Below are positions 1-60,346 of a stretch of DNA of 60,346 nucleotides, piece after piece; within the stretch, counting starts at the first letter, position 1, and the number at the start of each line of letters is the position of its first letter. The stretch is from positions 1 through 60,346 of the forward strand of contig JAFGJT010000009.1 of assembly GCA_016928915.1 (NCBI GenBank), given 5' to 3'. This DNA comes from Candidatus Peregrinibacteria bacterium. Its GTDB lineage: Bacteria; Patescibacteriota; Gracilibacteria; UBA1369; PNNO01. A program made the translations under genes and the position numbers. The notes below the pieces were generated by a model. It did no database searches, was not told the origin of the DNA, and was given only the letters and a program-made list of their open reading frames with translations.

Positions 1-12
1 TAATTTTGCTTT

Positions 13-63
13 GGACATCGTGTTTTGGTTAAGTATATGCACTTTTATCTTAACACGGTGTCC
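13..63. other. Long imperfect inverted repeat (hairpin) near the window start
   Basis: The left arm starts GGACATCGTGTT and continues to TTAAG; the right arm is CTTAACACGGTGTCC. They pair with one mismatch and a ~5-nt bulge around a loop of about 15 nt. No T-run follows on the plus strand, so it is not a clear intrinsic terminator. It could be the 3' end structure of an unseen upstream gene or part of the leader of the pilus operon. Confidence 0.5.
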
Positions 64-102
64 TAAATGTCTGTGTACTATATATTATTCATGCTGTTTT
101 TA

Positions 103-131
103 TTGATCCTGACAGGATTTTATAGTATAAT
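103..131 (+). promoter_or_regulatory. Predicted sigma70-type promoter of the pilus operon
   Basis: TTGATC at 103-108 and TATAAT at 126-131 are separated by 17 bp, ideal for a vegetative promoter. The first pilus gene starts about 30 bp downstream. No upstream gene overlaps it, so the operon may be independently transcribed from here. Confidence 0.6.
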
Positions 132-161
132 ATAAAGAAATAAAAATAAAACAAAAAAATT

Positions 162-761
162 ATGAGTTACGGTACAAAAAAATTTCCCATTCTGCTTGTA
201 TTCGCATTTGTGCTTGTTGTGGTCGCGGGTCTTGCTTACGGATATTATTATTCGCAGAATAGCGTTGTTTCACAGTCTTTTTTACAGGCCGAAAGGGAAC
301 TTGCGGAAGTAAACAATGAGCTTTCAAGGCTTCAGTCCAGCACAGCTGTAGGGGCCCAAAAAGGGCTTCAGGTGCTTGATAAAATCAAAGCTCTTGAAAT
401 ACCATGGGCAAAAGTTATCAACGATATACAGGAGAAAATTATCCCCCTTGATCTTCTGGCAAAAACAAGAGCGGTCTATTTTAGCTCATACAGCGCTGTG
501 GAGGGAGGAAAACTTAATTTTAACGGACGCACAAATCCTTCAACCGACGTTAAAAGGCAGCTGCAGGCAATTGCCGATACGATCGCGGCCTTCGATATTA
601 ATCCTGAATTTAGGAACGCTTTTGTTCCTTCAATATCAAAAAGCGTCAATCAGAACAACGAAACCATTCTGACGTTCGTTTTCAATGTTGAATATGCGCC
701 CTCGGTAGCGGCCGCATCGCCTTTTGCGGAAGCTTCGCAGAACGGAGTTCAGAGAAAATAA
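162..761 (+). CDS. pilN: PilN-like type IV pilus inner-membrane assembly protein
   Basis: A 199-aa bitopic membrane protein with a short basic N-terminus, one transmembrane helix (about residues 9-28), a helical stretch rich in Q/E/L, then a mixed alpha/beta periplasmic domain. This is the layout of PilN/PilO alignment-complex proteins. The position directly before a PilO-like gene and PilC supports PilN. In this family the protein links the cytoplasmic ATPase ring to the periplasmic assembly machinery. The start lacks a Shine-Dalgarno sequence; the leader is only A/T-rich. PilB and PilM, usual neighbours, are not in the window. Confidence 0.72.
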   Translation: MSYGTKKFPILLVFAFVLVVVAGLAYGYYYSQNSVVSQSFLQAERELAEVNNELSRLQSSTAVGAQKGLQVLDKIKALEIPWAKVINDIQEKIIPLDLLAKTRAVYFSSYSAVEGGKLNFNGRTNPSTDVKRQLQAIADTIAAFDINPEFRNAFVPSISKSVNQNNETILTFVFNVEYAPSVAAASPFAEASQNGVQRK

Positions 762-780
762 ATATTAACTTAAAAATTAT

Positions 781-1323
781 ATGACAGTAGAAAATGTATC
801 AAGATCTTCATTTCGGTTTTCAACACTGCTTGCCGTACTGCTGCTTGTTGCTGTAATTGCGGCCGCTTATTTTTTTATTTTTCCTCTAAAAGATAAGTAT
901 GATCAGGGTATCGTCGGTTTATCGCAAAAACAGACTGAGCTTGCCTCCGCCAAATCCAGACTTTCCCAGATGCAGGCCTTTGAATCATCATTTACCGGCA
1001 GCGAAGTAACCCAGAGAGATGTTATGAATTTAATTCCGGGTGGAGTTAATCAGAACAGTATAATTGAAACTCTTTCCAAAACCGCCGACCAATATGAAAT
1101 TTCTTTAAATTCATTGAGTTTCGGGCTGACGCAGGGGGCCGAGCTTGAGGCGAACGTTGTAAATATAACCATGAACATTACCGGTTCACATCCGAATATT
1201 TTAAAGTTTTTTGACGCAATCCAGAGCAGTTCAAGAAAGTTTTTAATTAAAACCATCAATGTGCAGACACTTGAAAATTTTCTTGAAAACGTGAGTTTAA
1301 ATCTTAATGCGTACTATATATAA
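781..1323 (+). CDS. pilO: PilO-like type IV pilus assembly protein
   Basis: 180 aa. One N-terminal transmembrane helix (about residues 14-34), then a coiled-coil-like segment (KQTELASAKSRLSQMQ) and a ferredoxin-like C-terminal domain; this is the PilO plan. It lies 19 bp after the PilN-like gene and 9 bp before pilC, so the three are co-transcribed. PilO forms heterodimers with PilN in the periplasm of known systems. Divergence of both proteins makes PilN versus PilO assignment rest mainly on order. Confidence 0.7.
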   Translation: MTVENVSRSSFRFSTLLAVLLLVAVIAAAYFFIFPLKDKYDQGIVGLSQKQTELASAKSRLSQMQAFESSFTGSEVTQRDVMNLIPGGVNQNSIIETLSKTADQYEISLNSLSFGLTQGAELEANVVNITMNITGSHPNILKFFDAIQSSSRKFLIKTINVQTLENFLENVSLNLNAYYI

Positions 1324-1332
1324 ATTTTTATT

Positions 1333-2565
1333 ATGGAAATACAAAACAAGATGAGCGGCAGTGAAAAAAAGGCTGAAAAAAGCGCTGATGTCAGTGCACG
1401 GCTTTTAAAAAACATAGAAAAGAAAGGAAAAAGATTATCGGAAAATGTTGTGTACGGTGTTTATGACAACAGAAACGCTTCGATCTTTACAAAGATAAAT
1501 GACTTTTTTATTGATCACAGCCGTATAAGCCTTAAAGAAAAAGCGTATTTTTTTCATTTAATGGCTGTAATGATTGATGCGGGTATCCCCGTTCTTAAGA
1601 CCCTGCAGATTCTTACCAATAAAACTGAAAATGTTAAATTTCAGCGTATTATAAATACTCTTGCATATTCAGCTTCACAGGGTGTAACTCTTTCGGACGC
1701 TATGGCGAGATTTCCCGATGTTTTTTCGGATGCCGATATTGGCGTTATAAAAGCCGGAGAAGCGGCCGGCAATCTTAATAAAATGCTGCTGCGTCTTTCT
1801 GAGCAGACGGAAAAATCCCACGATCTGCAGACAAAGCTTTTTACGGCCGCAACATATCCTGCGTTTATTTTTGCCACTCTTCTTGTTATTGCAACCGCAA
1901 TGATGATCTGGATTGTGCCGATTTTAACCAATTTATTAAAAGAAGGGGGACTTCCGGAAGAAGAATTCCCCGTAGCAACCAAAGCGTTGATAGGTATAAG
2001 CAATTTTCTTGGAGGGTACTGGTGGACGCTGATACTTGTTGTTGTTATTATTTACGCGCTTTTGCATGTGTATAAAGGCACAACAACCGGCAAATTCCAG
2101 CTTGATTATTTGAAATTAAGAATTCCCGTGGTTGGCGAGCTTATAAGAAAAGTTCTTGTTTTACGATTCGTGAGCCTTCTTGGAATTTTAATTGAAGCCG
2201 GTCTTCCGGTTATTAAGATTTTGCAGATAATCGGCGGGTCCATTAATAACGAACTTTATAGAATTAAAACCTGGGAAATTATCAAGGAGGTGCAGGCCGG
2301 CAAGAAAATATCCGAAAATTTAAAAAATTCTTCATTCTTATTTCCCGAAACCGTTACACAGATGTTGAATATTGGTGAAACATCAGCATCTTTGGGGTCT
2401 ATTTCACAAAAAATCGCTCAGCATTATGATAAAGAAATCGATAACACATTAAAAAGACTTACAACTCTTTTTGAGCCGATTATGATGCTTGTTGTGGGGC
2501 TTGTTGTCGCCCTTTTGGCGCTTTCGATTCTTATGCCGATATTTGATTTAACCAGACTTGTGTAA
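1333..2565 (+). CDS. pilC: PilC / type II secretion F family platform protein
   Basis: 410 aa, the normal length for PilC. It has two homologous cytoplasmic T2SSF domains (about residues 75-195 and 275-400), each followed by membrane helices; the repeat is visible as MIDAGIPVLKTLQIL versus LIEAGLPVIKILQII and VIKAGEAAGNL versus MLNIGETSASL. It is the inner-membrane platform that couples the assembly and retraction ATPases to pilin polymerisation. The stop overlaps the start of the next gene (TAATG), indicating translational coupling to the first prepilin. Confidence 0.93.
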   Translation: MEIQNKMSGSEKKAEKSADVSARLLKNIEKKGKRLSENVVYGVYDNRNASIFTKINDFFIDHSRISLKEKAYFFHLMAVMIDAGIPVLKTLQILTNKTENVKFQRIINTLAYSASQGVTLSDAMARFPDVFSDADIGVIKAGEAAGNLNKMLLRLSEQTEKSHDLQTKLFTAATYPAFIFATLLVIATAMMIWIVPILTNLLKEGGLPEEEFPVATKALIGISNFLGGYWWTLILVVVIIYALLHVYKGTTTGKFQLDYLKLRIPVVGELIRKVLVLRFVSLLGILIEAGLPVIKILQIIGGSINNELYRIKTWEIIKEVQAGKKISENLKNSSFLFPETVTQMLNIGETSASLGSISQKIAQHYDKEIDNTLKRLTTLFEPIMMLVVGLVVALLALSILMPIFDLTRLV

Positions 2566-3158
2566 TGAAAAATATCGCTCTAAAAAAAAAAGGTTTTACT
2601 TTAGTTGAAATACTGATTGTTATTTCAATTTTAAGCGTTGTGGTTATTCTGGGGCTGGGCAGTTACAGCATTGTGCAAAAGAAAATTCGGCTGGATGTTG
2701 CGGCAAATACTTTACAGAGCATTATCGGCGAGGCGCGCGACAAATCAAGATCGGGCTATTTTGTTGAAAAATCATCAATATGCTATGGATTCAGAGTTAA
2801 GAGCGGCGAAGGCATGGACCTTATAAAAACAAAATTTGACCGTTTACAGGAAGTAAATAAATGCAGCGTTATTGAATCTGATATCACTATTGTGCCTACT
2901 GAAAGCCTACAAAGTGACCTTATAATAAAAAAAGTGGAAAAATTTACCGAACCCGTGACCGAACAGGTTACAGTGTTTTTTACACCGCCTTACGGAACTC
3001 CCGAGCTTTCGGGACTTCGTAGCGACAGGGAGGCTCTTATAAAAATAACCGTTGGGTATGCAAATTCCGAAAACCCTTTGGACGCGCGAACAGTCGTGTT
3101 TAACGCGCTTATCGGAAATGCTTATGTTCAAAAAGTTAATGAAAATCAAAATGAATAA
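2565..3158 (+). CDS. Type IV prepilin-like protein
   Basis: 197 aa. The N-terminus has the class III leader and processing motif K-K-G-F-T-L-V-E-I-L, with Glu at +5 of the mature protein, followed by a ~20-residue hydrophobic helix. PilD-type peptidase should cleave after Gly and methylate Phe. The C-terminal ~150 residues form a globular domain with two cysteines (SSICYGF and NKCSV) that may form a disulfide. It is a minor or major pilin; the sequence does not decide which. Confidence 0.88.
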   Translation: MKNIALKKKGFTLVEILIVISILSVVVILGLGSYSIVQKKIRLDVAANTLQSIIGEARDKSRSGYFVEKSSICYGFRVKSGEGMDLIKTKFDRLQEVNKCSVIESDITIVPTESLQSDLIIKKVEKFTEPVTEQVTVFFTPPYGTPELSGLRSDREALIKITVGYANSENPLDARTVVFNALIGNAYVQKVNENQNE

Positions 3159-3780
3159 AAAAGCATTCTCACTTCCGGAGGTAATAATTGCAGTTTCCAT
3201 GATTGCTTTAATCATAATTACTTCAACAAACCTGCTTGTTTCATCAATAAGAGCAAACAGAACAAATATTAATCAGATAATCGCATATAATCTGGCTGAA
3301 GAGGCCATTGAGGGGTTGAGAAATATTCGCGACGGCAATTGGCTTAATAATCAGCCATGGACAAGCCCTGCCGAACCCCAGAAGCAGATATTCGGATCAT
3401 CTTTTGCAGAGGATGGTTTTTATATTATTGAAAGGCAGCATAATTTTTTTCCAGCGGCAAGCTGCGACAGTCCCGGATATGACAATCTGAATAAAATAAG
3501 CGTTGTACAAAACCATGCTCCGTGGAAATTAACTAAAATTAACAGTATTGAGGATATGAGCAAAAATTTATACCTTAAAGAAGACGGTGATATCTTTATA
3601 TATTCTCATGAAGCGTTAATTTCTGAAAGCGGCTTTTCAAGATGGCTTGAAATAATAAATCTAAACGAAGAAAAAACAAAAATTGCCGTAAAGGCCGTTG
3701 TGCAATGGAAAGACGGCAGCGTTGCAAAAACCGTTGAAATTTCAACAATACTAACCGACTGGAAATCCGGTCCGATTTAA
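3151..3780 (+). CDS. Prepilin-like protein (PilV/minor pilin type)
   Basis: 209 aa from the ATG at 3151; another in-frame ATG at 3139 would add four residues. The N-terminus K-K-A-F-S-L-P-E-V-I is a degenerate prepilin motif: Ala replaces the usual Gly at -1 and Glu is kept at +5, followed by a hydrophobic helix. The start overlaps the end of the previous gene by 8 bp. The body contains EEAIEGLRNIRDGNW, common in PilV-like minor pilins of this type of locus. It probably primes pilus assembly. Confidence 0.8.
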   Translation: MNKKAFSLPEVIIAVSMIALIIITSTNLLVSSIRANRTNINQIIAYNLAEEAIEGLRNIRDGNWLNNQPWTSPAEPQKQIFGSSFAEDGFYIIERQHNFFPAASCDSPGYDNLNKISVVQNHAPWKLTKINSIEDMSKNLYLKEDGDIFIYSHEALISESGFSRWLEIINLNEEKTKIAVKAVVQWKDGSVAKTVEISTILTDWKSGPI

Positions 3781-3782
3781 TT

Positions 3783-4472
3783 ATGAAAATGAAATGCAAA
3801 AAACAAAAAGGATTTACATTGATTGAAGTGCTTATATCACTCACTATTTTTGTAATTTTTGTTACAAGTATTTCGGGTTCTTATCTTTATATCGCACGGT
3901 CGCAGCGCGAAGCCAATGCTGTTAAGGAAGTTTATTCCGAAATAAGATATATAACTAATTTGTTAACCGATGAGGCAAGGGCAAAGACAATTGATTATTC
4001 CTGCTATATCGCCCAGACGTTTTCGGACGAGCCCGAAGCGGTTACAAAAGGTGTATCAACCACCTGCAGGTCTTTAACATATGCACCTGCCGGAACATTC
4101 CTTGCTCTTATAGACGCGGCGGGCAATAACAGAACAATATTTAAATTTTTGGATAATCAACTGCTTCTTTATAAGGAGTATTACACCGGAGCCGCATGGA
4201 TGCCCTACGAGGGATACGGCGCTGCAGGAGCGGAATCGGAATACAGGGAAATAGAGCTTAAAAATGTAAAAATTAACGGGCTTAAATTTGAAATATCGCC
4301 TTTGGCCGATCCGTTTAATACAAAAAATATTGCATGCGGACCTGTTCAGTTTCAGCCGTCCGTAAGTTTTTATATTAACGTTCAGTCATCAAGGGATGAT
4401 TTGTCGCGTTTCACTCTTAACATACAGAAGAGCATTACTACAAGGCTTTATAACGTAAAAACAAGCACATGA
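3783..4472 (+). CDS. Prepilin-like protein (PilW/minor pilin type)
   Basis: 229 aa. It carries a canonical prepilin motif K-G-F-T-L-I-E-V-L with Glu +5 and a hydrophobic helix, followed by a globular domain. Its stop overlaps the next start by 4 bp. The order of three prepilins followed by a PilX-like protein matches minor-pilin operons (PilV/PilW/PilX). Three cysteines in the globular part (YSCYI, TTCRS, IACGP) could form a disulfide. Confidence 0.85.
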   Translation: MKMKCKKQKGFTLIEVLISLTIFVIFVTSISGSYLYIARSQREANAVKEVYSEIRYITNLLTDEARAKTIDYSCYIAQTFSDEPEAVTKGVSTTCRSLTYAPAGTFLALIDAAGNNRTIFKFLDNQLLLYKEYYTGAAWMPYEGYGAAGAESEYREIELKNVKINGLKFEISPLADPFNTKNIACGPVQFQPSVSFYINVQSSRDDLSRFTLNIQKSITTRLYNVKTST

Positions 4473-5650
4473 AAATAATTAATCAACAAAAAGGAAGTGC
4501 GCTTGTTATCGCCCTGCTGATTATGGGAATACTTATGACCATGGCTCTTGGGCTAAGCAATCTTGTAATAAGGGAGGTTAAAATAAACAGCGACATCATC
4601 GGTTCTGAAAAAGCATATTATTCAGCTGAAGCCGGCATTGAAAGCGCTATGCTTGATCTGCATCAGAATATTCAGGGTTATGAGGTTGAAAAAACTGGTA
4701 TTTCGGATCCGGAACTTGGACTTGATTTTGAATATTCAATCAAAAATCGTACAAAGGTAATTCCGTATATGGACACGGAAATTATAAACCCCCAGATTGC
4801 CATGGGGCTCCCGAAAGAATATCTTTATAATGTTTTAAATTTAAATGAAAGTGTTACTATACCGCTTTTTACAATCAATCAAAGCGGCCAGACAGTGCCG
4901 GTAACCGATTTTAGGGTTGAGTATTTTATGCCCGATGATACGCTTGCCCAGAACTGGCTGGAAAAGAACTGGACCACTGCGGATATTCCCATACTGCGCT
5001 GGAAAATTATTGGTTTAAATAAAAATCCGCCTGACGGAAAAAAAACATTTATCACGGAAAGTATTGGAGATTATATCGGTGTTTCACCCGGAAGCAACGA
5101 AACAAGTCCCAGCTGCCTCGGAACTGAAGATGCTTTAAATAAATTTATAGATGTTGGCGGAATTAATTATCAGGCTGCATGTATTAACGGAATATGGTTT
5201 TGCGCGCGCGAGTCGTATTTCTTTGGAATCGGAGAGTCGGGTGGCTTGGAAACAAGAAAATATTCTGCTGGCACCGATAATATAGAAATTTACAACTGCA
5301 ATACCGGGAATCCGCTGCGCATTTATGATTTTATCGCGGGGGCCGAAAAGCACGAAAATAATTACCTCACTTTAACAAATGTTTTTAATCCTGTTGTTCT
5401 TTCAGGTTATTCTGATTATGAAAAAATCAATAAAGCAAAAATTTATTACAGAATTATTATTCCGAATGACAATGAATATATTGTAAGGGAACAGGCAAAA
5501 ATTACTTCAACCGGTTATTTTAGAACTTTAAGAAAACAAATAGAAGCCTTTATCAAACCGAATACTTTTATGCCGGTATTTAATTTTTCTTTGTACAGAA
5601 CCGACGTTAAGAGTTCAAACGATCTTGAGTCGCCCGAGGGGTTTAAATAG
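4469..5650 (+). CDS. PilX-like minor pilus tip protein
   Basis: 393 aa. The N-terminus K-G-S-A-L-V-I-A-L-L-I is hydrophobic and lacks the usual Glu +5. It is followed by the segment KAYYSAEAGIESA, a hallmark of PilX/GspK-type proteins that cap the pilus tip. The large C-terminal domain is unassigned. It ends the minor-pilin set; metG starts 40 bp downstream. Confidence 0.75.
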   Translation: MKIINQQKGSALVIALLIMGILMTMALGLSNLVIREVKINSDIIGSEKAYYSAEAGIESAMLDLHQNIQGYEVEKTGISDPELGLDFEYSIKNRTKVIPYMDTEIINPQIAMGLPKEYLYNVLNLNESVTIPLFTINQSGQTVPVTDFRVEYFMPDDTLAQNWLEKNWTTADIPILRWKIIGLNKNPPDGKKTFITESIGDYIGVSPGSNETSPSCLGTEDALNKFIDVGGINYQAACINGIWFCARESYFFGIGESGGLETRKYSAGTDNIEIYNCNTGNPLRIYDFIAGAEKHENNYLTLTNVFNPVVLSGYSDYEKINKAKIYYRIIIPNDNEYIVREQAKITSTGYFRTLRKQIEAFIKPNTFMPVFNFSLYRTDVKSSNDLESPEGFK

Positions 5651-5690
5651 TCTTCTTGAAACTTTTTCGTTTTCATCGTTTAATGGTTGC

Positions 5691-7211
5691 ATGGAAAGAT
5701 TTTATATTACAACCGCGATACCGTATGCAAATTCAGCACCTCATATTGGTTTTGCCATGGAAGCGTGCCAGGCGGACGCAATTGCAAGATACCGCAGGAT
5801 GCTCGGGGAAGATGTTTATTTTTTAACCGGAACCGACGAGCACGGCATGAAAATTGCGGATACTGCAAAGGATTTGGGCAAAACTCCAATTGAACATGTT
5901 GATGATATGGTCAGACTTAATCAGGCTTTAAAAACTATTCTGAATTTATCTTACGATGATTTCTTGCGTACAACATCCGACAGACATAAAAAAGGTGCAC
6001 AAAAACTATGGAAGGAACTTGTTAAATCGGGTGATATTTATAAAGACACTTACAGCGGATATTACTGTTCGGGCTGTGAGGCATATATAACCGAAAAAGA
6101 TATTATTGAAGGCAAATGTCCCATTCATAAAAAGAAAGTAAATCGGTTTTCAGAGGAGAATTATTTTTTTAAACTTTCAAAATATTCCAAAAAAATTGAA
6201 CAGCTGATCGAGAAAGATGAGCTTAAAATTTTACCGGAATCAAGAAAACATGAATTTTTAAATGTTGTTAAGGGAGGTCTTAAGGATATAAGTTTTTCCC
6301 GCCCCAAAACAGCTCTTGAATGGGGGATCCCTGTTCCTGATGATCTTACACAGGTTATGTATGTATGGTGCGACGCTTTATCAAACTATATTACAGCGCT
6401 GGATTATGAAAATAATGGTGAGTTGTATGAAAAATTCTGGCCGTGTGATGTGCATTTAATCGGCAAGGATATTTTAAGATTTCATGCGGGAATATGGATA
6501 GGAATGCTGCTGTCGGCAAAACTTCCTCTTCCGAAAAATATTTATGTACACGGATTTATCACTTCAGGCGGCCATAAAATGAGCAAATCATTGAATAATG
6601 TTATTTCTCCGTTTGATGTTTATGAAAAATACGGCACAGAGGCAATGCGTTATTATCTGTTGCGTGAAATTCCCACAACCGATGACGGTGATTTTACATA
6701 TGAAAGATTCGAGGAGTTGTTTAACGGCGAGCTTGCAAACAATCTCGGCAATCTGGTTAACCGTGTTCTTTCAATGACAGACAGATATTTTAAGGGCAAA
6801 GTTCCGCAACAAGATTCGGCTGATAATGATATTACAAAAAAAACCGAATATTTATGGGAAATTTATCATGAATGTTTTAATAAGTTTGATTTAAAGAAGG
6901 CTGCCGAAGAAATAATGGCATACGCAAAAACGGCCAATCTCTATATCGACGAGAAAAAACCGTGGGTTCTTGCCAAAGAAAATATGAATGAACTTGGTAA
7001 TGTTTTATACAATCTTTTGGAAATGTTAAGGCACATAGGTTATACACTTAATCCTTTTATGCCCGAAATATCTGAAAAAATTCTCGCTGCGCTTTCACAG
7101 AAAATCTTTACGGATAATTTTAAAAAGATCGAAAAGTGGGGCGTTTTAAATTCCGGAACAAAAATTGAAGTGTGCAAACCTTTATTTCCCCGGATTGAGA
7201 AAAAAGTTTAA
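5691..7211 (+). CDS. metG: Methionyl-tRNA synthetase
   Basis: 506 aa from the ATG at 5691; a longer reading would overlap the preceding gene and does not add conserved sequence. Class I motifs are clear: the HIGH-type signature PHIGF near residue 18 and KMSKS about residue 300. A zinc-knuckle insertion (CSGC about residue 125, later a C and H in GKCPIHKKK) is present. It charges tRNA-Met. The short length shows that the C-terminal tRNA-binding (EMAP-like) extension is absent. It converges on the pilin operon with a 4-bp overlap. Confidence 0.96.
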   Translation: MERFYITTAIPYANSAPHIGFAMEACQADAIARYRRMLGEDVYFLTGTDEHGMKIADTAKDLGKTPIEHVDDMVRLNQALKTILNLSYDDFLRTTSDRHKKGAQKLWKELVKSGDIYKDTYSGYYCSGCEAYITEKDIIEGKCPIHKKKVNRFSEENYFFKLSKYSKKIEQLIEKDELKILPESRKHEFLNVVKGGLKDISFSRPKTALEWGIPVPDDLTQVMYVWCDALSNYITALDYENNGELYEKFWPCDVHLIGKDILRFHAGIWIGMLLSAKLPLPKNIYVHGFITSGGHKMSKSLNNVISPFDVYEKYGTEAMRYYLLREIPTTDDGDFTYERFEELFNGELANNLGNLVNRVLSMTDRYFKGKVPQQDSADNDITKKTEYLWEIYHECFNKFDLKKAAEEIMAYAKTANLYIDEKKPWVLAKENMNELGNVLYNLLEMLRHIGYTLNPFMPEISEKILAALSQKIFTDNFKKIEKWGVLNSGTKIEVCKPLFPRIEKKV

Positions 7212-7651
7212 TTTCCTGTTACCGCCGTAAGCACAAACCTAACTATAAAATAGGAGAAAATTATTACCACCATGCCGAGTACGCCGTACACAAGGGTGTT
7301 TTTTGCAAGTTCCAACTGCTGCTGATTCCCCCGCGAAGAAATGTATAAAATACCTCCCACTGTAACCACAATTACGGCAATTCCTCCCGAAAGCATTAAT
7401 AGCGCGCCGCCAATAACCTGAAGAAATGCATTTATAGGTTCAGCTTCATAACCCGTGCATATTTGTGCTGTTTTATCCCATTGACCTCCCAGGTCTTTAC
7501 ATTCTTGTTCACCCGGTCCCGCAGCCGGCACATCGGGCGCGTATTCGGGTTTAAGTGAGGGATCTATACCTCTTTGCGCATAGGCAATATATGAAAAGCT
7601 GAATAATGCGGTATAAATCAGCAGGCAAATTGTTAATGTTTTTTTAAACAA
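7208..7651 (-). CDS. T4SS pilin-like (VirB2/TrbC-type) small membrane protein 1
   Basis: 147 aa. N-terminal signal peptide ending near AYAQ, a short hydrophilic region with two cysteines (EQECKDLG, AQICTGY), then two long hydrophobic helices separated by a small polar turn (SSRGNQQQLELAKN). This helix-turn-helix with a conserved glycine/asparagine turn followed by a lysine-containing amphipathic start is typical of CPR proteins assigned to the T4SS_pilin family. It is the last gene of an operon with four paralogues and pilT. Confidence 0.72.
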   Translation of the reverse strand: MFKKTLTICLLIYTALFSFSYIAYAQRGIDPSLKPEYAPDVPAAGPGEQECKDLGGQWDKTAQICTGYEAEPINAFLQVIGGALLMLSGGIAVIVVTVGGILYISSRGNQQQLELAKNTLVYGVLGMVVIIFSYFIVRFVLTAVTGN

Positions 7652-7654
7652 TTT

Positions 7655-8044
7655 TTATCTGGGATTAAAGAAATCAAAACGAGTAATGCCCGTTACAATG
7701 GCAAGCGCCGCTGCACATATCAGCATGGCAAAAAGCGTATACGTAAATATTGTTTTTGCTTTTTTCAGCAGCTCGTCATTGCCTTGTGATATAACCATAA
7801 AAACTCCGGAGCCTATAAACGAAATAAAGGCGAGAATATTTGCCACAATAAGCACAAAATATACAATTTTTCCGAACATTGTTATCGGGTCGGCTTCCGG
7901 CAGAGAGGCAATATAATCGGTTGTTGTGGGGGTGGCAGTCGGTTCGGTCATTTGAAATTTATATAACAGCTCATCAACATTCGGCTTATTCTGGGCAAAT
8001 GCGGTGCCGTACAGTCCGATAGTTTTAAAAAATTTTATTTTCAT
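7655..8044 (-). CDS. T4SS pilin-like small membrane protein 2
   Basis: 129 aa with two C-terminal membrane helices and the turn SQGNDELLKKAKT, paralogous to the neighbouring genes. The N-terminus is weakly hydrophobic and ends around AFAQN, so it is a short or atypical signal peptide. It overlaps the upstream gene by 4 bp and is 3 bp from the downstream gene, so it is translationally coupled. Confidence 0.7.
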   Translation of the reverse strand: MKIKFFKTIGLYGTAFAQNKPNVDELLYKFQMTEPTATPTTTDYIASLPEADPITMFGKIVYFVLIVANILAFISFIGSGVFMVISQGNDELLKKAKTIFTYTLFAMLICAAALAIVTGITRFDFFNPR

Positions 8045-8550
8045 TGTCCTAAACTTGTTATCTGATAACCGCTAAAGAAAATCAGCTGCACGATTGCGTA
8101 TGAAAGCAGGCTTATCACAAGCCCCACAAGTGACCATGTAATTGTTTTTTTTGCTATATTCAACTTTTCATCGCTGCCGTACGCCGTTAAAAACTGGACA
8201 GCTCCGAAAATTAAAAACACAACGGCAAGAGGGATTGCAATTCTAATAACCGTCATTGTAATACTTGGCAAAAACGACTGCTGAAGATATAAATTTGCGT
8301 CTCTTACATCCGTTCCCTGCGGGCCGGGAAGAGTGGAAATTTGCGGAATTGGAGGGGGGGTTGTTATTCTTTCCGCAGGCTCATCGCCAGCCGGGGTCGA
8401 GGGTGTTGTAGAAGCATCGGAAGTGGCTGGTGTTGCGGTTGAACTTCCCGAACCAGTATCCCCCTGCGCAAATACATACGTGCATGAAAACGTAATACAG
8501 TTAAGTATAAATGTTAATAAAACCAAAATTTTAATTGTTTGTTTAAACAA
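8041..8550 (-). CDS. T4SS pilin-like small membrane protein 3
   Basis: 169 aa. Signal peptide to VFAQ, then a mature N-terminus GDTGSGS, a Ser/Thr/Pro-rich linker of about 60 residues, and two membrane helices with the turn AYGSDEKLNIAKK. The GDTGSGS tag is shared with the two upstream paralogues, showing recent duplication or exchange. The stop and start overlap with both neighbours. Confidence 0.72.
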   Translation of the reverse strand: MFKQTIKILVLLTFILNCITFSCTYVFAQGDTGSGSSTATPATSDASTTPSTPAGDEPAERITTPPPIPQISTLPGPQGTDVRDANLYLQQSFLPSITMTVIRIAIPLAVVFLIFGAVQFLTAYGSDEKLNIAKKTITWSLVGLVISLLSYAIVQLIFFSGYQITSLGQ

Positions 8551-9223
8551 AGAATGTTGGATTAATTGTGTATAATATCAGACCTGATAAAAATAAAACC
8601 ACAAGTCCGAAAAGCGACTGTGTAATGCGTTTTTTTGCTTCATCTATTTTTGCCGAATCGCCGCCTGCGCTCATAATCATAATGCCGCTGAAAACCATTG
8701 TAAAAACCGCCACAATACCTACCGTTGCAGCAGCCCATTTATATATCATCCCCACATAATTATAAATCAGCTCGGTGCCCGAATCTGCTTTCATAACCTG
8801 TACTCTTTGGCAGGAATACTTATCTCCTATAGCGCCGCCCCCTTCACATTTGTCTTTGATTTCACATATTTTCATTTGTTCGGTTTTTGTTGCGGCTGTT
8901 GTTTTTTCTGTTTCTGTGAGCTCTTTGCAGACTCTGAAGCAGAAAATATTATTTGCATCGGCCGTTACTGCAATAGGCTCTTCAAGCACAACAAAAATCC
9001 CCGAAGATCCCGCAGCTGTCACATCCGCGCATTTAAAAGTCGGCGTTGCTCCGGTGACTGAAGGAGCCGGTGTTTGAGTGCCTGCCCCTCCGCCCGCACC
9101 ACCGCTGCTTCCTGATCCCGTATCGCCTGCCGATACCTGCATTGTTCCTGAAAACAAAATAAAAACAGTAATTAGTATTGCAATGAATTTTGCCGTTATG
9201 TAAATTTCTTTTTTCTTATGCAT
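8543..9223 (-). CDS. T4SS pilin-like small membrane protein 4, with cysteine-rich insert
   Basis: 226 aa, the longest of the five. Signal peptide ending VSAG followed by DTGSGSSGGAGGG, then an extracytoplasmic region with about six cysteines (KCAD, FCFRVC, ICEIKDKC, YSCQR) that could form disulfides, then two membrane helices with the turn SAGGDSAKIDEAKKR. The signal region is nearly the same as in the next upstream paralogue (GTMQVSAGDTGSGS). The added Cys-rich domain suggests a specialised, exposed subunit. Confidence 0.72.
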   Translation of the reverse strand: MHKKKEIYITAKFIAILITVFILFSGTMQVSAGDTGSGSSGGAGGGAGTQTPAPSVTGATPTFKCADVTAAGSSGIFVVLEEPIAVTADANNIFCFRVCKELTETEKTTAATKTEQMKICEIKDKCEGGGAIGDKYSCQRVQVMKADSGTELIYNYVGMIYKWAAATVGIVAVFTMVFSGIMIMSAGGDSAKIDEAKKRITQSLFGLVVLFLSGLILYTINPTFFV

Positions 9224-9225
9224 TT

Positions 9226-9741
9226 TTAAACAGTATAAAATAAAGATTCAACAAACGTGACGATTATTAGTGACATAAAGGCAATAATAAGCCCCAGAAT
9301 AGCGAATTTGATCATTTCCTTTCCCTTTGTCTGCAAATTCTGGTTTCCGTGAGAAATCATAAGAGTCATACCGCCGATAATAATCACAAGCAGAGCAAGC
9401 GAACCGATTGTCGTTGTTAAAAGTTTAATAAGTTTGATAATGAATTCACCAACAGCTCCTTTTTGCTTGGCATCGTCTTTAAGATATGTCTGGCCTTCAT
9501 CGATTTTTAAATATTGCGAAACATCAAATTTTACCTCTGATGGGGGTTTTGTGCTTGCTTCCTGAGCGGGAATTCCACCCGGTGTCGGGTCGGTGGGATC
9601 GTCATCATCAAAAGGCATGGAACCCGAACCCGTATCTCCTGCCGATACCTGCATTGTTCCTGCAAATATAACAAAAAACACAATAAATAATGCAGTTATT
9701 TTTGCTAGTTTGTTGGTATTTTGTGTTTTAGAATTGGACAT
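9226..9741 (-). CDS. T4SS pilin-like small membrane protein 5
   Basis: 171 aa. Signal peptide, GTMQVSAGDTGSGS junction, Asp/Pro-rich linker, then two membrane helices with the turn SHGNQNLQTKGKEM. It follows pilT by 11 bp and begins the paralogue run. VirB2/TrbC-family proteins are membrane-embedded subunits of conjugative pili, but no VirB4, VirB6 or coupling ATPase is seen here, so a true type IV secretion role is unproven. Confidence 0.72.
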   Translation of the reverse strand: MSNSKTQNTNKLAKITALFIVFFVIFAGTMQVSAGDTGSGSMPFDDDDPTDPTPGGIPAQEASTKPPSEVKFDVSQYLKIDEGQTYLKDDAKQKGAVGEFIIKLIKLLTTTIGSLALLVIIIGGMTLMISHGNQNLQTKGKEMIKFAILGLIIAFMSLIIVTFVESLFYTV

Positions 9742-9752
9742 TTCCTGAATGG

Positions 9753-10799
9753 TTATACATCTATCTCCGGCGGCATTAACGCCATTGCTTCGTCTTCGTC
9801 CACCAAATCCGATTCAATCAGATCGGTAAGGGATTTTTTCATTGTCTGCATGCCTTCCTGGGTGCTTGTTTCTATAACTGAATTTATTTGGTGGGTTGTG
9901 CTTTTTCGTATCATGTTTGCGATCGCGTGGTTTACGAACATGATTTCGTATGCGCCCAGACGGCCTTTTTTGTCTTTTGTTTTTAACAGGTTCTGCCAGA
10001 TAACAGCTTTTAGACATTCACCAAGCTGGGTTCTTACCTGATTCTGTTGTTCATGGGGAAACGCGTCTATTATACGGTCGATTGAATTTGCGGCTCCGTT
10101 TGTATGGAGCGTGGCAAATACAAGATGTCCGGTTTCTGCCGCTGTTATTGCCAGTGAAATTGTTTCAAGATCACGCATTTCACCAATTAAAATCACATCC
10201 GGATCTTCACGAAGTGAGGATTTTAGAGCCCTTTGAAAGCTTAATGTGTGCGTTCCAACCTCGCGCTGGTTTATTATGGATTTGTTGTTTTCGTGTATAA
10301 ATTCAATAGGGTCTTCAATTGTTATTATATGTTTTGCCGATGTTATGTTGATTTCATTTACCATAGCGGCAAGGCTTGTAGATTTACCTGAACTTGTGGG
10401 ACCGGTTACAATAACAAGTCCGCTTGGCATATCCGGTATTTTTTTTAGCTGCTGCGGAAGGTTTAATTCATCCATTGTATAGACTTTTGACGGGATTACG
10501 CGAAAAATTCCTCCCATGCCTTTTCGCTGCACGAAAACATTAGCCCTGAACCTTGAGATGTTTTCAATATCAACTGAAAAATCAAGATCAAGAGATTTCT
10601 GGAAATGTTTTGCCTGATCTTCGGTCATCATTTCAAGCAGGTATTCCTCCGCCATTTTTTTTGTCATTACATCATGCTCCTCAATTCTTATAAGATCTCC
10701 GTTAATGCGGAGTATCGGCTTGCTGCCGGTAGTAATATAAATGTCAGAGGCTTTATACTGGATTGCGGTCCTAAAAATTTTATCTAACTTTAGTGTCAT
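9753..10799 (-). CDS. pilT: PilT-like twitching motility / pilus retraction ATPase
   Basis: 348 aa, normal PilT length. The N-terminal PAS-like domain includes ASDIYITTGSKPILRINGDL. Walker A GPTSSGKSTSL lies about residue 130, followed by the Asp box (IITIEDPIEF), Walker B (DPDVILIGEMRD) and His box (TAAETGHLVFATLHTN). PilT depolymerises type IV pili using ATP. It leads an operon with five pilin-like genes instead of sitting next to the pilC cluster, which is unusual. Confidence 0.94.
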   Translation of the reverse strand: MTLKLDKIFRTAIQYKASDIYITTGSKPILRINGDLIRIEEHDVMTKKMAEEYLLEMMTEDQAKHFQKSLDLDFSVDIENISRFRANVFVQRKGMGGIFRVIPSKVYTMDELNLPQQLKKIPDMPSGLVIVTGPTSSGKSTSLAAMVNEINITSAKHIITIEDPIEFIHENNKSIINQREVGTHTLSFQRALKSSLREDPDVILIGEMRDLETISLAITAAETGHLVFATLHTNGAANSIDRIIDAFPHEQQNQVRTQLGECLKAVIWQNLLKTKDKKGRLGAYEIMFVNHAIANMIRKSTTHQINSVIETSTQEGMQTMKKSLTDLIESDLVDEDEAMALMPPEIDV

Positions 10800-10888
10800 T
10801 TTTCTTTTTGATTTATTTTGTTTTTTAAATCTTTATATTATATCACAAAAAAACATCGACAGCAAACCAAAAACTTTATTCAAATGGC

Positions 10889-11857
10889 TTATTTAAGGGA
10901 ATTTTTATGGATTTCGTCTATTAGTGCAAGCGCTTCATTTTCAGATACGACCTGAACCAGTCTTAATCTGTACTTTGCCGCATAGGGAAAGCCTTTTATA
11001 TATGCGGCAAGGTGTTTTCGCATTTCAAGCATGCCTTTTTTTTCTCCTTTTGTCTTAACGCTTAACTTAATATGTTTTTTTGCCAGTTCAAACCAATCAG
11101 GCAGCCTTTTTAGCTTTTTTGAACGGGGATGAAGCGTTTTGTAAATATGGTACATCAGCAGGGGATTGCCGAATGTGGCCCTTCCCACCATTATGCCGTC
11201 AAGGGTTTCAATATGAGAAAGCGCACTTTCGGGAGAATCAATGTCTCCGTTGCCGATTATTGGAATTTTAAGAAGTTTTTTTAAGCTGTAGGCGGGTTTC
11301 CAGTCCGCTTTGCCGCTGTAACCCTGCTTCGTTGTTCTGCCGTGCACGGTTATAAGCTTTGCTCCAGCTTTTTCAAGATTTAGACAGAATTTTTCAAATT
11401 TCGCCTTATCAAATTCCTTAAATCCAATTCTTGTTTTAACTGAAACCGGAAGCGAGGTATTTTTTGATACCTGATAAACAATTTCTGCAGCTAGTTCGGG
11501 AGTTTTTATCAGAGCCGAGCCGTGCTCTGATGCTACAACTTTTTTAGCCGGGCAGCCCATATTAATATCTATTCCTGCGGCATTCATATTTTCGACATAT
11601 GGAATCGCTTGAATAAAGTTTTCGGGTTTTTTGCCGAAAAGCTGAACAATGAGAGGCTGTTCCGTTTTATCGCATTTTATTTTTTTTTGTGAGGTTCTGC
11701 TTTTATATTTTAGCGCGTCAGCGCTTGTAAACTCGGTCCAGCAAATAACATTTGGAGTATATGTTTTAACAAGCTGCCTGTACGCCGAATCAGTATAGCC
11801 CTCCATGGGAGCCAGCGCCAAAATAGGCTTTGATAATTTGTTCCATGAAAATTTCAT
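10889..11857 (-). CDS. tRNA-dihydrouridine synthase
   Basis: 322 aa from the ATG at 11857; a start six codons earlier would run into the preceding gene. TIM-barrel FMN enzyme with LAPMEGYTDSAYRQL at the N-terminus, the catalytic Cys segment DINMGCPAKKVV, VSVKTRIGF, and the FMN-phosphate region GNGDIDSPE...GIMVGRATFGNP. It reduces uridines in the tRNA D-loop. The specific Dus class cannot be decided. Confidence 0.9.
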   Translation of the reverse strand: MKFSWNKLSKPILALAPMEGYTDSAYRQLVKTYTPNVICWTEFTSADALKYKSRTSQKKIKCDKTEQPLIVQLFGKKPENFIQAIPYVENMNAAGIDINMGCPAKKVVASEHGSALIKTPELAAEIVYQVSKNTSLPVSVKTRIGFKEFDKAKFEKFCLNLEKAGAKLITVHGRTTKQGYSGKADWKPAYSLKKLLKIPIIGNGDIDSPESALSHIETLDGIMVGRATFGNPLLMYHIYKTLHPRSKKLKRLPDWFELAKKHIKLSVKTKGEKKGMLEMRKHLAAYIKGFPYAAKYRLRLVQVVSENEALALIDEIHKNSLK

Positions 11858-11864
11858 GGCACCA

Positions 11865-12317
11865 TTATAAACCAAAAAGCCCCAAAAGCCAGTTATAGAA
11901 AGGATTAAGCCAGCCCATTAAAAATAAGGCCACAAGACCGCCCAGTATAAGAATAAAAATAATCGCCGTGATAATTATTCCTGTATTGCTTGATTTTTTT
12001 TCCGCTTTTTCTTCTTGCGGTAGCGTTGTGGTAGGTGGAGGTGGAGTAGTCTGTTTAACCTCCGGTGCAGGAGCGGGTTCCTGCTTGGCTTGCATATTAA
12101 GATTAAAAGCCGGTATCTCGTCTGTCGTTTCTTTTTGCCCCAGATTTTTATTTACATTATCCAGAATATCCAGAATTTCTTTGTTTTGCGGATCAACCGC
12201 CAGAATTTCTTCGCATCCCTCTTTTGCATTCTGCCAGTCTTTTTCGTCTGTCCATTTTTTTACCTTGTTAACGGCTTCTTCAAGCGTTACAAGTTCTGCT
12301 TCGTTTTGATCGGCCAT
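11865..12317 (-). CDS. Tail-anchored hypothetical protein with TPR-like N-terminus
   Basis: 150 aa. Residues 1-55 (EAVNKVKKWTDEKDWQNAKE...AVDPQNKEILDILDNV) resemble one TPR-type helical pair. A Pro-rich linker follows, and a C-terminal membrane helix (about residues 110-132) ends in an amphipathic segment. It sits 9 bp downstream of the next minus-strand gene, so both are likely co-transcribed. No catalytic function can be assigned. Confidence 0.7.
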   Translation of the reverse strand: MADQNEAELVTLEEAVNKVKKWTDEKDWQNAKEGCEEILAVDPQNKEILDILDNVNKNLGQKETTDEIPAFNLNMQAKQEPAPAPEVKQTTPPPPTTTLPQEEKAEKKSSNTGIIITAIIFILILGGLVALFLMGWLNPFYNWLLGLFGL

Positions 12318-12326
12318 ACTATAAAA

Positions 12327-12902
12327 TTAGAATTTATTTAAATCTATTTCGGCATCTTCATCTTCGATTTTTGGCAGCACGTTTTCAATGGCGCCCCAGT
12401 CACTGTCCTCAAGAGCCGGGACGATCAATGTAACTTTATCGCCAACTTCTGCCCTGAAATATGTTATTGAAGCCAGCAGCACCTTGTAGGCTTTTCCGCT
12501 TGTAATAACGTGATACTGCCCGTCTTCGTAAGTCAAAGTACCCACAATTTTTTTTCTTTCGGCCGGACCGATTTGTTTGTAAATAAACGATCCGTCGTCT
12601 TGAATTGTAAGCTTGAGCACATCACCGGGTATTAATTTTGATTTGCTGGCATAATTTGCCGGAACCGGATAGGTGCGTTTATCGGGACCGATCATATTCT
12701 GCCCGTCAAAAACTCCCTCAACAATTTGTCCTTCGGGGGAAACTGCGGTTTTAAGAGATGAAGCGGCTTTTTTGTATTTTTCTTTTACATCGGGAAGATC
12801 CCCGCCCATATCCAAAAGAAGCTGTTTTGCCGATCTTATGCTTGCTTCGGCGCTTTCGAGCATTTCATGAAGCAGCGCAATAGTATTTGATTTTTTAGCC
12901 AT
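12327..12902 (-). CDS. Conserved hypothetical cytoplasmic protein
   Basis: 191 aa, soluble. An N-terminal helical segment (residues 1-55) is followed by two beta-rich blocks: GVFDGQNMIGPDKRTYPVPANYASKSKLIPGD, then IVGTLTYEDGQYHVITSGKAYKVL, and an acidic tail (EDEDAEIDLNKF). The beta blocks suggest small barrel domains that could bind nucleic acid or protein, but I do not recognise the family. It is the first gene of a short minus-strand operon with the tail-anchored protein and probably dus. Confidence 0.65.
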   Translation of the reverse strand: MAKKSNTIALLHEMLESAEASIRSAKQLLLDMGGDLPDVKEKYKKAASSLKTAVSPEGQIVEGVFDGQNMIGPDKRTYPVPANYASKSKLIPGDVLKLTIQDDGSFIYKQIGPAERKKIVGTLTYEDGQYHVITSGKAYKVLLASITYFRAEVGDKVTLIVPALEDSDWGAIENVLPKIEDEDAEIDLNKF

Positions 12903-12989
12903 TTTATTTTTGTTAATTGTGTGTGTCTTAGTTTATTTAAGTATAACAAATTCTTACTTGAAATTCAATATTTCCTCCTTGCCAGACGC

Positions 12990-13355
12990 TTAAAATGCTC
13001 TTTTTTGTTTCCTTTTTTGCAGAAAATTTTCAAGAATCGCTCTTCTGGTAATCCCCACGTTTGAAAATATTCTGAATGTGAAAACAACCGTAGCGGCAAG
13101 GTACAAATCAAGCCCCAGCTTATCTCCCAGATATGTAATTGCAATAGCAAGAACAACGTTAAAAAACAGTCCGGAAATAAAAATTATTGCGTTATATCTG
13201 TCTTTTGTTACTTCAGCCCTTATTGCTCCAAAAAGCGCGTCAAGAATACCGATGCTTACAACAGCCGTATATCTTGTTAATTCAAGGGGAATAGGTATAT
13301 CAATCGCCAGACCGAAGATCACACCAAGTAATATTCCGATTAAAGCCCAAATCAT
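12990..13355 (-). CDS. Small basic protein, DUF1290 family
   Basis: 121 aa with three to four membrane helices and a basic C-terminal tail (RRAILENFLQKRKQKRAF). The sequence GILDALFGAIRAEVTKDRYN is the signature of the Sbp/DUF1290 family, often encoded with ftsQ/divIB, ftsA and ftsZ in Firmicutes and related bacteria. The upstream neighbour here is FtsQ, which fits. The role in division is not established in the family. Confidence 0.82.
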   Translation of the reverse strand: MIWALIGILLGVIFGLAIDIPIPLELTRYTAVVSIGILDALFGAIRAEVTKDRYNAIIFISGLFFNVVLAIAITYLGDKLGLDLYLAATVVFTFRIFSNVGITRRAILENFLQKRKQKRAF

Positions 13356-13389
13356 AAGTCAATTGTTAAATGTCAAATGTTAATTGTCA
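13356..13389. repeat. Short AT-rich intergenic repeat (AATTGTTAA/TGTCAAATG units)
   Basis: The 31-bp spacer between ftsQ and the DUF1290 gene is made almost entirely of AATTGTTAA and TGTCAAATG units. Related units occur at 26908-26967 and 41219-41249. They do not look like promoters or terminators of one type and may be a dispersed short repeat. Confidence 0.4.
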
Positions 13390-14298
13390 TCTTTTAAATA
13401 TCACACGATCGCCGTTTGCGCTAGAGATTCTTAAATCAATATATTCAATACTGTCGGTATAAATGTTCAATTTGGCCATTGCCTTTTTTAATTTGTTATA
13501 TTGTGTCTGCACGCTAAGCCCCATATCAAGCCAGATTGTAAAGTTGCGTTCGGTTTTTAAATGGAGCTCTCTTTCCCTCGGTTTATAATCCGCTTTTAAT
13601 ATTTTCATTCCAAAAATTTCTTCAAATTCGTAAATTGCGTTTAATATGTATTCAAGTTTTTCATGCGGGATTACGATTGTGTTTAATTCAAAAACTTTTT
13701 CACTTTTTAAATAAATAAACGGCAGATTTGGATTTTCGTAATCCTGCTGGGTAATAAGACCTATTTCGTTGATAAGAAATTTTTTCTGGGTTTCTCCAAC
13801 AGAATTGTATAAATTAGCGACTTCGGGATAGTTATAATATTCAAGAATAACCGTGTCGGGATATATTTTTTTAATTCTGATATTTTTTATTTCTTCATAT
13901 TGGCTCTTTATTGTGTTTTCGATTTTGGCCGTATCCAAAAAAACAAGATTTTTATTTTCATTTGCTTTTAAAAATTCCTCGAATTTTGAATTTTCCTGAA
14001 TAATGTCATCACCATAGATTTTCCAGTGTTTTATTAAAAATACATTTGTAAAAAGTGTTGTATATAAAATTGTTAATATCAACAAGCCCCCGAAACCCCA
14101 AAAAAGTATTTTTTTAAAAGGAAAAGCTTTTTTGTATGACAATTTAAGCTCTCCCGAATATTTTTTTCCTCCCGCCAGTTTTTTTAACGGTTTTTTATTG
14201 GAAAAAATTTTTCTATGGGAATAGGGCGAGCGGATTTCCTGAATACGCGTTTTGCCCAGGGGTTTTGGTTTTTTTCTTCTGCTCTTGAAAAAAGCCAT
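13387..14298 (-). CDS. ftsQ: FtsQ/DivIB-type cell division protein
   Basis: 303 aa from the ATG at 14298. A basic cytoplasmic N-terminus (about 75 residues) leads to one membrane helix (FWGFGGLLILTILYTTLFT), then a POTRA domain (IKHWKIYGDDII...IKNIRIKKIYPDTVILEYYNYPEV) and a beta domain ending IDLRISSANGDRVIFKR, the typical FtsQ C-terminus. It scaffolds the divisome by binding FtsB/FtsL. Its pairing with the DUF1290 gene supports the call. Confidence 0.85.
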   Translation of the reverse strand: MAFFKSRRKKPKPLGKTRIQEIRSPYSHRKIFSNKKPLKKLAGGKKYSGELKLSYKKAFPFKKILFWGFGGLLILTILYTTLFTNVFLIKHWKIYGDDIIQENSKFEEFLKANENKNLVFLDTAKIENTIKSQYEEIKNIRIKKIYPDTVILEYYNYPEVANLYNSVGETQKKFLINEIGLITQQDYENPNLPFIYLKSEKVFELNTIVIPHEKLEYILNAIYEFEEIFGMKILKADYKPRERELHLKTERNFTIWLDMGLSVQTQYNKLKKAMAKLNIYTDSIEYIDLRISSANGDRVIFKR

Positions 14299-14344
14299 AA
14301 TTAACAATTAAAAGCTAAAATTATCTTAACGCCGGTTAAACAAA

Positions 14345-14373
14345 TAAAAAAGGGAAATTTATTTTCCCTTTTT
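14345..14373 (-). terminator. Intrinsic terminator of the small-gene operon
   Basis: An 11-bp perfect stem (AAAAAGGGAAA / TTTCCCTTTTT) with a 5-nt loop is followed on the minus strand by TTTTTTATTTG. The stop codon of the 47-aa gene lies inside the stem. It separates the 14.36-15.38 kb operon from ftsQ. Confidence 0.75.
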
Positions 14374-14502
14374 AACGTTGAGTTTTTCTTCTCTTCGTGC
14401 GCGGGCTTTTGCCTTGTTCCTTCTGTGTCTTAATTTGCTTTTCGGGCGGGTATTGTTCATTGTGCTAAGCCCGTGCTGCTTGGAGTGCATTGCGTTTGTC
14501 AT
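14359..14502 (-). CDS. 47-aa highly basic small protein
   Basis: The start ATG at 14502 overlaps the TGA of the upstream 79-aa gene (ATGA), a standard coupling arrangement, and the stop lies in a terminator stem. The product is strongly basic (KSKLRHRRNKAKARARREEK) with a Met/His-containing N-terminus (MTNAMHSKQHG). It resembles a small ribosomal or RNA-binding protein in composition, but I cannot assign a family. Coupling and the terminator make it a likely real gene despite its size. Confidence 0.62.
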   Translation of the reverse strand: MTNAMHSKQHGLSTMNNTRPKSKLRHRRNKAKARARREEKLNVKKGK

Positions 14503-14738
14503 TTTGCCGGATTTAAATTTAAAGATTTAATAAATTCTTCTGCTTTAAGGGTATCCTGATAAATAAATTCAAAATACTCTGTTTCAACTTTATATAGTGT
14601 TTTTAGAATTTTGACAAGATCATCATAATTTAAATTATCAATAATCGCCATTAATTTTGTTCTTTCTTCGGGGGTAATAAAATTTAATACTTCAAGTACG
14701 TGTTTAATTTCCCGCTGTACAAATAACATTTTATCCAT
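14499..14738 (-). CDS. 79-aa hypothetical helical protein
   Basis: Small, mostly helical, soluble protein (MDKMLFVQREIKHVLEVLNFITPEERTK start, with repeated Leu/Ile heptads). It is coupled to the basic 47-aa gene by an ATGA overlap and starts 10 bp after the 211-aa gene. No known motif. Confidence 0.6.
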   Translation of the reverse strand: MDKMLFVQREIKHVLEVLNFITPEERTKLMAIIDNLNYDDLVKILKTLYKVETEYFEFIYQDTLKAEEFIKSLNLNPAK

Positions 14739-14748
14739 CGTTTTTTGA

Positions 14749-15384
14749 TTATTGTTGTAATTTTTGTTTCCTTTCCTCGCTATAGTCCTGAATTGCTCTA
14801 ACAGACGTAAAAACAGCTGCCCAAAGTAGTTCTACCGCTTTTTTGCCAACATATAAACCTGCTTTTGCCGTTCCTTCTATTCCTGCTTTTATTACACTGC
14901 CCAGTGCTTTTACTGTTTCTGCTGTTCCGAGGGCAATAGAAGTTACTATTGTTTTTGCTGCTCCGCCAATAGCCTCGGCCCATCCTTTTGCTCTTTCCTG
15001 GCGCGATTTACTGATCGCCTCAATTACCGGCGTATTATTTGCATCAATAGCTTGTTTTTCCGCTTTTTCCAGTTTTCTGCTTACAGATAACGCCCTTTTA
15101 GCTAACATTTGATTTGCTTTATTATGGTCAATTGCTGCCAGCTTTTCAAAATTATTTTCGTCCAACGCGTCAATATTAACAGCAATACCCTTGTTAAGGG
15201 TATTTAGTTCGTTTCTTGTTTCGGTTTCTGACGGAATTTGTTCCGGATTAATCACCCCTTCAATTTTTTCCTGGGTTTGGCCGATTTGATTTTGCACATC
15301 TGGCTCTTTTCCTGCCGGTGTTTTAGCTGCTTCAGTAGCTGTTCCCTGTACTTCCTGGTTTTTTGTTGTATCAGGTTTTGCCAT
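14749..15384 (-). CDS. Hypothetical protein with amphipathic C-terminal region
   Basis: 211 aa. The N-terminal ~75 residues are Gln/Thr/Glu-rich and probably disordered. The middle is helical and charged (ALSVSRKLEKAEKQAIDAN). The C-terminal part alternates Ala/Gly/Val (AIGGAAKTIVTSIALGTAETVKALGSV), suggesting an amphipathic or membrane-associated helix. It is the first gene of the three-gene operon ending at the terminator near 14345. Confidence 0.6.
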   Translation of the reverse strand: MAKPDTTKNQEVQGTATEAAKTPAGKEPDVQNQIGQTQEKIEGVINPEQIPSETETRNELNTLNKGIAVNIDALDENNFEKLAAIDHNKANQMLAKRALSVSRKLEKAEKQAIDANNTPVIEAISKSRQERAKGWAEAIGGAAKTIVTSIALGTAETVKALGSVIKAGIEGTAKAGLYVGKKAVELLWAAVFTSVRAIQDYSEERKQKLQQ

Positions 15385-15456
15385 AAATTTTTGTTTTAGA
15401 TTTCCTTATATTTTACCATAAATTAAACAAGCGAACAATGTTAAAACACCCACAAC

Positions 15457-15484
15457 TTGCATTTTTAGGGTTTTTAAGTACAAT
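15457..15484 (+). promoter_or_regulatory. Predicted promoter of rpmB
   Basis: TTGCAT at 15457-15462 and TACAAT at 15479-15484, 16 bp apart, lie about 35 bp before the rpmB start. The motif TAAGTACAA occurs twice in this leader (from 15475 and about 15505). Confidence 0.5.
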
Positions 15485-15519
15485 ACTAAGGCATTTAAAA
15501 TATCTAAGTACAAAAATAT

Positions 15520-15714
15520 ATGTCCAAAGTATGTTGTGTGACAGGGAAGAAGCCTGCAGTAGGCCATAATGTAAGCCATTCCAACCGAAAAACCAAAAGG
15601 AGATTTCTCCCCAATTTAATGTCAAAAAAGGTCTTTAATCCAAAGACCGGAAAATGGGAGAAACTGAGAATTTCAACTAACGGTCTCCGAACCCTTACAA
15701 AGAGGATGAAATAG
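15520..15714 (+). CDS. rpmB: 50S ribosomal protein L28 (bL28)
   Basis: 64 aa. The N-terminus MSKVCCVTGKKPAVGHNVSHS and the following NRKTKRRFLPNL are the conserved bL28 signature. The C-terminus ends NGLRTLTKRMK. One of the two N-terminal Cys positions is retained as CC, but no second zinc-binding pair is seen. It is monocistronic, with its own promoter. Confidence 0.95.
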   Translation: MSKVCCVTGKKPAVGHNVSHSNRKTKRRFLPNLMSKKVFNPKTGKWEKLRISTNGLRTLTKRMK

Positions 15715-15727
15715 CAATTGTTGATAA

Positions 15728-15755
15728 AATAAGGTATAATAAAATGATACCCTAT
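15728..15755 (+). promoter_or_regulatory. Imperfect inverted repeat before the PfkB kinase
   Basis: AAATAAGGTA and TACCCTATTT flank an 11-nt loop with one mismatch. GTATAATA lies at the left arm/loop border and could be a -10 box. It may act as an rpmB terminator-like hairpin or a regulatory site for the kinase that starts at 15765. Confidence 0.35.
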
Positions 15756-15764
15756 TTGTGATTT

Positions 15765-16679
15765 ATGCCAAAATATGATCTTGTCGCAATCGGAGGAGCA
15801 ACTGTTGACCACTTAAATGTTGTTGAGCATTTTCCTGAAAAAGATCAGAAAATTGTGCCTTTGTGGTCTTCGCTTCAGGGAGGAGGTCAGGCTGCAACAG
15901 CTGTCGCGGCCGCTGCCAAACTTGGTTTAAAAACCGCAATGGTAGGTACTGTTGGTGAGGGGCCAATAGGTGAATTTGCCATGGAAACTTTAAAAAAGGA
16001 GGGAGTGGATACATCTTTAATGGTACAGCAAAAAGGAAAGGCTCCGGCTTTATCAAGTATTATTATTGAAGATAAAATTGGTTCAAGAACAATCGTTGCC
16101 GACAGGGGACAGGTGAAAAATTTGCCCTTAAACGAGGAAATGTATGAAGCTATTAAAAATTGCAAAGTTGTTCATTCGGATGCGCATTTCCCGGAAGAAA
16201 ATATGGAATTAATCAAGTTCGCGCGTAAAAACGGGATACCTGTTTGTATTGATGCGGAGCCGCATACCCCCAACCATCGGGAGTTTGCGAAATTAGCGGA
16301 TATATTCATTGTATCCAGAAGGTTTGTTGAAAATCAGTTCGGCCATGATTATGAAAGAGCATTAAAAGAATATATTAATAATGGAGCAAAAATTGCGGTA
16401 GTAACACTCGGAAAGTACGGCGCAATAGGTGTTCAGAAGGAAGATATGGAGATTTATTCGGTTCCCGAATATGTAGTAGAGCCGGTTGTTGACACAACAG
16501 GCGCAGGGGATGTTTTTCACGGGGCATTTTTATATGCATGGCTTCAAAAATGGGATTTTAAAAAGATAATGAAGTTTTCAAATGTCTGCGCGAGTCTTAA
16601 ATGTCTAAAAATCGGAGGCAGACTTGGCATGCCAACGCTCGCCGAAGCTTTGAAAGCGCTTGAGGGTTGGAAATTTTAG
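15765..16679 (+). CDS. PfkB-family carbohydrate/nucleoside kinase
   Basis: 304 aa, the usual length for ribokinase-type enzymes. N-terminal substrate motif GGQAATAVAAAAKLG and C-terminal catalytic motif DTTGAGDVFHGAF near residue 245 (Asp is the catalytic base, GAGD the anion hole) are intact. The substrate cannot be inferred. It converges with the cyclase-like gene, overlapping by 4 bp. Confidence 0.88.
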   Translation: MPKYDLVAIGGATVDHLNVVEHFPEKDQKIVPLWSSLQGGGQAATAVAAAAKLGLKTAMVGTVGEGPIGEFAMETLKKEGVDTSLMVQQKGKAPALSSIIIEDKIGSRTIVADRGQVKNLPLNEEMYEAIKNCKVVHSDAHFPEENMELIKFARKNGIPVCIDAEPHTPNHREFAKLADIFIVSRRFVENQFGHDYERALKEYINNGAKIAVVTLGKYGAIGVQKEDMEIYSVPEYVVEPVVDTTGAGDVFHGAFLYAWLQKWDFKKIMKFSNVCASLKCLKIGGRLGMPTLAEALKALEGWKF

Positions 16680-19147
16680 AAGTATAGACATCCTTCGCGG
16701 TGTTCAACATAACCTCTATCGGTTATTTTTCCGATGATGGATTTTTTTTGATTTTCTTGGATCAATAATTTTAAAGAAGTGCCGCTGCGGCTTAATGTTA
16801 ATATTGTATCCCCGTCTTTTTCATCCTCTTTTTTGATTATTTCATATTTTCCGGCCGGCAGCTGCTCCAGAGTGAAATGGTCCTGTTGAGATTCTTTGTT
16901 TTTGGCCTTAATAACTTCTATTTGTTCTCTAACAATTTCTTCTATATCAACATATTTTATTAAGTAAAATTTATTATTTCTGACCCTGAATGTTTTTCTT
17001 TGCGAGCAGTCAAATTCTTTTCTTTCTTCTATAAGCTTATTTAAGGCTTGTTGTCCAATGGGATATTGAAGATTTATCACTTTATCTCTGGGGAGTTTTA
17101 TTTTAAATCGGTGCGATTCGCGCGCCACTTCAAGAATTACAGGTCCGTCAGGCTCCTCATCGCTCATTGCAACGGTATAATCACCCTCGGGAAGCAGGTG
17201 CATTGTTTCTTCAGTACAATAATAATACGGGGTCTTTGCTCTTGGATTTTTTTTATAATAAGCCTGCCTTAAGGGTTCCTGTTCCTTAAAAAACTGTTCT
17301 TGTCTTGCCTCCATTTCGTCAATTTCCAGACTTGTAAGCCCATTAACCGCATTAATGGGGTCTTTAATGTTTTTTCCGAGGATAATTATAGGAAGGCCTG
17401 TCTGGCTGAACTCCGTTCCGTTTCCCTCTAAATATTTTTCCCATGTTTTTTCTTCAATAAGGATGGCTCCTTCTTTTGCTCCGGTTTGTATGCGGGCGGT
17501 TTCATTGATTCCGGGGCCAAATACTGTTATTTGAATACGCGATTCGGGATTTTTGAGGTTGCCGTAAATGCCCACAACGTCTTCATAGGATTTTATTCCG
17601 AAAGAAAATTTAGGATATCTGGGAAGGTTTATTTTGAATTCATTTTCAACTTCATGTAGAACTTTGTCAAAAATCTGCTGAACCTTTGAACACATTTTAA
17701 GAGCCCTTTGTACATAAAGAGAAATATCATGCTCACCTTCGGTTTTCCCTTCAATATCTTTTCCTTCCTTATCAAACGGTAGCCTGAAATGAATTATAAC
17801 TTCATCACCGACTATTTTATCAAGAACTCCTTTTAATTCATCGTCGCGGTCAATTTCCGCGCTTATTTGTTCGCTAAAGCGGTCCATTATATCAGGCAGA
17901 GGATCTTGTTTATAAACACCTTGTTTTACGCATTCACTTATTTCTCTTGTAAAAGAGCTGTATCCGTTTATGTCCCCGATAAGGGTTACGATTTCGTGTT
18001 TTCCCTGCATTTCCACATTGTTATCAATTATCGCGTTGGCGTATCTGAGACCTACGGATTTAACAAGTTCATACCGTATGTCTTCGCGCTGTCTTAAAAC
18101 ATCCGATAAGCATTCGGCTATGAATATTAACATTTCTTTGTCCGTGGTATTGTCATATTTAAAAAGAAAGGATCCTAGAAATTTTTGAAGATTTGGATAA
18201 GTTATGTCTTGCATTCCGTTAAAATCAAAACCGTACCTCTTTACCATATCCTGCAGGGCAAAATCCTCCGATTCGCATGTTTCTGTTATATTTCCTTTGC
18301 CGTCTATCCGGGTAATTGCCGGTTTTTGCGCGTCAAAGCGTTTGCATATAAGCATTCCGTCCATACCCATTTCTTTAAGTATTTTAAACAATTCTATAAT
18401 TATATCCCGCCATTTAAATCCCGTTTTTGAGTAGTTTTTTTCGATAATTTCTCTTTTACGCATTTCAATTTCATGCTGCAGAAACTTTTTAAGCTGATTA
18501 TCAAGAAAAGTATCAATTACCGATTTAACGGCTTCAGTAACTTCCATAATCAACTGCTCATTGCGGGTGTCGGAAAAAATAAAATCAATATTTCCAACAG
18601 GTCTTGTGCCGAATTTCATTTCCTGAATATGATGAAATTCACTGCCGTACGGGTGAAAATTATCTTTTGGATCATAATCGGTTGTTATTTGTGAAACTCT
18701 TCCCTCTGTAATGCCCGCTGTTGTAATTTCCTGTGGTTTTTTTGTTAACGGATCATTATAAACGATACCGATCCCTTTAATATTCAAATATTTTTTTAAA
18801 TTTTCAAGGACTTTTTCAAGTACATTTTTCACTTTATTCTTAAAAGCTTCTTCATAGGATATGTTGCTTATATCTTGATCGTTTTCAGCATCATCAATAA
18901 TTTTGTCGCAGTCGAGAACGGTTTTTTTTGAAACGGAATTTGAAACGAGACATGAAATCACCGCCCCTTTAATGCCTTTGAGGATTTTTGTTATTTCTGC
19001 ATTAACTGTTTCCGCTGAAATTAAATTTTTAATTTTTTCCAGCGCGTCCGTAACCGACGCATCAACGCCCGCCTGTTTAAGCAGTTTAATGCTTTCATCA
19101 ATTTCAGTCGTTTCCCGGATTGTTGTTTTTTCTGTATCTGGCCCCAT
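16676..19147 (-). CDS. Class III nucleotidyl cyclase-like signalling protein with duplicated C-terminal module
   Basis: 823 aa, soluble. The cyclase domain spans about residues 383-600. It has the first metal Asp in TLIGDINGYSSF (about 389), DKIVGDEVIIHF with the usual Lys and second metal Asp (about 440), and FGPGINETARI with the transition-state Asn and Arg (about 547). The usual base-recognition Asp before the Asn is Pro-Gly here, so nucleotide specificity is unclear. The N-terminal ~380 residues are partly helical, perhaps with a GAF-like sensor. The C-terminus holds two related ~50-residue modules (about 650-690 and 760-800: LPEGDYTV... and LPAGKYEI...). A strong promoter lies at 19174-19201. 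Confidence 0.75.
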   Translation of the reverse strand: MGPDTEKTTIRETTEIDESIKLLKQAGVDASVTDALEKIKNLISAETVNAEITKILKGIKGAVISCLVSNSVSKKTVLDCDKIIDDAENDQDISNISYEEAFKNKVKNVLEKVLENLKKYLNIKGIGIVYNDPLTKKPQEITTAGITEGRVSQITTDYDPKDNFHPYGSEFHHIQEMKFGTRPVGNIDFIFSDTRNEQLIMEVTEAVKSVIDTFLDNQLKKFLQHEIEMRKREIIEKNYSKTGFKWRDIIIELFKILKEMGMDGMLICKRFDAQKPAITRIDGKGNITETCESEDFALQDMVKRYGFDFNGMQDITYPNLQKFLGSFLFKYDNTTDKEMLIFIAECLSDVLRQREDIRYELVKSVGLRYANAIIDNNVEMQGKHEIVTLIGDINGYSSFTREISECVKQGVYKQDPLPDIMDRFSEQISAEIDRDDELKGVLDKIVGDEVIIHFRLPFDKEGKDIEGKTEGEHDISLYVQRALKMCSKVQQIFDKVLHEVENEFKINLPRYPKFSFGIKSYEDVVGIYGNLKNPESRIQITVFGPGINETARIQTGAKEGAILIEEKTWEKYLEGNGTEFSQTGLPIIILGKNIKDPINAVNGLTSLEIDEMEARQEQFFKEQEPLRQAYYKKNPRAKTPYYYCTEETMHLLPEGDYTVAMSDEEPDGPVILEVARESHRFKIKLPRDKVINLQYPIGQQALNKLIEERKEFDCSQRKTFRVRNNKFYLIKYVDIEEIVREQIEVIKAKNKESQQDHFTLEQLPAGKYEIIKKEDEKDGDTILTLSRSGTSLKLLIQENQKKSIIGKITDRGYVEHREGCLYF

Positions 19148-19173
19148 TGATTTGAACTAATTACAGGTGTAGT

Positions 19174-19201
19174 ATTATACCCTTGTGGCTTGTTTTGTCA
19201 A
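19174..19201 (-). promoter_or_regulatory. Predicted strong promoter of the cyclase-like gene
   Basis: On the minus strand TTGACA (19201-19196) and TATAAT (19179-19174) are separated by 16 bp. The two boxes match the consensus fully. The start codon lies about 27 bp downstream. Confidence 0.65.
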
Positions 19202-19251
19202 AGTTTATTTTAGTATGATACAATCAATTTCGTCTGTTTAACCGATGAAAA

Positions 19252-19887
19252 ATGGAAAGAAAAACACTGTACTTCGTTAGGCACGGAGAATCCGTTTATA
19301 ATAAGCTGAATATAATTCAGGGAGATGTTGATCCTCCTTTAACAAAGGAAGGAAAAGATCAGGCTTTTGAGCTCGGTGGTTATTTATTAGGGTTTGGCAT
19401 AAAGCAAATGGCTGTTTCGCCTTTAATAAGGGCAAAACAGACCGCCGAATTTATCAATACTGTTTTAAATCTGCCGGTTTCTTATTATGAAGATCTGCGC
19501 GAAATGTACTTCGGCGACTGGCAGGGTGAAATGAAGATTGAGCACTGGGATCCTTTTAGAAGGAATTTTTATGAACACGGGCAGCCGCCTCCCGGAGGCG
19601 AATCAAAAAAAGAAATTATAAAAAGAGGGGAGAAATGCGTGCTTCAGATATGCAATGATATCAATGAACAGCCTGTTTTAGTTGTTTCACACGGAATGCT
19701 GGTGAGGCTTCTTATCGGCGAATGGTTTACAAATAATACCGAAAAGGAGATAAGGGCGCTAAGAATGCCGAATCTGGGAGTTTACAAAGTGGAGTTTGAA
19801 TACGATAAAAAAAATTTAAAGCCCCGGAAATATGAATTTTTAGATTTACTCGGACAGTCTCCAGAAATTAAATCAAAAGTTTTATGA
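19252..19887 (+). CDS. Histidine phosphatase (phosphoglycerate mutase-like) family protein
   Basis: 211 aa. The catalytic RHGES motif (FVRHGESVYN) lies at residues about 10-14, RAKQTA near 62, and the second His in VVSHGML near 147. Such proteins dephosphorylate diverse small molecules or proteins; the substrate is unknown. It overlaps the endonuclease Q-like gene by 4 bp and probably heads that operon. Confidence 0.88.
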   Translation: MERKTLYFVRHGESVYNKLNIIQGDVDPPLTKEGKDQAFELGGYLLGFGIKQMAVSPLIRAKQTAEFINTVLNLPVSYYEDLREMYFGDWQGEMKIEHWDPFRRNFYEHGQPPPGGESKKEIIKRGEKCVLQICNDINEQPVLVVSHGMLVRLLIGEWFTNNTEKEIRALRMPNLGVYKVEFEYDKKNLKPRKYEFLDLLGQSPEIKSKVL

Positions 19888-21170
19888 AGTTTTACGCAGA
19901 TCTGCATATACATTCGCATTATTCAAGGGCCACAAGCAAAAAAATGGACCTTGAAAATCTTTATAAATGGGCTCAGATTAAAGGAATTAAAGTAATCGGA
20001 ACAGGTGATTTTACTCATCCGAGGTGGTTTGCTGAAATACTCGAGAAACTTGAGCCTGCTGAGGAAGGTTTGTTTAAATTAAAGCAGGAGTTTGCAAAAA
20101 AAATTGATGGTGAAGTGCCTGCGTCGTGTAAGGCTGAGGTCAGATTTATTTTATCGGTTGAAATAAGCAGTATTTATAAGAAAAACGATAAAACCAGAAA
20201 GGTGCATAACATTATTTTTGCGCCTTCTCTTGAGGTGGCTTCAAAGTTGAATACCCGGCTCGGGAATATCGGAAATATTAAGTCAGACGGTAGGCCTATT
20301 TTGGGTCTGGATTCTAAAAAATTGTTGGAAATTTGTTTGGAAATTTCTGATAAATGCTATTTGGTGCCCGCGCATATATGGACTCCTCATTTTGCTGTTC
20401 TCGGCTCTAATTCGGGCTTTGATACATTTGAAGAATGTTATGAAGAACTTACTCCTAAGATTTTTGCAGCTGAAACGGGGCTGTCTTCTGACCCGCCGAT
20501 GAACTGGAGACTTTCTAAACTTGATAATATTACTTTGATATCTAATTCGGATGCTCACTCACCTGAAAAACTCGCCCGGGAAGCCAATATTTTTAACTGC
20601 GGCTTATCGTACGATTCAATGTTTGATGCGCTTAAAAAAGGTGATAAAGATAAGTTCTTAGGAACACTTGAGTTTTTTCCCGAGGAAGGCAAGTATCATT
20701 ATGACGGCCATCGTCCGTGTTCTTACTGTTCTGATCCAAAATTAACGATTGAAAATAATTATTTATGCCCCCGATGCGGGAAAAAAGTTACCATAGGGGT
20801 TATGCACAGGGTTGAAACGCTTGCTGACAGGGAAAAAGGCGGTGATCATGCACGGGCTTTTCCTTTTAAACATTTAATTCCTTTAAAAGAGATTATTGCT
20901 GATGCATTTGGAACAGGCACAGCTTCAAAAAAAGTTGACAGGGAATATTTTGAAATTATTAATTTGCTTGGCAATGAACTTTTTATTTTACTTGAGGCTG
21001 ATGCGGATAATATTAAGAAAGCCTCAAACGCCAAAGTTGCCGAGGCGATTGTGCGAGTTAGAGAGGGTAAAGTAAAACTGTTTCCGGGCTATGACGGTGA
21101 GTATGGAAGAATTCAGATATTTGCGAAAAAAGACAATATTGATGTAAAGTCACAGCTGGAAATGTTTTAA
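19884..21170 (+). CDS. PHP-domain endonuclease Q-like DNA repair nuclease
   Basis: 428 aa. N-terminal PHP domain with the metal motif DLHIHSHYSRA (residues about 6-16), GTGDFTHP, VPAHIWTPHF and SNSDAHSP. A C-terminal zinc finger, CSYCSDPKLTI...CPRCGKK, lies near residue 280, and the following MHRVETLADR segment is typical of EndoQ. Characterised EndoQ enzymes (Thermococcales; a Bacillus homologue is known) nick DNA 5' of deoxyuridine, hypoxanthine and abasic sites. It precedes a UvrD-type helicase by 6 bp, a pairing that suggests a shared repair pathway. Confidence 0.85.
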   Translation: MKFYADLHIHSHYSRATSKKMDLENLYKWAQIKGIKVIGTGDFTHPRWFAEILEKLEPAEEGLFKLKQEFAKKIDGEVPASCKAEVRFILSVEISSIYKKNDKTRKVHNIIFAPSLEVASKLNTRLGNIGNIKSDGRPILGLDSKKLLEICLEISDKCYLVPAHIWTPHFAVLGSNSGFDTFEECYEELTPKIFAAETGLSSDPPMNWRLSKLDNITLISNSDAHSPEKLAREANIFNCGLSYDSMFDALKKGDKDKFLGTLEFFPEEGKYHYDGHRPCSYCSDPKLTIENNYLCPRCGKKVTIGVMHRVETLADREKGGDHARAFPFKHLIPLKEIIADAFGTGTASKKVDREYFEIINLLGNELFILLEADADNIKKASNAKVAEAIVRVREGKVKLFPGYDGEYGRIQIFAKKDNIDVKSQLEMF

Positions 21171-21176
21171 ATATCT

Positions 21177-23153
21177 ATGGAGGTTTTAAAAGCTTTAGAT
21201 TTGGATCTGTTAAACGATAATCAGCGGGAAGCCGTGAATGTTTTTAACGGTCCTTTACTGATTGCGGCGGGGCCGGGAAGCGGAAAGACAAGAGTTATAG
21301 CTTGCAGAACAGCCAATATGATAATAAACAACGGCATTGCGCCGGAAGAAATTTTGCTTATTACATTTTCAAAAAAAGCTGCGAATGAAATGCAGGAAAG
21401 AATTGTTGGAATGATCGGGGAATTGAATTTGCCTTTTATCGGAACTTTTCATTCGTTGTGTCTTCGTATTTTAAGGACATATTATTTTAAGCTTTCATTA
21501 AATAAAAATTTTAAAATTTATGATCCTGCAGACCAGATTCATTTGATGCAGAAAATTATTCACGATGTTAAAGATAAATCGTTAAGGGAATTGCTGGACA
21601 GAATTTCTGTCTGTAAAAATAATTTGCTTACTCCGCTTGAGGCACCTGGGGAAATTCAGGAAGCATACAGACAGTATCAGTCAGCGCTAAAAGAAGAAAA
21701 CGCCGTTGATTTTGATGATATAATTTTTAAAACCTATCAGCTTTTAAATAAATTTCCCGAAGTACTGGAAAAACTTAGCTTTAAATATCTGATGGTTGAT
21801 GAATATCAGGATACAAATAAAGCCCAATATGAAGTGTTAAAACTGCTTGCGAAGAGAGATAAAAATATATGCGTTATCGGTGATGCGGACCAGTCCATTT
21901 ATGCTTTTCGCGGCGCAAATATCCGGAATTTTTTAAATTTCGGTGAGGATTTTACAGATTTAAAACTGATTAAACTTGAACAGAATTACCGTTCGTCACC
22001 ACAAATTATTAAAGGTGCCGAAGCTGTTATAGAAGGAAATTCCGACCATATGCAAAGGAATTTATGGACAGAAAAAGCCGAGGGCAGGCGGGTGGTTTTG
22101 TGTAATGCTTCCAATGAAAAGGCGGAAGCTGATTATATTATTAAAACAATTCAAGTATATATGGGTGGTATTTCGCGCTATGACATTGAGGCTGACCGTG
22201 TTTCTGACGTGGCTTCAGGTTATGGTTTTTCAGATTTCGCGGTTTTATACAGAACACATATGCAGGGGAAAATTTTGGAGGAGTTATTTTTGAAATCGGG
22301 AATTCCTTTTCAGCAGATAGGAGCTGAAAATTTTTATAATAAATCAGAAATTAAAGATGTTTTATGTTATCTCAGGGCTGTTTTTGATCCTTCCGACGAA
22401 ACCGCTCTTCTTAGGATAATTAATAAACCCGTACGCGGGATAGGGGCTGTTACAATAGAAAAAATCAGACTGTACGCCAAAAACCTCGGAATTCCTTTTT
22501 ATCAGGCATGTCAGGAATTAGACACACTTCCTTTAAATGATGAGAATAAAAAATCTCTTGCTGAATTTATTAAAATTTTTGAAGAGTTCAGGTTAATGGC
22601 TACCAAGGAAAAGTTATCAGATCTCATTAAAAATATATGTGAAAAAAATCAGATTTTTGATTTGTATAAAGACAAAAAAAGGCAGGACAATATATTCGGG
22701 CTTCTAGGTTTTAGCGTGCAGTTCGACTTGTTGCCCCCGTTTAAAGGACTTGAAAATTTTATTTTTGAAACGGCATTTATGCAGGATAAAGACATTTATG
22801 ATGAAAATAAAAATGCCGTCACATTATTAACTTTGCATGCTTCAAAAGGGCTTGAGTTCCCCGTTGTTTTTATAGCCGGAGCAGAGGAAGGATTAATACC
22901 TTATAAGCATTCCGAAGAAGTTTTGATGAATGAACCCGAGGAGCGAAGGCTTTTTTATGTTGGTATGACGCGCGCAAAAGACGAACTACATATTATTCAT
23001 ACCAATGAGAGAAATTTATTCGGAGAAAATATTAAAATTGAGCTTTCAAGATTTGTGCGGGATATCCCATCTGAATTTCTCGAGAAAAAAGAACATGTTT
23101 TAAAAAACCGCAGGAAGAAAAGCAAAAACGAGGATCAGTTAACCATCTGGTGA
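21177..23153 (+). CDS. UvrD/PcrA-family superfamily 1A DNA helicase
   Basis: 658 aa. Walker A AAGPGSGKTRVI (about residue 33), motif Ia ITFSKKAANEM, motif II VDEYQDTN, motif III IGDADQSIYAFRGA, motif IV LEQNYRSS, motif V LLTLHASKGLEFPVVF and motif VI EERRLFYVGMTRAKDEL are all intact. A 3'-5' DNA helicase for repair or replication restart. It is co-transcribed with the endonuclease Q-like gene and converges with the kinase-deaminase gene (19-bp overlap). Confidence 0.95.
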   Translation: MEVLKALDLDLLNDNQREAVNVFNGPLLIAAGPGSGKTRVIACRTANMIINNGIAPEEILLITFSKKAANEMQERIVGMIGELNLPFIGTFHSLCLRILRTYYFKLSLNKNFKIYDPADQIHLMQKIIHDVKDKSLRELLDRISVCKNNLLTPLEAPGEIQEAYRQYQSALKEENAVDFDDIIFKTYQLLNKFPEVLEKLSFKYLMVDEYQDTNKAQYEVLKLLAKRDKNICVIGDADQSIYAFRGANIRNFLNFGEDFTDLKLIKLEQNYRSSPQIIKGAEAVIEGNSDHMQRNLWTEKAEGRRVVLCNASNEKAEADYIIKTIQVYMGGISRYDIEADRVSDVASGYGFSDFAVLYRTHMQGKILEELFLKSGIPFQQIGAENFYNKSEIKDVLCYLRAVFDPSDETALLRIINKPVRGIGAVTIEKIRLYAKNLGIPFYQACQELDTLPLNDENKKSLAEFIKIFEEFRLMATKEKLSDLIKNICEKNQIFDLYKDKKRQDNIFGLLGFSVQFDLLPPFKGLENFIFETAFMQDKDIYDENKNAVTLLTLHASKGLEFPVVFIAGAEEGLIPYKHSEEVLMNEPEERRLFYVGMTRAKDELHIIHTNERNLFGENIKIELSRFVRDIPSEFLEKKEHVLKNRRKKSKNEDQLTIW

Positions 23154-24175
23154 ATTTGTCTTGGGCGCAGGCCTTCATACCTTATTATTTCCAGTTCTTT
23201 TTGTTCTCCTAATATTTGTTTTGAAAGTTCATCATCGTAATCCGAGTCGTAAACAACCTTTTTTATGCCCGCGTTTATTATCATTTTTGTGCAGATTGTA
23301 CACGGATGCGTGTTGCAGTAAAGTGTTCCGCCGTCTATGTTAATGCCGAATTTGGCGGCTTGGGTAATCGCGTTCTGCTCGGCGTGTGTCCCGCGGCAGA
23401 TTTCATGCCTTTGCCCGGAAGGAATTCCCAGTTTTTCCCTTAAGCATCCTCCAAGATCCTTGCAGTGAGCCAACCCTTTTGGCGCTCCGTTGTACCCCGC
23501 TGTAAGCTGCTGGCTTTCTTTTGCTATAACAGCACCCACTTTTCTTCTTAAACATGTTGATCTTTCAGCCCATGCATAAGCTATTCCCATAAACACTTCA
23601 TGAAAGTTCGGTCTTTCGATACCATTCAACAGATTAACAAAGTGGTTAATTTTAGATTGAAGCTCTTCTTTTGTTCCTTCATTAACAATTAAAAAGTCCG
23701 CCATATTCAGACATTTTGCCACCTGCTGTCCGTCTTCCGGCTGCCCGACACCCTTTTCAGTATCAAGTTTTTCCAGTATTTGTTCTTTTGTAATGCTGTC
23801 GCCCTCACGTTTTCTGGATAAAATTCTTTCTATGATTGTTTCCGGTTTGGCTGAAAGGCCTATCAGTTTAAAACCCGCAAGTTTGTACAGTTCTTTTGTC
23901 TCTTTTGGATTTCTTATGCCGTCGATGACCCAGTCTTTATCGCTCTTTGCACTTACTTTTTCCGCGATTTTTTTTGCGAAATAAAACGCTCCGTTTTTAG
24001 CGCGGAGTTCATTGCCGATTTTAATAAGATTTTCGCGAGTATTTTTAAGCCCCTGCGCTGTTGCTTCTTCGCGTACAACATCCGAAAGAGAACAATAATT
24101 AAATCCCAGTTTTTTAAGCGTTTCCGCAGCTTCGCCTTTGCCCGAAGCCATGAATCCTGTGAGCCCTATATACAT
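23135..24175 (-). CDS. P-loop (d)NMP kinase-like domain fused to dCMP deaminase
   Basis: 346 aa. Residues 1-185 form a P-loop kinase-like domain (GLTGFMASGKGEAAETL Walker A; DWVIDGIRNPKE), related to dephospho-CoA/adenylate kinase folds. Residues 190-346 are a zinc deaminase: HAE in CRGTHAEQNAI and PCTICTKM in the second zinc motif, as in dCMP deaminases (ComEB-like), which make dUMP for thymidylate synthesis. Similar fusions are known in some bacteria and in fungal dCMP deaminases. The kinase substrate is unknown. Confidence 0.85.
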   Translation of the reverse strand: MYIGLTGFMASGKGEAAETLKKLGFNYCSLSDVVREEATAQGLKNTRENLIKIGNELRAKNGAFYFAKKIAEKVSAKSDKDWVIDGIRNPKETKELYKLAGFKLIGLSAKPETIIERILSRKREGDSITKEQILEKLDTEKGVGQPEDGQQVAKCLNMADFLIVNEGTKEELQSKINHFVNLLNGIERPNFHEVFMGIAYAWAERSTCLRRKVGAVIAKESQQLTAGYNGAPKGLAHCKDLGGCLREKLGIPSGQRHEICRGTHAEQNAITQAAKFGINIDGGTLYCNTHPCTICTKMIINAGIKKVVYDSDYDDELSKQILGEQKELEIIRYEGLRPRQIHQMVN

Positions 24176-24294
24176 ATTGATAAGTTTTAGATGTCACCAG
24201 TTTAGACTTAAAACCATATGAATTTCAAGTACACCTTTACACTTTGTAAAGAATGTCTAAAATAAAGGGGTAATTAATTTAATTAACAATAAAT
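24176..24294. other. Divergent intergenic region with inverted repeat
   Basis: The 119-bp gap between the divergent kinase-deaminase and FN3-like genes contains TTTAGAC (about 24204) and GTCTAAA (about 24255), which could pair, plus a short TTTACA-CTT-TGTAAA palindrome at about 24237. These could be promoter or operator sites; no clean -35/-10 pair is visible. Confidence 0.3.
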
Positions 24295-25401
24295 ATGAAG
24301 TTTAATAATTCATTTGCCAGTATTATTCTTGTTTCGTGTTTGTGTTCTTCGACAGTATTCGCCACCGAACCCCTTGAGATAGATGCGGAACTTTTTCAGT
24401 TTCAGCCCATTGAAAAACAGATGCTGATTGAAATGGCCGAGCCTGTTGAAACCGGATCTGGTGAAGATATATATACTGATGATGCGTCAATATTTACCAA
24501 ATTGCGCGGAGCATTAAATCCCGACGGCTCTGTTTCATTAAAATGGGACCCTTATACGGAACCTGATTTCTTATGGTATAAAATTATTCACTCCCAAGAA
24601 GATAAGGAACTGGTATACCCGAGGGACGGATATATAGATTATTATGACACTTCAAAAGCAGTCAGTTTTGATCATGATGATGCGCCTTTGGGAAAAAATT
24701 ATTACAGAGTCTGTATTATCACAACAGATAATCGAAGAGGCTGTTCAAACCAGATAGAAATTATTAAAGAGAAACCAGTTAAACCTGAAATTATTCCAGA
24801 AGAAATACAGCCGAAGCCCGAAATCAAAAATGACCGTCCTGTAAATATGCCGGGAAACGATAAAGTAAATATTTTTGATATCTTTTTGAAATTTATTGGG
24901 AACAACAGTGAAATAATTATTGCTCTTATTGCTTTGATTCTGGGTATCACCGGATATTCACTCGCAACCAAAAGAAAACAGCGTTCAATTTCAAAATACA
25001 TGACCCAGATAGACAATACTTATTCCGAATTTAAAATGAAATCTAAAAGATGCGAGGCCGAACTATATAGATTAAGGGATATTGTCGACGAGGAATTGAA
25101 GAGCGGCAAACTTGATGAAGGGGCATATCAGCTTTTAATGAATAGAATCGAGGGATATATGGTTGAGATTCAGAAACAGATTGTTAATGAAAAATTCGGC
25201 GGACTTCCTGAAAATCTAAAATCAGAACTTTTTAATATGATGGAAAACGGTGAAATTTCAGAAAAAGAATATGAAAAATTTCAGACTCTTATTAATAAAT
25301 CCGAACTTTCGGGCAATGAACAATCCACTTTGCTAAAAACAGTTAAAGACTTTCAAAAGCAGGGAGAGAAATTTAAAAGAAAAGGGGACAAAAACGAATA
25401 G
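24295..25401 (+). CDS. Membrane-anchored protein with extracytoplasmic FN3-like domain and cytoplasmic coiled coil
   Basis: 368 aa. A signal peptide (cleavage near VFA-TE) precedes a beta-rich domain (residues 70-160; GSVSLKWDPYTEPDFLWYKI, NYYRVCIITTDNRRGCSN) similar in spacing to FN3 folds. A Pro/Glu-rich linker and a membrane helix (about residues 205-225) follow, then a helical, charged cytoplasmic tail. This suggests a surface-sensing or scaffold protein. It is convergent with tspO, with no gap. Confidence 0.6.
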   Translation: MKFNNSFASIILVSCLCSSTVFATEPLEIDAELFQFQPIEKQMLIEMAEPVETGSGEDIYTDDASIFTKLRGALNPDGSVSLKWDPYTEPDFLWYKIIHSQEDKELVYPRDGYIDYYDTSKAVSFDHDDAPLGKNYYRVCIITTDNRRGCSNQIEIIKEKPVKPEIIPEEIQPKPEIKNDRPVNMPGNDKVNIFDIFLKFIGNNSEIIIALIALILGITGYSLATKRKQRSISKYMTQIDNTYSEFKMKSKRCEAELYRLRDIVDEELKSGKLDEGAYQLLMNRIEGYMVEIQKQIVNEKFGGLPENLKSELFNMMENGEISEKEYEKFQTLINKSELSGNEQSTLLKTVKDFQKQGEKFKRKGDKNE

Positions 25402-25896
25402 TTAATTTGCAAAAATTATCATTGCATTAAGGAATACAGAGTAACAGATCCATAATAAATATGGCATTAAAAGGTATGCTGCTGTTTTTGAAATTTTATA
25501 ATTGCACCATATTAAGAGAAGGATTGCCGCAAGAGTAAAAATCGTTTCAATAAAAGCCAGATTTGCCGCACGGAATCCAAAAAAAAGAACCGAATATAAC
25601 GGTACAAGAAACGCATTAATAAGATAAAGCGGCAGAGCAAAGGGACATTTTGATTTTCTTTTTTCTTTTTCGGAAAGGATGATTATTGCAGAAATTGTGA
25701 TTAAAATAAAAATTATCATCCAGGCAACAACATGTATCCAGTACGGCGGATGAAACGGTTTATTTAAAGAAACATACCAGTAAACATTCAAATCGGTAAA
25801 AGTGGCTCCGGTTAATATAACAGTAACTGCTATTAAGAAAACGATAACTGAATAGAAAATTGTTTTAATTTTTTTTTGAACGGCCGGTTTTAGCAT
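25402..25896 (-). CDS. tspO: TspO/MBR family membrane protein (copy 1)
   Basis: 164 aa with five membrane helices, the TspO plan. Conserved features are KPFHPPYWIH (loop 1), WCNYKISK (helix 4-5) and LLMPYLLWICYSVFLN (helix 5). TspO proteins bind porphyrins or lipids and affect stress responses. Overlaps the rhodanese lipoprotein gene by 7 bp. A second TspO gene lies at 34696. Confidence 0.85.
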   Translation of the reverse strand: MLKPAVQKKIKTIFYSVIVFLIAVTVILTGATFTDLNVYWYVSLNKPFHPPYWIHVVAWMIIFILITISAIIILSEKEKRKSKCPFALPLYLINAFLVPLYSVLFFGFRAANLAFIETIFTLAAILLLIWCNYKISKTAAYLLMPYLLWICYSVFLNAMIIFAN

Positions 25897-26330
25897 GTTT
25901 TGTCTTTTTCTTTACATACTTTATAGCCTTCGCTATCCCATGCGAGAATGCCACCGTTCATACTTTTAACATTGGTATAACCAAGGCTGTTTAATATTTT
26001 AAGCGCCTGCATACTGCGGTTGCCCGATCTGCAGTATACAAGGATTTCAGAATTTTTTTCTATATCGGAATACTTGCCTATTTCCGCGGCAATAATATCA
26101 ACCGGTATCAGTAAAGCGCTGCTTATGTGTTCATCGCTATATTCGTTTTGGGTTCTTACATCAATAATTTTTATGCTCGGGTCGTTTAGTTTTTGCAACA
26201 CTTCGTTTACGGAAATTGTATTGCTTGTACTGTCAAGTTGCGCGACATTTGTGTCCGTTTGTCCGCCGCATCCCGAAAGCATTATTAAAGACATCAAAGA
26301 TATTATTGAAATTCCTAATAGTCTTTTCAT
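25890..26330 (-). CDS. Rhodanese-domain lipoprotein
   Basis: 146 aa. A lipobox (LSGC, Cys at residue 21) marks an exported lipoprotein. A single rhodanese domain follows, with IIDVRTQNEYSDEHI and active-site loop VYCRSGNRSMQ (Cys about residue 100), YTNVKSMNGGILAW near the end. Probably handles sulfane sulfur or thiol signals outside the membrane. Downstream overlap with tspO suggests joint expression. Confidence 0.88.
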   Translation of the reverse strand: MKRLLGISIISLMSLIMLSGCGGQTDTNVAQLDSTSNTISVNEVLQKLNDPSIKIIDVRTQNEYSDEHISSALLIPVDIIAAEIGKYSDIEKNSEILVYCRSGNRSMQALKILNSLGYTNVKSMNGGILAWDSEGYKVCKEKDKTC

Positions 26331-26372
26331 ATTATGATTTGATTAATTTTTAAATCATATCACACTTTACAA

Positions 26373-26864
26373 TTAGAACGGCAGATCGTCAACACTGATT
26401 TCACCTTCTTGTGCGCCTTTTGATGATGTTACCGGTGCTTCGATGTCAGCCGGAGGCATGGCAGTGGGTACGGATTCCTTGTTTAATCCGGCGTGTTCGG
26501 CCTGCATTCCCTGTGTCAGCATCTCTCCTTTTTTGCCGTCAAGCATAATCATGTTGTCCGCAATAATTTCGGTTCTATATTTTTTTGAGCCGTCTTCAGC
26601 TTCCCAGTTTCGGGTTTGAATTCTTCCTTCAATAAAAACTTTGCCGCCTTTTTTAAGATACTGTCCGCATATTTCAGCCAGTTTTCTCCATGCAACTATG
26701 TTGTGGAATTCAGGTTTTTCCTGTTTTTGACCCTGCTGGTCGGTCCATGTAAAGTTGGTAGCGATTGAAAATGTTGTAACAACCTGTCCGCCCGGTATCT
26801 GTTTCATCTCGGGGTCGCGGGTAAGGTTACCTATGAGCTGCGCTCTGTTTAAAGACATGGCCAT
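26373..26864 (-). CDS. ssb: Single-stranded DNA-binding protein
   Basis: 163 aa. N-terminal OB fold (SLNRAQLIGNLTRDPEMKQIPGGQ start; FHNIVAWRKLAEICGQYLKKG; FIEGRIQTRNWEAEDGSKK). A disordered Pro/Ala linker leads to the acidic C-terminal tip DDLPF that recruits partner proteins. Confidence 0.97.
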   Translation of the reverse strand: MAMSLNRAQLIGNLTRDPEMKQIPGGQVVTTFSIATNFTWTDQQGQKQEKPEFHNIVAWRKLAEICGQYLKKGGKVFIEGRIQTRNWEAEDGSKKYRTEIIADNMIMLDGKKGEMLTQGMQAEHAGLNKESVPTAMPPADIEAPVTSSKGAQEGEISVDDLPF

Positions 26865-26907
26865 AAAATATTTTGGTTAATATTATATTTCCAGGAAAGT
26901 TTACTAT

Positions 26908-26967
26908 ATTGACATTACAAGTAAACAATTTTTAACAATTAACGTTTGACAATTAACATGTGACACT
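26908..26967. repeat. AT-rich intergenic repeat (ACAATTAAC / TTTGACA units)
   Basis: The stretch between ssb and the next small gene is built of ACAATTAAC, GTTTGACA and ATGTGACA units in irregular tandem. The same units occur at 13356-13389 and 41219-41249. Function unknown; the repeat may be a recombination or spacer relic. Confidence 0.4.
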
Positions 26968-26968
26968 G

Positions 26969-27118
26969 TTATTCATACGTTTTATTTATTTCTCCAACAA
27001 TTTTGATCGGTTCTCGCGTTATGTACTGATGGTGCAGATAACCAAAAAAGTATCCAAAAAGAAAAACTGCTATTATACTTAGTGCGATTATTACGTATTT
27101 TTGAATTTTTATATGCAT
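26969..27118 (-). CDS. 49-aa single-pass small membrane protein
   Basis: A short open frame with an N-terminal basic end (MHIKIQKY), one hydrophobic helix of about 20 residues (VIIALSIIAVFLFGYFFGY) and a polar tail (HHQYITREPIKIVGEINKTYE). This is a classic small-membrane-protein layout. It is divergent from the methyltransferase gene, overlapping its start by 6 bp, which is odd. Coding status is only suggested by composition. Confidence 0.45.
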   Translation of the reverse strand: MHIKIQKYVIIALSIIAVFLFGYFFGYLHHQYITREPIKIVGEINKTYE

Positions 27119-28294
27119 CAATATGGATTTATATTAGGCAGGAAATTTAAACTTTCGGTTGCGGAGCTTCTTAGTGTTTTTGGAGAAGAAAATGTTGAGA
27201 TTGTCAGTGATGTTTTTATTAAAAGCTTCGATAAGCCTTTAAAAGATATGCGGGATATTCAGGATTCTTTGGGCGGTGTTGTTAAAATCTGTGAGATTTT
27301 TAATGAAGCGGTAAGTTTTTCTGCTCTTGAGAAGAAAATTTTGGATTATTTCCGCGAACTTTCTTCAGGCAAGTTAACTTTTGCAATAAACGTATATAAT
27401 TTACCACCTAAAAATGATAATTTTCTTAAAAAATTATTAATAAATGTTAAAAAAGGATTAAAAGAACATGAAGGCAAAGTCAGATTTTTAAACAAACCAA
27501 ACCGGAATTTAAAAAGCGTTGTGATATACGAGGAAAAACTTGATGAAAAGGGGACCGATGTTTCCGTAATCTGTAAAAACGGTCGATATTTGATAGCAAA
27601 AACAGTGGCTGTTCAGGATTTTAAGTCTTATTCCATAAGAGATTATGACCGTCCCGCGCGCGATGCAAAAAGCGGGATGCTGCCGCCAAAACTTGCGCAG
27701 ATATTGATAAATCTTGCATGCGGCGCAAATAAGAACTGCACGATTTATGATCCTTTTTGCGGCAGCGGCACAATTTTAATGGAAGGAGTGTTGATGGGTC
27801 ACAAAGTTATAGGTTCCGATATAAGCGAAAAAGCGGTTTTAGATACAAAAACGAATCTTGAATGGCTAAAATCGCAGTTTAAAATCAATGAAAATTTTAT
27901 CGTTGATGTTTTTGAAAATAATGCGGTAAAAACAATGAAAAATGACTTAAAAATCCTTCCGGATTGCATAGTTGCCGAAACTTTTCTAGGTCCTCCCGTA
28001 ACAAAAATTCCCGATGAGGCCACAATTAAGAATACATTTAACGATATCGAAGAAATTGTTGTAAAAGCCATTAATAATTTCAAGCAATTTCTAAAAATAG
28101 GTTCAAAAGTGGTGTTGGCTGTACCCTTTTACATAGCCCAAAGAAACATATTTATAGAAAATCTGCCGACACACATAGCAAACAGCGGCTACAAAATAGA
28201 TAACCTGTATGAATGCACCAAACGCGGTTCACTTTTATATGACCGCGAAGACCAGACTGTAGGCCGTGAAATCTTTGTCCTTAAATTATATTGA
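27113..28294 (+). CDS. THUMP/TRM11-type RNA methyltransferase-like protein
   Basis: 393 aa from the ATG at 27113 (an upstream TTG is possible). The C-terminal half holds a Rossmann SAM-binding motif, IYDPFCGSGTILMEG (about residue 212), and HKVIGSDIS. The N-terminal half has a THUMP-like RNA-binding region. The usual catalytic motif IV (D/N-P-P-Y) reads AETFLGPP here, so activity may differ. Family members methylate tRNA or rRNA guanosine. tRNA-Asn lies just downstream. Confidence 0.75.
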   Translation: MHQYGFILGRKFKLSVAELLSVFGEENVEIVSDVFIKSFDKPLKDMRDIQDSLGGVVKICEIFNEAVSFSALEKKILDYFRELSSGKLTFAINVYNLPPKNDNFLKKLLINVKKGLKEHEGKVRFLNKPNRNLKSVVIYEEKLDEKGTDVSVICKNGRYLIAKTVAVQDFKSYSIRDYDRPARDAKSGMLPPKLAQILINLACGANKNCTIYDPFCGSGTILMEGVLMGHKVIGSDISEKAVLDTKTNLEWLKSQFKINENFIVDVFENNAVKTMKNDLKILPDCIVAETFLGPPVTKIPDEATIKNTFNDIEEIVVKAINNFKQFLKIGSKVVLAVPFYIAQRNIFIENLPTHIANSGYKIDNLYECTKRGSLLYDREDQTVGREIFVLKLY

Positions 28295-28344
28295 AATCAA
28301 ATAAATTTTAAATTATATTGTTCCCGTTACCAAAAGTTCCATAT

Positions 28345-28419
28345 TCCCGGGTAGCTCAGTGGTAGAGCATCTCGCTGTTAACGAGAGGGTCGTCGGTTCG
28401 AAACCGACCCCGGGAGCCA
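28345..28419 (+). tRNA. tRNA-Asn (anticodon GTT)
   Basis: A complete cloverleaf: acceptor TCCCGGG pairs with CCCGGGA, the D-arm is GCTCAGTGGTAGAGC, the anticodon loop contains CTGTTAA with GTT, and the T-arm is GTCGG TTCGAAA CCGAC. The discriminator is G and CCA is genomically encoded. Confidence 0.97.
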
Positions 28420-28525
28420 AAGTTCTATTCAAAAGGAGAACTTGAAGATTAAATAAATTGAGGTTGAATTGATTTGCGGCATTTTAGTGATAGAATAAAT
28501 TTGTTGATATTTAATCCTTATTATC

Positions 28526-30211
28526 ATGAAATTTACGATTAAATCCTTAAAGTTTTTTTTAGCTGCAGTTTTTATATTTGTTATTTTAAATAATTCTGTA
28601 TTTGCACAATATCAGGGCGATGTTGAAACTGATGCTATTTGCACAGTTTACCTTACCGGGATCGGATGTCCGAATTGTGCCGTTACGGACCCTGTTTTGT
28701 TGCAGGAATTAACAGCAAAATATCCTAGGTTGGTAGTTATTGAATACGAAATTTATAAGTCGAGAGCGAGTAATCAAAAAATTATTGATGAATATTTTAA
28801 AACTTATATTCCCGTTGGGACATCTCCGGGAGTGCCGTTTATTATTTTTGATAAAGAAAATACTGGATTAGGCAGGTTTGAAGTGCTTGATGCAAGCGAA
28901 ATAATAGAATCTGTTTCTTTTAATCGTTGTCCACTTGAGAACGGTTCTTTAAAAAATTTGGAGGATTTAGATCTTACAAAATTAAACGGGAAGGTAAATA
29001 TTTGGACAAAAAACAGAGTGCTTCAATCCGGTACAAAGGCGGATAATGCTGTTTTGCAAAAATTAATTTTCGCTGAGAATGTAGAGGATGTTCTTAATGA
29101 AATTGAGTATAAAAAGGTGAATACCGAAACTGTCCCTTTGTCGGGAGCTGAGATGAAATTTGATAATGCGATTATAGTTGGAGACTGGATTGTACAGTGG
29201 CGTGGAGATACTGAAGTTGAGCCTGTAGGTGTATCTAACGGAGTCACAAAAATAGAAAAAGCTTCATGGACACATGCTTATTGGATTCCCATTTTAATAA
29301 GTGTTTTATTTATTTTTGTTTTGTTTTATCTTATCTGGATAAGTAAAAAGAAATTTTGTTTTTGTTTTACATTAACCGAGAAACAAAAAGATATACTTAT
29401 TATAAGTATTTCCTTGTTGTTTTTAGTGGGTTTCTTTTTTCTTACAAAAAATATATCTCCCGCATTACTTGAAGAAGCCGGATATTCATTGCCGTTGCCT
29501 GTTTTTACCTTTTTTATTGCTTTAATTGACGGTTTTAATCCTTGTAACATTTTTGTTCTCACGTTTTTATTGGGATTACTTGTTTCCGCTTCACATTCGA
29601 GAGCGCGAATATTCACGATCGGTTATACTTTTATTTTTGTTGTTTTTGTAATTTATTTTCTTTTTATGGCCGCTTGGCTAAATATTTTTAAATATATAGG
29701 TTTTATTACTCCTTTACGCATTGCTATCGCTGCGATTGCGTTGATAGCCGGAATAATTAATTGCAAAGAACTTTTATTTTTCAGAAAAGGCATTACCCTT
29801 ATGATTCAGGATCAGCACAAGGGTCTTTTGGAAAGAAAGATTGAAGCCATGAAAGAAATTATTCAAAAAGCATCTTTGCCTGCCTTAATTACATCATCTA
29901 TAGGGCTTGCCGCTTTTGCTTCACTTGTTGAACTTCCGTGTACGGCGGGTTTTCCGATAATATATACAGGTATTTTATCCGGGAAAATGGTAGATAGTGT
30001 CGTAGGTTATTATATGTATCTTCTTTTATACAATTTTATTTATGTAGTACCTTTAATTGTAATAATAACGGTACTCGGATATACATTTAAAGCGGAAAAA
30101 ATATCAAAACGCCAAATGCAGATTATTAAATTTATTGGTGGTCTTATTATGATTTTACTTGGCATTATATTGCTTTTTAATCCTGGCATGATAGGGCTTG
30201 CAATTGGATAA
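28526..30211 (+). CDS. Thioredoxin-like domain fused to CcdA/DsbD-type membrane thiol transporter
   Basis: 561 aa. Signal peptide to about residue 27. An extracytoplasmic thioredoxin/glutaredoxin-like region has the pair G-I-G-C-P-N-C (Cys about 49 and 52). After one membrane helix (about residue 260) comes a six-helix CcdA-like domain with Cys in DGFNPCNIF (about 339) and VELPCTAGF (about 472), the two transmembrane redox Cys of CcdA. It would move electrons from cytosolic thioredoxin to exported proteins. It adjoins the NifX/permease cluster on the opposite strand. Confidence 0.82.
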   Translation: MKFTIKSLKFFLAAVFIFVILNNSVFAQYQGDVETDAICTVYLTGIGCPNCAVTDPVLLQELTAKYPRLVVIEYEIYKSRASNQKIIDEYFKTYIPVGTSPGVPFIIFDKENTGLGRFEVLDASEIIESVSFNRCPLENGSLKNLEDLDLTKLNGKVNIWTKNRVLQSGTKADNAVLQKLIFAENVEDVLNEIEYKKVNTETVPLSGAEMKFDNAIIVGDWIVQWRGDTEVEPVGVSNGVTKIEKASWTHAYWIPILISVLFIFVLFYLIWISKKKFCFCFTLTEKQKDILIISISLLFLVGFFFLTKNISPALLEEAGYSLPLPVFTFFIALIDGFNPCNIFVLTFLLGLLVSASHSRARIFTIGYTFIFVVFVIYFLFMAAWLNIFKYIGFITPLRIAIAAIALIAGIINCKELLFFRKGITLMIQDQHKGLLERKIEAMKEIIQKASLPALITSSIGLAAFASLVELPCTAGFPIIYTGILSGKMVDSVVGYYMYLLLYNFIYVVPLIVIITVLGYTFKAEKISKRQMQIIKFIGGLIMILLGIILLFNPGMIGLAIG

Positions 30212-30243
30212 TCAATTGATATTTTAAAGGGAATAATTTTTTA

Positions 30244-30561
30244 TTAAGAGCTTTTTTCTAGTATTTCTTTTAGAGCATCTATAATATTTCCGCTTTTTTC
30301 ATAATATTTAAGTTCTCTTTCATTCAGGGCTTCGGTCATGTTGTAGCCAAATTTGCCCGCAACAACGATATTGATTTTTTTATCGGCCAGCATTTTTGCC
30401 ACAGAATAGCCTGCCCCACCACTTCCAAAACAAAAAGGATTATTTATGGTTTCGATAAGGTTTGATTTTTCATCAAAGATTAAATAATAAGGCGCCCTGC
30501 CCGCCATATCACTTACATTTGAATCTTTGTTTTTGGTTGTTGCAGCTACGGCGATTTTCAT
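30244..30561 (-). CDS. NifX/NifB-type dinitrogenase iron-molybdenum cofactor domain protein
   Basis: 105 aa, a stand-alone NifX-like domain (AVAATTKNKDSNVSDMAGRAPYYL start; VVAGKFGYNMTEAL). Homologues outside nitrogen fixation bind metal-sulfur clusters of unknown use; no nif genes occur here. It overlaps the upstream permease gene by 4 bp and is the last gene of a three-gene operon. Confidence 0.82.
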   Translation of the reverse strand: MKIAVAATTKNKDSNVSDMAGRAPYYLIFDEKSNLIETINNPFCFGSGGAGYSVAKMLADKKINIVVAGKFGYNMTEALNERELKYYEKSGNIIDALKEILEKSS

Positions 30562-31070
30562 TTTTTTTGGGTTAAGAATTTTTCAACAACAATGCCGTTT
30601 ATGACTGAGAATACAATCATAAAACCGGTTAAAATAATTACATAATTTATGCCAAAATAGTAAATCATCATTGGAATAAGAGGAAGTTTCACAGCCCTGT
30701 TATATAAAAAAATCACAATGAAGGAATTTTTCACACCTTTTTCTTTTAAATCCGAAAGAAGCGGATACCACATATAAATTGGACCTGATGAAAGAATTCC
30801 AAAAATTATAGATATAATATAGCCTAAAATTCCCGATGCATTTTTTATAACTTCAATAATTTTTTTTGAATTTAAAACAAGATTTGATAAAAATATTAAT
30901 AAGTAAATTAAAATTAGCACCGGTATTATTTCTATAAACAGATTCCAGAAAGCATATAAACTTTTAATAAAAATTTCAGTGTTAAAAATTGCAAAAATAA
31001 TATATATACAAAGAATTATTATAAAGAATTTTAGGCTTCCGCTAATTTTTAATAGTAAGGATTTTATCAT
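30558..31070 (-). CDS. Permease half-protein B
   Basis: 170 aa with four to five membrane helices. It contains ISSGPIYMWYPLLSDLKEKG and FLYNRAVKLPLIPMMIYYFG, resembling one half of the predicted permease family of ArsP/DUF318 type, which normally has two homologous halves of ~150-170 residues in one ~300-residue chain. The other half is encoded immediately upstream with an ATGA overlap, so the transporter is split across two genes. Substrate unknown. Confidence 0.65.
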   Translation of the reverse strand: MIKSLLLKISGSLKFFIIILCIYIIFAIFNTEIFIKSLYAFWNLFIEIIPVLILIYLLIFLSNLVLNSKKIIEVIKNASGILGYIISIIFGILSSGPIYMWYPLLSDLKEKGVKNSFIVIFLYNRAVKLPLIPMMIYYFGINYVIILTGFMIVFSVINGIVVEKFLTQKK

Positions 31071-31492
31071 ATGAATGACAAAATAAATGCAACTAAAATT
31101 GCAATAATTATTGCTGAAATAAAACTAAAAAGATTTCTTAATAAAGCGAATTTTTTCCCCAGCATAAGTATTTCGGCAGGCAGTTGTATAACACCCACTG
31201 TTACCCAGGAGAGAATAAATGCAGTTACTGCGGCTAAACCTATCCCCTGATTTAATAATTCTCCTCCGATAACATAGCTGTTTACCGGATTTCCCGCGGC
31301 TACGCTTCCAAATAAAGCGCCAGTTAAAGGATCAAGAAATCCATTGCCAGTAAAAATTTTATTATAAAAATTTTTTGGTATTGCACTCATAAAAAGAGCG
31401 ATTGCTAGCAAAACCGACAGCAAAGGCAGTATGCTTCTTTTTATTGAATTATAAGTTTGATCGGCCGCTTTTTGAATTTGTAAATGAATCAT
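31067..31492 (-). CDS. Permease half-protein A
   Basis: 141 aa from ATG at 31492; an upstream TTG at 31528 would add 12 residues. Four membrane helices, with AAGNPVNSYVIGGELL and AFILSWVTVGVIQLPAE, characteristic of the N-terminal half of DUF318-type permeases. Paired by an ATGA overlap with half B. It is divergent from the DUF134 gene, with two palindromes in the shared intergenic region. Confidence 0.65.
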   Translation of the reverse strand: MIHLQIQKAADQTYNSIKRSILPLLSVLLAIALFMSAIPKNFYNKIFTGNGFLDPLTGALFGSVAAGNPVNSYVIGGELLNQGIGLAAVTAFILSWVTVGVIQLPAEILMLGKKFALLRNLFSFISAIIIAILVAFILSFI

Positions 31493-31515
31493 ATAACACA
31501 AAATTAAACTAAATA

Positions 31516-31567
31516 TTGACAAAGTCAACAGGTTAGCATAGTTTGGTTATGGGAAATGTTTCATAAC
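31516..31567. promoter_or_regulatory. Two palindromes between the permease and DUF134 genes
   Basis: TTGAC-AAA-GTCAA lies at 31516-31528 and GTTATG ... CATAAC at 31546-31567, 7 bp upstream of the DUF134 start. Palindromes in a short divergent spacer next to a helix-turn-helix regulator gene are typical operators for autoregulation. The first also supplies a possible -35 TTGACA. Confidence 0.5.
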
Positions 31568-31574
31568 TATATTT

Positions 31575-31871
31575 ATGGCCAGGCCAAAAACATTTAGGAG
31601 GATAGCCGTTAATCCGGAAGTGTTTTTTTTCAAACCGCAGGGTGTTCCGATGAGGTTTTTGGAGCAGGTGGATTTATCACTTGATGAACTGGAGGCTGTG
31701 AGGCTTGGTGATTTTGAAGAATACGATATGATAAAAGCCGCAAGAAAGATGCAAATATCAAAATCAACGTTTCAGAGATTATTAAGTTCTTCGCATAAAA
31801 AGATTGCAGATGCTTTAATTGAAGGGAAAGCTATAAGGATTCATAAAATTATAGATTTTAATTATTCTTAA
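31575..31871 (+). CDS. DUF134 (UPF0251) family HTH DNA-binding protein
   Basis: 98 aa. Starts MARPKTFRRIAVNPEVFFFKP, followed by LSLDELEAVRLGDFE and a helix-turn-helix MIKAARKMQISKSTFQRLL, the DUF134 signature. It probably regulates the divergent permease/NifX operon and the downstream genes. DUF134 and DUF5320 genes are common neighbours of NifX-type genes in anaerobes. Confidence 0.9.
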   Translation: MARPKTFRRIAVNPEVFFFKPQGVPMRFLEQVDLSLDELEAVRLGDFEEYDMIKAARKMQISKSTFQRLLSSSHKKIADALIEGKAIRIHKIIDFNYS

Positions 31872-31881
31872 CAAAAAATAT

Positions 31882-32181
31882 ATGCCAGGATTTGACGGAA
31901 CAGGCCCTATGGGGCAGGGACCTATGACGGGCTGGGGAATTGGGGCGTGCGGCGGAGGTCGCGGTTATGGATGCGGATATGGAAGAAGGAGAGGTTACGG
32001 ATTTGGCGGAAGAGGAATGGGACGCGGAGGTTTTTGGAGAGGTGCCCCTAATTGGACGCCTTCGTTTTCTGCATCGCCCAGTGATGAGAAAAGTTATTTG
32101 AAGGATGAAATCAGATGTTTAAAAGAAGATCTGGAAGAAGCGCAGAAAAGATTAAAAGATCTTGAAAAAGAAGGAGATTAA
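31882..32181 (+). CDS. DUF5320-family Gly/Arg-rich protein
   Basis: 99 aa. The N-terminus MPGFDGTGPMGQGPMTG and the Gly/Arg/Tyr-rich body (GRRRGYGFGGRGMGRGG) are the DUF5320 hallmark. It ends in a helical coiled coil (EDLEEAQKRLKDLEKEGD). Starts 10 bp after the DUF134 gene, so expression is shared. Function unknown. Confidence 0.85.
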   Translation: MPGFDGTGPMGQGPMTGWGIGACGGGRGYGCGYGRRRGYGFGGRGMGRGGFWRGAPNWTPSFSASPSDEKSYLKDEIRCLKEDLEEAQKRLKDLEKEGD

Positions 32182-32216
32182 TATTTTTGTAATTTATTAT
32201 TTAACAAAATATCGTT

Positions 32217-32600
32217 ATGACTATTACCGAATCGCTTCCGTATGGGATTATAAAATCTCAACTTAAAAAAACCGATAAAATTGGGATTGTTTCATGCAGT
32301 GCCTGTGTAAGTTTTTGTGAAACCGGAGGAAAAGAAAAAATGGATGAATTGGCGGAACGGTTGATAAAAGATGGATTTAATGTTGTTGATAAGGATTTAA
32401 TCGGTATTGCTTGTGATTTGGAACAGGTTAAAAAAATTGAATTTGAAGGTGATGTAATCATTGTACTTTCATGCGATGCGGGAGTATATAATATCAAAAA
32501 AATGGTTGGTTATAAAAAAGTTATTCCCGCGCTAAACACTGTTGGTATAGGTGTGCGGGATGCGCAGGGGAATATTAATCTGGTTAGAAAATTCGGTTAG
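32217..32600 (+). CDS. Methylenetetrahydrofolate reductase C-terminal domain-like protein
   Basis: 127 aa. Cysteines at residues 27, 30 and 34 (SCSACVSFCETGG) plus others in GIACDLEQ and LSCDAGVY, as in the MTHFR_C / MetV-type partner that binds zinc or an iron-sulfur cluster. No MTHFR catalytic subunit (MetF) is seen in the window, so it may act in another redox complex, perhaps with the DUF134/DUF5320 genes just upstream. Confidence 0.65.
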   Translation: MTITESLPYGIIKSQLKKTDKIGIVSCSACVSFCETGGKEKMDELAERLIKDGFNVVDKDLIGIACDLEQVKKIEFEGDVIIVLSCDAGVYNIKKMVGYKKVIPALNTVGIGVRDAQGNINLVRKFG

Positions 32601-32681
32601 AAATTTTTTAATTGTTTGAAAAATGATAATTTTATTAATGTCGGAACAGGTCGAGTAATAACTATGGAAAATTTTAAGTAA

Positions 32682-33872
32682 TTAAACCACAAACGTAAGC
32701 GCTATTCCTTTTTTGCTGGCCCTTCCTGTTCTGCCTATTCTGTGAACGTAATCGTCGTAGGTTGCGGGAAGATCGTAATTTATTACATGCGTGACATCGG
32801 GGATATCAAGTCCGCGCGCGGCTACATCGGTCGCCACCAGGACCTGTACTTTGTTTGTCTTAAAGCTGTTGAGAGCCATCTGCCTTTTTGACTGGGTTTT
32901 ATTGCCGTGGATTGAAACCGCTCTGATTCCCTGTGCCTGAAGATCTTTTGACAGTTTTTCAACACCGTGTTTCGTTCTTCCGAATACAAGTACTTTTTTA
33001 AATTCATTTTTACCTAACATTTCATGCAGCACGGATAATCGTTTCTTCCCGTCGGTGACACGAATTATATCCTGCTGAACATTCATCGGGGTTTCATGTA
33101 CCTTAACTGAGATTGTCATCGGTTCTTTGAGGAAGGTTTTAATTAATTCCTGAATTTCTCTGGACATTGTGGCTGAAAAGAACAGGGAGTGCCTTTCTTT
33201 GGGAAGCTGCCCGAGTATTTCTTTTATATCTTTAATAAAGCCCATATCAAGCATCCTGTCGGCTTCGTCCAGAACAACATTATTAAAGGTGCTCAGTTTT
33301 AGTACTCTTCGCTGTATAAGATCCTTTATTCTTCCCGGCGTTCCGATAACAAAATTTGGATTTCTTTGAACATTATAAATCTGCTTGTTGATGTTTTCGC
33401 CGCCGATACAGAGCGCGGAATAGATGCCCAGCCTGTTTGAGAAGCTGTTAAAGTCGTCTCTTATTTGAAGCGCGAGTTCGCGGGTTGGCGCAAGTATTAG
33501 TACTTTGTCCCTGCGGTTTTTAATAATTTTATTAAGAAAAGGGAGCAAAAATGCAGCTGTTTTTCCGGTTCCGGTGTTTGCAATTCCAACTATATCTTTT
33601 CCGTTAAGAATATGGGGTATAGCTTGATCCTGAATCGGGGTGGGCGTAAGAAAGCCCTTTATAGCAACATTCTGCTTAAGCCGCAAATCAATCTCAAAAT
33701 CTTTAAAGTGATTAACCGGAATATATTCTTTGGGTGTTTCCTGAATTACCGCTTTATTTATAAATTTTGATACGTCAATTTTCGGCTCTTTTCTGCCTGA
33801 ATTTTGATATACTCTTTTGTGTCTTGAAAATCCGGACGGCCTTCTTTTGCCGCCAAAAGAATGATAATGCAT
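32682..33872 (-). CDS. DEAD-box ATP-dependent RNA helicase
   Basis: 396 aa. Q motif FLTPTPIQDQAIP, Walker A ANTGTGKTAAF, DEAD variant VLDEADRMLDMG, SAT (FFSATMS) and HRIGRTGR motif VI are all present. The C-terminus is short with no long RNA-binding tail; the N-terminus is basic (SFGGKRRPSGFSRHKRV). Role: ribosome assembly or RNA turnover, perhaps cold-related. Confidence 0.95.
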   Translation of the reverse strand: MHYHSFGGKRRPSGFSRHKRVYQNSGRKEPKIDVSKFINKAVIQETPKEYIPVNHFKDFEIDLRLKQNVAIKGFLTPTPIQDQAIPHILNGKDIVGIANTGTGKTAAFLLPFLNKIIKNRRDKVLILAPTRELALQIRDDFNSFSNRLGIYSALCIGGENINKQIYNVQRNPNFVIGTPGRIKDLIQRRVLKLSTFNNVVLDEADRMLDMGFIKDIKEILGQLPKERHSLFFSATMSREIQELIKTFLKEPMTISVKVHETPMNVQQDIIRVTDGKKRLSVLHEMLGKNEFKKVLVFGRTKHGVEKLSKDLQAQGIRAVSIHGNKTQSKRQMALNSFKTNKVQVLVATDVAARGLDIPDVTHVINYDLPATYDDYVHRIGRTGRASKKGIALTFVV

Positions 33873-33909
33873 ATATAGATTAATTAATTTCGAGTTTCCG
33901 AGTGTTAAC

Positions 33910-33935
33910 TTTATAACAATAAAGATTGATTGTCA
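33910..33935 (-). promoter_or_regulatory. Possible promoter of the DEAD-box helicase
   Basis: On the minus strand TTGACA lies at about 33935-33930 and TATAAA at about 33914, 15 bp apart. The gap is slightly short of the 17-bp optimum. Confidence 0.4.
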
Positions 33936-33943
33936 ACGGTTTA

Positions 33944-34639
33944 TTAAATAATTATAGCCAGAGCGGCGATTGCCGCGGTTTCCATGCGTAGTATATTTTC
34001 TCCAAGCAAGAATATTTTTCCGTTGATTCTTTTTATTTCATTCAGTTCGTCATCAGTTAAACCACCTTCGGGCCCGATTATTAAATTTATTTCCGGTGAC
34101 GTCTTTAAGTCGATTTCTTTTAATTTTTTATCGTACATTCTCGCATCACCCGCAAGAATTATTCCTTTCGGCGGATCTGAAATCAATTCACTAAACCCCA
34201 TTGATGCTTTTAGCTCAGGCAGAAAGCACCTTTCGCTTTGTTCGGCGGCTTCCTTGATAATAGCCAGATGTCTTTCAATATTTCTAAGATTTTGCACCTG
34301 GCACCTTGAAGTTATTAATGGAATTATTTCGGCAACACCCAGTTCGGTTGCTTTTTGTATTATCAATTCAAAAGTTGCGGGTTTTTTTGAAAGGGCCATA
34401 AAAAGACGAACAGTTTTTAATGGTTTTTTACATGTTGAATGTTCGCTTAATTCAATTTCAGTAAATTCTTTGTTTATATTTTTAACTGTGCCTGCCGCCT
34501 TATTTCCTTTATTATCAAGAAGCATTATTTTTTCACCCGTGCGAAACCTTAAGACATCCTTCATCTGGTGGATAAGATCTTTGTCGGTTATTTTTATTGA
34601 ATCCCCGTGTAAATCCCGGTTTATAAAAAAATACTGCAT
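33944..34639 (-). CDS. rsmE: 16S rRNA m3U1498 methyltransferase
   Basis: 231 aa, normal RsmE length. N-terminal PUA-like domain (LIHQMKDVLRFRTGEKIMLLDNKGN), then SPOUT fold with SKKPATFELIIQKATELGV, IKEAAEQSERCFLPEL, LIIGPEGGLTDDEL and LLGENILRMETAAIAAL, which form the SAM-binding knot. Located divergent from tspO copy 2. Confidence 0.93.
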   Translation of the reverse strand: MQYFFINRDLHGDSIKITDKDLIHQMKDVLRFRTGEKIMLLDNKGNKAAGTVKNINKEFTEIELSEHSTCKKPLKTVRLFMALSKKPATFELIIQKATELGVAEIIPLITSRCQVQNLRNIERHLAIIKEAAEQSERCFLPELKASMGFSELISDPPKGIILAGDARMYDKKLKEIDLKTSPEINLIIGPEGGLTDDELNEIKRINGKIFLLGENILRMETAAIAALAIII

Positions 34640-34695
34640 ATGTTAATTTTAAATACGTATATGTTATAATCGAATAAAATTAATAAATCAAAATT

Positions 34696-35211
34696 ATGAA
34701 ATTCAAATTCAAAAGCAATTATGTAATTATTCCTTTTGTTACAATTCTGGTCGCTATAATCGGCAGTATATTTTCTCAGTCCGGTATGATGTGGTATAAC
34801 ACCGAACTTGTTAAGCCCGAATTAACGCCTCCCGGCTGGGTTTTCCCGATTGCGTGGAATACGATTTTTGTACTGACCACTATTTCGGCGCTCATTGTAT
34901 GGAACAGCGGACCAAAACAAAAAAGATTTTTGTTGCTGTTTAAAAAGAAAGCAGAAGACACAATCCTTTCGTTGATTATGGGTTTGTTTATAGCCAATGC
35001 CGTGCTTAATGTGTGCTGGAGTCTTTTGTTTTTTACTTTAAGATTCACATACGCGGCATTTTTGGAGATGATTGTTCTTGAGGCAACCGTAATTGCCTTA
35101 ATTGTTTTAATCTATAAAAGGTCAAAAGCCGCATCTGCATTACTTTTGCCTTATGCAGTTTGGGTTGCCTTTGCGACCTATTTAACGAGCCAGGTGATTT
35201 TGTTGAATTAA
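34696..35211 (+). CDS. TspO/MBR family membrane protein (copy 2)
   Basis: 171 aa, five helices. Conserved PELTPPGWVFPIAWN in loop 1, LNVCWSLLFFTLR in the middle, and LLLPYAVWVAFATYLT in helix 5. It is closer to the TspO consensus (PPGWVFP) than copy 1 at 25402, and the two are clearly diverged. Confidence 0.88.
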   Translation: MKFKFKSNYVIIPFVTILVAIIGSIFSQSGMMWYNTELVKPELTPPGWVFPIAWNTIFVLTTISALIVWNSGPKQKRFLLLFKKKAEDTILSLIMGLFIANAVLNVCWSLLFFTLRFTYAAFLEMIVLEATVIALIVLIYKRSKAASALLLPYAVWVAFATYLTSQVILLN

Positions 35212-35226
35212 ACAGTATATTTTGTG

Positions 35227-37701
35227 TTACATCATATTCGGCTGAAGATGATAGTAAGGCGGATGATCCTTATATCTTTTTACCGCGAGTCTGATTATTT
35301 CTTCAAGAAAATCACCGTAATCCATGCCTACAAGTTTTGCGACTTCCGGAACGCAGCATCCCATACCGATTGAAGGATTTGGATTTAATTCAAGAACATA
35401 TGGATTATTGTTTTTATCCACGCGGATTTCAACTCTGCCGTAATCATGGCAATCTAAAATATTATAGGTATCAAGTGCGATTTCCGAGAGCAGCTGTATT
35501 AGTTTTTTGCTTATATTTTTTGGGGGTCTCTGGATTGTAATGCCGTTTTTATATATTGTATCGGTGCTGTATTTTGCCTCGAAAGGGAATATATGCCAGT
35601 AGCCGTCCGGCATTTTGTTGAAAATCGAACGTGAAAGCGGCAGCACCCTAAGATCATCTTCTTCGCTTCCCAGTATTGAAACATCATATTCGTCCCCCTC
35701 AATATATTCTTCAATCAGTGCCGGCCGTTTAAATTCAACCAGAATTTTTTCAAGCTGTTTCATAAGGTCTTTTCTGTTTGTAACAACCGAATCATTTGTA
35801 ATGCCTATTGAATTGTCGGTATTTGCCGGTTTAAGTATTATCGGATATTTAAGATCGCTTCTTATGTCATCATCTAAGCAGTACGCATAATCCCATTTTG
35901 GAGTGGGAATGTTGTGAAATGAAAGAAGTTTTTTAACGCGGATTTTGTCTATACAAAGTGACAGAGTAAACGGATTTGAGCCGGTATAAGGTATTTGAAG
36001 GGTATCTAGGATAGATGCAGCATGCGGCTCCAGAAGGCTTGAATCGTTGATCCTCTCGCATACATTATATGCCAGATCGATATCGGTTTTTTTGAGTTCA
36101 TTAAAGGCTTTGGGCAGATTGTTAAAATCAAAAAAACTTACATTATAGCCGCGGTCATGCAGGGTGTTTTGAATTATTTTGCCGTATGCCGACAGTTCCT
36201 TTTCTATCTCCCCGTCATTATTGTCAAACAAATTACATACTACTCCAATATGCAGATTTCGCTGGTTGTTGATTGACATGCGTCTTAGTTTTTCAATCTT
36301 GCTGCCTCTTATAAGCATATGCTTGTTCATTGTAGAAAATGTAAGACCGTTTTTTCTTTGCGTTTTGCCTATGCTTGAAGTTGGCTGAAATTTTGCGACA
36401 TCGTAATTTATGTGTTTTAGGGCTTCATCAAGATTGTCTTTTGTGTCAACCATATTTTCTCCCGACACCACAATCCATCCCAGATATTCATAGCCTTCCG
36501 GCGGAGCAAGAACAGGATCTCCGACTTCCTTAAAAAACTGAAGATCTTCTACATAATCTTTGTTTTTAAGCTCCGGCGCTATTGTATATCTATGTAAAAT
36601 TCCGGAATAGGGAGCCAGAAAATAAGATCCTATGAGATATTTTCGGGGGGATTCTGGGCGGCAGATTTTGGGAATGTAAATTCCAAGAGCCACTTTGGCG
36701 GCATTTTCAATAAGATCCATACCCCAGGCTTTTTTAACATATTCGAAAGTCTGGTCACCTCCCATGCGCAGATTAATTTCAATGGGAACAGGACCGTATT
36801 TAGTTGATTTGGCCTCAAAATGTATGCAGCCGTTCTGAATTCCGAGCTTTTCAAGTGTTTCATCAGCCAGATTAATTAATGCATTCTGATCTTTTTCGGG
36901 AAGGCTGGAAGGAATTGAATCTCCCGTCTCAACAAAAAACGGTTCTTTTGTCTTGTCGTTATCTGTTATTGAATAATATTTAATTTTTCCGTTCTGGATA
37001 ATAATATCAATATCAACTTCATCTCCGTCTATGTATTCTTCAGCAAGAATATCAAAACCGTCTGTTAATGCGGACTCTATGGATGTTGATAATGTGTTCT
37101 TAATATAATGAAGTATTTTTAGTAATTCTTCGGGATCGTCTACTTTAACAACATAAGCGCTCGATGAACCGAGTGCCGGTTTTATAACAAGCGGATATTT
37201 AAAATTTTTATTTATATATTCAATATCTTTATCGTTTTTTAGGAGTTTGTAACGGGGCGCGGGCAGATTGTTATTATTGCAGAAGTCGCGAAATTTATAT
37301 TTGTTTCTCACTTTTTTCGCTATTGAAAAGGGGATACCCTTTAAGTGATATTTATCGATTATTTTTGAAGTTAAAAGCACGTCATCCTCCCAGAACGTAA
37401 GCGCTCCGTCAATTTTAATTTCAGGATGAGTGCTGATAAATTTTTCAATCGTCTCCAGCGCTTCATCGTGTCTGGTGTTGTCAGCTAAAATCCAGTGGTC
37501 CACGTAACCTTGAGCCCAGTTTTTTTCTTTATTAATAACAACAAGCTTTAAGCCGAGTTTCTTTAAACGCTGAATAATAAAGCGTTTTTTAATATAACCC
37601 GTGTTAACAAGCAGAATTGTTCTTCCCGATAATGGATTGATTTGCCCTGATTTTCGTTTATTGGCACCCGGAGGCTGGGGTTCTTCGTCTTGGGTTTTCA
37701 T
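35227..37701 (-). CDS. Tandem ATP-grasp ligase (PurK/CarB-like domain plus D-Ala-D-Ala ligase-like domain)
   Basis: 824 aa, soluble. Residues about 25-430 form one ATP-grasp unit: ILLVNTGYIKKRF (PreATP), KYPLVIKPALGSSSAYVV and LAEEYIDGDEVDIDI, with PIEINLRMGGD as the metal-binding end. Residues about 500-824 form a second, D-Ala-D-Ala-ligase-like unit: YTGSNPFTLSLCIDKIRVK, YPIILKPANTDNSIGI, IEEYIEGDEYDVSI and LELNPNPSIGMG. Both retain ATP and Mg-binding residues. Such tandems resemble peptide or amino-acid ligases; substrates unknown. Confidence 0.8.
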   Translation of the reverse strand: MKTQDEEPQPPGANKRKSGQINPLSGRTILLVNTGYIKKRFIIQRLKKLGLKLVVINKEKNWAQGYVDHWILADNTRHDEALETIEKFISTHPEIKIDGALTFWEDDVLLTSKIIDKYHLKGIPFSIAKKVRNKYKFRDFCNNNNLPAPRYKLLKNDKDIEYINKNFKYPLVIKPALGSSSAYVVKVDDPEELLKILHYIKNTLSTSIESALTDGFDILAEEYIDGDEVDIDIIIQNGKIKYYSITDNDKTKEPFFVETGDSIPSSLPEKDQNALINLADETLEKLGIQNGCIHFEAKSTKYGPVPIEINLRMGGDQTFEYVKKAWGMDLIENAAKVALGIYIPKICRPESPRKYLIGSYFLAPYSGILHRYTIAPELKNKDYVEDLQFFKEVGDPVLAPPEGYEYLGWIVVSGENMVDTKDNLDEALKHINYDVAKFQPTSSIGKTQRKNGLTFSTMNKHMLIRGSKIEKLRRMSINNQRNLHIGVVCNLFDNNDGEIEKELSAYGKIIQNTLHDRGYNVSFFDFNNLPKAFNELKKTDIDLAYNVCERINDSSLLEPHAASILDTLQIPYTGSNPFTLSLCIDKIRVKKLLSFHNIPTPKWDYAYCLDDDIRSDLKYPIILKPANTDNSIGITNDSVVTNRKDLMKQLEKILVEFKRPALIEEYIEGDEYDVSILGSEEDDLRVLPLSRSIFNKMPDGYWHIFPFEAKYSTDTIYKNGITIQRPPKNISKKLIQLLSEIALDTYNILDCHDYGRVEIRVDKNNNPYVLELNPNPSIGMGCCVPEVAKLVGMDYGDFLEEIIRLAVKRYKDHPPYYHLQPNMM

Positions 37702-37749
37702 ATTATATTTTATATGCTGGATCTGATTATAAGCTTAAACTTATTACAA

Positions 37750-38664
37750 TCAAGTGAATTCTTTTAATAATTCTTTAATCGGATATGCTTGTACTTCCTC
37801 AACGGGAGAAGTTTGTAAATTTTTTCTGTATTCCAGCCGTTCGTAGAAATTCGGTTGTTTTTCATCTTTGTAAAAAACTCCAAGATAAATTTCGTTTTCC
37901 ATGTCATGAGAGTATTTTTTTGCTTTTTCAAGATTGTTCGGTTTGTATTCTTTTAAATCTTCAAGGTATTTTACGCGATCAAGATACCATTTTTGAGGAG
38001 TTGCCTTATTGTATGTCGGGCAAACCTGAAGTATTTCAACATACGCAAATCCTTTATGCTTAAGCGCTTGCCGCATAATTTTGGTCATATGCTTAATATC
38101 TCCCGAAAAGCTCCTCGCAACAAATGTCGGATTTAAATTCAGAACAAATTCAGTGGGATTTATGGGATCAATAATAACACCGTCAGGCGAGCTGTTCATC
38201 GGGAACCCCCGTTTTGTTGTTGCTGAAGCCTGGCCGGTTGTTAAAGCGTAGTTTAAATTATTATGATGAATGAACATCATTGGATAATTGCTTCTTACCG
38301 CGTGAACAAGGTGATTTATTCCTTCGCTCATACTTGCTCCGTCTCCTCCGGAGGATATTACTTTTAATTTTGGATTTGCAAGAGAGGCGCCGGATGCCGC
38401 AGGTATTGTTCGACCGTGAAGTCCGTGAAATGTGTATCCTCCGATTTTATCGGAACCGTTTCCGTTGCAGCCTATATCAAAAACAAAAAGCACATCTTTA
38501 ATATCAAAATTTTCTAAAGTTAGAGCGCGTTTAAGTGCGTTCTGAATGCCGTAATTGCCGCATCCCGCGCACCATGTTATCACCTGATCGGTTTCATACA
38601 GTTTATACAGTCCGCTTTTCTCTCCAAGAAGAGTTGTGTCCGATTTTTTAGTTGTTTTTGGCAT
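37750..38664 (-). CDS. 2-oxoacid:ferredoxin oxidoreductase beta subunit
   Basis: 304 aa from ATG at 38664 (overlapping the alpha subunit end by 17 bp). Thiamine-diphosphate motif GDGASMSEGINHLVHAVRSN and the FeS Cys in WCAGCGNYGI plus C in CPTYNKATP are present. It is the catalytic TPP subunit. Together with the alpha subunit and adjacent flavodoxin it likely oxidises pyruvate or another 2-oxoacid to an acyl-CoA. Confidence 0.9.
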   Translation of the reverse strand: MPKTTKKSDTTLLGEKSGLYKLYETDQVITWCAGCGNYGIQNALKRALTLENFDIKDVLFVFDIGCNGNGSDKIGGYTFHGLHGRTIPAASGASLANPKLKVISSGGDGASMSEGINHLVHAVRSNYPMMFIHHNNLNYALTTGQASATTKRGFPMNSSPDGVIIDPINPTEFVLNLNPTFVARSFSGDIKHMTKIMRQALKHKGFAYVEILQVCPTYNKATPQKWYLDRVKYLEDLKEYKPNNLEKAKKYSHDMENEIYLGVFYKDEKQPNFYERLEYRKNLQTSPVEEVQAYPIKELLKEFT

Positions 38665-40381
38665 ATTGTAAGATATCATCAACAAAGAAAGGTCTTCCGT
38701 TATATTTTAAATATTTGCCTTTGAATTTTTTTTCTGTTGCATGTTCGATTAATTTACCCAGCTGACCTTCAAAATTCCCTTCAACCAGATGAACATTATT
38801 ATTATTTTCAAAAAACCTCACAGCTGCATCTTTTTTTAAGGGATATACATAATCATAGTGCAGATAATTTATTTTAACGCCTTCGTTTTTTGCTGAATTA
38901 ATCGCATCAAGTACAGCGTTTTTTGTGCTTCCCCAGCCGACAAATGAAATGTCAGCTCCTTTTTCATCGCCGTAAATTTGCGGATCCGGGAGTGCCTGTT
39001 GTATTGTTTCGGTTTTTTTCATGCGTTTTTCAACCATTGCTTTTACCGTGTCCGCTTCTTCCGTTAAAACACCGCTTTCAAGATGTTCATCGGAATTTCC
39101 GTAATAATACGCAGGACTTGTGCCCGGCAGCCAGCGTTTTGAAACGCCGTCAGGTGTTATTTTAAATCTGTCGCTGTTTGTTAATGCGTTAAGTTCAGCT
39201 GGGTCCGTAACCAGCCCCCTTTCAATGGGAATTAAATTTTCTTGAAAAGGAGCTACTGTTAAATGGCTTTCAAGCACCACTTTTTCAGTAAGTACAATTA
39301 CCGGCACCTGATATTTTTCAGCTATATTGAATGCATGCTGCATTAGTTCATAAGAAGATGTAGGATCGCTGCATCCAATTACAACCCTTGGGAATTCTCC
39401 GTGCGATGAATGCATTGCAAGGTTAAGATCGCCCTGGCACGTCCATGTGGGAAGCCCGGTTGCGGGTCCGGGTCTTTGCCCGATTACAACAACAAGGGGA
39501 GTTTCGGTCATACCGGAAAGTGAGATTGTTTCTGTCATCAGGTCGTATCCTCCGCCTGAAGTTGAAGTGAACGATCTTGTTCCCATAAACATGGCTCCTA
39601 TTGTCATTTGTATTGCCGTGATTTCATCTTCAGCCTGTTTTATTACCATCCCGGTTTCATGTGATTTTGCCGCAAGATAAGTTAAAATGCCACTCGCAGG
39701 ACTCATGGGGTATGCAAAAAAACATCTTACTCCGGCCTGGATAGCGCCCAGGCATATTGATCTTGTCCCGTCTATTAAAATCGTATCGGGAACCTGAGCC
39801 GGCTTTTTTACAGCCATCGAAACCCCGTCAGTTTCTTTTGCTTCGTATCCGGCTTTTATGCATTTTAAATCAATTTCAAGCAGTTTTGGCTTTGATGCAA
39901 ACTGTATGCTGACCTGCGCTTCAAGATCTGTATAGTCGAGGCCCAGCACTTTCCATAAAATTCCAAGCAAAATCATATTAACCATAAGTTCATCACCGCC
40001 AAGTGCAAAAGCAAGTTCCCGCGCCGGAAGATAAATTACCTTTAAATTCTTTTTTTCAATTTTTTCTTTTAATGCCGGAATTAAATTATGCCTTTCATAT
40101 CCGTGTATCAATATGCCGCCGTCCTTAAGTGTGTCAATATATTCAAGCAGCCCGTGTCGGTCAAAAGCAACAATTACATCGGTTCCGGTTGAAAGTGAAT
40201 GAATTTTTTCATCGCTGAAATCAATCTGCATGCATGAATAACCACCTTTAATCAGAGACGGATATTCACGGTCGGAAACAATATAGAATCCCAGTTTTTT
40301 CATTGCGCGCGAAAGAATCTGCCCCGTTGAAAGGAGCCCCATTCCGCTTTCGCCAGCCATTTTTAAGCTAATTCTTTGCAT
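38648..40381 (-). CDS. 2-oxoacid:ferredoxin oxidoreductase alpha (gamma-alpha fused) subunit
   Basis: 577 aa. N-terminal gamma domain (residues 1-190; MAGESGMGLLSTGQILSRAMKK) and alpha domain with GTRSICLGAIQAGVRCFFAYPMSPAS and TSTSGGGYDLMTETISL, LVVVIGQRPGPATGLPT. The gamma-alpha fusion is typical of KorA/PorA-type enzymes. Starts 3 bp after the flavodoxin gene, so both belong to one operon. Confidence 0.92.
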   Translation of the reverse strand: MQRISLKMAGESGMGLLSTGQILSRAMKKLGFYIVSDREYPSLIKGGYSCMQIDFSDEKIHSLSTGTDVIVAFDRHGLLEYIDTLKDGGILIHGYERHNLIPALKEKIEKKNLKVIYLPARELAFALGGDELMVNMILLGILWKVLGLDYTDLEAQVSIQFASKPKLLEIDLKCIKAGYEAKETDGVSMAVKKPAQVPDTILIDGTRSICLGAIQAGVRCFFAYPMSPASGILTYLAAKSHETGMVIKQAEDEITAIQMTIGAMFMGTRSFTSTSGGGYDLMTETISLSGMTETPLVVVIGQRPGPATGLPTWTCQGDLNLAMHSSHGEFPRVVIGCSDPTSSYELMQHAFNIAEKYQVPVIVLTEKVVLESHLTVAPFQENLIPIERGLVTDPAELNALTNSDRFKITPDGVSKRWLPGTSPAYYYGNSDEHLESGVLTEEADTVKAMVEKRMKKTETIQQALPDPQIYGDEKGADISFVGWGSTKNAVLDAINSAKNEGVKINYLHYDYVYPLKKDAAVRFFENNNNVHLVEGNFEGQLGKLIEHATEKKFKGKYLKYNGRPFFVDDILQYAKNN

Positions 40382-40384
40382 ATA

Positions 40385-40831
40385 TTAAATCGCATTAGAT
40401 AAGTTTTGCGCCCAGTCGTTTACAGAAGTATTAAGCACTGTAACAGGTGTTTTATTGATCCTTAAAGGCGGAACAACCAATTCGCCGCCCGCATCTTTGA
40501 CCATATTTTCTAGAATTTTTGCCGCTTCAACAACATATTCAACATTATATTTATTGTCGCCGAGTCCGATAACAGTACATTTTTTCCCTTTTAAACCCGT
40601 TTTTTTAATTTCAAAATACAGAGGTTCAATATAATCCTGCAACAGCCCCTGGCCGTAGGTTGAGCTTGCAAAAATAAGCACATCAAAACTTTCAAGATCG
40701 GTTATCGTGGTCTGCTCGGCTCTTTTTATTGCAGCGCTATGCTTGTTCTGCGTTAAAACCTCAGAAACCTTGTCGCAAACAAGTTCAGTGTTACCTCCTG
40801 TTGATCCGAATATGATTAAAACATTTGCCAT
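40385..40831 (-). CDS. Flavodoxin
   Basis: 148 aa. FMN-phosphate loop FGSTGGNTELVCDKV (residues about 8-22), IFASSTYGQGLLQDY, and IGLGDNKYNVEYVVEAAKIL are classic flavodoxin motifs. Encoded 3 bp upstream of the 2-oxoacid oxidoreductase, it is the likely one-electron carrier, replacing ferredoxin. The start lies 19 bp after the terminator hairpin of the upstream transcript, so it may be expressed by readthrough or an overlapping promoter. Confidence 0.92.
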   Translation of the reverse strand: MANVLIIFGSTGGNTELVCDKVSEVLTQNKHSAAIKRAEQTTITDLESFDVLIFASSTYGQGLLQDYIEPLYFEIKKTGLKGKKCTVIGLGDNKYNVEYVVEAAKILENMVKDAGGELVVPPLRINKTPVTVLNTSVNDWAQNLSNAI

Positions 40832-40849
40832 ATATAAAATATAATATAG

Positions 40850-40884
40850 AAAAAGGCGCAGATCAATATAATAATCTGCGCCTT
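40850..40884 (-). terminator. Strong intrinsic terminator upstream of flavodoxin
   Basis: A 10-bp perfect GC-rich stem (AGGCGCAGAT / ATCTGCGCCT, slightly extendable) with a 10-nt loop is followed on the minus strand by TTTTTC. It ends the putative RNA that begins near 41313, or acts as an attenuator before the flavodoxin/oxidoreductase operon. Confidence 0.8.
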
Positions 40885-41218
40885 AGTACGAAGCTCTTTA
40901 ACACCAATCCGGTTCGTATCGACATCTAAAATAAAGAAGATGCCAGAACCAAGCGGGTCAAAGAGCAAATGCATCAGGGTCGGCTAAGGGTCCTGATGCT
41001 GACCGCCTAACTGTTCTTTGGTGGAGGATTTATCGCGACGTAACCACCATCGTCTTTTTTTTTTGTTTTTATTTTGAAACCAAAAGGTTTGTTTTTGTTT
41101 CATTTGTTTTTGTGTTTTTGTAAAGATTCCGTCCATTCTCAAGATAAATGATGAGAAGGAGGACGCTTTAGTCGGCAGTAGCCGGCTGCCATCGAAAAGT
41201 AAGGAGGGAAGCCTTTGG

Positions 41219-41249
41219 CACAATTGACATTTGATGTGTGACTTTTGAC
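41219..41249. repeat. AT-rich intergenic repeat (TTGACATTTG units)
   Basis: CAATTGACATTTGATGTGTG followed by ACTTTTGACA resembles the repeat units at 13356 and 26908. It lies inside the candidate RNA, in a segment that also pairs CCTTTG with CAAAGG. Confidence 0.35.
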
Positions 41250-41319
41250 AAAGGTTTACCTCTCGGCTTTTTGTTTTTGTCTTTATTTCAATGAGCTCAT
41301 TTGTTTTTGCAATCTAGAT

Positions 41320-41348
41320 ATTATATCAGTAAAAGGGCTGGAATTCAA
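41320..41348 (-). promoter_or_regulatory. Predicted promoter of the candidate RNA
   Basis: TTGAAT at 41348-41343 and TATAAT at 41325-41320, 17 bp apart on the minus strand. It overlaps the gmk leader region and points away from gmk. Confidence 0.55.
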
Positions 41349-41373
41349 TACACTATATAGGGTAAAATCTTTC

Positions 41374-41961
41374 ATGATGAAAAAATTAAAAGGAAAATTA
41401 TTTCTGATCGTAGGCCCTTCAGGTGTGGGAAAGGGGACCGTAATTGCGCTTCTAAAAGAGCGGCATCCCGAATTTGATTACCCCATATCCGCAACCACAA
41501 GAGAACCCAGACTGGGCGAAAAGGACGGAGTGGTTTATCACTTTGTAACCAAGAAAAAGTTTGAACAAATGATAAAAAAAGAAGATCTGCTTGAATACGC
41601 AATCGTACACAACAAGGAATATTACGGAACTATAAAGGAGCCTATAATTAAAGCCCTTGAAAAAGGAAAAACCGTAATAAGAGAAGTTGATATGCAGGGC
41701 TGCGAATCAATTTTAAAGGTTTTTCCGAAAGAAAACTTAGTATCAATTTTTCTTACTGTCCCAAATAAACAGGATTTAATTGACCGCATATTAAAACGCG
41801 GTAAACTACCCGAAGAAGAGATAAAACGCCGTATGCAGAGCGCTGAAAAAGAATTTGCCAAAGGAGGCAAAATATGCGATTATCAGGTTCCGAGTTTGAC
41901 GGGAAAAGTTGCCCAATGCGTGAACGAAGTTGAAAGAATAATCCAAAAAGAAACAGAGTAA
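41374..41961 (+). CDS. gmk: Guanylate kinase
   Basis: 195 aa from the ATG at 41374. P-loop GPSGVGKGTV (residues about 14-23), the GMP-binding motif ATTREPRLGEKDGVVYHFV, and EYAIVHNKEYYGT are all conserved. It makes GDP from GMP. The stop codon is immediately followed by the truncated tRNA-Gln at 41962. Confidence 0.96.
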   Translation: MMKKLKGKLFLIVGPSGVGKGTVIALLKERHPEFDYPISATTREPRLGEKDGVVYHFVTKKKFEQMIKKEDLLEYAIVHNKEYYGTIKEPIIKALEKGKTVIREVDMQGCESILKVFPKENLVSIFLTVPNKQDLIDRILKRGKLPEEEIKRRMQSAEKEFAKGGKICDYQVPSLTGKVAQCVNEVERIIQKETE

Positions 41962-42018
41962 TGGGGTGTAGCCAAGCGGTAAGGCACCCCGCACTGGCGG
42001 GGCACGCGGGGGTTCGAA
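41962..42018 (+). pseudogene. Truncated tRNA-Gln-like fragment
   Basis: It begins TGGGGTGTAGCCAAGCGGTA like tRNA-Gln, continues through a stem CCCCG / CGGGG with loop CACTGG, and stops in the T-arm at GGGGGTTCGAA. The T-stem 3' strand and the 3' acceptor (CACCCCA expected) are missing. U33 is replaced by A. This looks like a decayed duplicate of the intact gene 23 bp downstream. Confidence 0.6.
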
Positions 42019-42040
42019 GATATAGAAAGTTTGACATTAA

Positions 42041-42114
42041 TGGGGATTAGCCAAGTGGTAAGGCAGCGGGTTCTGGTCCCGCCATCGGGGGTTCGAATCC
42101 CTCATCCCCAGCCA
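42041..42114 (+). tRNA. tRNA-Gln (anticodon CTG)
   Basis: Acceptor TGGGGAT pairs with ATCCCCA, D-arm GCCAAGTGGTAAGGC, anticodon stem GCGGG/CCCGC with loop TTCTGGT (CTG), T-arm GGGGGTTCGAATCCCTC. The discriminator is G, CCA is encoded. It is intact and followed by the left end of the glycan cassette 86 bp away. Confidence 0.95.
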
Positions 42115-42159
42115 TTCAGAAAACCGCGATTTTGTGGCCGAAATTATTAAGATTTTTTT

Positions 42160-42200
42160 AGGAGGCAGGTCGTTTTTTGCCTTGGCGCCTCATAGAGTTG
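42160..42200. other. Structured outer flank of the left inverted repeat
   Basis: AGGCA and TGCCT pair around a short loop. The stretch ending AGAGTTGT has a diverged inverted counterpart outside the right repeat (TTTTTGCCTT ... GAATTGT in reverse), so the inverted homology extends weakly beyond the 67-bp core. Confidence 0.35.
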
Positions 42201-42267
42201 TATTTTTTACAAATTGACTCAAGGTATTCGATATCATAAACTGATTCTGTTAGGTTAAGAGCGTATT
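42201..42267 (+). repeat. Left ~67-bp inverted repeat with inward promoter
   Basis: Nearly identical, in reverse orientation, to 47013-47080: two substitutions and one T-run indel in about 67 positions. It contains TTGACT (42214-42219), 17 bp, TAAACT (42237-42242), a promoter pointing into the cassette. The outer edge begins TATTTTTTAC. No clear target duplication is visible outside. Confidence 0.85.
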
Positions 42268-42333
42268 GTTAAAATCGAAAAAGCTTTAAATGTAAGGCTT
42301 GATTGATTTAATTAAAGAATAATTTTGCTTTTC

Positions 42334-42714
42334 ATGAAATTGCTCAAAGAAATCACGAAATTTCTTATTACAGGAGGAACAAGCGCCGTAATTACATTGG
42401 TAATATTAAATATTTTTTTATTTTTTAATTATCCTTTGTTTATATCTTCAATAATCGGCTACGCGGGAGGGATTGTTAATAGTTTTTTTCTAAATAAAAA
42501 CTGGACATTTCGATTTAAAAACAATAACAAAAAATTCCCAAATATTTTTATAATATTCATGCTGTTTAACATTGCGATGATGTTTTTATTTGGCTATCTC
42601 AATCTTGGATTTCTTGCTGTAACCCAAAGTAAATTTATCAGTCAAATTTTGAGCATTTTGACTACAACCGTTATGAATTTTTTGACATATAAATATATAA
42701 TATTTAGGAAATGA
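42334..42714 (+). CDS. GtrA-like membrane protein
   Basis: 126 aa from ATG at 42334, four membrane helices. The motif NSFFLNKNWTFRF is the GtrA signature (N-x-W-T-F). GtrA proteins move lipid-linked sugars or assist decoration of surface glycans. First gene of the cassette, overlapping galE by 4 bp. Confidence 0.88.
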   Translation: MKLLKEITKFLITGGTSAVITLVILNIFLFFNYPLFISSIIGYAGGIVNSFFLNKNWTFRFKNNNKKFPNIFIIFMLFNIAMMFLFGYLNLGFLAVTQSKFISQILSILTTTVMNFLTYKYIIFRK

Positions 42715-43688
42715 ATAAAGAAATTTTAATAACAGGTGGAGCCGGATATATTGGAGCAAATATTGTTGATTTACTTATCAAAAAAAAATATAAAGTTGTG
42801 GTAATCGATAATTTATCAACCGGGAATAAAAGTTTAATTCATCCTGATGCGATTTTTTATAATGTTGATATTTCAGATAAGGCAAAATTGGAAGAAATTT
42901 TCAGAATGCATATAATTGACACCGTAATACATCTTGCAGCTTTAAGTTCGGTCGGGGAATCGGCAAAAAAGCCAAAAAAATACTTTAAAAATAATGTAAA
43001 AGGCGGCTTGAATCTTTTGGAAGCAATGGTGGAAAATGAATGCAAAAAGATTATTTTTTCTTCATCTGCGGCCGTTTACGGAAATCCTCAATACGTTCCA
43101 ATCAATGAAGATCATCCAATAAATCCCATCTCAATTTACGGAGAAACAAAAGCGACATTTGAAGAAAAATTAAAACTGTTTGATAAACAACATGATCTTA
43201 AATTTCTTTCATTAAGGTATTTTAATGCCGGCGGCAGTTCGGATGATAACCGATTCGGAGAAATACATATTCCGGAAACTCATTTAATTCCATCAATATT
43301 AAAATTGGCCGCAAAAAACAGAGAAATAAGTATATTTGGAGACGATTATGACACAAAAGACGGCACCTGTATCCGAGATTACATACATGTAGTTGATATA
43401 GCGGAAGCACATATTTTGGGAATAGAATATCTGGGGAATAATGCTCAATCGGAGATGATAAACTTAGGAACAGAAAAAGGTTATTCCGTTAAAGAAATTA
43501 TAAATTTGTGCAGTAAGACACTGGAAAAATCAGTAAAATCTAAAATAGAGCCAAGAAGGAAAGGCGACCCTCCAATTCTCATTGCAAGCTGTGGAAAAGC
43601 AAAAAAGCTACTTAATTGGGAACATAAAAAAACAATTCATCATATAATAGAAAGCGCTTGGAAATTTGAACAAAAATTGTCTATTTAA
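42711..43688 (+). CDS. galE: UDP-glucose 4-epimerase-like NAD-dependent sugar epimerase
   Basis: 325 aa, extended SDR. NAD motif TGGAGYIGANIVD at the N-terminus, catalytic Ser region FSSSAAVYG, and Y-x3-K in ISIYGETKATFEE. The C-terminal KGDPPILIASCGKAKKLLNW is typical of GalE. Gives UDP-galactose or a related sugar for the surface glycan made by the neighbours. Confidence 0.92.
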   Translation: MNKEILITGGAGYIGANIVDLLIKKKYKVVVIDNLSTGNKSLIHPDAIFYNVDISDKAKLEEIFRMHIIDTVIHLAALSSVGESAKKPKKYFKNNVKGGLNLLEAMVENECKKIIFSSSAAVYGNPQYVPINEDHPINPISIYGETKATFEEKLKLFDKQHDLKFLSLRYFNAGGSSDDNRFGEIHIPETHLIPSILKLAAKNREISIFGDDYDTKDGTCIRDYIHVVDIAEAHILGIEYLGNNAQSEMINLGTEKGYSVKEIINLCSKTLEKSVKSKIEPRRKGDPPILIASCGKAKKLLNWEHKKTIHHIIESAWKFEQKLSI

Positions 43689-43698
43689 CCAAAATGAA

Positions 43699-44829
43699 AT
43701 GGAACTTTCAATTATAATACCGTGCCTGAATGAAGAAAAAACTTTGCCCATAGTTATAAAGAAAAGTAAAAATTCCATACGGAAATTGGGAATAGAAGGC
43801 GAGGTAATTATTGCCGACAACGGATCTGTGGACAGTAGTGTTGAAATCGCAAAGGAAATGGGTGTAAAGGTTGTACATGTGTCAAAAAAAGGCTACGGCA
43901 ACGCCTTAATAGGCGGGATGGCGGAGGCGCAAGGGGAATTTTTGTTGATGGGTGATGCTGATGATTCTTATAATTTTGAAGAAATTGACGATTTTTTAAA
44001 ATATATAAAAAACGGGTATGACCTGGTTATAGGTACGAGACTAAAAGGGAAAATTGAGCCCGGAGCAATGCCGTTTCTCCACAGATATCTGGGAACGCCG
44101 ATTTTAACATTTATTTTAAATCTTCTGTTTAAATTAAAAATTTCAGATTGCAACTCCGGTATGCGATGTCTTACCAAAAAATCTTTTAATGAAATGAAAC
44201 TTTGTTCTTCAGGAATGGAATTTGCTTCCGAGATGCTAATAAAAGCGGGCCTTCTAAAATTAAAAATCAAAGAAATCCCAATAACTCTATATAAAGATAA
44301 ACGCGATAAAGCCCCGCACTTAAACACATGGAGAGATGGGTGGAGACATTTGAAATTCATGTTTCTATACAGCCCGACGTACTTGTTTCTAATTCCGGGA
44401 ATAATATTAACCATCCTTGGTATTGGCATAATGATTGTTCTGGTTGGGGGACCAATCAAAATTCTGAATACCATATTCGATTATCATTCGGCATTACTGG
44501 GAAGTCTTCTTTGTATTTTAGGTTATCAAACATTAAATACCGGTATACAAGCAAAGGCTTATGCTCAAAATCAGGAGTTTAAATTTGACGACAAATTTAT
44601 AAAAAAATTTTACAAAACATTCTCTCTTGAAAAAGGTATCATTTTTGGGCTCATTTTATTTACGATAGGCTTTACGGTTGATCTGTTTGTTCTTTTGGAA
44701 TGGAGCCGGGCCGGTTATAAAGATTTGAATGAGGCAAGTACTGTTGCTCTATCTTCAACATTGATTATTTTGGGAGTTCAAACAGTTTTTTCTTCATTTT
44801 TCTTAAGCATACTGGAGCGGAAAAATTAA
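43699..44829 (+). CDS. Dolichyl-phosphate mannose synthase-type family 2 glycosyltransferase
   Basis: 376 aa from ATG at 43699, 10 bp after galE. GT2 motifs MELSIIIPCLNEE, IADNGSVDSS and GDADDSYNF (DxD metal site) lie in the first 110 residues. Four C-terminal helices from about residue 230 anchor it. It likely forms a polyprenyl-phosphate sugar donor. Converges with the 701-aa gene (4-bp overlap). Confidence 0.9.
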   Translation: MELSIIIPCLNEEKTLPIVIKKSKNSIRKLGIEGEVIIADNGSVDSSVEIAKEMGVKVVHVSKKGYGNALIGGMAEAQGEFLLMGDADDSYNFEEIDDFLKYIKNGYDLVIGTRLKGKIEPGAMPFLHRYLGTPILTFILNLLFKLKISDCNSGMRCLTKKSFNEMKLCSSGMEFASEMLIKAGLLKLKIKEIPITLYKDKRDKAPHLNTWRDGWRHLKFMFLYSPTYLFLIPGIILTILGIGIMIVLVGGPIKILNTIFDYHSALLGSLLCILGYQTLNTGIQAKAYAQNQEFKFDDKFIKKFYKTFSLEKGIIFGLILFTIGFTVDLFVLLEWSRAGYKDLNEASTVALSSTLIILGVQTVFSSFFLSILERKN

Positions 44830-46931
44830 TTAACGCTGTAAAGACTGATAGAATCCGTCTTAAGAAGAAGAGTAAACATATTTGTATCATTTTTTGCCCA
44901 CTCTTCTTCGTATGGAACCAGGCCGTCAAAACTTTTAAAATCAACGATTAAATATTTAACATCGAGGGTCTTTAAAGCCGATTTCCATTGAATTTCATTG
45001 GGATTGGCGCGAACAGATTTGTCTTCATTCCTGTAATAAAAATATTGACAATCAAGACATCCATCAATATTAACGTAGAGTGGCGCGTATCCCTCCTTTT
45101 CAAAAAGCCAATAGGGGGTAAGACCGCTAAGTGCTATTTTCTCTGTTTCCCGGTTTTGTAAATCTCTTAATTTATTAATATGGGGCAAAATTGAAGAATA
45201 AATATCTATTTTTTTTGATAAATAAACATCATCGAATTCGGTATGTTTTGTGAAATGAGGAGACACTTGAAACTGGTGTATTGAAATCAACAACGAAATA
45301 ACAAGTAATGCAAACAATACCATTAAATTATTTCGCCTTTTGAGGCGTGTTAAAAAACCGAATAAGGTGATAACCAAAATAATAATAAAAATTGACAATA
45401 AAATATGGATATCCGAAATCAATGCTATCTTATGGTGAATAAGTTGAAGGGACTCGGGATTGAACAGAAAAGATTTGAATAAAATATTGTAGATTAACAA
45501 CCCCGACGCAAAATAGAATAAAGCGATATAGATTATGCGGGAATAAAAAGCTGATAGTATTAAAAACACCGGTATTAAAGCAAATATGGGACTGGAATAT
45601 CTAATTGTCTGATTCCAAAGGGTGTATGTATAAGGTGAATTCAGGTAATAAAATATTTCTGCAAGAAACACATACAACAATAAAACAAAGGTTGTTATAA
45701 CCCACTTGCGATGAATATAAATGTTTTTGTCTTTAATTCTATTCAAGACAATAAAAATTAAAGCCCCTGCTACGGCCAGTATCGCAACAGGAAAGAACAG
45801 TAACGATACTTTGCCTAACTGAATTTCAAAATCACCATTATTTAAAATATTTGAAATAGCATTTAAAATGCCATCTTTTGTAATGTGACTCCACAAAGAA
45901 GTTCCTACTGTATCTTCAATAAAAATTTTATGTCCCTCAAAATTAATAAAACCAAGATCAATACCAAATGGATATATGGGATTAAATGCGATTATCCAAT
46001 TTCTGATATACCAAAAAATTCCAGGTAAAAATATCAATGAAGGATACCAAAAAATGAATTTTAATGACTTATATTGATAAAAAAACGCAAAAATCAGGAA
46101 TGGAACAAGCACAATGATCTGTGGCACTGCATTGTATTTTGTTCCCAACATTACACCCAAAACCAGGCACGCTTTGAATAAATCAATCTTTTCTTTGTTT
46201 ACTACGGAAGAAACAATTAATGCGACCGCACTTCCGAATAACGAAAACATAAATAAATCAATTTGCAGATTTAAAAATTGATTAAATAAAAATGGCACAG
46301 AAGCGGAACTTAGTGCAATTATAAAAATAAACAGTTTAGATACTCTCTTGCGCCCAAGATCAAGGAGTGATGAACACAGCAGTAAAAAAGATAAAAAAGT
46401 AACAATATATCCAAAATCCATATTTCCCGTTTGAACAGCAAAAAAAGCTTGTATTGATTCATGGTTTGCCGGAAAGAAAGTATTAGGTCCTACAAAGCCT
46501 GCGTGAAAAACCTCCCAAATACTGCCGGTGGAGATTAGTTTGCTGACTATGGGTAGATGGTATGCAATGCTGTCAATTTCGGCAATTGGCAGAAAATTCG
46601 CACAGAGAATGACAATACATGTGAAAACCAAAAACATGAACAATGTAGGTGTTATTTTGATAGCTTGAAGAAAATCTCCCAAATCATTTTTTTTGAATTT
46701 TTTAAAATTTCGAAACTCAAAAATTGAAATTAGCAGTAAATTTATTAATGCCAGGATTAAAAGATTAAGCGATGAGAAAATTTTAAATACCCCCAACAGT
46801 TCAACTGATAACAAAATTGAAACGAAAAATAGTATTAGCCACAAAGAAATATACCTCTCTTTATTTATTTTTATGGCTAAATAATAGGAGACTGCCAAAT
46901 ATGAAAAAAGGGTAAAACCAAACGCAAGCAT
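44826..46931 (-). CDS. Multi-spanning GT-C type glycosyltransferase-like membrane protein
   Basis: 701 aa with about 12-14 membrane helices in residues 1-560 and a C-terminal extracytoplasmic part of ~140 residues. The first loop has EIDSIAYHLPIVSKL, an acidic-Tyr-His pattern seen in GT-C enzymes (ArnT/PMT-like) using polyprenyl-phosphate sugars. Cys residues DGCLDCQYFYYR lie in the C-terminal domain. It would add sugar to lipid or protein. Transcribed from the right repeat. Confidence 0.7.
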   Translation of the reverse strand: MLAFGFTLFSYLAVSYYLAIKINKERYISLWLILFFVSILLSVELLGVFKIFSSLNLLILALINLLLISIFEFRNFKKFKKNDLGDFLQAIKITPTLFMFLVFTCIVILCANFLPIAEIDSIAYHLPIVSKLISTGSIWEVFHAGFVGPNTFFPANHESIQAFFAVQTGNMDFGYIVTFLSFLLLCSSLLDLGRKRVSKLFIFIIALSSASVPFLFNQFLNLQIDLFMFSLFGSAVALIVSSVVNKEKIDLFKACLVLGVMLGTKYNAVPQIIVLVPFLIFAFFYQYKSLKFIFWYPSLIFLPGIFWYIRNWIIAFNPIYPFGIDLGFINFEGHKIFIEDTVGTSLWSHITKDGILNAISNILNNGDFEIQLGKVSLLFFPVAILAVAGALIFIVLNRIKDKNIYIHRKWVITTFVLLLYVFLAEIFYYLNSPYTYTLWNQTIRYSSPIFALIPVFLILSAFYSRIIYIALFYFASGLLIYNILFKSFLFNPESLQLIHHKIALISDIHILLSIFIIILVITLFGFLTRLKRRNNLMVLFALLVISLLISIHQFQVSPHFTKHTEFDDVYLSKKIDIYSSILPHINKLRDLQNRETEKIALSGLTPYWLFEKEGYAPLYVNIDGCLDCQYFYYRNEDKSVRANPNEIQWKSALKTLDVKYLIVDFKSFDGLVPYEEEWAKNDTNMFTLLLKTDSISLYSVN

Positions 46932-47243
46932 AACTTAGTTAATAACAAATTTATATATTTTTTTTGACATCAGCCGGACAGTTTTGTGAAATTTTACCGC
47001 TACTATTTCAGTAATACGCTCTTAGCCTAACAGAATCAGTTTATGATATCGAACACCTTGAGTCAATTTGTAAAAAAATACTTTTATCTACTCTTAAAAA
47101 GACAATTCTTTAAGGCGGGAAGGCAAAAAGTAGTGGGTCTGGAGAGGGATTTCTGCCTTCTCGACTTTCTTTTATTTATATTTTTCTTTAAAATAAGTAC
47201 GAACTTCGTTATAGAAGGACAGCTGAATCATAAAAATAAGTCC
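46932..47243. other. Intergenic region between cassette and next gene
   Basis: This 312-bp gap contains the right inverted repeat and a weak extension outwards (AGGCAAAAAG ... TGCCTTC hairpin around 47120-47160). I see no other gene; an open frame starting at 47043 reads through the repeat and is not convincing. Confidence 0.5.
47013..47080 (-). repeat. Right ~68-bp inverted repeat with inward promoter
   Basis: Reverse complement of the left repeat, ending in AAAAAAATA at the outer edge. It contains minus-strand TTGACT (47066-47061) and TAAACT (47043-47038), 17 bp apart, pointing into the 701-aa gene. So both ends of the cassette carry the same inward promoter and leader. Confidence 0.85.
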
Positions 47244-47612
47244 ATGCAGCACGATGACAAACCAATTAGAGAGATTGATGATACCGCCGGTTCCGCAGCG
47301 GAAGATCGTTTTGAAGAGATTATTAAGAGAGTAAAAGCAGCGAATGCCGAAATTATTAAGGATGAAAGCAGTCCTTTATATATTGATCTTGGCATGGAAG
47401 AAGTTGAGATCGGCGAACAGCGGATAGTTGAGTTTAATTTAAACGGTATGGATTTCCAGATTATACGCGACAAAAAGATGGCCCGGATTGTTGGTGAAGG
47501 CCGCAAAAAAAGTCTGGAGCAGCTTTCAAGGCCGATGATCGATATTAAATTAAAACGCAAACCTGAAACATCGGATCAGTGGGTGTTTATGGATCTGGAC
47601 GGGATGTTTTAA
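47244..47612 (+). CDS. Small soluble hypothetical protein
   Basis: 122 aa from ATG at 47244. Acidic, helical N-terminus (AAEDRFEEIIKRVKAAN), then DLGMEEVEIGEQRIVEFNLNGMDFQIIRDKKMARI. No known domain. A terminator follows at 47613. The upstream region is taken by the right inverted repeat, so its promoter is unclear. Confidence 0.6.
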   Translation: MQHDDKPIREIDDTAGSAAEDRFEEIIKRVKAANAEIIKDESSPLYIDLGMEEVEIGEQRIVEFNLNGMDFQIIRDKKMARIVGEGRKKSLEQLSRPMIDIKLKRKPETSDQWVFMDLDGMF

Positions 47613-47644
47613 AAAAGGCCCGATAACTTTCGGACCTTTTTTTG
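47613..47644 (+). terminator. Intrinsic terminator
   Basis: AAAGGCCCGA pairs with TTCGGACCTTT (one C/A mismatch) and is followed by a T-run of seven. It ends the 47244-47612 gene and lies just before the convergent Pro-rich gene. Confidence 0.8.
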
Positions 47645-47660
47645 AGATTTTAATATTTTT

Positions 47661-47912
47661 TTATTGCCCTTCAGCCGGAGGGGTTGGCTCTGTTGGAACC
47701 TGAGGTTCAGTTGGAGCAGGTTCAGCCGGAGGTGTTGGTTCGGGTTGTGCAGGTTCAGCCGGAGGGGTTGGCTCTGTTGGAACCTGAGGTTCAGCCGGAG
47801 GAGTTGGCTCGGGTTGAGCTGGTTCAGTTGGAGCTGGAGTTGGTGTCGGTTCGGTCGGTACTGCCGGATTTACTGGATCCCCTTGGTCTCCTGACAAATT
47901 GTAGTCTGTCAT
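47661..47912 (-). CDS. Pro/Glu/Thr-rich tandem repeat protein
   Basis: 83 aa. After MTDYNLSGDQGDPVNPA it consists of repeats of PTEPTPPAEPAQPEPTP type with an imperfect ~15-25-residue period; the DNA is repetitive too. No signal peptide. The antisense frame is also open as a repeat by-product. Likely a disordered linker-like protein; expression uncertain. Confidence 0.5.
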   Translation of the reverse strand: MTDYNLSGDQGDPVNPAVPTEPTPTPAPTEPAQPEPTPPAEPQVPTEPTPPAEPAQPEPTPPAEPAPTEPQVPTEPTPPAEGQ

Positions 47913-48177
47913 TTTTCTTGGGTTAAATGATAAATTTTAAATTTTACTGCAAAATTTTGTCTACTTTATCATTTTGTTGATTGTTTGGCAAATCTATTAT
48001 GCATTTATATATTTGCCTTTAAAAAGCCAATTTTGTTGTCATGTAAGATTTTTACAAAGTTTTTTTAAACTTGTTTTATACCCTGCAATAAGTTATACAC
48101 ATTTTTTTTTGGCTTTTTGGCTTGTAAAAGTTATTTTTCCGTGTAAAATCATCAGGCAAAGATAATAAATTAGCAAA
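47913..48177. other. Intergenic region before typA
   Basis: About 265 bp, AT-rich, no convincing gene. It holds a DnaA-box-like TTATACACA near 48092 and the typA promoter. A single box is not evidence for an origin. Confidence 0.4.
48122..48149 (+). promoter_or_regulatory. Predicted promoter of typA
   Basis: TTGTAA at 48122-48127 and TAAAAT at 48144-48149 are 16 bp apart, followed after about 28 bp by the start codon. Confidence 0.5.
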
Positions 48178-49989
48178 ATGCAGATTAGGAATATTGCAAT
48201 TATAGCGCATGTGGATCATGGAAAAACTACGCTTGTTGACGCGATGCTGAGAGCGGGCGGTGCTTTTAACGAGCATGAAAAAATTGATGAACGTGTGATG
48301 GACAGTTACGCGCAGGAGAAAGAAAGGGGCATTACGATTTACGCAAAAAATGCCGCTATTGAGCATAAAGGCACTAAAATTAATATTGTTGACACTCCGG
48401 GGCATGCTGATTTTGGATCGGAGGTTGAGCGCGTTCTTCGCACTGTTGATGCGGCTTTATTGCTTGTTGACGCCTATGAGGGGCCCATGCCGCAGACAAA
48501 ATTTGTGCTTAAAAAATCACTTGAGCTCGGTCTTAAAATTCTTGTTGTTATCAATAAAATTGATAAACCCACGGCGCGGCCCGATGAAGTTCTTTCGGAA
48601 ACTTTTGATCTTTTTACTTCGCTGGGCGCGACCGATGAACAGCTGGATTTTCCTTATATTTATACTATTGCCCGCGAGGGGATCGCCATAAGAAATCTTG
48701 ATGATAAAAAAGAAAATATTGTTCCGCTTCTTGATTTTATTCTTGAACATGTAAAGGCGGCAAAAGTTGATCTTAAAAAGTCTTTCCGCATGCAGCCCGC
48801 AACTTTGGCTTATGATAATTTTTTGGGTCGTATGGCTGTGGGGAGAGTCTATGAAGGAAGCGTAAAAGCAGGTCAGAATGTCTTTGTGATTAAACAGGAC
48901 GGGCAGAAGCGTTCAGGTAAGCTGTCAAAAGTATTTACATTTAAAGGTTTAAAAAAAATTGATGTAGCGGAAATTTGTGCCGGAGATATTGTTGCAATTG
49001 CCGGAATTCCGGATATTTATGTGGGTGAGACAATTACAACAGACCAAAATGCGCAGCCCCTGCCTGCAATCAGCATTGATCCTCCAACCGTTGCCATTTA
49101 TTTTTTGGTCAATAATTCTCCGTTCGCGGGGCAGGAAGGGAAATTTGTAACATCCAGACATATCAGAGACAGGCTTATAAAAGAGCTTGAATCGAACGTG
49201 GGATTAAAAATTGAATTCACAGCCGATTCTGACACAATAAAAGTTTACGGAAGGGGAGAAATGCATCTTGCGGTTTTGATTGAAAGCATGAGAAGGGAAG
49301 GATACGAACTGCAAATTTCACAGCCCGAGGTTGTTATGCAGGAAAAAGACGGAGTTAAACTTGAACCTATTGAATTTGCGGTTATCAATGTTCCTGACGA
49401 AATTTCCGGAAAAGTTATTGAAGCTGTTTCAAAAAGAAAAGGAGTGCTTAAAGCAATGAAATCCTTAAACAGCAATACTACTTTGGAATTTGAAGTGCCA
49501 ACTCGCGGTTTGCTGGGTTTCAGGTCCGCATTTTTGATTTTAACGAGGGGAGAGGGAACTTTATATCACGCGTTTGATCATTTTGCTCCCTACAGCGGCG
49601 AAATTCAAAAACGAACTTTCGGGTCAATGATCTCGGGAGAAAAAGGTGTTACGATGGCATATTCGTTATGGAAACTTCAGGAAAGGGGCCCTCTTTTTGT
49701 TACTCCCGGTACAAAAATTTACGAAGGAATGATTATCGGAGAACACAGCCAGGGCACCGACATCACCGTTAACGCCACAAGAAACAAGAATTTAACCAAC
49801 ATACGCTCTTCATCATCCGATGAAGCATTAACGCTTATACCGATTAATGAAATTACCCTTGAAAAAGCTATTGAATATATAAAAGAAGATGAATACGCTG
49901 AAATTACCCCCAAGAGCATAAGGTTGCGAAAGAAACTTTTAACCGACATTGATCGCAGAAGACAATTCAGAAACGATGCAAGTCTTTAA
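48178..49989 (+). CDS. typA: TypA/BipA translational GTPase
   Basis: 603 aa, normal length. G1 [10 protein letters not shown] near residue 10, the switch region [11 protein letters not shown]3 DTPGHADF, G4 NKID and effector-domain motifs ([31 protein letters not shown] at the end, a BipA C-terminal signature) are present. It binds the ribosome and helps 50S assembly under stress. Confidence 0.96.
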
Positions 49990-50050
49990 ATTTCAGTTTT
50001 TATTTGTTATAAAGATAAGTGACGATTAATTATTGTAATAACTTTTTTAT

Positions 50051-51154
50051 ATGTTCAATAAAAAAATGCAACTGGCACATCCCGCTTTTCCGGCATATTT
50101 TCTTTTAGGTTCTTTAGCCTTTTTGATTTATCTATTATATCTTTTGTACGCTCCTTTTATTACGATTTTAATTTTCGCCGCATTCTTCGCAACGATTTTT
50201 TATCCCTTATACAGAAGGATAAGCAAGCTGTTCAGGGGAATGAATCGGCTGTCATCTTTGGTTACGTGTATTTTAACTTTTCTTGTAATTCTGATACCGT
50301 TAAGTTTGTTCGCGACAATGCTAATAAGTGAGGGTATTAGTGCATTTTATGATATTGCAAGCAAAATACAGGGAGGTTTTTTTGAAAAATATTTTCAGTG
50401 GTTTCAGTGGGAGCCCGGGAATTTTTTATATGACCAATACCAAAAAATTATTCCGTTTATAAATTTGGATAATATAAAGATGGATCTTTTTGGTAAAATT
50501 GGAGAAACGGCGCAGGCCTGGGCGACATCTCTCGGCAAATTCTTTTTTCAATTTATTGAAAACTTTTTTACCTTTGTTTTATCACTTATCATCTTCTTTT
50601 TTGCTTTGTATTATTTCTTTAAGGACGGGAACAAAATCGTTGAAAAGATTATGGATTTGAGTCCGCTGCCCGTGAAATATGAAAAAGCTGTTTTTTCAAA
50701 ATTTAAGGAGGTAAGCCTTGCGATGCTTTTTGGTATATTTTTTACGGCTGTTATTCAGGGCACTCTCGCAGGTATCGGTTATGCGGTCGTCGGAATTCCG
50801 AATCCGATATTTTGGGCAACCGCAACAGGTGTTTTTTCTTTGGTTCCGCTAATCGGCACTGCGGCGATCTGGATTCCGGCATCCATTATTCTTGTTGCCA
50901 TGGGAAATCTTTTTGGAGGAATAGGACTGTTTTTATGGGGAATGCTTGTTGTAAGTACGGTTGATAATTTTGTTAGACCGTTCCTGATAGAAGGAAGAGC
51001 TCCGGTTCATCCTTTAATGACTTTTCTTGCTGTTCTCGGAGGAGTGTTTGCCTTTGGTCTGAAGGGAATAATATTTGGTCCGCTTGTATTAAATCTGCTT
51101 ATCGCCTTTATGCATATATATGAAATGGAATATGCCAAAGTGTTAAAGCACTGA
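50051..51154 (+). CDS. AI-2E family (DUF20) transporter-like membrane protein
   Basis: 367 aa, eight helices in the typical pattern, with a central hydrophilic region (KIQGGFFEKYFQWFQ) and GIPNPIFWATATGVFSLVPLIGTAAIWIPA, the family signature, then FLAVLGGVFAFGLKGIIFGPLVL. Substrate unknown. Converges with the P-type ATPase gene (12-bp overlap). Confidence 0.9.
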   Translation: MFNKKMQLAHPAFPAYFLLGSLAFLIYLLYLLYAPFITILIFAAFFATIFYPLYRRISKLFRGMNRLSSLVTCILTFLVILIPLSLFATMLISEGISAFYDIASKIQGGFFEKYFQWFQWEPGNFLYDQYQKIIPFINLDNIKMDLFGKIGETAQAWATSLGKFFFQFIENFFTFVLSLIIFFFALYYFFKDGNKIVEKIMDLSPLPVKYEKAVFSKFKEVSLAMLFGIFFTAVIQGTLAGIGYAVVGIPNPIFWATATGVFSLVPLIGTAAIWIPASIILVAMGNLFGGIGLFLWGMLVVSTVDNFVRPFLIEGRAPVHPLMTFLAVLGGVFAFGLKGIIFGPLVLNLLIAFMHIYEMEYAKVLKH

Positions 51155-53320
51155 TTTTTTTGAAGTGTAACTTAAAAGAGCGGTCAATCCCGTTGATAGT
51201 ACCGGAGCCAATGCCGGATAAATTATTATATTTACAACAGGATAAAAAACCCCGAGCGCCAGAGGAATTACAAGTAAATTATAGAAAACCGTAATAAGCA
51301 TGTTTTGTAACATGGCTTTTTTTATTTGTTTTGCATACTTATAGGATTCGTTGATTTTGTTCAGGCTTTTGCTGATACATGTAATGTCCGAAGCTGAAAG
51401 GGTTGTGTCTGTTCCCGTTCCCAACGCTATGCCCGCATCGGTTTGGGCAAGCACCGGGCCGTCATCAATGCCTTTTCCGACAAACGCCACTATCTCGTTA
51501 TCGGTCTGGTAGTTTTGGATTGCTTCAATTTTTTCTTTCTGCTGTGCGTTCGCAATCACATCTTTGATCCTTAATTCATCGGCAATATTCTGTGTGATTT
51601 GTTCATTGTCTCCGGTAACTATTGTAAGTTTTAATCCCGCTTTGTTTAATTCCGCGATTAAGTTTTTGGCTTCCGGCCTGATTGTGTCCGCAATACCTAT
51701 TACTCCGACAAGCTCTCTGTTTCTTGCAATATAAACCGGCGTTCTAACATTTTTCGATAAAATTTCAGCTTTATGCAGAAGGTCTTTTTGCATCTGCACA
51801 CCTGATTTCTCCATAAGTTTCATGTTTCCCGCAATCACCTCCTGTCCGTCCACGATCCCCATTATTCCCATCCCCTCAATATTTTTAAAATCGTACGGTT
51901 TTTTAAACGTAATATCGTTTTTTTTGCAGTATTCGGTAATTGCTTCCGCAAAAGGATGGGTTGATGCGTTTTCAAGGGATCCTATCATTATAAGAAATCT
52001 TTTTTCATTAAAACCATCTTTAGTGATGATATTGGTTATTTCCGGAATTCCAAGCGTTAAAATACCCGTTTTATCAAAAACAATTCTGTTTATTTTGCTT
52101 AAATTTTCAACCGCATGCCCGCCTTTAAATATAATTCCTTTAAGGGCCGCTTTTTGGATGCCTGTGGCTAAAGGCAAATGCGTTCCGAACGTAAATCCGC
52201 TGGGATTTGTTATTAGCAGAATTGAAATACATCCTATCAGACCGCCAAAAAACCAGCTTCCGCCGCCAATGAAATACCAAAGTATAAATGATCCTATTGA
52301 AGACAGTATGATAATAACCGTAAAAGCGTTTTCGAATTTTGGTGAGAATTTTTCAAACTTTCCTTTATGTTTTTTTGCATCTTCCGTAAGAGCTATCACC
52401 TGCTCCAAAGTGGTTTCTTTGCCAACCTGTGTTGCTTTATATATAACCGTTGAGTCGGTATTTATTGTCGCTCCTATTATTTCGTCGCCCGGTTTTTTTG
52501 TGCTGATTTCATCAGCGCCGGCAAGAACGGTTTCATTAACTTTTGTTTCTCCTTCTATTAAAATGCCGTCAACGGGGAAAGCCTCTCCGGATTTTACTTT
52601 TAAAAAATCCCCGACCTTAACGCCGGCAATATCGATTTCCATTTCGGTATTGTGCCTTATAACGCGGGCCGTTTTGGGTTTTAGTTTCAGCAGGCTTTCA
52701 TAATATAAGCAAAAATCGTTTTTAAATTTTTCATTGAGCCATTTTGAAAAAGCCAGTACAAAAGTGATTAATGCAAGAACCTGCAATAAAAACAAACGGT
52801 TTATATAAGGGCTTAAGCCTTCAAAAAGCACCAGTATTAAAGTATATAAAAAAAACAGAATTAATCCGGCAGCAGGCAGATGCAGTCCGGCAAGTAGACT
52901 TTTTATTACATCAAAATATGCCAGGTAGATTCCGATTGATATAACCGCCAAAATTATCAGATTTCGCAGTATGTCGGGTATCCCGCTAGTATAAGCAAAA
53001 GCTAGCGGAACAACAAGAACCGCTGATGCAATTATTGCCGCTATTATTAATTTAACAAATGATTTTTTTATAAGATTTTTTCTTTGTTTTTGCTCTTCGT
53101 TTTTTTCCCTGAGTTTAGCAGGCTTATAACCCAGCTTTTCAATTATTTTAATAATTTTTTTTTCATCCGTTTCATTTTCAACATAGGTTATATTTGCTGT
53201 CTGACCAGAAAAATTCACCGAAGCGCTGCGTATTCCCTTCGACGAAGAAAGTGTTTTTTCTATTTTTTCGGCGCAGGCCGCGGTATGCATACCTGCCACG
53301 TTTAGTATCAGATTATCCAT
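51143..53320 (-). CDS. P1B-type ATPase-like protein with altered catalytic motifs
   Basis: 725 aa from ATG at 53320. It has the full P1B layout (HMA domain, A domain, phosphorylation and nucleotide domains, eight helices), and the phosphorylated Asp (FDKTG, about 415) and TGDN are kept. But the actuator TGES reads LAGAD (about 268), the intramembrane CPC reads NPS (about 371), and GDGIND reads GKGIDD (about 615). The HMA motif GMxCxxC reads GMHTAAC, with Thr for the first Cys. It is uninterrupted, so it may be a specialised or inactive ATPase. Confidence 0.85.
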   Translation of the reverse strand: MDNLILNVAGMHTAACAEKIEKTLSSSKGIRSASVNFSGQTANITYVENETDEKKIIKIIEKLGYKPAKLREKNEEQKQRKNLIKKSFVKLIIAAIIASAVLVVPLAFAYTSGIPDILRNLIILAVISIGIYLAYFDVIKSLLAGLHLPAAGLILFFLYTLILVLFEGLSPYINRLFLLQVLALITFVLAFSKWLNEKFKNDFCLYYESLLKLKPKTARVIRHNTEMEIDIAGVKVGDFLKVKSGEAFPVDGILIEGETKVNETVLAGADEISTKKPGDEIIGATINTDSTVIYKATQVGKETTLEQVIALTEDAKKHKGKFEKFSPKFENAFTVIIILSSIGSFILWYFIGGGSWFFGGLIGCISILLITNPSGFTFGTHLPLATGIQKAALKGIIFKGGHAVENLSKINRIVFDKTGILTLGIPEITNIITKDGFNEKRFLIMIGSLENASTHPFAEAITEYCKKNDITFKKPYDFKNIEGMGIMGIVDGQEVIAGNMKLMEKSGVQMQKDLLHKAEILSKNVRTPVYIARNRELVGVIGIADTIRPEAKNLIAELNKAGLKLTIVTGDNEQITQNIADELRIKDVIANAQQKEKIEAIQNYQTDNEIVAFVGKGIDDGPVLAQTDAGIALGTGTDTTLSASDITCISKSLNKINESYKYAKQIKKAMLQNMLITVFYNLLVIPLALGVFYPVVNIIIYPALAPVLSTGLTALLSYTSKKSVL

Positions 53321-53324
53321 ATAG

Positions 53325-54065
53325 CTAATTGCCAAGTTGGCTTTCTAGATATTGTTTAAGCTGATCATAGCTTTGTGGTACGCCTCTAAGAATCATCCCG
53401 TTAATAAACAGGGTTGGGGTGCTTCGTGCTCCCGCATTTATTCCGTCTTCACGGTCGGAATATATTTCGTCTTTTATACTTTGCAATCCAGTACAATCAG
53501 TATATTTGGTTAAGTTTAAGCCAATTTCGCCTGCATAGGTTTTAAATGTTTCATCGGCATTTTCAAGTCCGCTCCAGACCGTCTGGGTGTCAAAAATTTT
53601 ATTGTGCATTTCCCAGTATTTGTTTTGCTGTCCGGCACACTCAGCGGCGATTGCGGCCGGCAAAGCGTTTGGATGCAGGTTAAGAGGATAATCCTTAAAA
53701 ATATATTTTACTTTACCCGTATCGATAAAATCGCGTTTTAAGTCGGCAAATATTTCAGTGTAAAACTTTTTTGAAAAGGGACATTCAAAGTCGCTGAAAT
53801 CTATTAATGTTATTGTTGCATCATCTTTACCGAGGATCAGATCTCCTTCAATATTTACATCCACCGGATTTTGCGCTGAAGCCGTATCCTCTTTTTTATC
53901 TTCGGCTGTCGTGTTTGTATTTTTTGCTTCAGATCCCTGTGGATTTAATACGAAATTAACCGTGGTTAATTCAAAACGCCCGATAATATACCCTATAAGC
54001 AGACCGGCGAGCAGGATTGTTGAATACTTCCATAAATGATCTGTGCGATTTTTCTTTTCACCCAT
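53325..54065 (-). CDS. DsbA-family thioredoxin-fold membrane-anchored protein
   Basis: 246 aa. One N-terminal helix (about residues 13-30), a linker, then a DsbA-type domain: DFSDFECPFSKKFY with catalytic C-x-x-S (about residue 93; the second Cys is Ser). KYIFKDYPLNLHPNALPAA and STPTLFINGMILRG are typical. Another Cys pair (AECAGQ and TDCTG) may matter. The CPFS centre suggests an isomerase-like or monothiol role. It lies 4 bp upstream of the P-type ATPase gene. Confidence 0.88.
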   Translation of the reverse strand: MGEKKNRTDHLWKYSTILLAGLLIGYIIGRFELTTVNFVLNPQGSEAKNTNTTAEDKKEDTASAQNPVDVNIEGDLILGKDDATITLIDFSDFECPFSKKFYTEIFADLKRDFIDTGKVKYIFKDYPLNLHPNALPAAIAAECAGQQNKYWEMHNKIFDTQTVWSGLENADETFKTYAGEIGLNLTKYTDCTGLQSIKDEIYSDREDGINAGARSTPTLFINGMILRGVPQSYDQLKQYLESQLGN

Positions 54066-54116
54066 AAATTACGGTTAATTGTTCTATGCCATTTTAAAAC
54101 AAAACCGTATTAAATA

Positions 54117-56111
54117 TCAAAATTTAATTATTCCGAATTTTTTCAGCCAGATAAATCCTAAAAAACCCGCCGGAGGTATTGTAGAAAGTATTATATACAT
54201 GAAGCCGCCACCCCCGTCCGAGTTGTTGTTATCAGACTGTGACACAATCTCATAATCCTGCATCATAAATTTACCTTCCTGGTTCATTTTTGCCGTTAGG
54301 TTTATTATTGCGCCCGCTTTAAAAGAAACGTTTATTAATTCATCACCGCTGTTTTCAACCATAATTGTTAATTCTTCATCGGTTGTTTTTAATATCAATT
54401 CTCCCGTTTGTTGATTGAAATTTGTTATTTCACCTGTGAATTTGTATAAAACAGGATTTTCTTCTCCCTTTGTGCTGTTTTTTGTCCATTTCCATTCGTC
54501 TTCTTCCTGCTCATTGCCGATAATTTTAACGCGCATATATGAAGAGTTATCCGGCGCGCTTCCGTATTCAATTAAATCAATTACGGTTTTTTCATAATCT
54601 AAAAGACGAAGCACTCCGCTGCTGTTTTTAAGCGTGATGCCTAAATCGGTATCCGATAAAACAATATATTCCCCGGCTTCGATTATTACATTATTAAAAG
54701 TATATTTTTTTGTTGAACTTTCACCAATATCAATAATCCAGCCTCCCAGATTTATTTTTTTTTCTAAATCGTTGTGTATTTCAACCCATTCACTGCCTTT
54801 GTCGGTTCCCGACGGATTGGGCATGAGTTCGGTTATATGTATATTTTCCGAAAGGTCGCCGTTTTTTATTGTTGCAGAAGCTGCTTTTTTTAAAGCCGCG
54901 GTTTTTGTTGTCTGTTTTTTGTCATCGGTTTCATCTTCTTCAGCTTCCGCATCTATATAATCATCGGATTCAAAGGTGTTGGCGGCAAGAGGTGTAATTT
55001 TATTTGTCCAAATAAACTCTCCGTCAGCATTTTTTTCATAACTCATGTTTTCTTTTGCGGATTCCGTATAGCTTATACTGTCCGCTAGTTTATTAGTGTG
55101 ATCAAAAAGCCTTACTGATTCATTGGAATTGTTAAGCGTTATTTTTGTTTTCCATGAAGGCAGCAGCAAAAATCCGTTTTTGTTTATTGTTTCGTTATAT
55201 ATATTAAACGGTTTGCTGCCGCCTTCTGCATCATCAACAGACCATCCGTCCATTATGCACTGCTCCCCGGGATTAAACAGTTCGATCCATTCATTGCCGG
55301 TGTCAGAACCCTCGGGATTTGGAAAAATTTCATTAATCAGTATTGTTGTACATGTGTTTTTGGGCTTTTCAACAGGTGGGACAGAAACAATTGTCGGACT
55401 ATCCATAACCACGGGATCTTCTTCATCCTCATTTTCTTCTGTCGTTGGTTCCGGAGTCGCGGTTGTTTCCGGAGCTGCGGGTTTTTCGTTTGTAAAACCT
55501 TTCGTTGGTGCTGAAATTATTTCCCAGTCGTTTTTCGAATTTGTATCAATAAGGTTCTTTCTGCCGACAGAATAGTTTGTTTTTACATCTTCGCTTTTTA
55601 TGCAGGTCGTAATACCCGCTGTCCACTGGTCGCTTTCAGCCAGTGTGTCAAAGTTCTTTATTTCGGTTTCAGTCGGAGAAGAATTCGCCCAGCATACCGC
55701 GTCCAATATTTCATCTTCATTTTTTATTATCACCTGTTCGGTTGTGCCGGTAAGACCCGATTTTATAATATCAAATGTTTTAAGACTTGATGAAACCGTA
55801 TAGCTTTCAGCGGCATTATTAAAACTAATTAGGATATAATCTCCCGTATTAACCAATAAATCATAAGTTACGCTAAAAAACACTTTATCGTCCCAAAAGT
55901 TTAATCCCTTTATATTTCCTCCGTTTATTACATACAATTCAATCCAGTCTTTATTCGAATCTTTAAAGCCGATCTCGTTAATAATAATGTTTGGAAAAAT
56001 TGAGACAACAGGGTCGGGCGTTGAAGTTTCCTCGGCAAAAACCGAAATATACGTTTGAAAACGGAAACACAACAGAGTCAACAAGAAATAAAGCAATATT
56101 TTTTTCTTCAT
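54117..56111 (-). CDS. Secreted protein with three lamin-tail domains and C-terminal membrane anchor
   Basis: 664 aa. Signal peptide to about residue 25. Three lamin-tail-type domains start with IIINEIGFKDSNKDWIEL (about 43), ILINEIFPNPEG (about 258) and IHITELMPNPSG (about 430), each with the NEWIELxN pattern and a GGW or DGW turn. Asp/Glu/Thr-rich linkers separate them, and a C-terminal helix (MYIILSTIPPAGFLGFIWLKK) anchors it. Such domains are common on CPR surface proteins; binding partners are unknown. Confidence 0.85.
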   Translation of the reverse strand: MKKKILLYFLLTLLCFRFQTYISVFAEETSTPDPVVSIFPNIIINEIGFKDSNKDWIELYVINGGNIKGLNFWDDKVFFSVTYDLLVNTGDYILISFNNAAESYTVSSSLKTFDIIKSGLTGTTEQVIIKNEDEILDAVCWANSSPTETEIKNFDTLAESDQWTAGITTCIKSEDVKTNYSVGRKNLIDTNSKNDWEIISAPTKGFTNEKPAAPETTATPEPTTEENEDEEDPVVMDSPTIVSVPPVEKPKNTCTTILINEIFPNPEGSDTGNEWIELFNPGEQCIMDGWSVDDAEGGSKPFNIYNETINKNGFLLLPSWKTKITLNNSNESVRLFDHTNKLADSISYTESAKENMSYEKNADGEFIWTNKITPLAANTFESDDYIDAEAEEDETDDKKQTTKTAALKKAASATIKNGDLSENIHITELMPNPSGTDKGSEWVEIHNDLEKKINLGGWIIDIGESSTKKYTFNNVIIEAGEYIVLSDTDLGITLKNSSGVLRLLDYEKTVIDLIEYGSAPDNSSYMRVKIIGNEQEEDEWKWTKNSTKGEENPVLYKFTGEITNFNQQTGELILKTTDEELTIMVENSGDELINVSFKAGAIINLTAKMNQEGKFMMQDYEIVSQSDNNNSDGGGGFMYIILSTIPPAGFLGFIWLKKFGIIKF

Positions 56112-56442
56112 AGATTTTTATTAATGTTATTTAAAAGATAGCGTACAAATTTAAAAAATATTTAAAAAAATCGTAAAATAAACGCAATTGACTTTTAGGG
56201 GTCAATACTATATTTTTTATAAGGTAAAAGACCGGCATTGATCTAAAGAAGAACCAAACGAATTAAAGTAATTTTTAGAGCCTAAACAAAAGCAAAACAA
56301 TGAGACTGCATAAACTGAAATTTGTAACTTTAAGATATTTAACCCGCGATCCGGCTAAAGGTCGGTAAAATATCTGGCGATAGGTTCTAATTTGTTTCTT
56401 TAAGTAAGATCAGTGCAACCCTAATAGCACTAATTTATTTTT
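56112..56442 (+). promoter_or_regulatory. Long structured leader of rny
   Basis: A promoter-like TTGACT (56188-56193) is 17 bp from TATTTT. The leader of over 200 nt can fold: AGAACC (56250-56255) pairs with GGTTCT (56383-56388), enclosing AGATATTT/AAATATCT (56333-56375) with an inner CCGGC/GTCGG stem. A third hairpin, AGTGC/GCACT, lies near 56413-56432. No gene is visible. It could be an autoregulatory leader for RNase Y. Confidence 0.5.
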
Positions 56443-57969
56443 ATGGAATTATTAGCAGTAATATTGGCAGTTTTGGGCCTGGCGGGCGGTACTGCAATCG
56501 GTTATATCTACAGAAAAAAACTGGTTGAAGAAAAGAATAAGGATCTTACGGAAAAAAGCGCGCAGATGCTCAGGGATGCGCAGAATAAATCCAAAGAAAC
56601 TTTGCTTGAGGCAAAGAACAACGCATTTAAGGTGCTTGATGAGGCCAAGCGTGATGAGCGAAGAAAACGCGAACAGCTCCAGAAAATTGAAGAGCGGCTA
56701 GTCGAAAAGGAGCAGTTCTTGGATAAAAAGTCCGAAGAGGCCGATAAGCTTAAAGAAGAGCTTGAAAACAAGGTGACATCGGTAAAAAGGCTGCGTGAAG
56801 AGGTTGAAAAAATCCAGGCTATGCAGCAGTCTGAGCTTGAAAAGGTTGCCCAGATGTCCAAAGAAGAGGCAAAAGAAATTCTTCTTAAAAAAGTCGAGGA
56901 GGATACAAAAGAGATCCTGGTTGAACAGATTAAAAAGACGGAACAACAGGTAAAAGACGAAGCTGATAAGCGTGCAAAATACATTATCGCCGAAGCAATC
57001 CAAAAATATGCAGCTGAAACCACCGCTGAATCCACCGCTACAATAGTGACTCTTCCTTCAGATGATATGAAAGGAAGAATTATCGGACGCGAAGGAAGAA
57101 ATATTAATACATTTGAAGAAATTACGGGTATTGATGTGATTGTGGATGATACTCCGGGTTCCATTGTTATTTCCGGCTTTGATTTGGTGCGTCGTTATAT
57201 CGCCAAGGTTACGCTCGAAAGGCTTATCGCTGACGGAAGAATTCATCCGGCAAGAATTGAGGAAACATATGAAAAAGTTAAGGAAGAAGTAAATCAGTTA
57301 ATTAAAGAACTTGGGGAAAAAGCCGCATTTGAAGTCGGTGTTGCGGGGCTTCATCCGAATTTGGTAAAACTATTGGGTCGATTAAAATTCAGGGTAAGCT
57401 ACGGTCAAAATGTTTTAAAGCACTCAATGGAAGTCGCATTTTTGGCTGCAAATCTTGCCTCGGAGCTCGGAGCCGATGTTAATTTATGTAAAAGAGCCGG
57501 ACTTCTGCATGATATAGGTAAGGCGGTTGATCATGAAATCCAGGGTAATCACGCCGCGATCGGAAGAGATATAGCAAAAAAATTTGGTCTTTCGGAAGAT
57601 ATTGTGCACTGCATTGAAGCCCATCACGGACTGGTTGAACCAAAAACAGTTGAGGCCCTGGTTATTGCGGCCGCAAATGCAATCGCGAATTCCCGGCCGG
57701 GCGCCGATAAAGAAAATTTGGATAACTATATAAAACGCCTTGAGGAGCTCGAAAACGTTTGCAACTCATTCCCGGGCGTTAAAAAATCTTACGCGATTCA
57801 GGCCGGAACAGAGGTTAGAATATTTGTAAATCCAACCGACGTAGATGATCTTGGCGCTGTTAAAATGTCACATGATATTGCTAGAAAAATCGAAAAAGAC
57901 ATGCAGTATCCCGGTCAGGTGAAGGTGAATGTTATAAGAGAAACCAGGACCGAGGAGTTTGCGAAATAG
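56443..57969 (+). CDS. rny: Ribonuclease Y
   Basis: 508 aa, normal length. An N-terminal membrane helix, a long charged coiled coil (residues 30-190), a KH domain (DDMKGRIIGREGRNINTFEEITGIDVI about 205), then an HD domain (RAGLLHDIGKAVDHE about 350, and EAHHGLVEP). Initiates mRNA decay at the membrane. Confidence 0.96.
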   Translation: MELLAVILAVLGLAGGTAIGYIYRKKLVEEKNKDLTEKSAQMLRDAQNKSKETLLEAKNNAFKVLDEAKRDERRKREQLQKIEERLVEKEQFLDKKSEEADKLKEELENKVTSVKRLREEVEKIQAMQQSELEKVAQMSKEEAKEILLKKVEEDTKEILVEQIKKTEQQVKDEADKRAKYIIAEAIQKYAAETTAESTATIVTLPSDDMKGRIIGREGRNINTFEEITGIDVIVDDTPGSIVISGFDLVRRYIAKVTLERLIADGRIHPARIEETYEKVKEEVNQLIKELGEKAAFEVGVAGLHPNLVKLLGRLKFRVSYGQNVLKHSMEVAFLAANLASELGADVNLCKRAGLLHDIGKAVDHEIQGNHAAIGRDIAKKFGLSEDIVHCIEAHHGLVEPKTVEALVIAAANAIANSRPGADKENLDNYIKRLEELENVCNSFPGVKKSYAIQAGTEVRIFVNPTDVDDLGAVKMSHDIARKIEKDMQYPGQVKVNVIRETRTEEFAK

Positions 57970-58155
57970 CTTTGTTGGTTGACTAATTTGTTTTAAAATA
58001 GTATCAAATTGATGTAACGCTTGCCGTCCTTTAAGGACCGGCAGTCATTCATGTGGACTTGGTGTAAGAATTGATGTTCTTTGTCATTATTTGGGTTTTG
58101 GGTTTCAATCACAACAAACCGCCTCAACTTAAGAGGCAGGAAGGTTAGGTGCTTC
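57970..58155 (+). promoter_or_regulatory. Leader with promoter and hairpins before the small membrane gene
   Basis: TTGACT near 57978 is followed after 17 bp by TATCAA. Downstream hairpins are GCCGTCCTT/AAGGACCGGC (one bulge, about 58023-58042) and GCCTC/GAGGC (about 58122-58138). The start at 58156 has AGGAAGG upstream, a Shine-Dalgarno unlike most genes here. Confidence 0.45.
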
Positions 58156-58479
58156 ATGTTTGTAAAGGCAGAGGGTGATTTTATTGACAGAGCTTTCAGT
58201 GCTCTAGCAAAAGCCGTCATTTTGCTTCTGATTCTGGGCGTGCTTACCCTAATCACCGTAACGGTCGGTGTATTGCCTGCCATCGGAATCCTTATCCTTT
58301 ACGGATTTGTTTATGGATTGATCACTGAAGGCGAGGACGCTTCTTTCGGTTGCGGGTACGTGCTCGGCGTCATCTCTTCAATGATCCTGATGGGTTCCTC
58401 CATGACCTCGATCCCCCTTAAGATTGCCGGTGGATTCCTCTTTTTTGTTTTCATCCCCGTCGCTGTTTTCCGGTCATGA
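58156..58479 (+). CDS. Small membrane protein with GC-richer codon usage
   Basis: 107 aa. Starts MFVKAEGDFIDRAFSALAK, then helices about residues 20-53, 65-82 and 87-104, with GEDASFGCGYVLG between. It uses GCC/ATC/CTG/GTC-type codons more than neighbours and has its own promoter, Shine-Dalgarno sequence and terminator, so it is a self-contained unit, possibly transferred. No family recognised. Confidence 0.65.
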   Translation: MFVKAEGDFIDRAFSALAKAVILLLILGVLTLITVTVGVLPAIGILILYGFVYGLITEGEDASFGCGYVLGVISSMILMGSSMTSIPLKIAGGFLFFVFIPVAVFRS

Positions 58480-58515
58480 TTCCCACCTGCCAAACTCAAA
58501 AACGTCCACAATCCG

Positions 58516-58556
58516 GCGGCCGTTTAATCCTTTCAGGGTTACGGCCGCATTTTTTT
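58516..58556 (+). terminator. Strong intrinsic terminator
   Basis: An 8-bp GC-rich stem GCGGCCGT/ACGGCCGC with a 17-nt loop is followed by ATTTTTTT. It ends the small membrane-protein transcript. Confidence 0.85.
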
Positions 58557-58656
58557 AACGCTAATTAAAAACTTTATTTAGATTAATTGTAATGATATTA
58601 TAAGTTAAGTTTTTATTGTTTTATTTTCCTTTAACTTATCTTTTAACTTCAAAAAA

Positions 58657-59562
58657 ATGAAAAAAACAGTTGTATTATTGGTGACTTTTATACTTATCAT
58701 GACAGTTGCACCATCCGGTATGGCAACCGATATTTGTTCGGACACACCGCTTGAGACCGCAAATTATAATGTTGAAATTACTTCAGCTGTTAATTTAAGG
58801 ACTGTTTCCTGTATGGAGGAATCTTCGGTTGTTGCTGTTTTATCGAAAGGCGAAGTTGTGCATGTAATAGGCAAAACCGAAGGCTGGCACAAAGTTCAGA
58901 GAGCTGACGGTACAACAGGATGGATATGGGAAACATTTGTTACATCAACAACAAAACCTTTCACTCCGACAGGTTCAAGCGAACCGTTTGTAAATGAACC
59001 TTTATATGACATAGTCGGCCATAAATATGAAGATGCTATCAGGTTTATTTATGAACAGGGGATTGTAAGCGGTTATGCTGACGGATCTTATCAACCCGAT
59101 AAAACCATCAACAGGGCGGAAATTACAAAAATTATCGTTGAAGCCGCTTACGGAGATGAGTTTAATCTTTATTCATATACTGATTGTTTTGATGATGTTG
59201 TTACAACAGACTGGTTTGAGAAATATGTCTGTTATGCAAAAGTAAAAGGAATTGTTACCGGATACGACAGTGTTACATTTAAGCCAACCAAAGCTGTAAA
59301 TTTTGTTGAGGCATTAAAAATCGTTATGGTCGGATACGGTGAGGAGTATCAGCAAAGCGATCCGTGGTACAAAAAAATGGTTGAACTGGCATCTGAAAAT
59401 AATATTATCCCGCTCGATGTAAAAGGTTTTGATCAAGTGTTTACGCGCGGGCAGATGGCGGAACTTATCACAAGAAACATTAAATATAAGGACACCACTT
59501 TAAATGAATATCTAGGAGATAAAGCGGGCGAAAGAGTTACTTATGAAATGCTGGACTGGTAG
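58657..59562 (+). CDS. Secreted protein with SH3b and S-layer homology domains
   Basis: 301 aa. Signal peptide to about residue 24 (SGMATD). An SH3b domain (about 40-100; VNLRTVSC, KGEVVHVIGKTEGWHKV, GTTGWIWETFV) is followed by SLH repeats (AIRFIYEQGIVSGYADGSYQPDKTINRAEITK; YAKVKGIVTGYDSVTFKP; VELASENNIIP...FTRGQMAEL). SLH repeats bind cell-wall polymers. It is probably attached to the cell envelope. Confidence 0.92.
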   Translation: MKKTVVLLVTFILIMTVAPSGMATDICSDTPLETANYNVEITSAVNLRTVSCMEESSVVAVLSKGEVVHVIGKTEGWHKVQRADGTTGWIWETFVTSTTKPFTPTGSSEPFVNEPLYDIVGHKYEDAIRFIYEQGIVSGYADGSYQPDKTINRAEITKIIVEAAYGDEFNLYSYTDCFDDVVTTDWFEKYVCYAKVKGIVTGYDSVTFKPTKAVNFVEALKIVMVGYGEEYQQSDPWYKKMVELASENNIIPLDVKGFDQVFTRGQMAELITRNIKYKDTTLNEYLGDKAGERVTYEMLDW

Positions 59563-59850
59563 TATTGAAACTTTATTAAGTTTCTTTAAATTGACAAACT
59601 TTATTAAGTTTTGGGCCGGCCCGAAAAAGTTCGTATAGCAATTAGAATTGGTATACTTTGCGCACTTCCTCCCCGGGGAATTAGTTCGTATAGTTACTTT
59701 CCGTTCCGGATCGGAGCTTGAAGAAAATGTCGTATTTTGGCTTACAACAGTACAAAACTTATTTTGAATTGAAAAGATTTTAGATAATGACTCTTTGTTT
59801 AGGCAATCTCTGGAATCCTTTATAAATAAATTAAAAAAAATAAAAAATAT
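59563..59850. other. Non-coding stretch with repeated hairpins between SLH gene and groES
   Basis: A terminator-like hairpin GAAACTT/AAGTTTC lies at 59567-59584, a near copy AAACTT/AAGTTT at 59596-59611, a GGGCCGGCCC palindrome at about 59613-59622, and AGTTCGTATAG occurs twice (59628-59638, 59683-59693). An antisense frame is open across this area but also crosses the CIRCE promoter and is not credible. Function unknown. Confidence 0.5.
59567..59588 (+). terminator. Candidate terminator of the SLH gene
   Basis: A 7-bp stem GAAACTT/AAGTTTC with a TATT loop follows the stop codon by 4 bp and is trailed by TTTAAA. The T-run is short, so efficiency is uncertain. Confidence 0.5.
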
Positions 59851-59851
59851 C

Positions 59852-59879
59852 TTGACTATAAAATTTAGCACTTTATAAT
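59852..59879 (+). promoter_or_regulatory. groES promoter
   Basis: TTGACT at 59852-59857 and TATAAT at 59874-59879, 16 bp apart. The -10 lies inside the CIRCE spacer, so HrcA bound to CIRCE would block RNA polymerase. Confidence 0.75.
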
Positions 59880-59891
59880 TTTGAGTGCTAA
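59865..59891 (+). promoter_or_regulatory. CIRCE operator (HrcA binding site)
   Basis: TTAGCACTT-N9-GAGTGCTAA matches the CIRCE consensus TTAGCACTC-N9-GAGTGCTAA with one mismatch. It overlaps the promoter and lies 64 bp upstream of groES. This places groES-groEL under HrcA heat-shock repression; hrcA is not in the window. Confidence 0.93.
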
Positions 59892-59955
59892 TTTTTTGCA
59901 TAATACACGATTCAGAAAAAATTCAGCAAAATATATAATTTAACCTTAATATAGT

Positions 59956-60255
59956 ATGACTGGCACATCAAAAATTATTCCTACATCCGACCATATTGTG
60001 GTTGAAGCTGTAGAGGAAGAAACAACAGCTTCGGGCATTATTATTCCGGATACCGCTTCAAGAGAGAAGCCTCAAAAGGGTAAAGTTATTGCCGTAGGCA
60101 GCGGTAAAATGGGTGATGACGGCAAGAGAATTCCTATGGAAATTAAAGTGGGGGATATGGTGTTGTTTACAAAATACGGCCCCACGGAAGTTAAAGTTGA
60201 TAATAAGGAATACCTTGTTTTAAACGAATCCGACATTCTTGCGATTATAAAATAA
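59956..60255 (+). CDS. groES: Co-chaperonin GroES
   Basis: 99 aa. Contains IIPTSDHIVVEAVEEETTASGIIIPDTA, the mobile loop, and the roof region EKPQKGKVIAVGSGK, ending YLVLNESDILAIIK. Caps GroEL. groEL begins 56 bp downstream. Confidence 0.97.
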   Translation: MTGTSKIIPTSDHIVVEAVEEETTASGIIIPDTASREKPQKGKVIAVGSGKMGDDGKRIPMEIKVGDMVLFTKYGPTEVKVDNKEYLVLNESDILAIIK

Positions 60256-60311
60256 TCATACAAATAAATTACCGCTTTAAAGCGGATCTATATAATCTAA
60301 CCAAATAAAAT

Positions 60312-60346
60312 ATGGCTAAACAGGTAGCATTTAGCGACGATGCAAG
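60312..60346 (+). CDS. groL: Chaperonin GroEL (partial, cut by window end)
   Basis: Only 11 codons plus two bases are visible: MAKQVAFSDDA, the start of GroEL. The order groES-groEL behind a CIRCE site confirms the call. The start lacks a Shine-Dalgarno sequence. Confidence 0.93.
   Translation, partial: MAKQVAFSDDA

Follow-up and report, generated by a model that had tools for sequence, protein, structure and literature searches.

A GtrABC-like glycan module at a tRNA-Gln insertion site, enclosed by inverted arms with putative promoters, in a Candidatus Peregrinibacteria bacterium

The window, i.e. the whole stretch of 60,346 nucleotides analysed here (contig JAFGJT010000009.1 of assembly GCA_016928915.1), contains a module of four glycan genes between an intact tRNA-Gln gene and a conserved ORF (Table 1). 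Three genes, encoding a GtrA-like protein, a GalE epimerase and a GT2 glycosyltransferase, are read towards a large GT-C-type gene on the opposite strand, and the stop codons of the GT2 and GT-C genes overlap tail-to-tail (44826-44829). The first-pass annotation had described this gene content as a surface-glycan module; the content was confirmed by Pfam, NCBIfam and structure comparison, and the gene families support the functional reading as well. The G+C content of the module is 32.3% versus 38.2%, which places it in the lowest 1.8% of windows. The genus is represented by this one genome, a draft assembly from a small bacterium that probably lives in symbiosis.

Table 1. Features of the module and its insertion site (window coordinates)
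Feature	Position	Strand	Evidence or remark
gmk (guanylate kinase), conserved left neighbour of the site	41377-41961	+	Pfam Guanylate_kin, 4.9e-36
Degenerate tRNA-Gln copy without 3′ end	41963-42018	+	73-75% identical to two intact tRNA-Gln genes; not called by ARAGORN
Intact tRNA-Gln (CTG), hot spot on its 3′ side	42041-42114	+	ARAGORN, Rfam
Post-tRNA stretch in common with the G004 hot spot, reaching the edge of the repeat core	42125-42213	+	Alignment score 60; 0/1000 shuffles as good
Left repeat arm	42174-42275	+	Outer part 42174-42201; high-identity core 42203-42269
Promoter-like TTGACT-17-TAAACT, towards gtrA	42214-42242	+	Inside left arm
gtrA-like, small membrane protein (predicted flippase for lipid-linked sugar)	42334-42714	+	Pfam GtrA_DPMS_TM, PF04138, 4.6e-16, above cut-off
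galE, predicted UDP-glucose 4-epimerase	42711-43688	+	TIGR01179, above cut-off, 381 bits
GT2 with C-terminal membrane part (putative GtrB analogue)	43702-44829	+	PF00535, 1.6e-26
GT-C membrane glycosyltransferase (putative GtrC analogue)	44826-46931	-	701 aa; convergent to GT2; ArnT-like fold
Right repeat arm	47005-47129	-	Core 47011-47077; ~23-nt indel; outer part 47102-47129
Promoter-like TTGACT-17-TAAACT, towards the GT-C gene	47038-47066	-	Inside right arm
Conserved 123-aa ORF, right neighbour of the site	47241-47612	+	72% identical in G001, 71% in G003

The best NCBIfam match of the GT2 protein was AglJ (2.7e-42, below cut-off), and its nearest named families were AglJ and the polyprenyl-phosphate sugar synthases, all below their cut-offs; by resemblance it may be of the AglJ or polyprenyl-phosphate hexose synthase type. 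For the GT-C protein no Pfam match above cut-off was obtained (PMT_2 at 0.0033 lies below it), and its profile had no match among the PDB sequences. An AlphaFold model built from 13 homologues reached a pTM of 0.81, an earlier model from 7 sequences having been unusable (pLDDT 46), and the best PDB match of the newer model in Foldseek was ArnT (5f15/5ezm; E 1.5e-4, TM 0.56 on the target). ArnT is an undecaprenyl-phosphate sugar transferase with GT-C fold. In the alignment of the GT-C homologues the acidic pair E118/D120 is invariant and a C-terminal CxxC motif (C625/C628) nearly so. Judged by homology, the GtrA, GT2 and GT-C proteins would form a GtrABC-type sugar-decorating system, with GalE as a probable galactose supply.

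The module is enclosed by two inverted arms, for which the repeat search gave a pair of 73 nt (42203-42275 and 47005-47077) with 68 of 73 positions identical (93% complementary) and 4729 nt in between. According to the local alignment, two mismatches, both transitions, are located in the first 65 positions and three in the last 8, and at their outer end the arms further differ in length by one T; the inverted repeats of ~67 bp with two mismatches and one indel given by the first-pass annotation are thereby borne out, also by BLAST. The longest exact complementarity between the arms is 36 nt, the runner-up among exact inverted repeats in the window 17 nt. When one arm was compared with the whole genome by BLAST, the other arm was recovered (E=6.8e-26) and no further significant match, and in a self-comparison of the 1,127,696 assembled bases of the ~1.13-Mb genome the arms were the sole close inverted pair of their kind. 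One other near inverted pair, 2.4 kb apart, is present on contig C1 within tRNA genes. Outwards, the similarity continues in a weaker and interrupted form (42174-42201 versus 47102-47129; 22 of 28 positions identical, 1 of 1000 shuffles as good), with ~23 extra nt inserted between core and outer part of the right arm; identity is higher in the core (97%) than in the outer part (79%; P=0.01).

The arm was absent from 353 genomes of the class apart from the window's own pair, so that the same repeats with different cargo, which the first-pass annotation had envisaged in relatives, were not found; a search of 58 relatives for the same arms was likewise negative. The exact arm core is missing from the contigs of 85,000 GTDB species and from IMG/VR, both of which collections may omit the window's own genome. 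As regards a phage origin, neither the GT2 nor the arm core had a match in IMG/VR. The predicted folds of the two leaders differ and neither is strong, i.e. no shared RNA structure was found.

Each arm carries the same promoter-like pair TTGACT-17-TAAACT pointing inwards, as the first-pass annotation had noticed, and the genome contains no further instance of the exact pair. In this genome, which is 92% coding, 72 of 104 sites of the relaxed pattern TTGACN-16..18-TANANT were intergenic, whereas control patterns gave 12 of 63 and 5 of 38; the relaxed pattern plausibly represents a promoter class here. The arm boxes match the sigma-70 consensus at only 9 of 12 positions, and they are treated here as putative promoters.

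The insertion site was compared between the relatives G001 to G006, in all of which gmk is syntenic with tRNA-Gln. In G003 the site is empty: gmk is followed by a short spacer, tRNA-Gln, 18 bp and then the 123-aa ORF. In G001 an MFS transporter gene lies between tRNA-Gln and the ORF, restriction/HTH-type genes follow tRNA-Gln in G004, and G005 has a 3-methyladenine glycosylase-like gene at the site, its contig breaking at the tRNA end (these genes were named from reading their translations); in G002 and G006 the contigs stop at tRNA-Gln or within ~130 bp. Because the site is empty in G003 and occupied by other cargo in G001, G004 and G005, the 3′ side of tRNA-Gln(CTG) is an insertion hot spot in the family, with no cargo or varied cargo between relatives. 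An empty-site allele, which the first-pass annotation had regarded as worth looking for, therefore exists, and with G003 empty the content of the site is not fixed across all relatives. The GT-C gene is missing from all six other genomes of the family, and the identification of the glycan module as acquired cargo at the tRNA hot spot is supported. Of the plural tRNA-Gln genes noted beside the module, one is intact and the upstream copy is degenerate.

Within the module neither an integrase nor a transposase was found, and no recombinase is located near it. Two Xer-type recombinases are present in the genome, both on other contigs than the module, and PF00589 matches are confined to C1:38152 and C15:903; no serine invertase was found in the genome. 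A direct repeat of the tRNA 3′ end is absent from the far end of the window module, for which no Shigella-type att arrangement is demonstrable. Reading of the sequence at either possible boundary gave no convincing target duplication; a 15-bp direct match (42137-42151 and 47346-47360), the second copy of which lies inside the neighbouring ORF, is probably due to chance. Three further candidates were rejected: an apparent dif-like core in the arm failed the genome-wide scan, the post-tRNA stretch as a dispersed family repeat was dismissed with matches elsewhere mostly at chance level and only that at the same site in G004 significant, and the resemblance of the G006 flank failed the shuffle test.

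Homologues of the GT-C protein, 19-38% identical, were found in 15 of the 353 class genomes, the window's own included; TGA-recoding genomes are present in this class. A scan of genome contigs with the GT-C protein returned no relative. In 4 of the 15 genomes the GT-C gene follows immediately 3′ of a tRNA gene on the same strand, namely Pro(GGG) in G053, Pro(TGG) in G080, Met in G023 and Pro(CGG) in G217, compared with 2.6% of ordinary ORFs (P=5e-4, the background being this one genome of the window and the 700-bp limit having been set after the cases were seen). These tRNA-associated homologues are distant and belong to other families. In G053, G080 and G023 the three gtr-type genes form one co-oriented operon in the order GT-C, GtrA, GT2, with GtrA and GT2 in one reading frame in G080 and G023, whereas in the window the GT-C gene is convergent. 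On either side of the G053 module lies a copy of a perfect 27-bp direct repeat, which begins within the final five bases of the tRNA; no direct repeat of this kind was found at the window module, G080, G023 or G217. Degenerate 5′ tRNA fragments just upstream of the intact tRNA occur in the window, G080 and G217, and at 0-1 of 41 other tRNAs of this genome (P 0.0007-0.0025). As the G053 case indicates, modules of this type are likely to be mobile at tRNA genes generally.

Taken together, the locus is best explained as a horizontally acquired GtrABC-type module at the 3′ side of tRNA-Gln(CTG) in which a duplicated, inverted promoter arm co-expresses the detached GT-C gene, a reading that we consider probable but by no means secure. 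According to the proposed pathway, in which all enzyme roles are predicted from sequence, GalE would make UDP-galactose, the GT2 would load hexose onto polyprenyl phosphate, GtrA would flip the lipid-linked hexose across the membrane, and on the outer side of the membrane the GT-C protein would transfer the hexose to a glycan or glycoprotein of the cell surface. The GT-C gene would have been turned round from the co-oriented order of the relatives to its present tail-to-tail position with the GT2 gene, and a promoter/leader of ~70-100 bp would have been duplicated in inverted orientation, so that both transcription units keep the same promoter; the arms would then serve co-expression rather than inversion. 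As the G004 tRNA flank matches the outer part of the left arm and has no significant match to the right arm, the tRNA-side arm may be the original and the right arm its inverted copy, and copying from left to right is favoured. An intermediate arrangement showing the origin of the inverted arm was absent among the relatives. Since neither a direct repeat like that of G053 nor a target duplication surrounds the window module, the act of insertion itself is not captured here.

A broader reading, which we consider unlikely, is that GtrABC-like modules are recombinase-less integrative cassettes moving between Patescibacteria tRNA genes (Gln, three Pro isoacceptors and Met), for which the tRNA end would be the attachment site; they would be mobilised in trans and leave degenerate tRNA copies behind, and the mirror arms in the window would either arise from this mobility or take part in it.

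It is similarly doubtful that the arms are the terminal inverted repeats of a transposase-less, MITE-like cargo transposon beside tRNA-Gln that was moved in trans. Such an element would account for long imperfect inverted repeats around AT-rich cargo of foreign origin and for the empty state of the site in G003, but its ends have no second copy in the genome, in the 353 class genomes or, as far as the exact core is concerned, in the 85,000 species and IMG/VR. The only candidate for a target-site duplication is the 15-bp match described above, arm identity decays outwards and has no sharp end, and the match to the G004 tRNA flank crosses the left boundary. Of the earlier suggestion of a mobile module, acquisition as cargo at a tRNA site is supported, whereas mobility by means of its repeats is not.

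The arms could also be the heads of two promoter-plus-gene cassettes with a shared leader that entered the hot spot successively and in opposite orientation. The varied cargo taken up by the hot spot, the completeness of each half as a promoter-gene unit and the abrupt tail-to-tail join with overlapping stop codons agree with this succession of events, yet this head was not found on a third cassette in the genome, the 353 class genomes or (exact core) the GTDB species, and GT-C, GtrA and GT2 travel together in relatives, so that the halves probably came as one; we regard such an origin as improbable.

Very unlikely, finally, is a phase switch of the surface glycan in which the segment inverts, whether through homologous recombination or through a Xer-type recombinase: 73-bp inverted arms around surface-glycan genes, two Xer-type recombinases in the genome and a core better conserved than the outer parts, as arm-to-arm gene conversion would give, speak for it, but because each arm contains its own inward-facing putative promoter neither operon would receive a different promoter upon inversion, no serine invertase was found in the genome, the recombinases are unlinked, the best dif-like match in the arm is 12/22, and no relative carries the other orientation. 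The earlier proposal of an invertible module is thus not supported.

The preferred reading, an acquired module with a duplicated promoter arm, has its closest parallel in the gtrABC serotype-conversion operons of Salmonella and Shigella phages (P22, SfI, SfV), which use a tRNA attachment site, thrW in Shigella (PMC3688519, PMC3636060). Both combine a GtrA flippase, a GtrB-type GT2 and a variable GT-C protein for the decoration of surface sugars, and both are horizontally acquired at a tRNA site (PMC3688519, PMC3636060). Unlike the phage operons, the window module has no phage genes, int/xis or demonstrated att core, it includes galE, its GT-C gene lies on the opposite strand with its own promoter copy, and its host is a CPR bacterium that is probably without O-antigen. 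A second parallel is provided by tRNA-associated flexible genomic islands ('additive islands', tycheposons), which are marked by repeats of the tRNA 3′ end (PMC10872708). Variable cargo 3′ of a tRNA in a streamlined genome is common to these islands and to the present locus, and the G053 repeat likewise starts in the tRNA 3′ end, whereas the window module comprises few genes, has no linked recombinase and possesses mirror-image promoter arms.

In the invertible polysaccharide promoters of the Bacteroides type, the promoter lies between repeats and flips. The present module resembles them in having inverted repeats and putative promoters beside surface-glycan genes, but here such a promoter is located in both arms, which would make a flip neutral.

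The current view of Patescibacteria is that they live on hosts to which they attach, and the sugars on their surface probably influence this attachment as well as their sensitivity to phages. To our knowledge, little is known about the turnover of surface genes in their tiny genomes. The locus provides a defined site of insertion, which has one empty allele and several alleles with cargo, together with a recurrent link of GtrABC-like modules to tRNA genes without a linked integrase, and the mirror promoter would be an unusual way of keeping a split operon co-expressed.

Among the five modules compared, namely the glycan module of the window and the tRNA-linked GT-C loci of four genomes from other families of the class, three carry a degenerate or truncated 5′ copy of the neighbouring tRNA directly upstream of its intact form, and the copies in G080 and G217 both end in the D-loop. 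In G217, a REP-associated transposase-like ORF, identified by eye from its translation, is located downstream of the tRNA-Pro-linked GT-C, UbiA-like, GtrA and HAD-like genes.

Coordinates of features at the modules and elsewhere
Feature	Location	Strand
Degenerate/truncated 5′ tRNA copy	window 41963-42018
Degenerate/truncated 5′ tRNA copy	L103 (G080) 8223-8281
Degenerate/truncated 5′ tRNA copy	L128 (G217) upstream of 6852
REP-associated transposase-like protein	L128 (G217) 1597-2496
Pro/Glu/Thr-rich ORF	window 47661-47912	minus
Conserved intergenic stretch	window 41010-41290
Long hairpin within this stretch	window 41194-41272
tRNA 3′ flank with hairpins (window's genome)	L171 (C1:84471)
tRNA 3′ flank with hairpins (window's genome)	L208 (C13:115070)

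On the right of the insertion site, the Pro/Glu/Thr-rich ORF placed between this site and typA is built of 84-bp tandem DNA repeats and matched no family. The intergenic stretch upstream of gmk is conserved at ~69-78% across five family genomes and contains a long hairpin; it matched no Rfam family at threshold, and it may represent an unannotated structured RNA.

Positions 1-87 of the window overlap exactly, over ~86 bp, with the ends of contigs C6, C8, C9, C10 and C16 of the same draft assembly, and other groups of its contig ends show the same pattern; therefore, the draft breaks at repeated elements.

About half of the 42 tRNA genes of this genome directly precede tandem GC-rich hairpins, in the order CCCCGC..GCGGGG followed by GCGGCCCCTGCATTTTAAAGGGCCGC, the latter being sometimes repeated. 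These hairpins, of which L171 and L208 are examples, lack a clear U-tract and read as a tRNA-linked family of REP-like elements or terminators.
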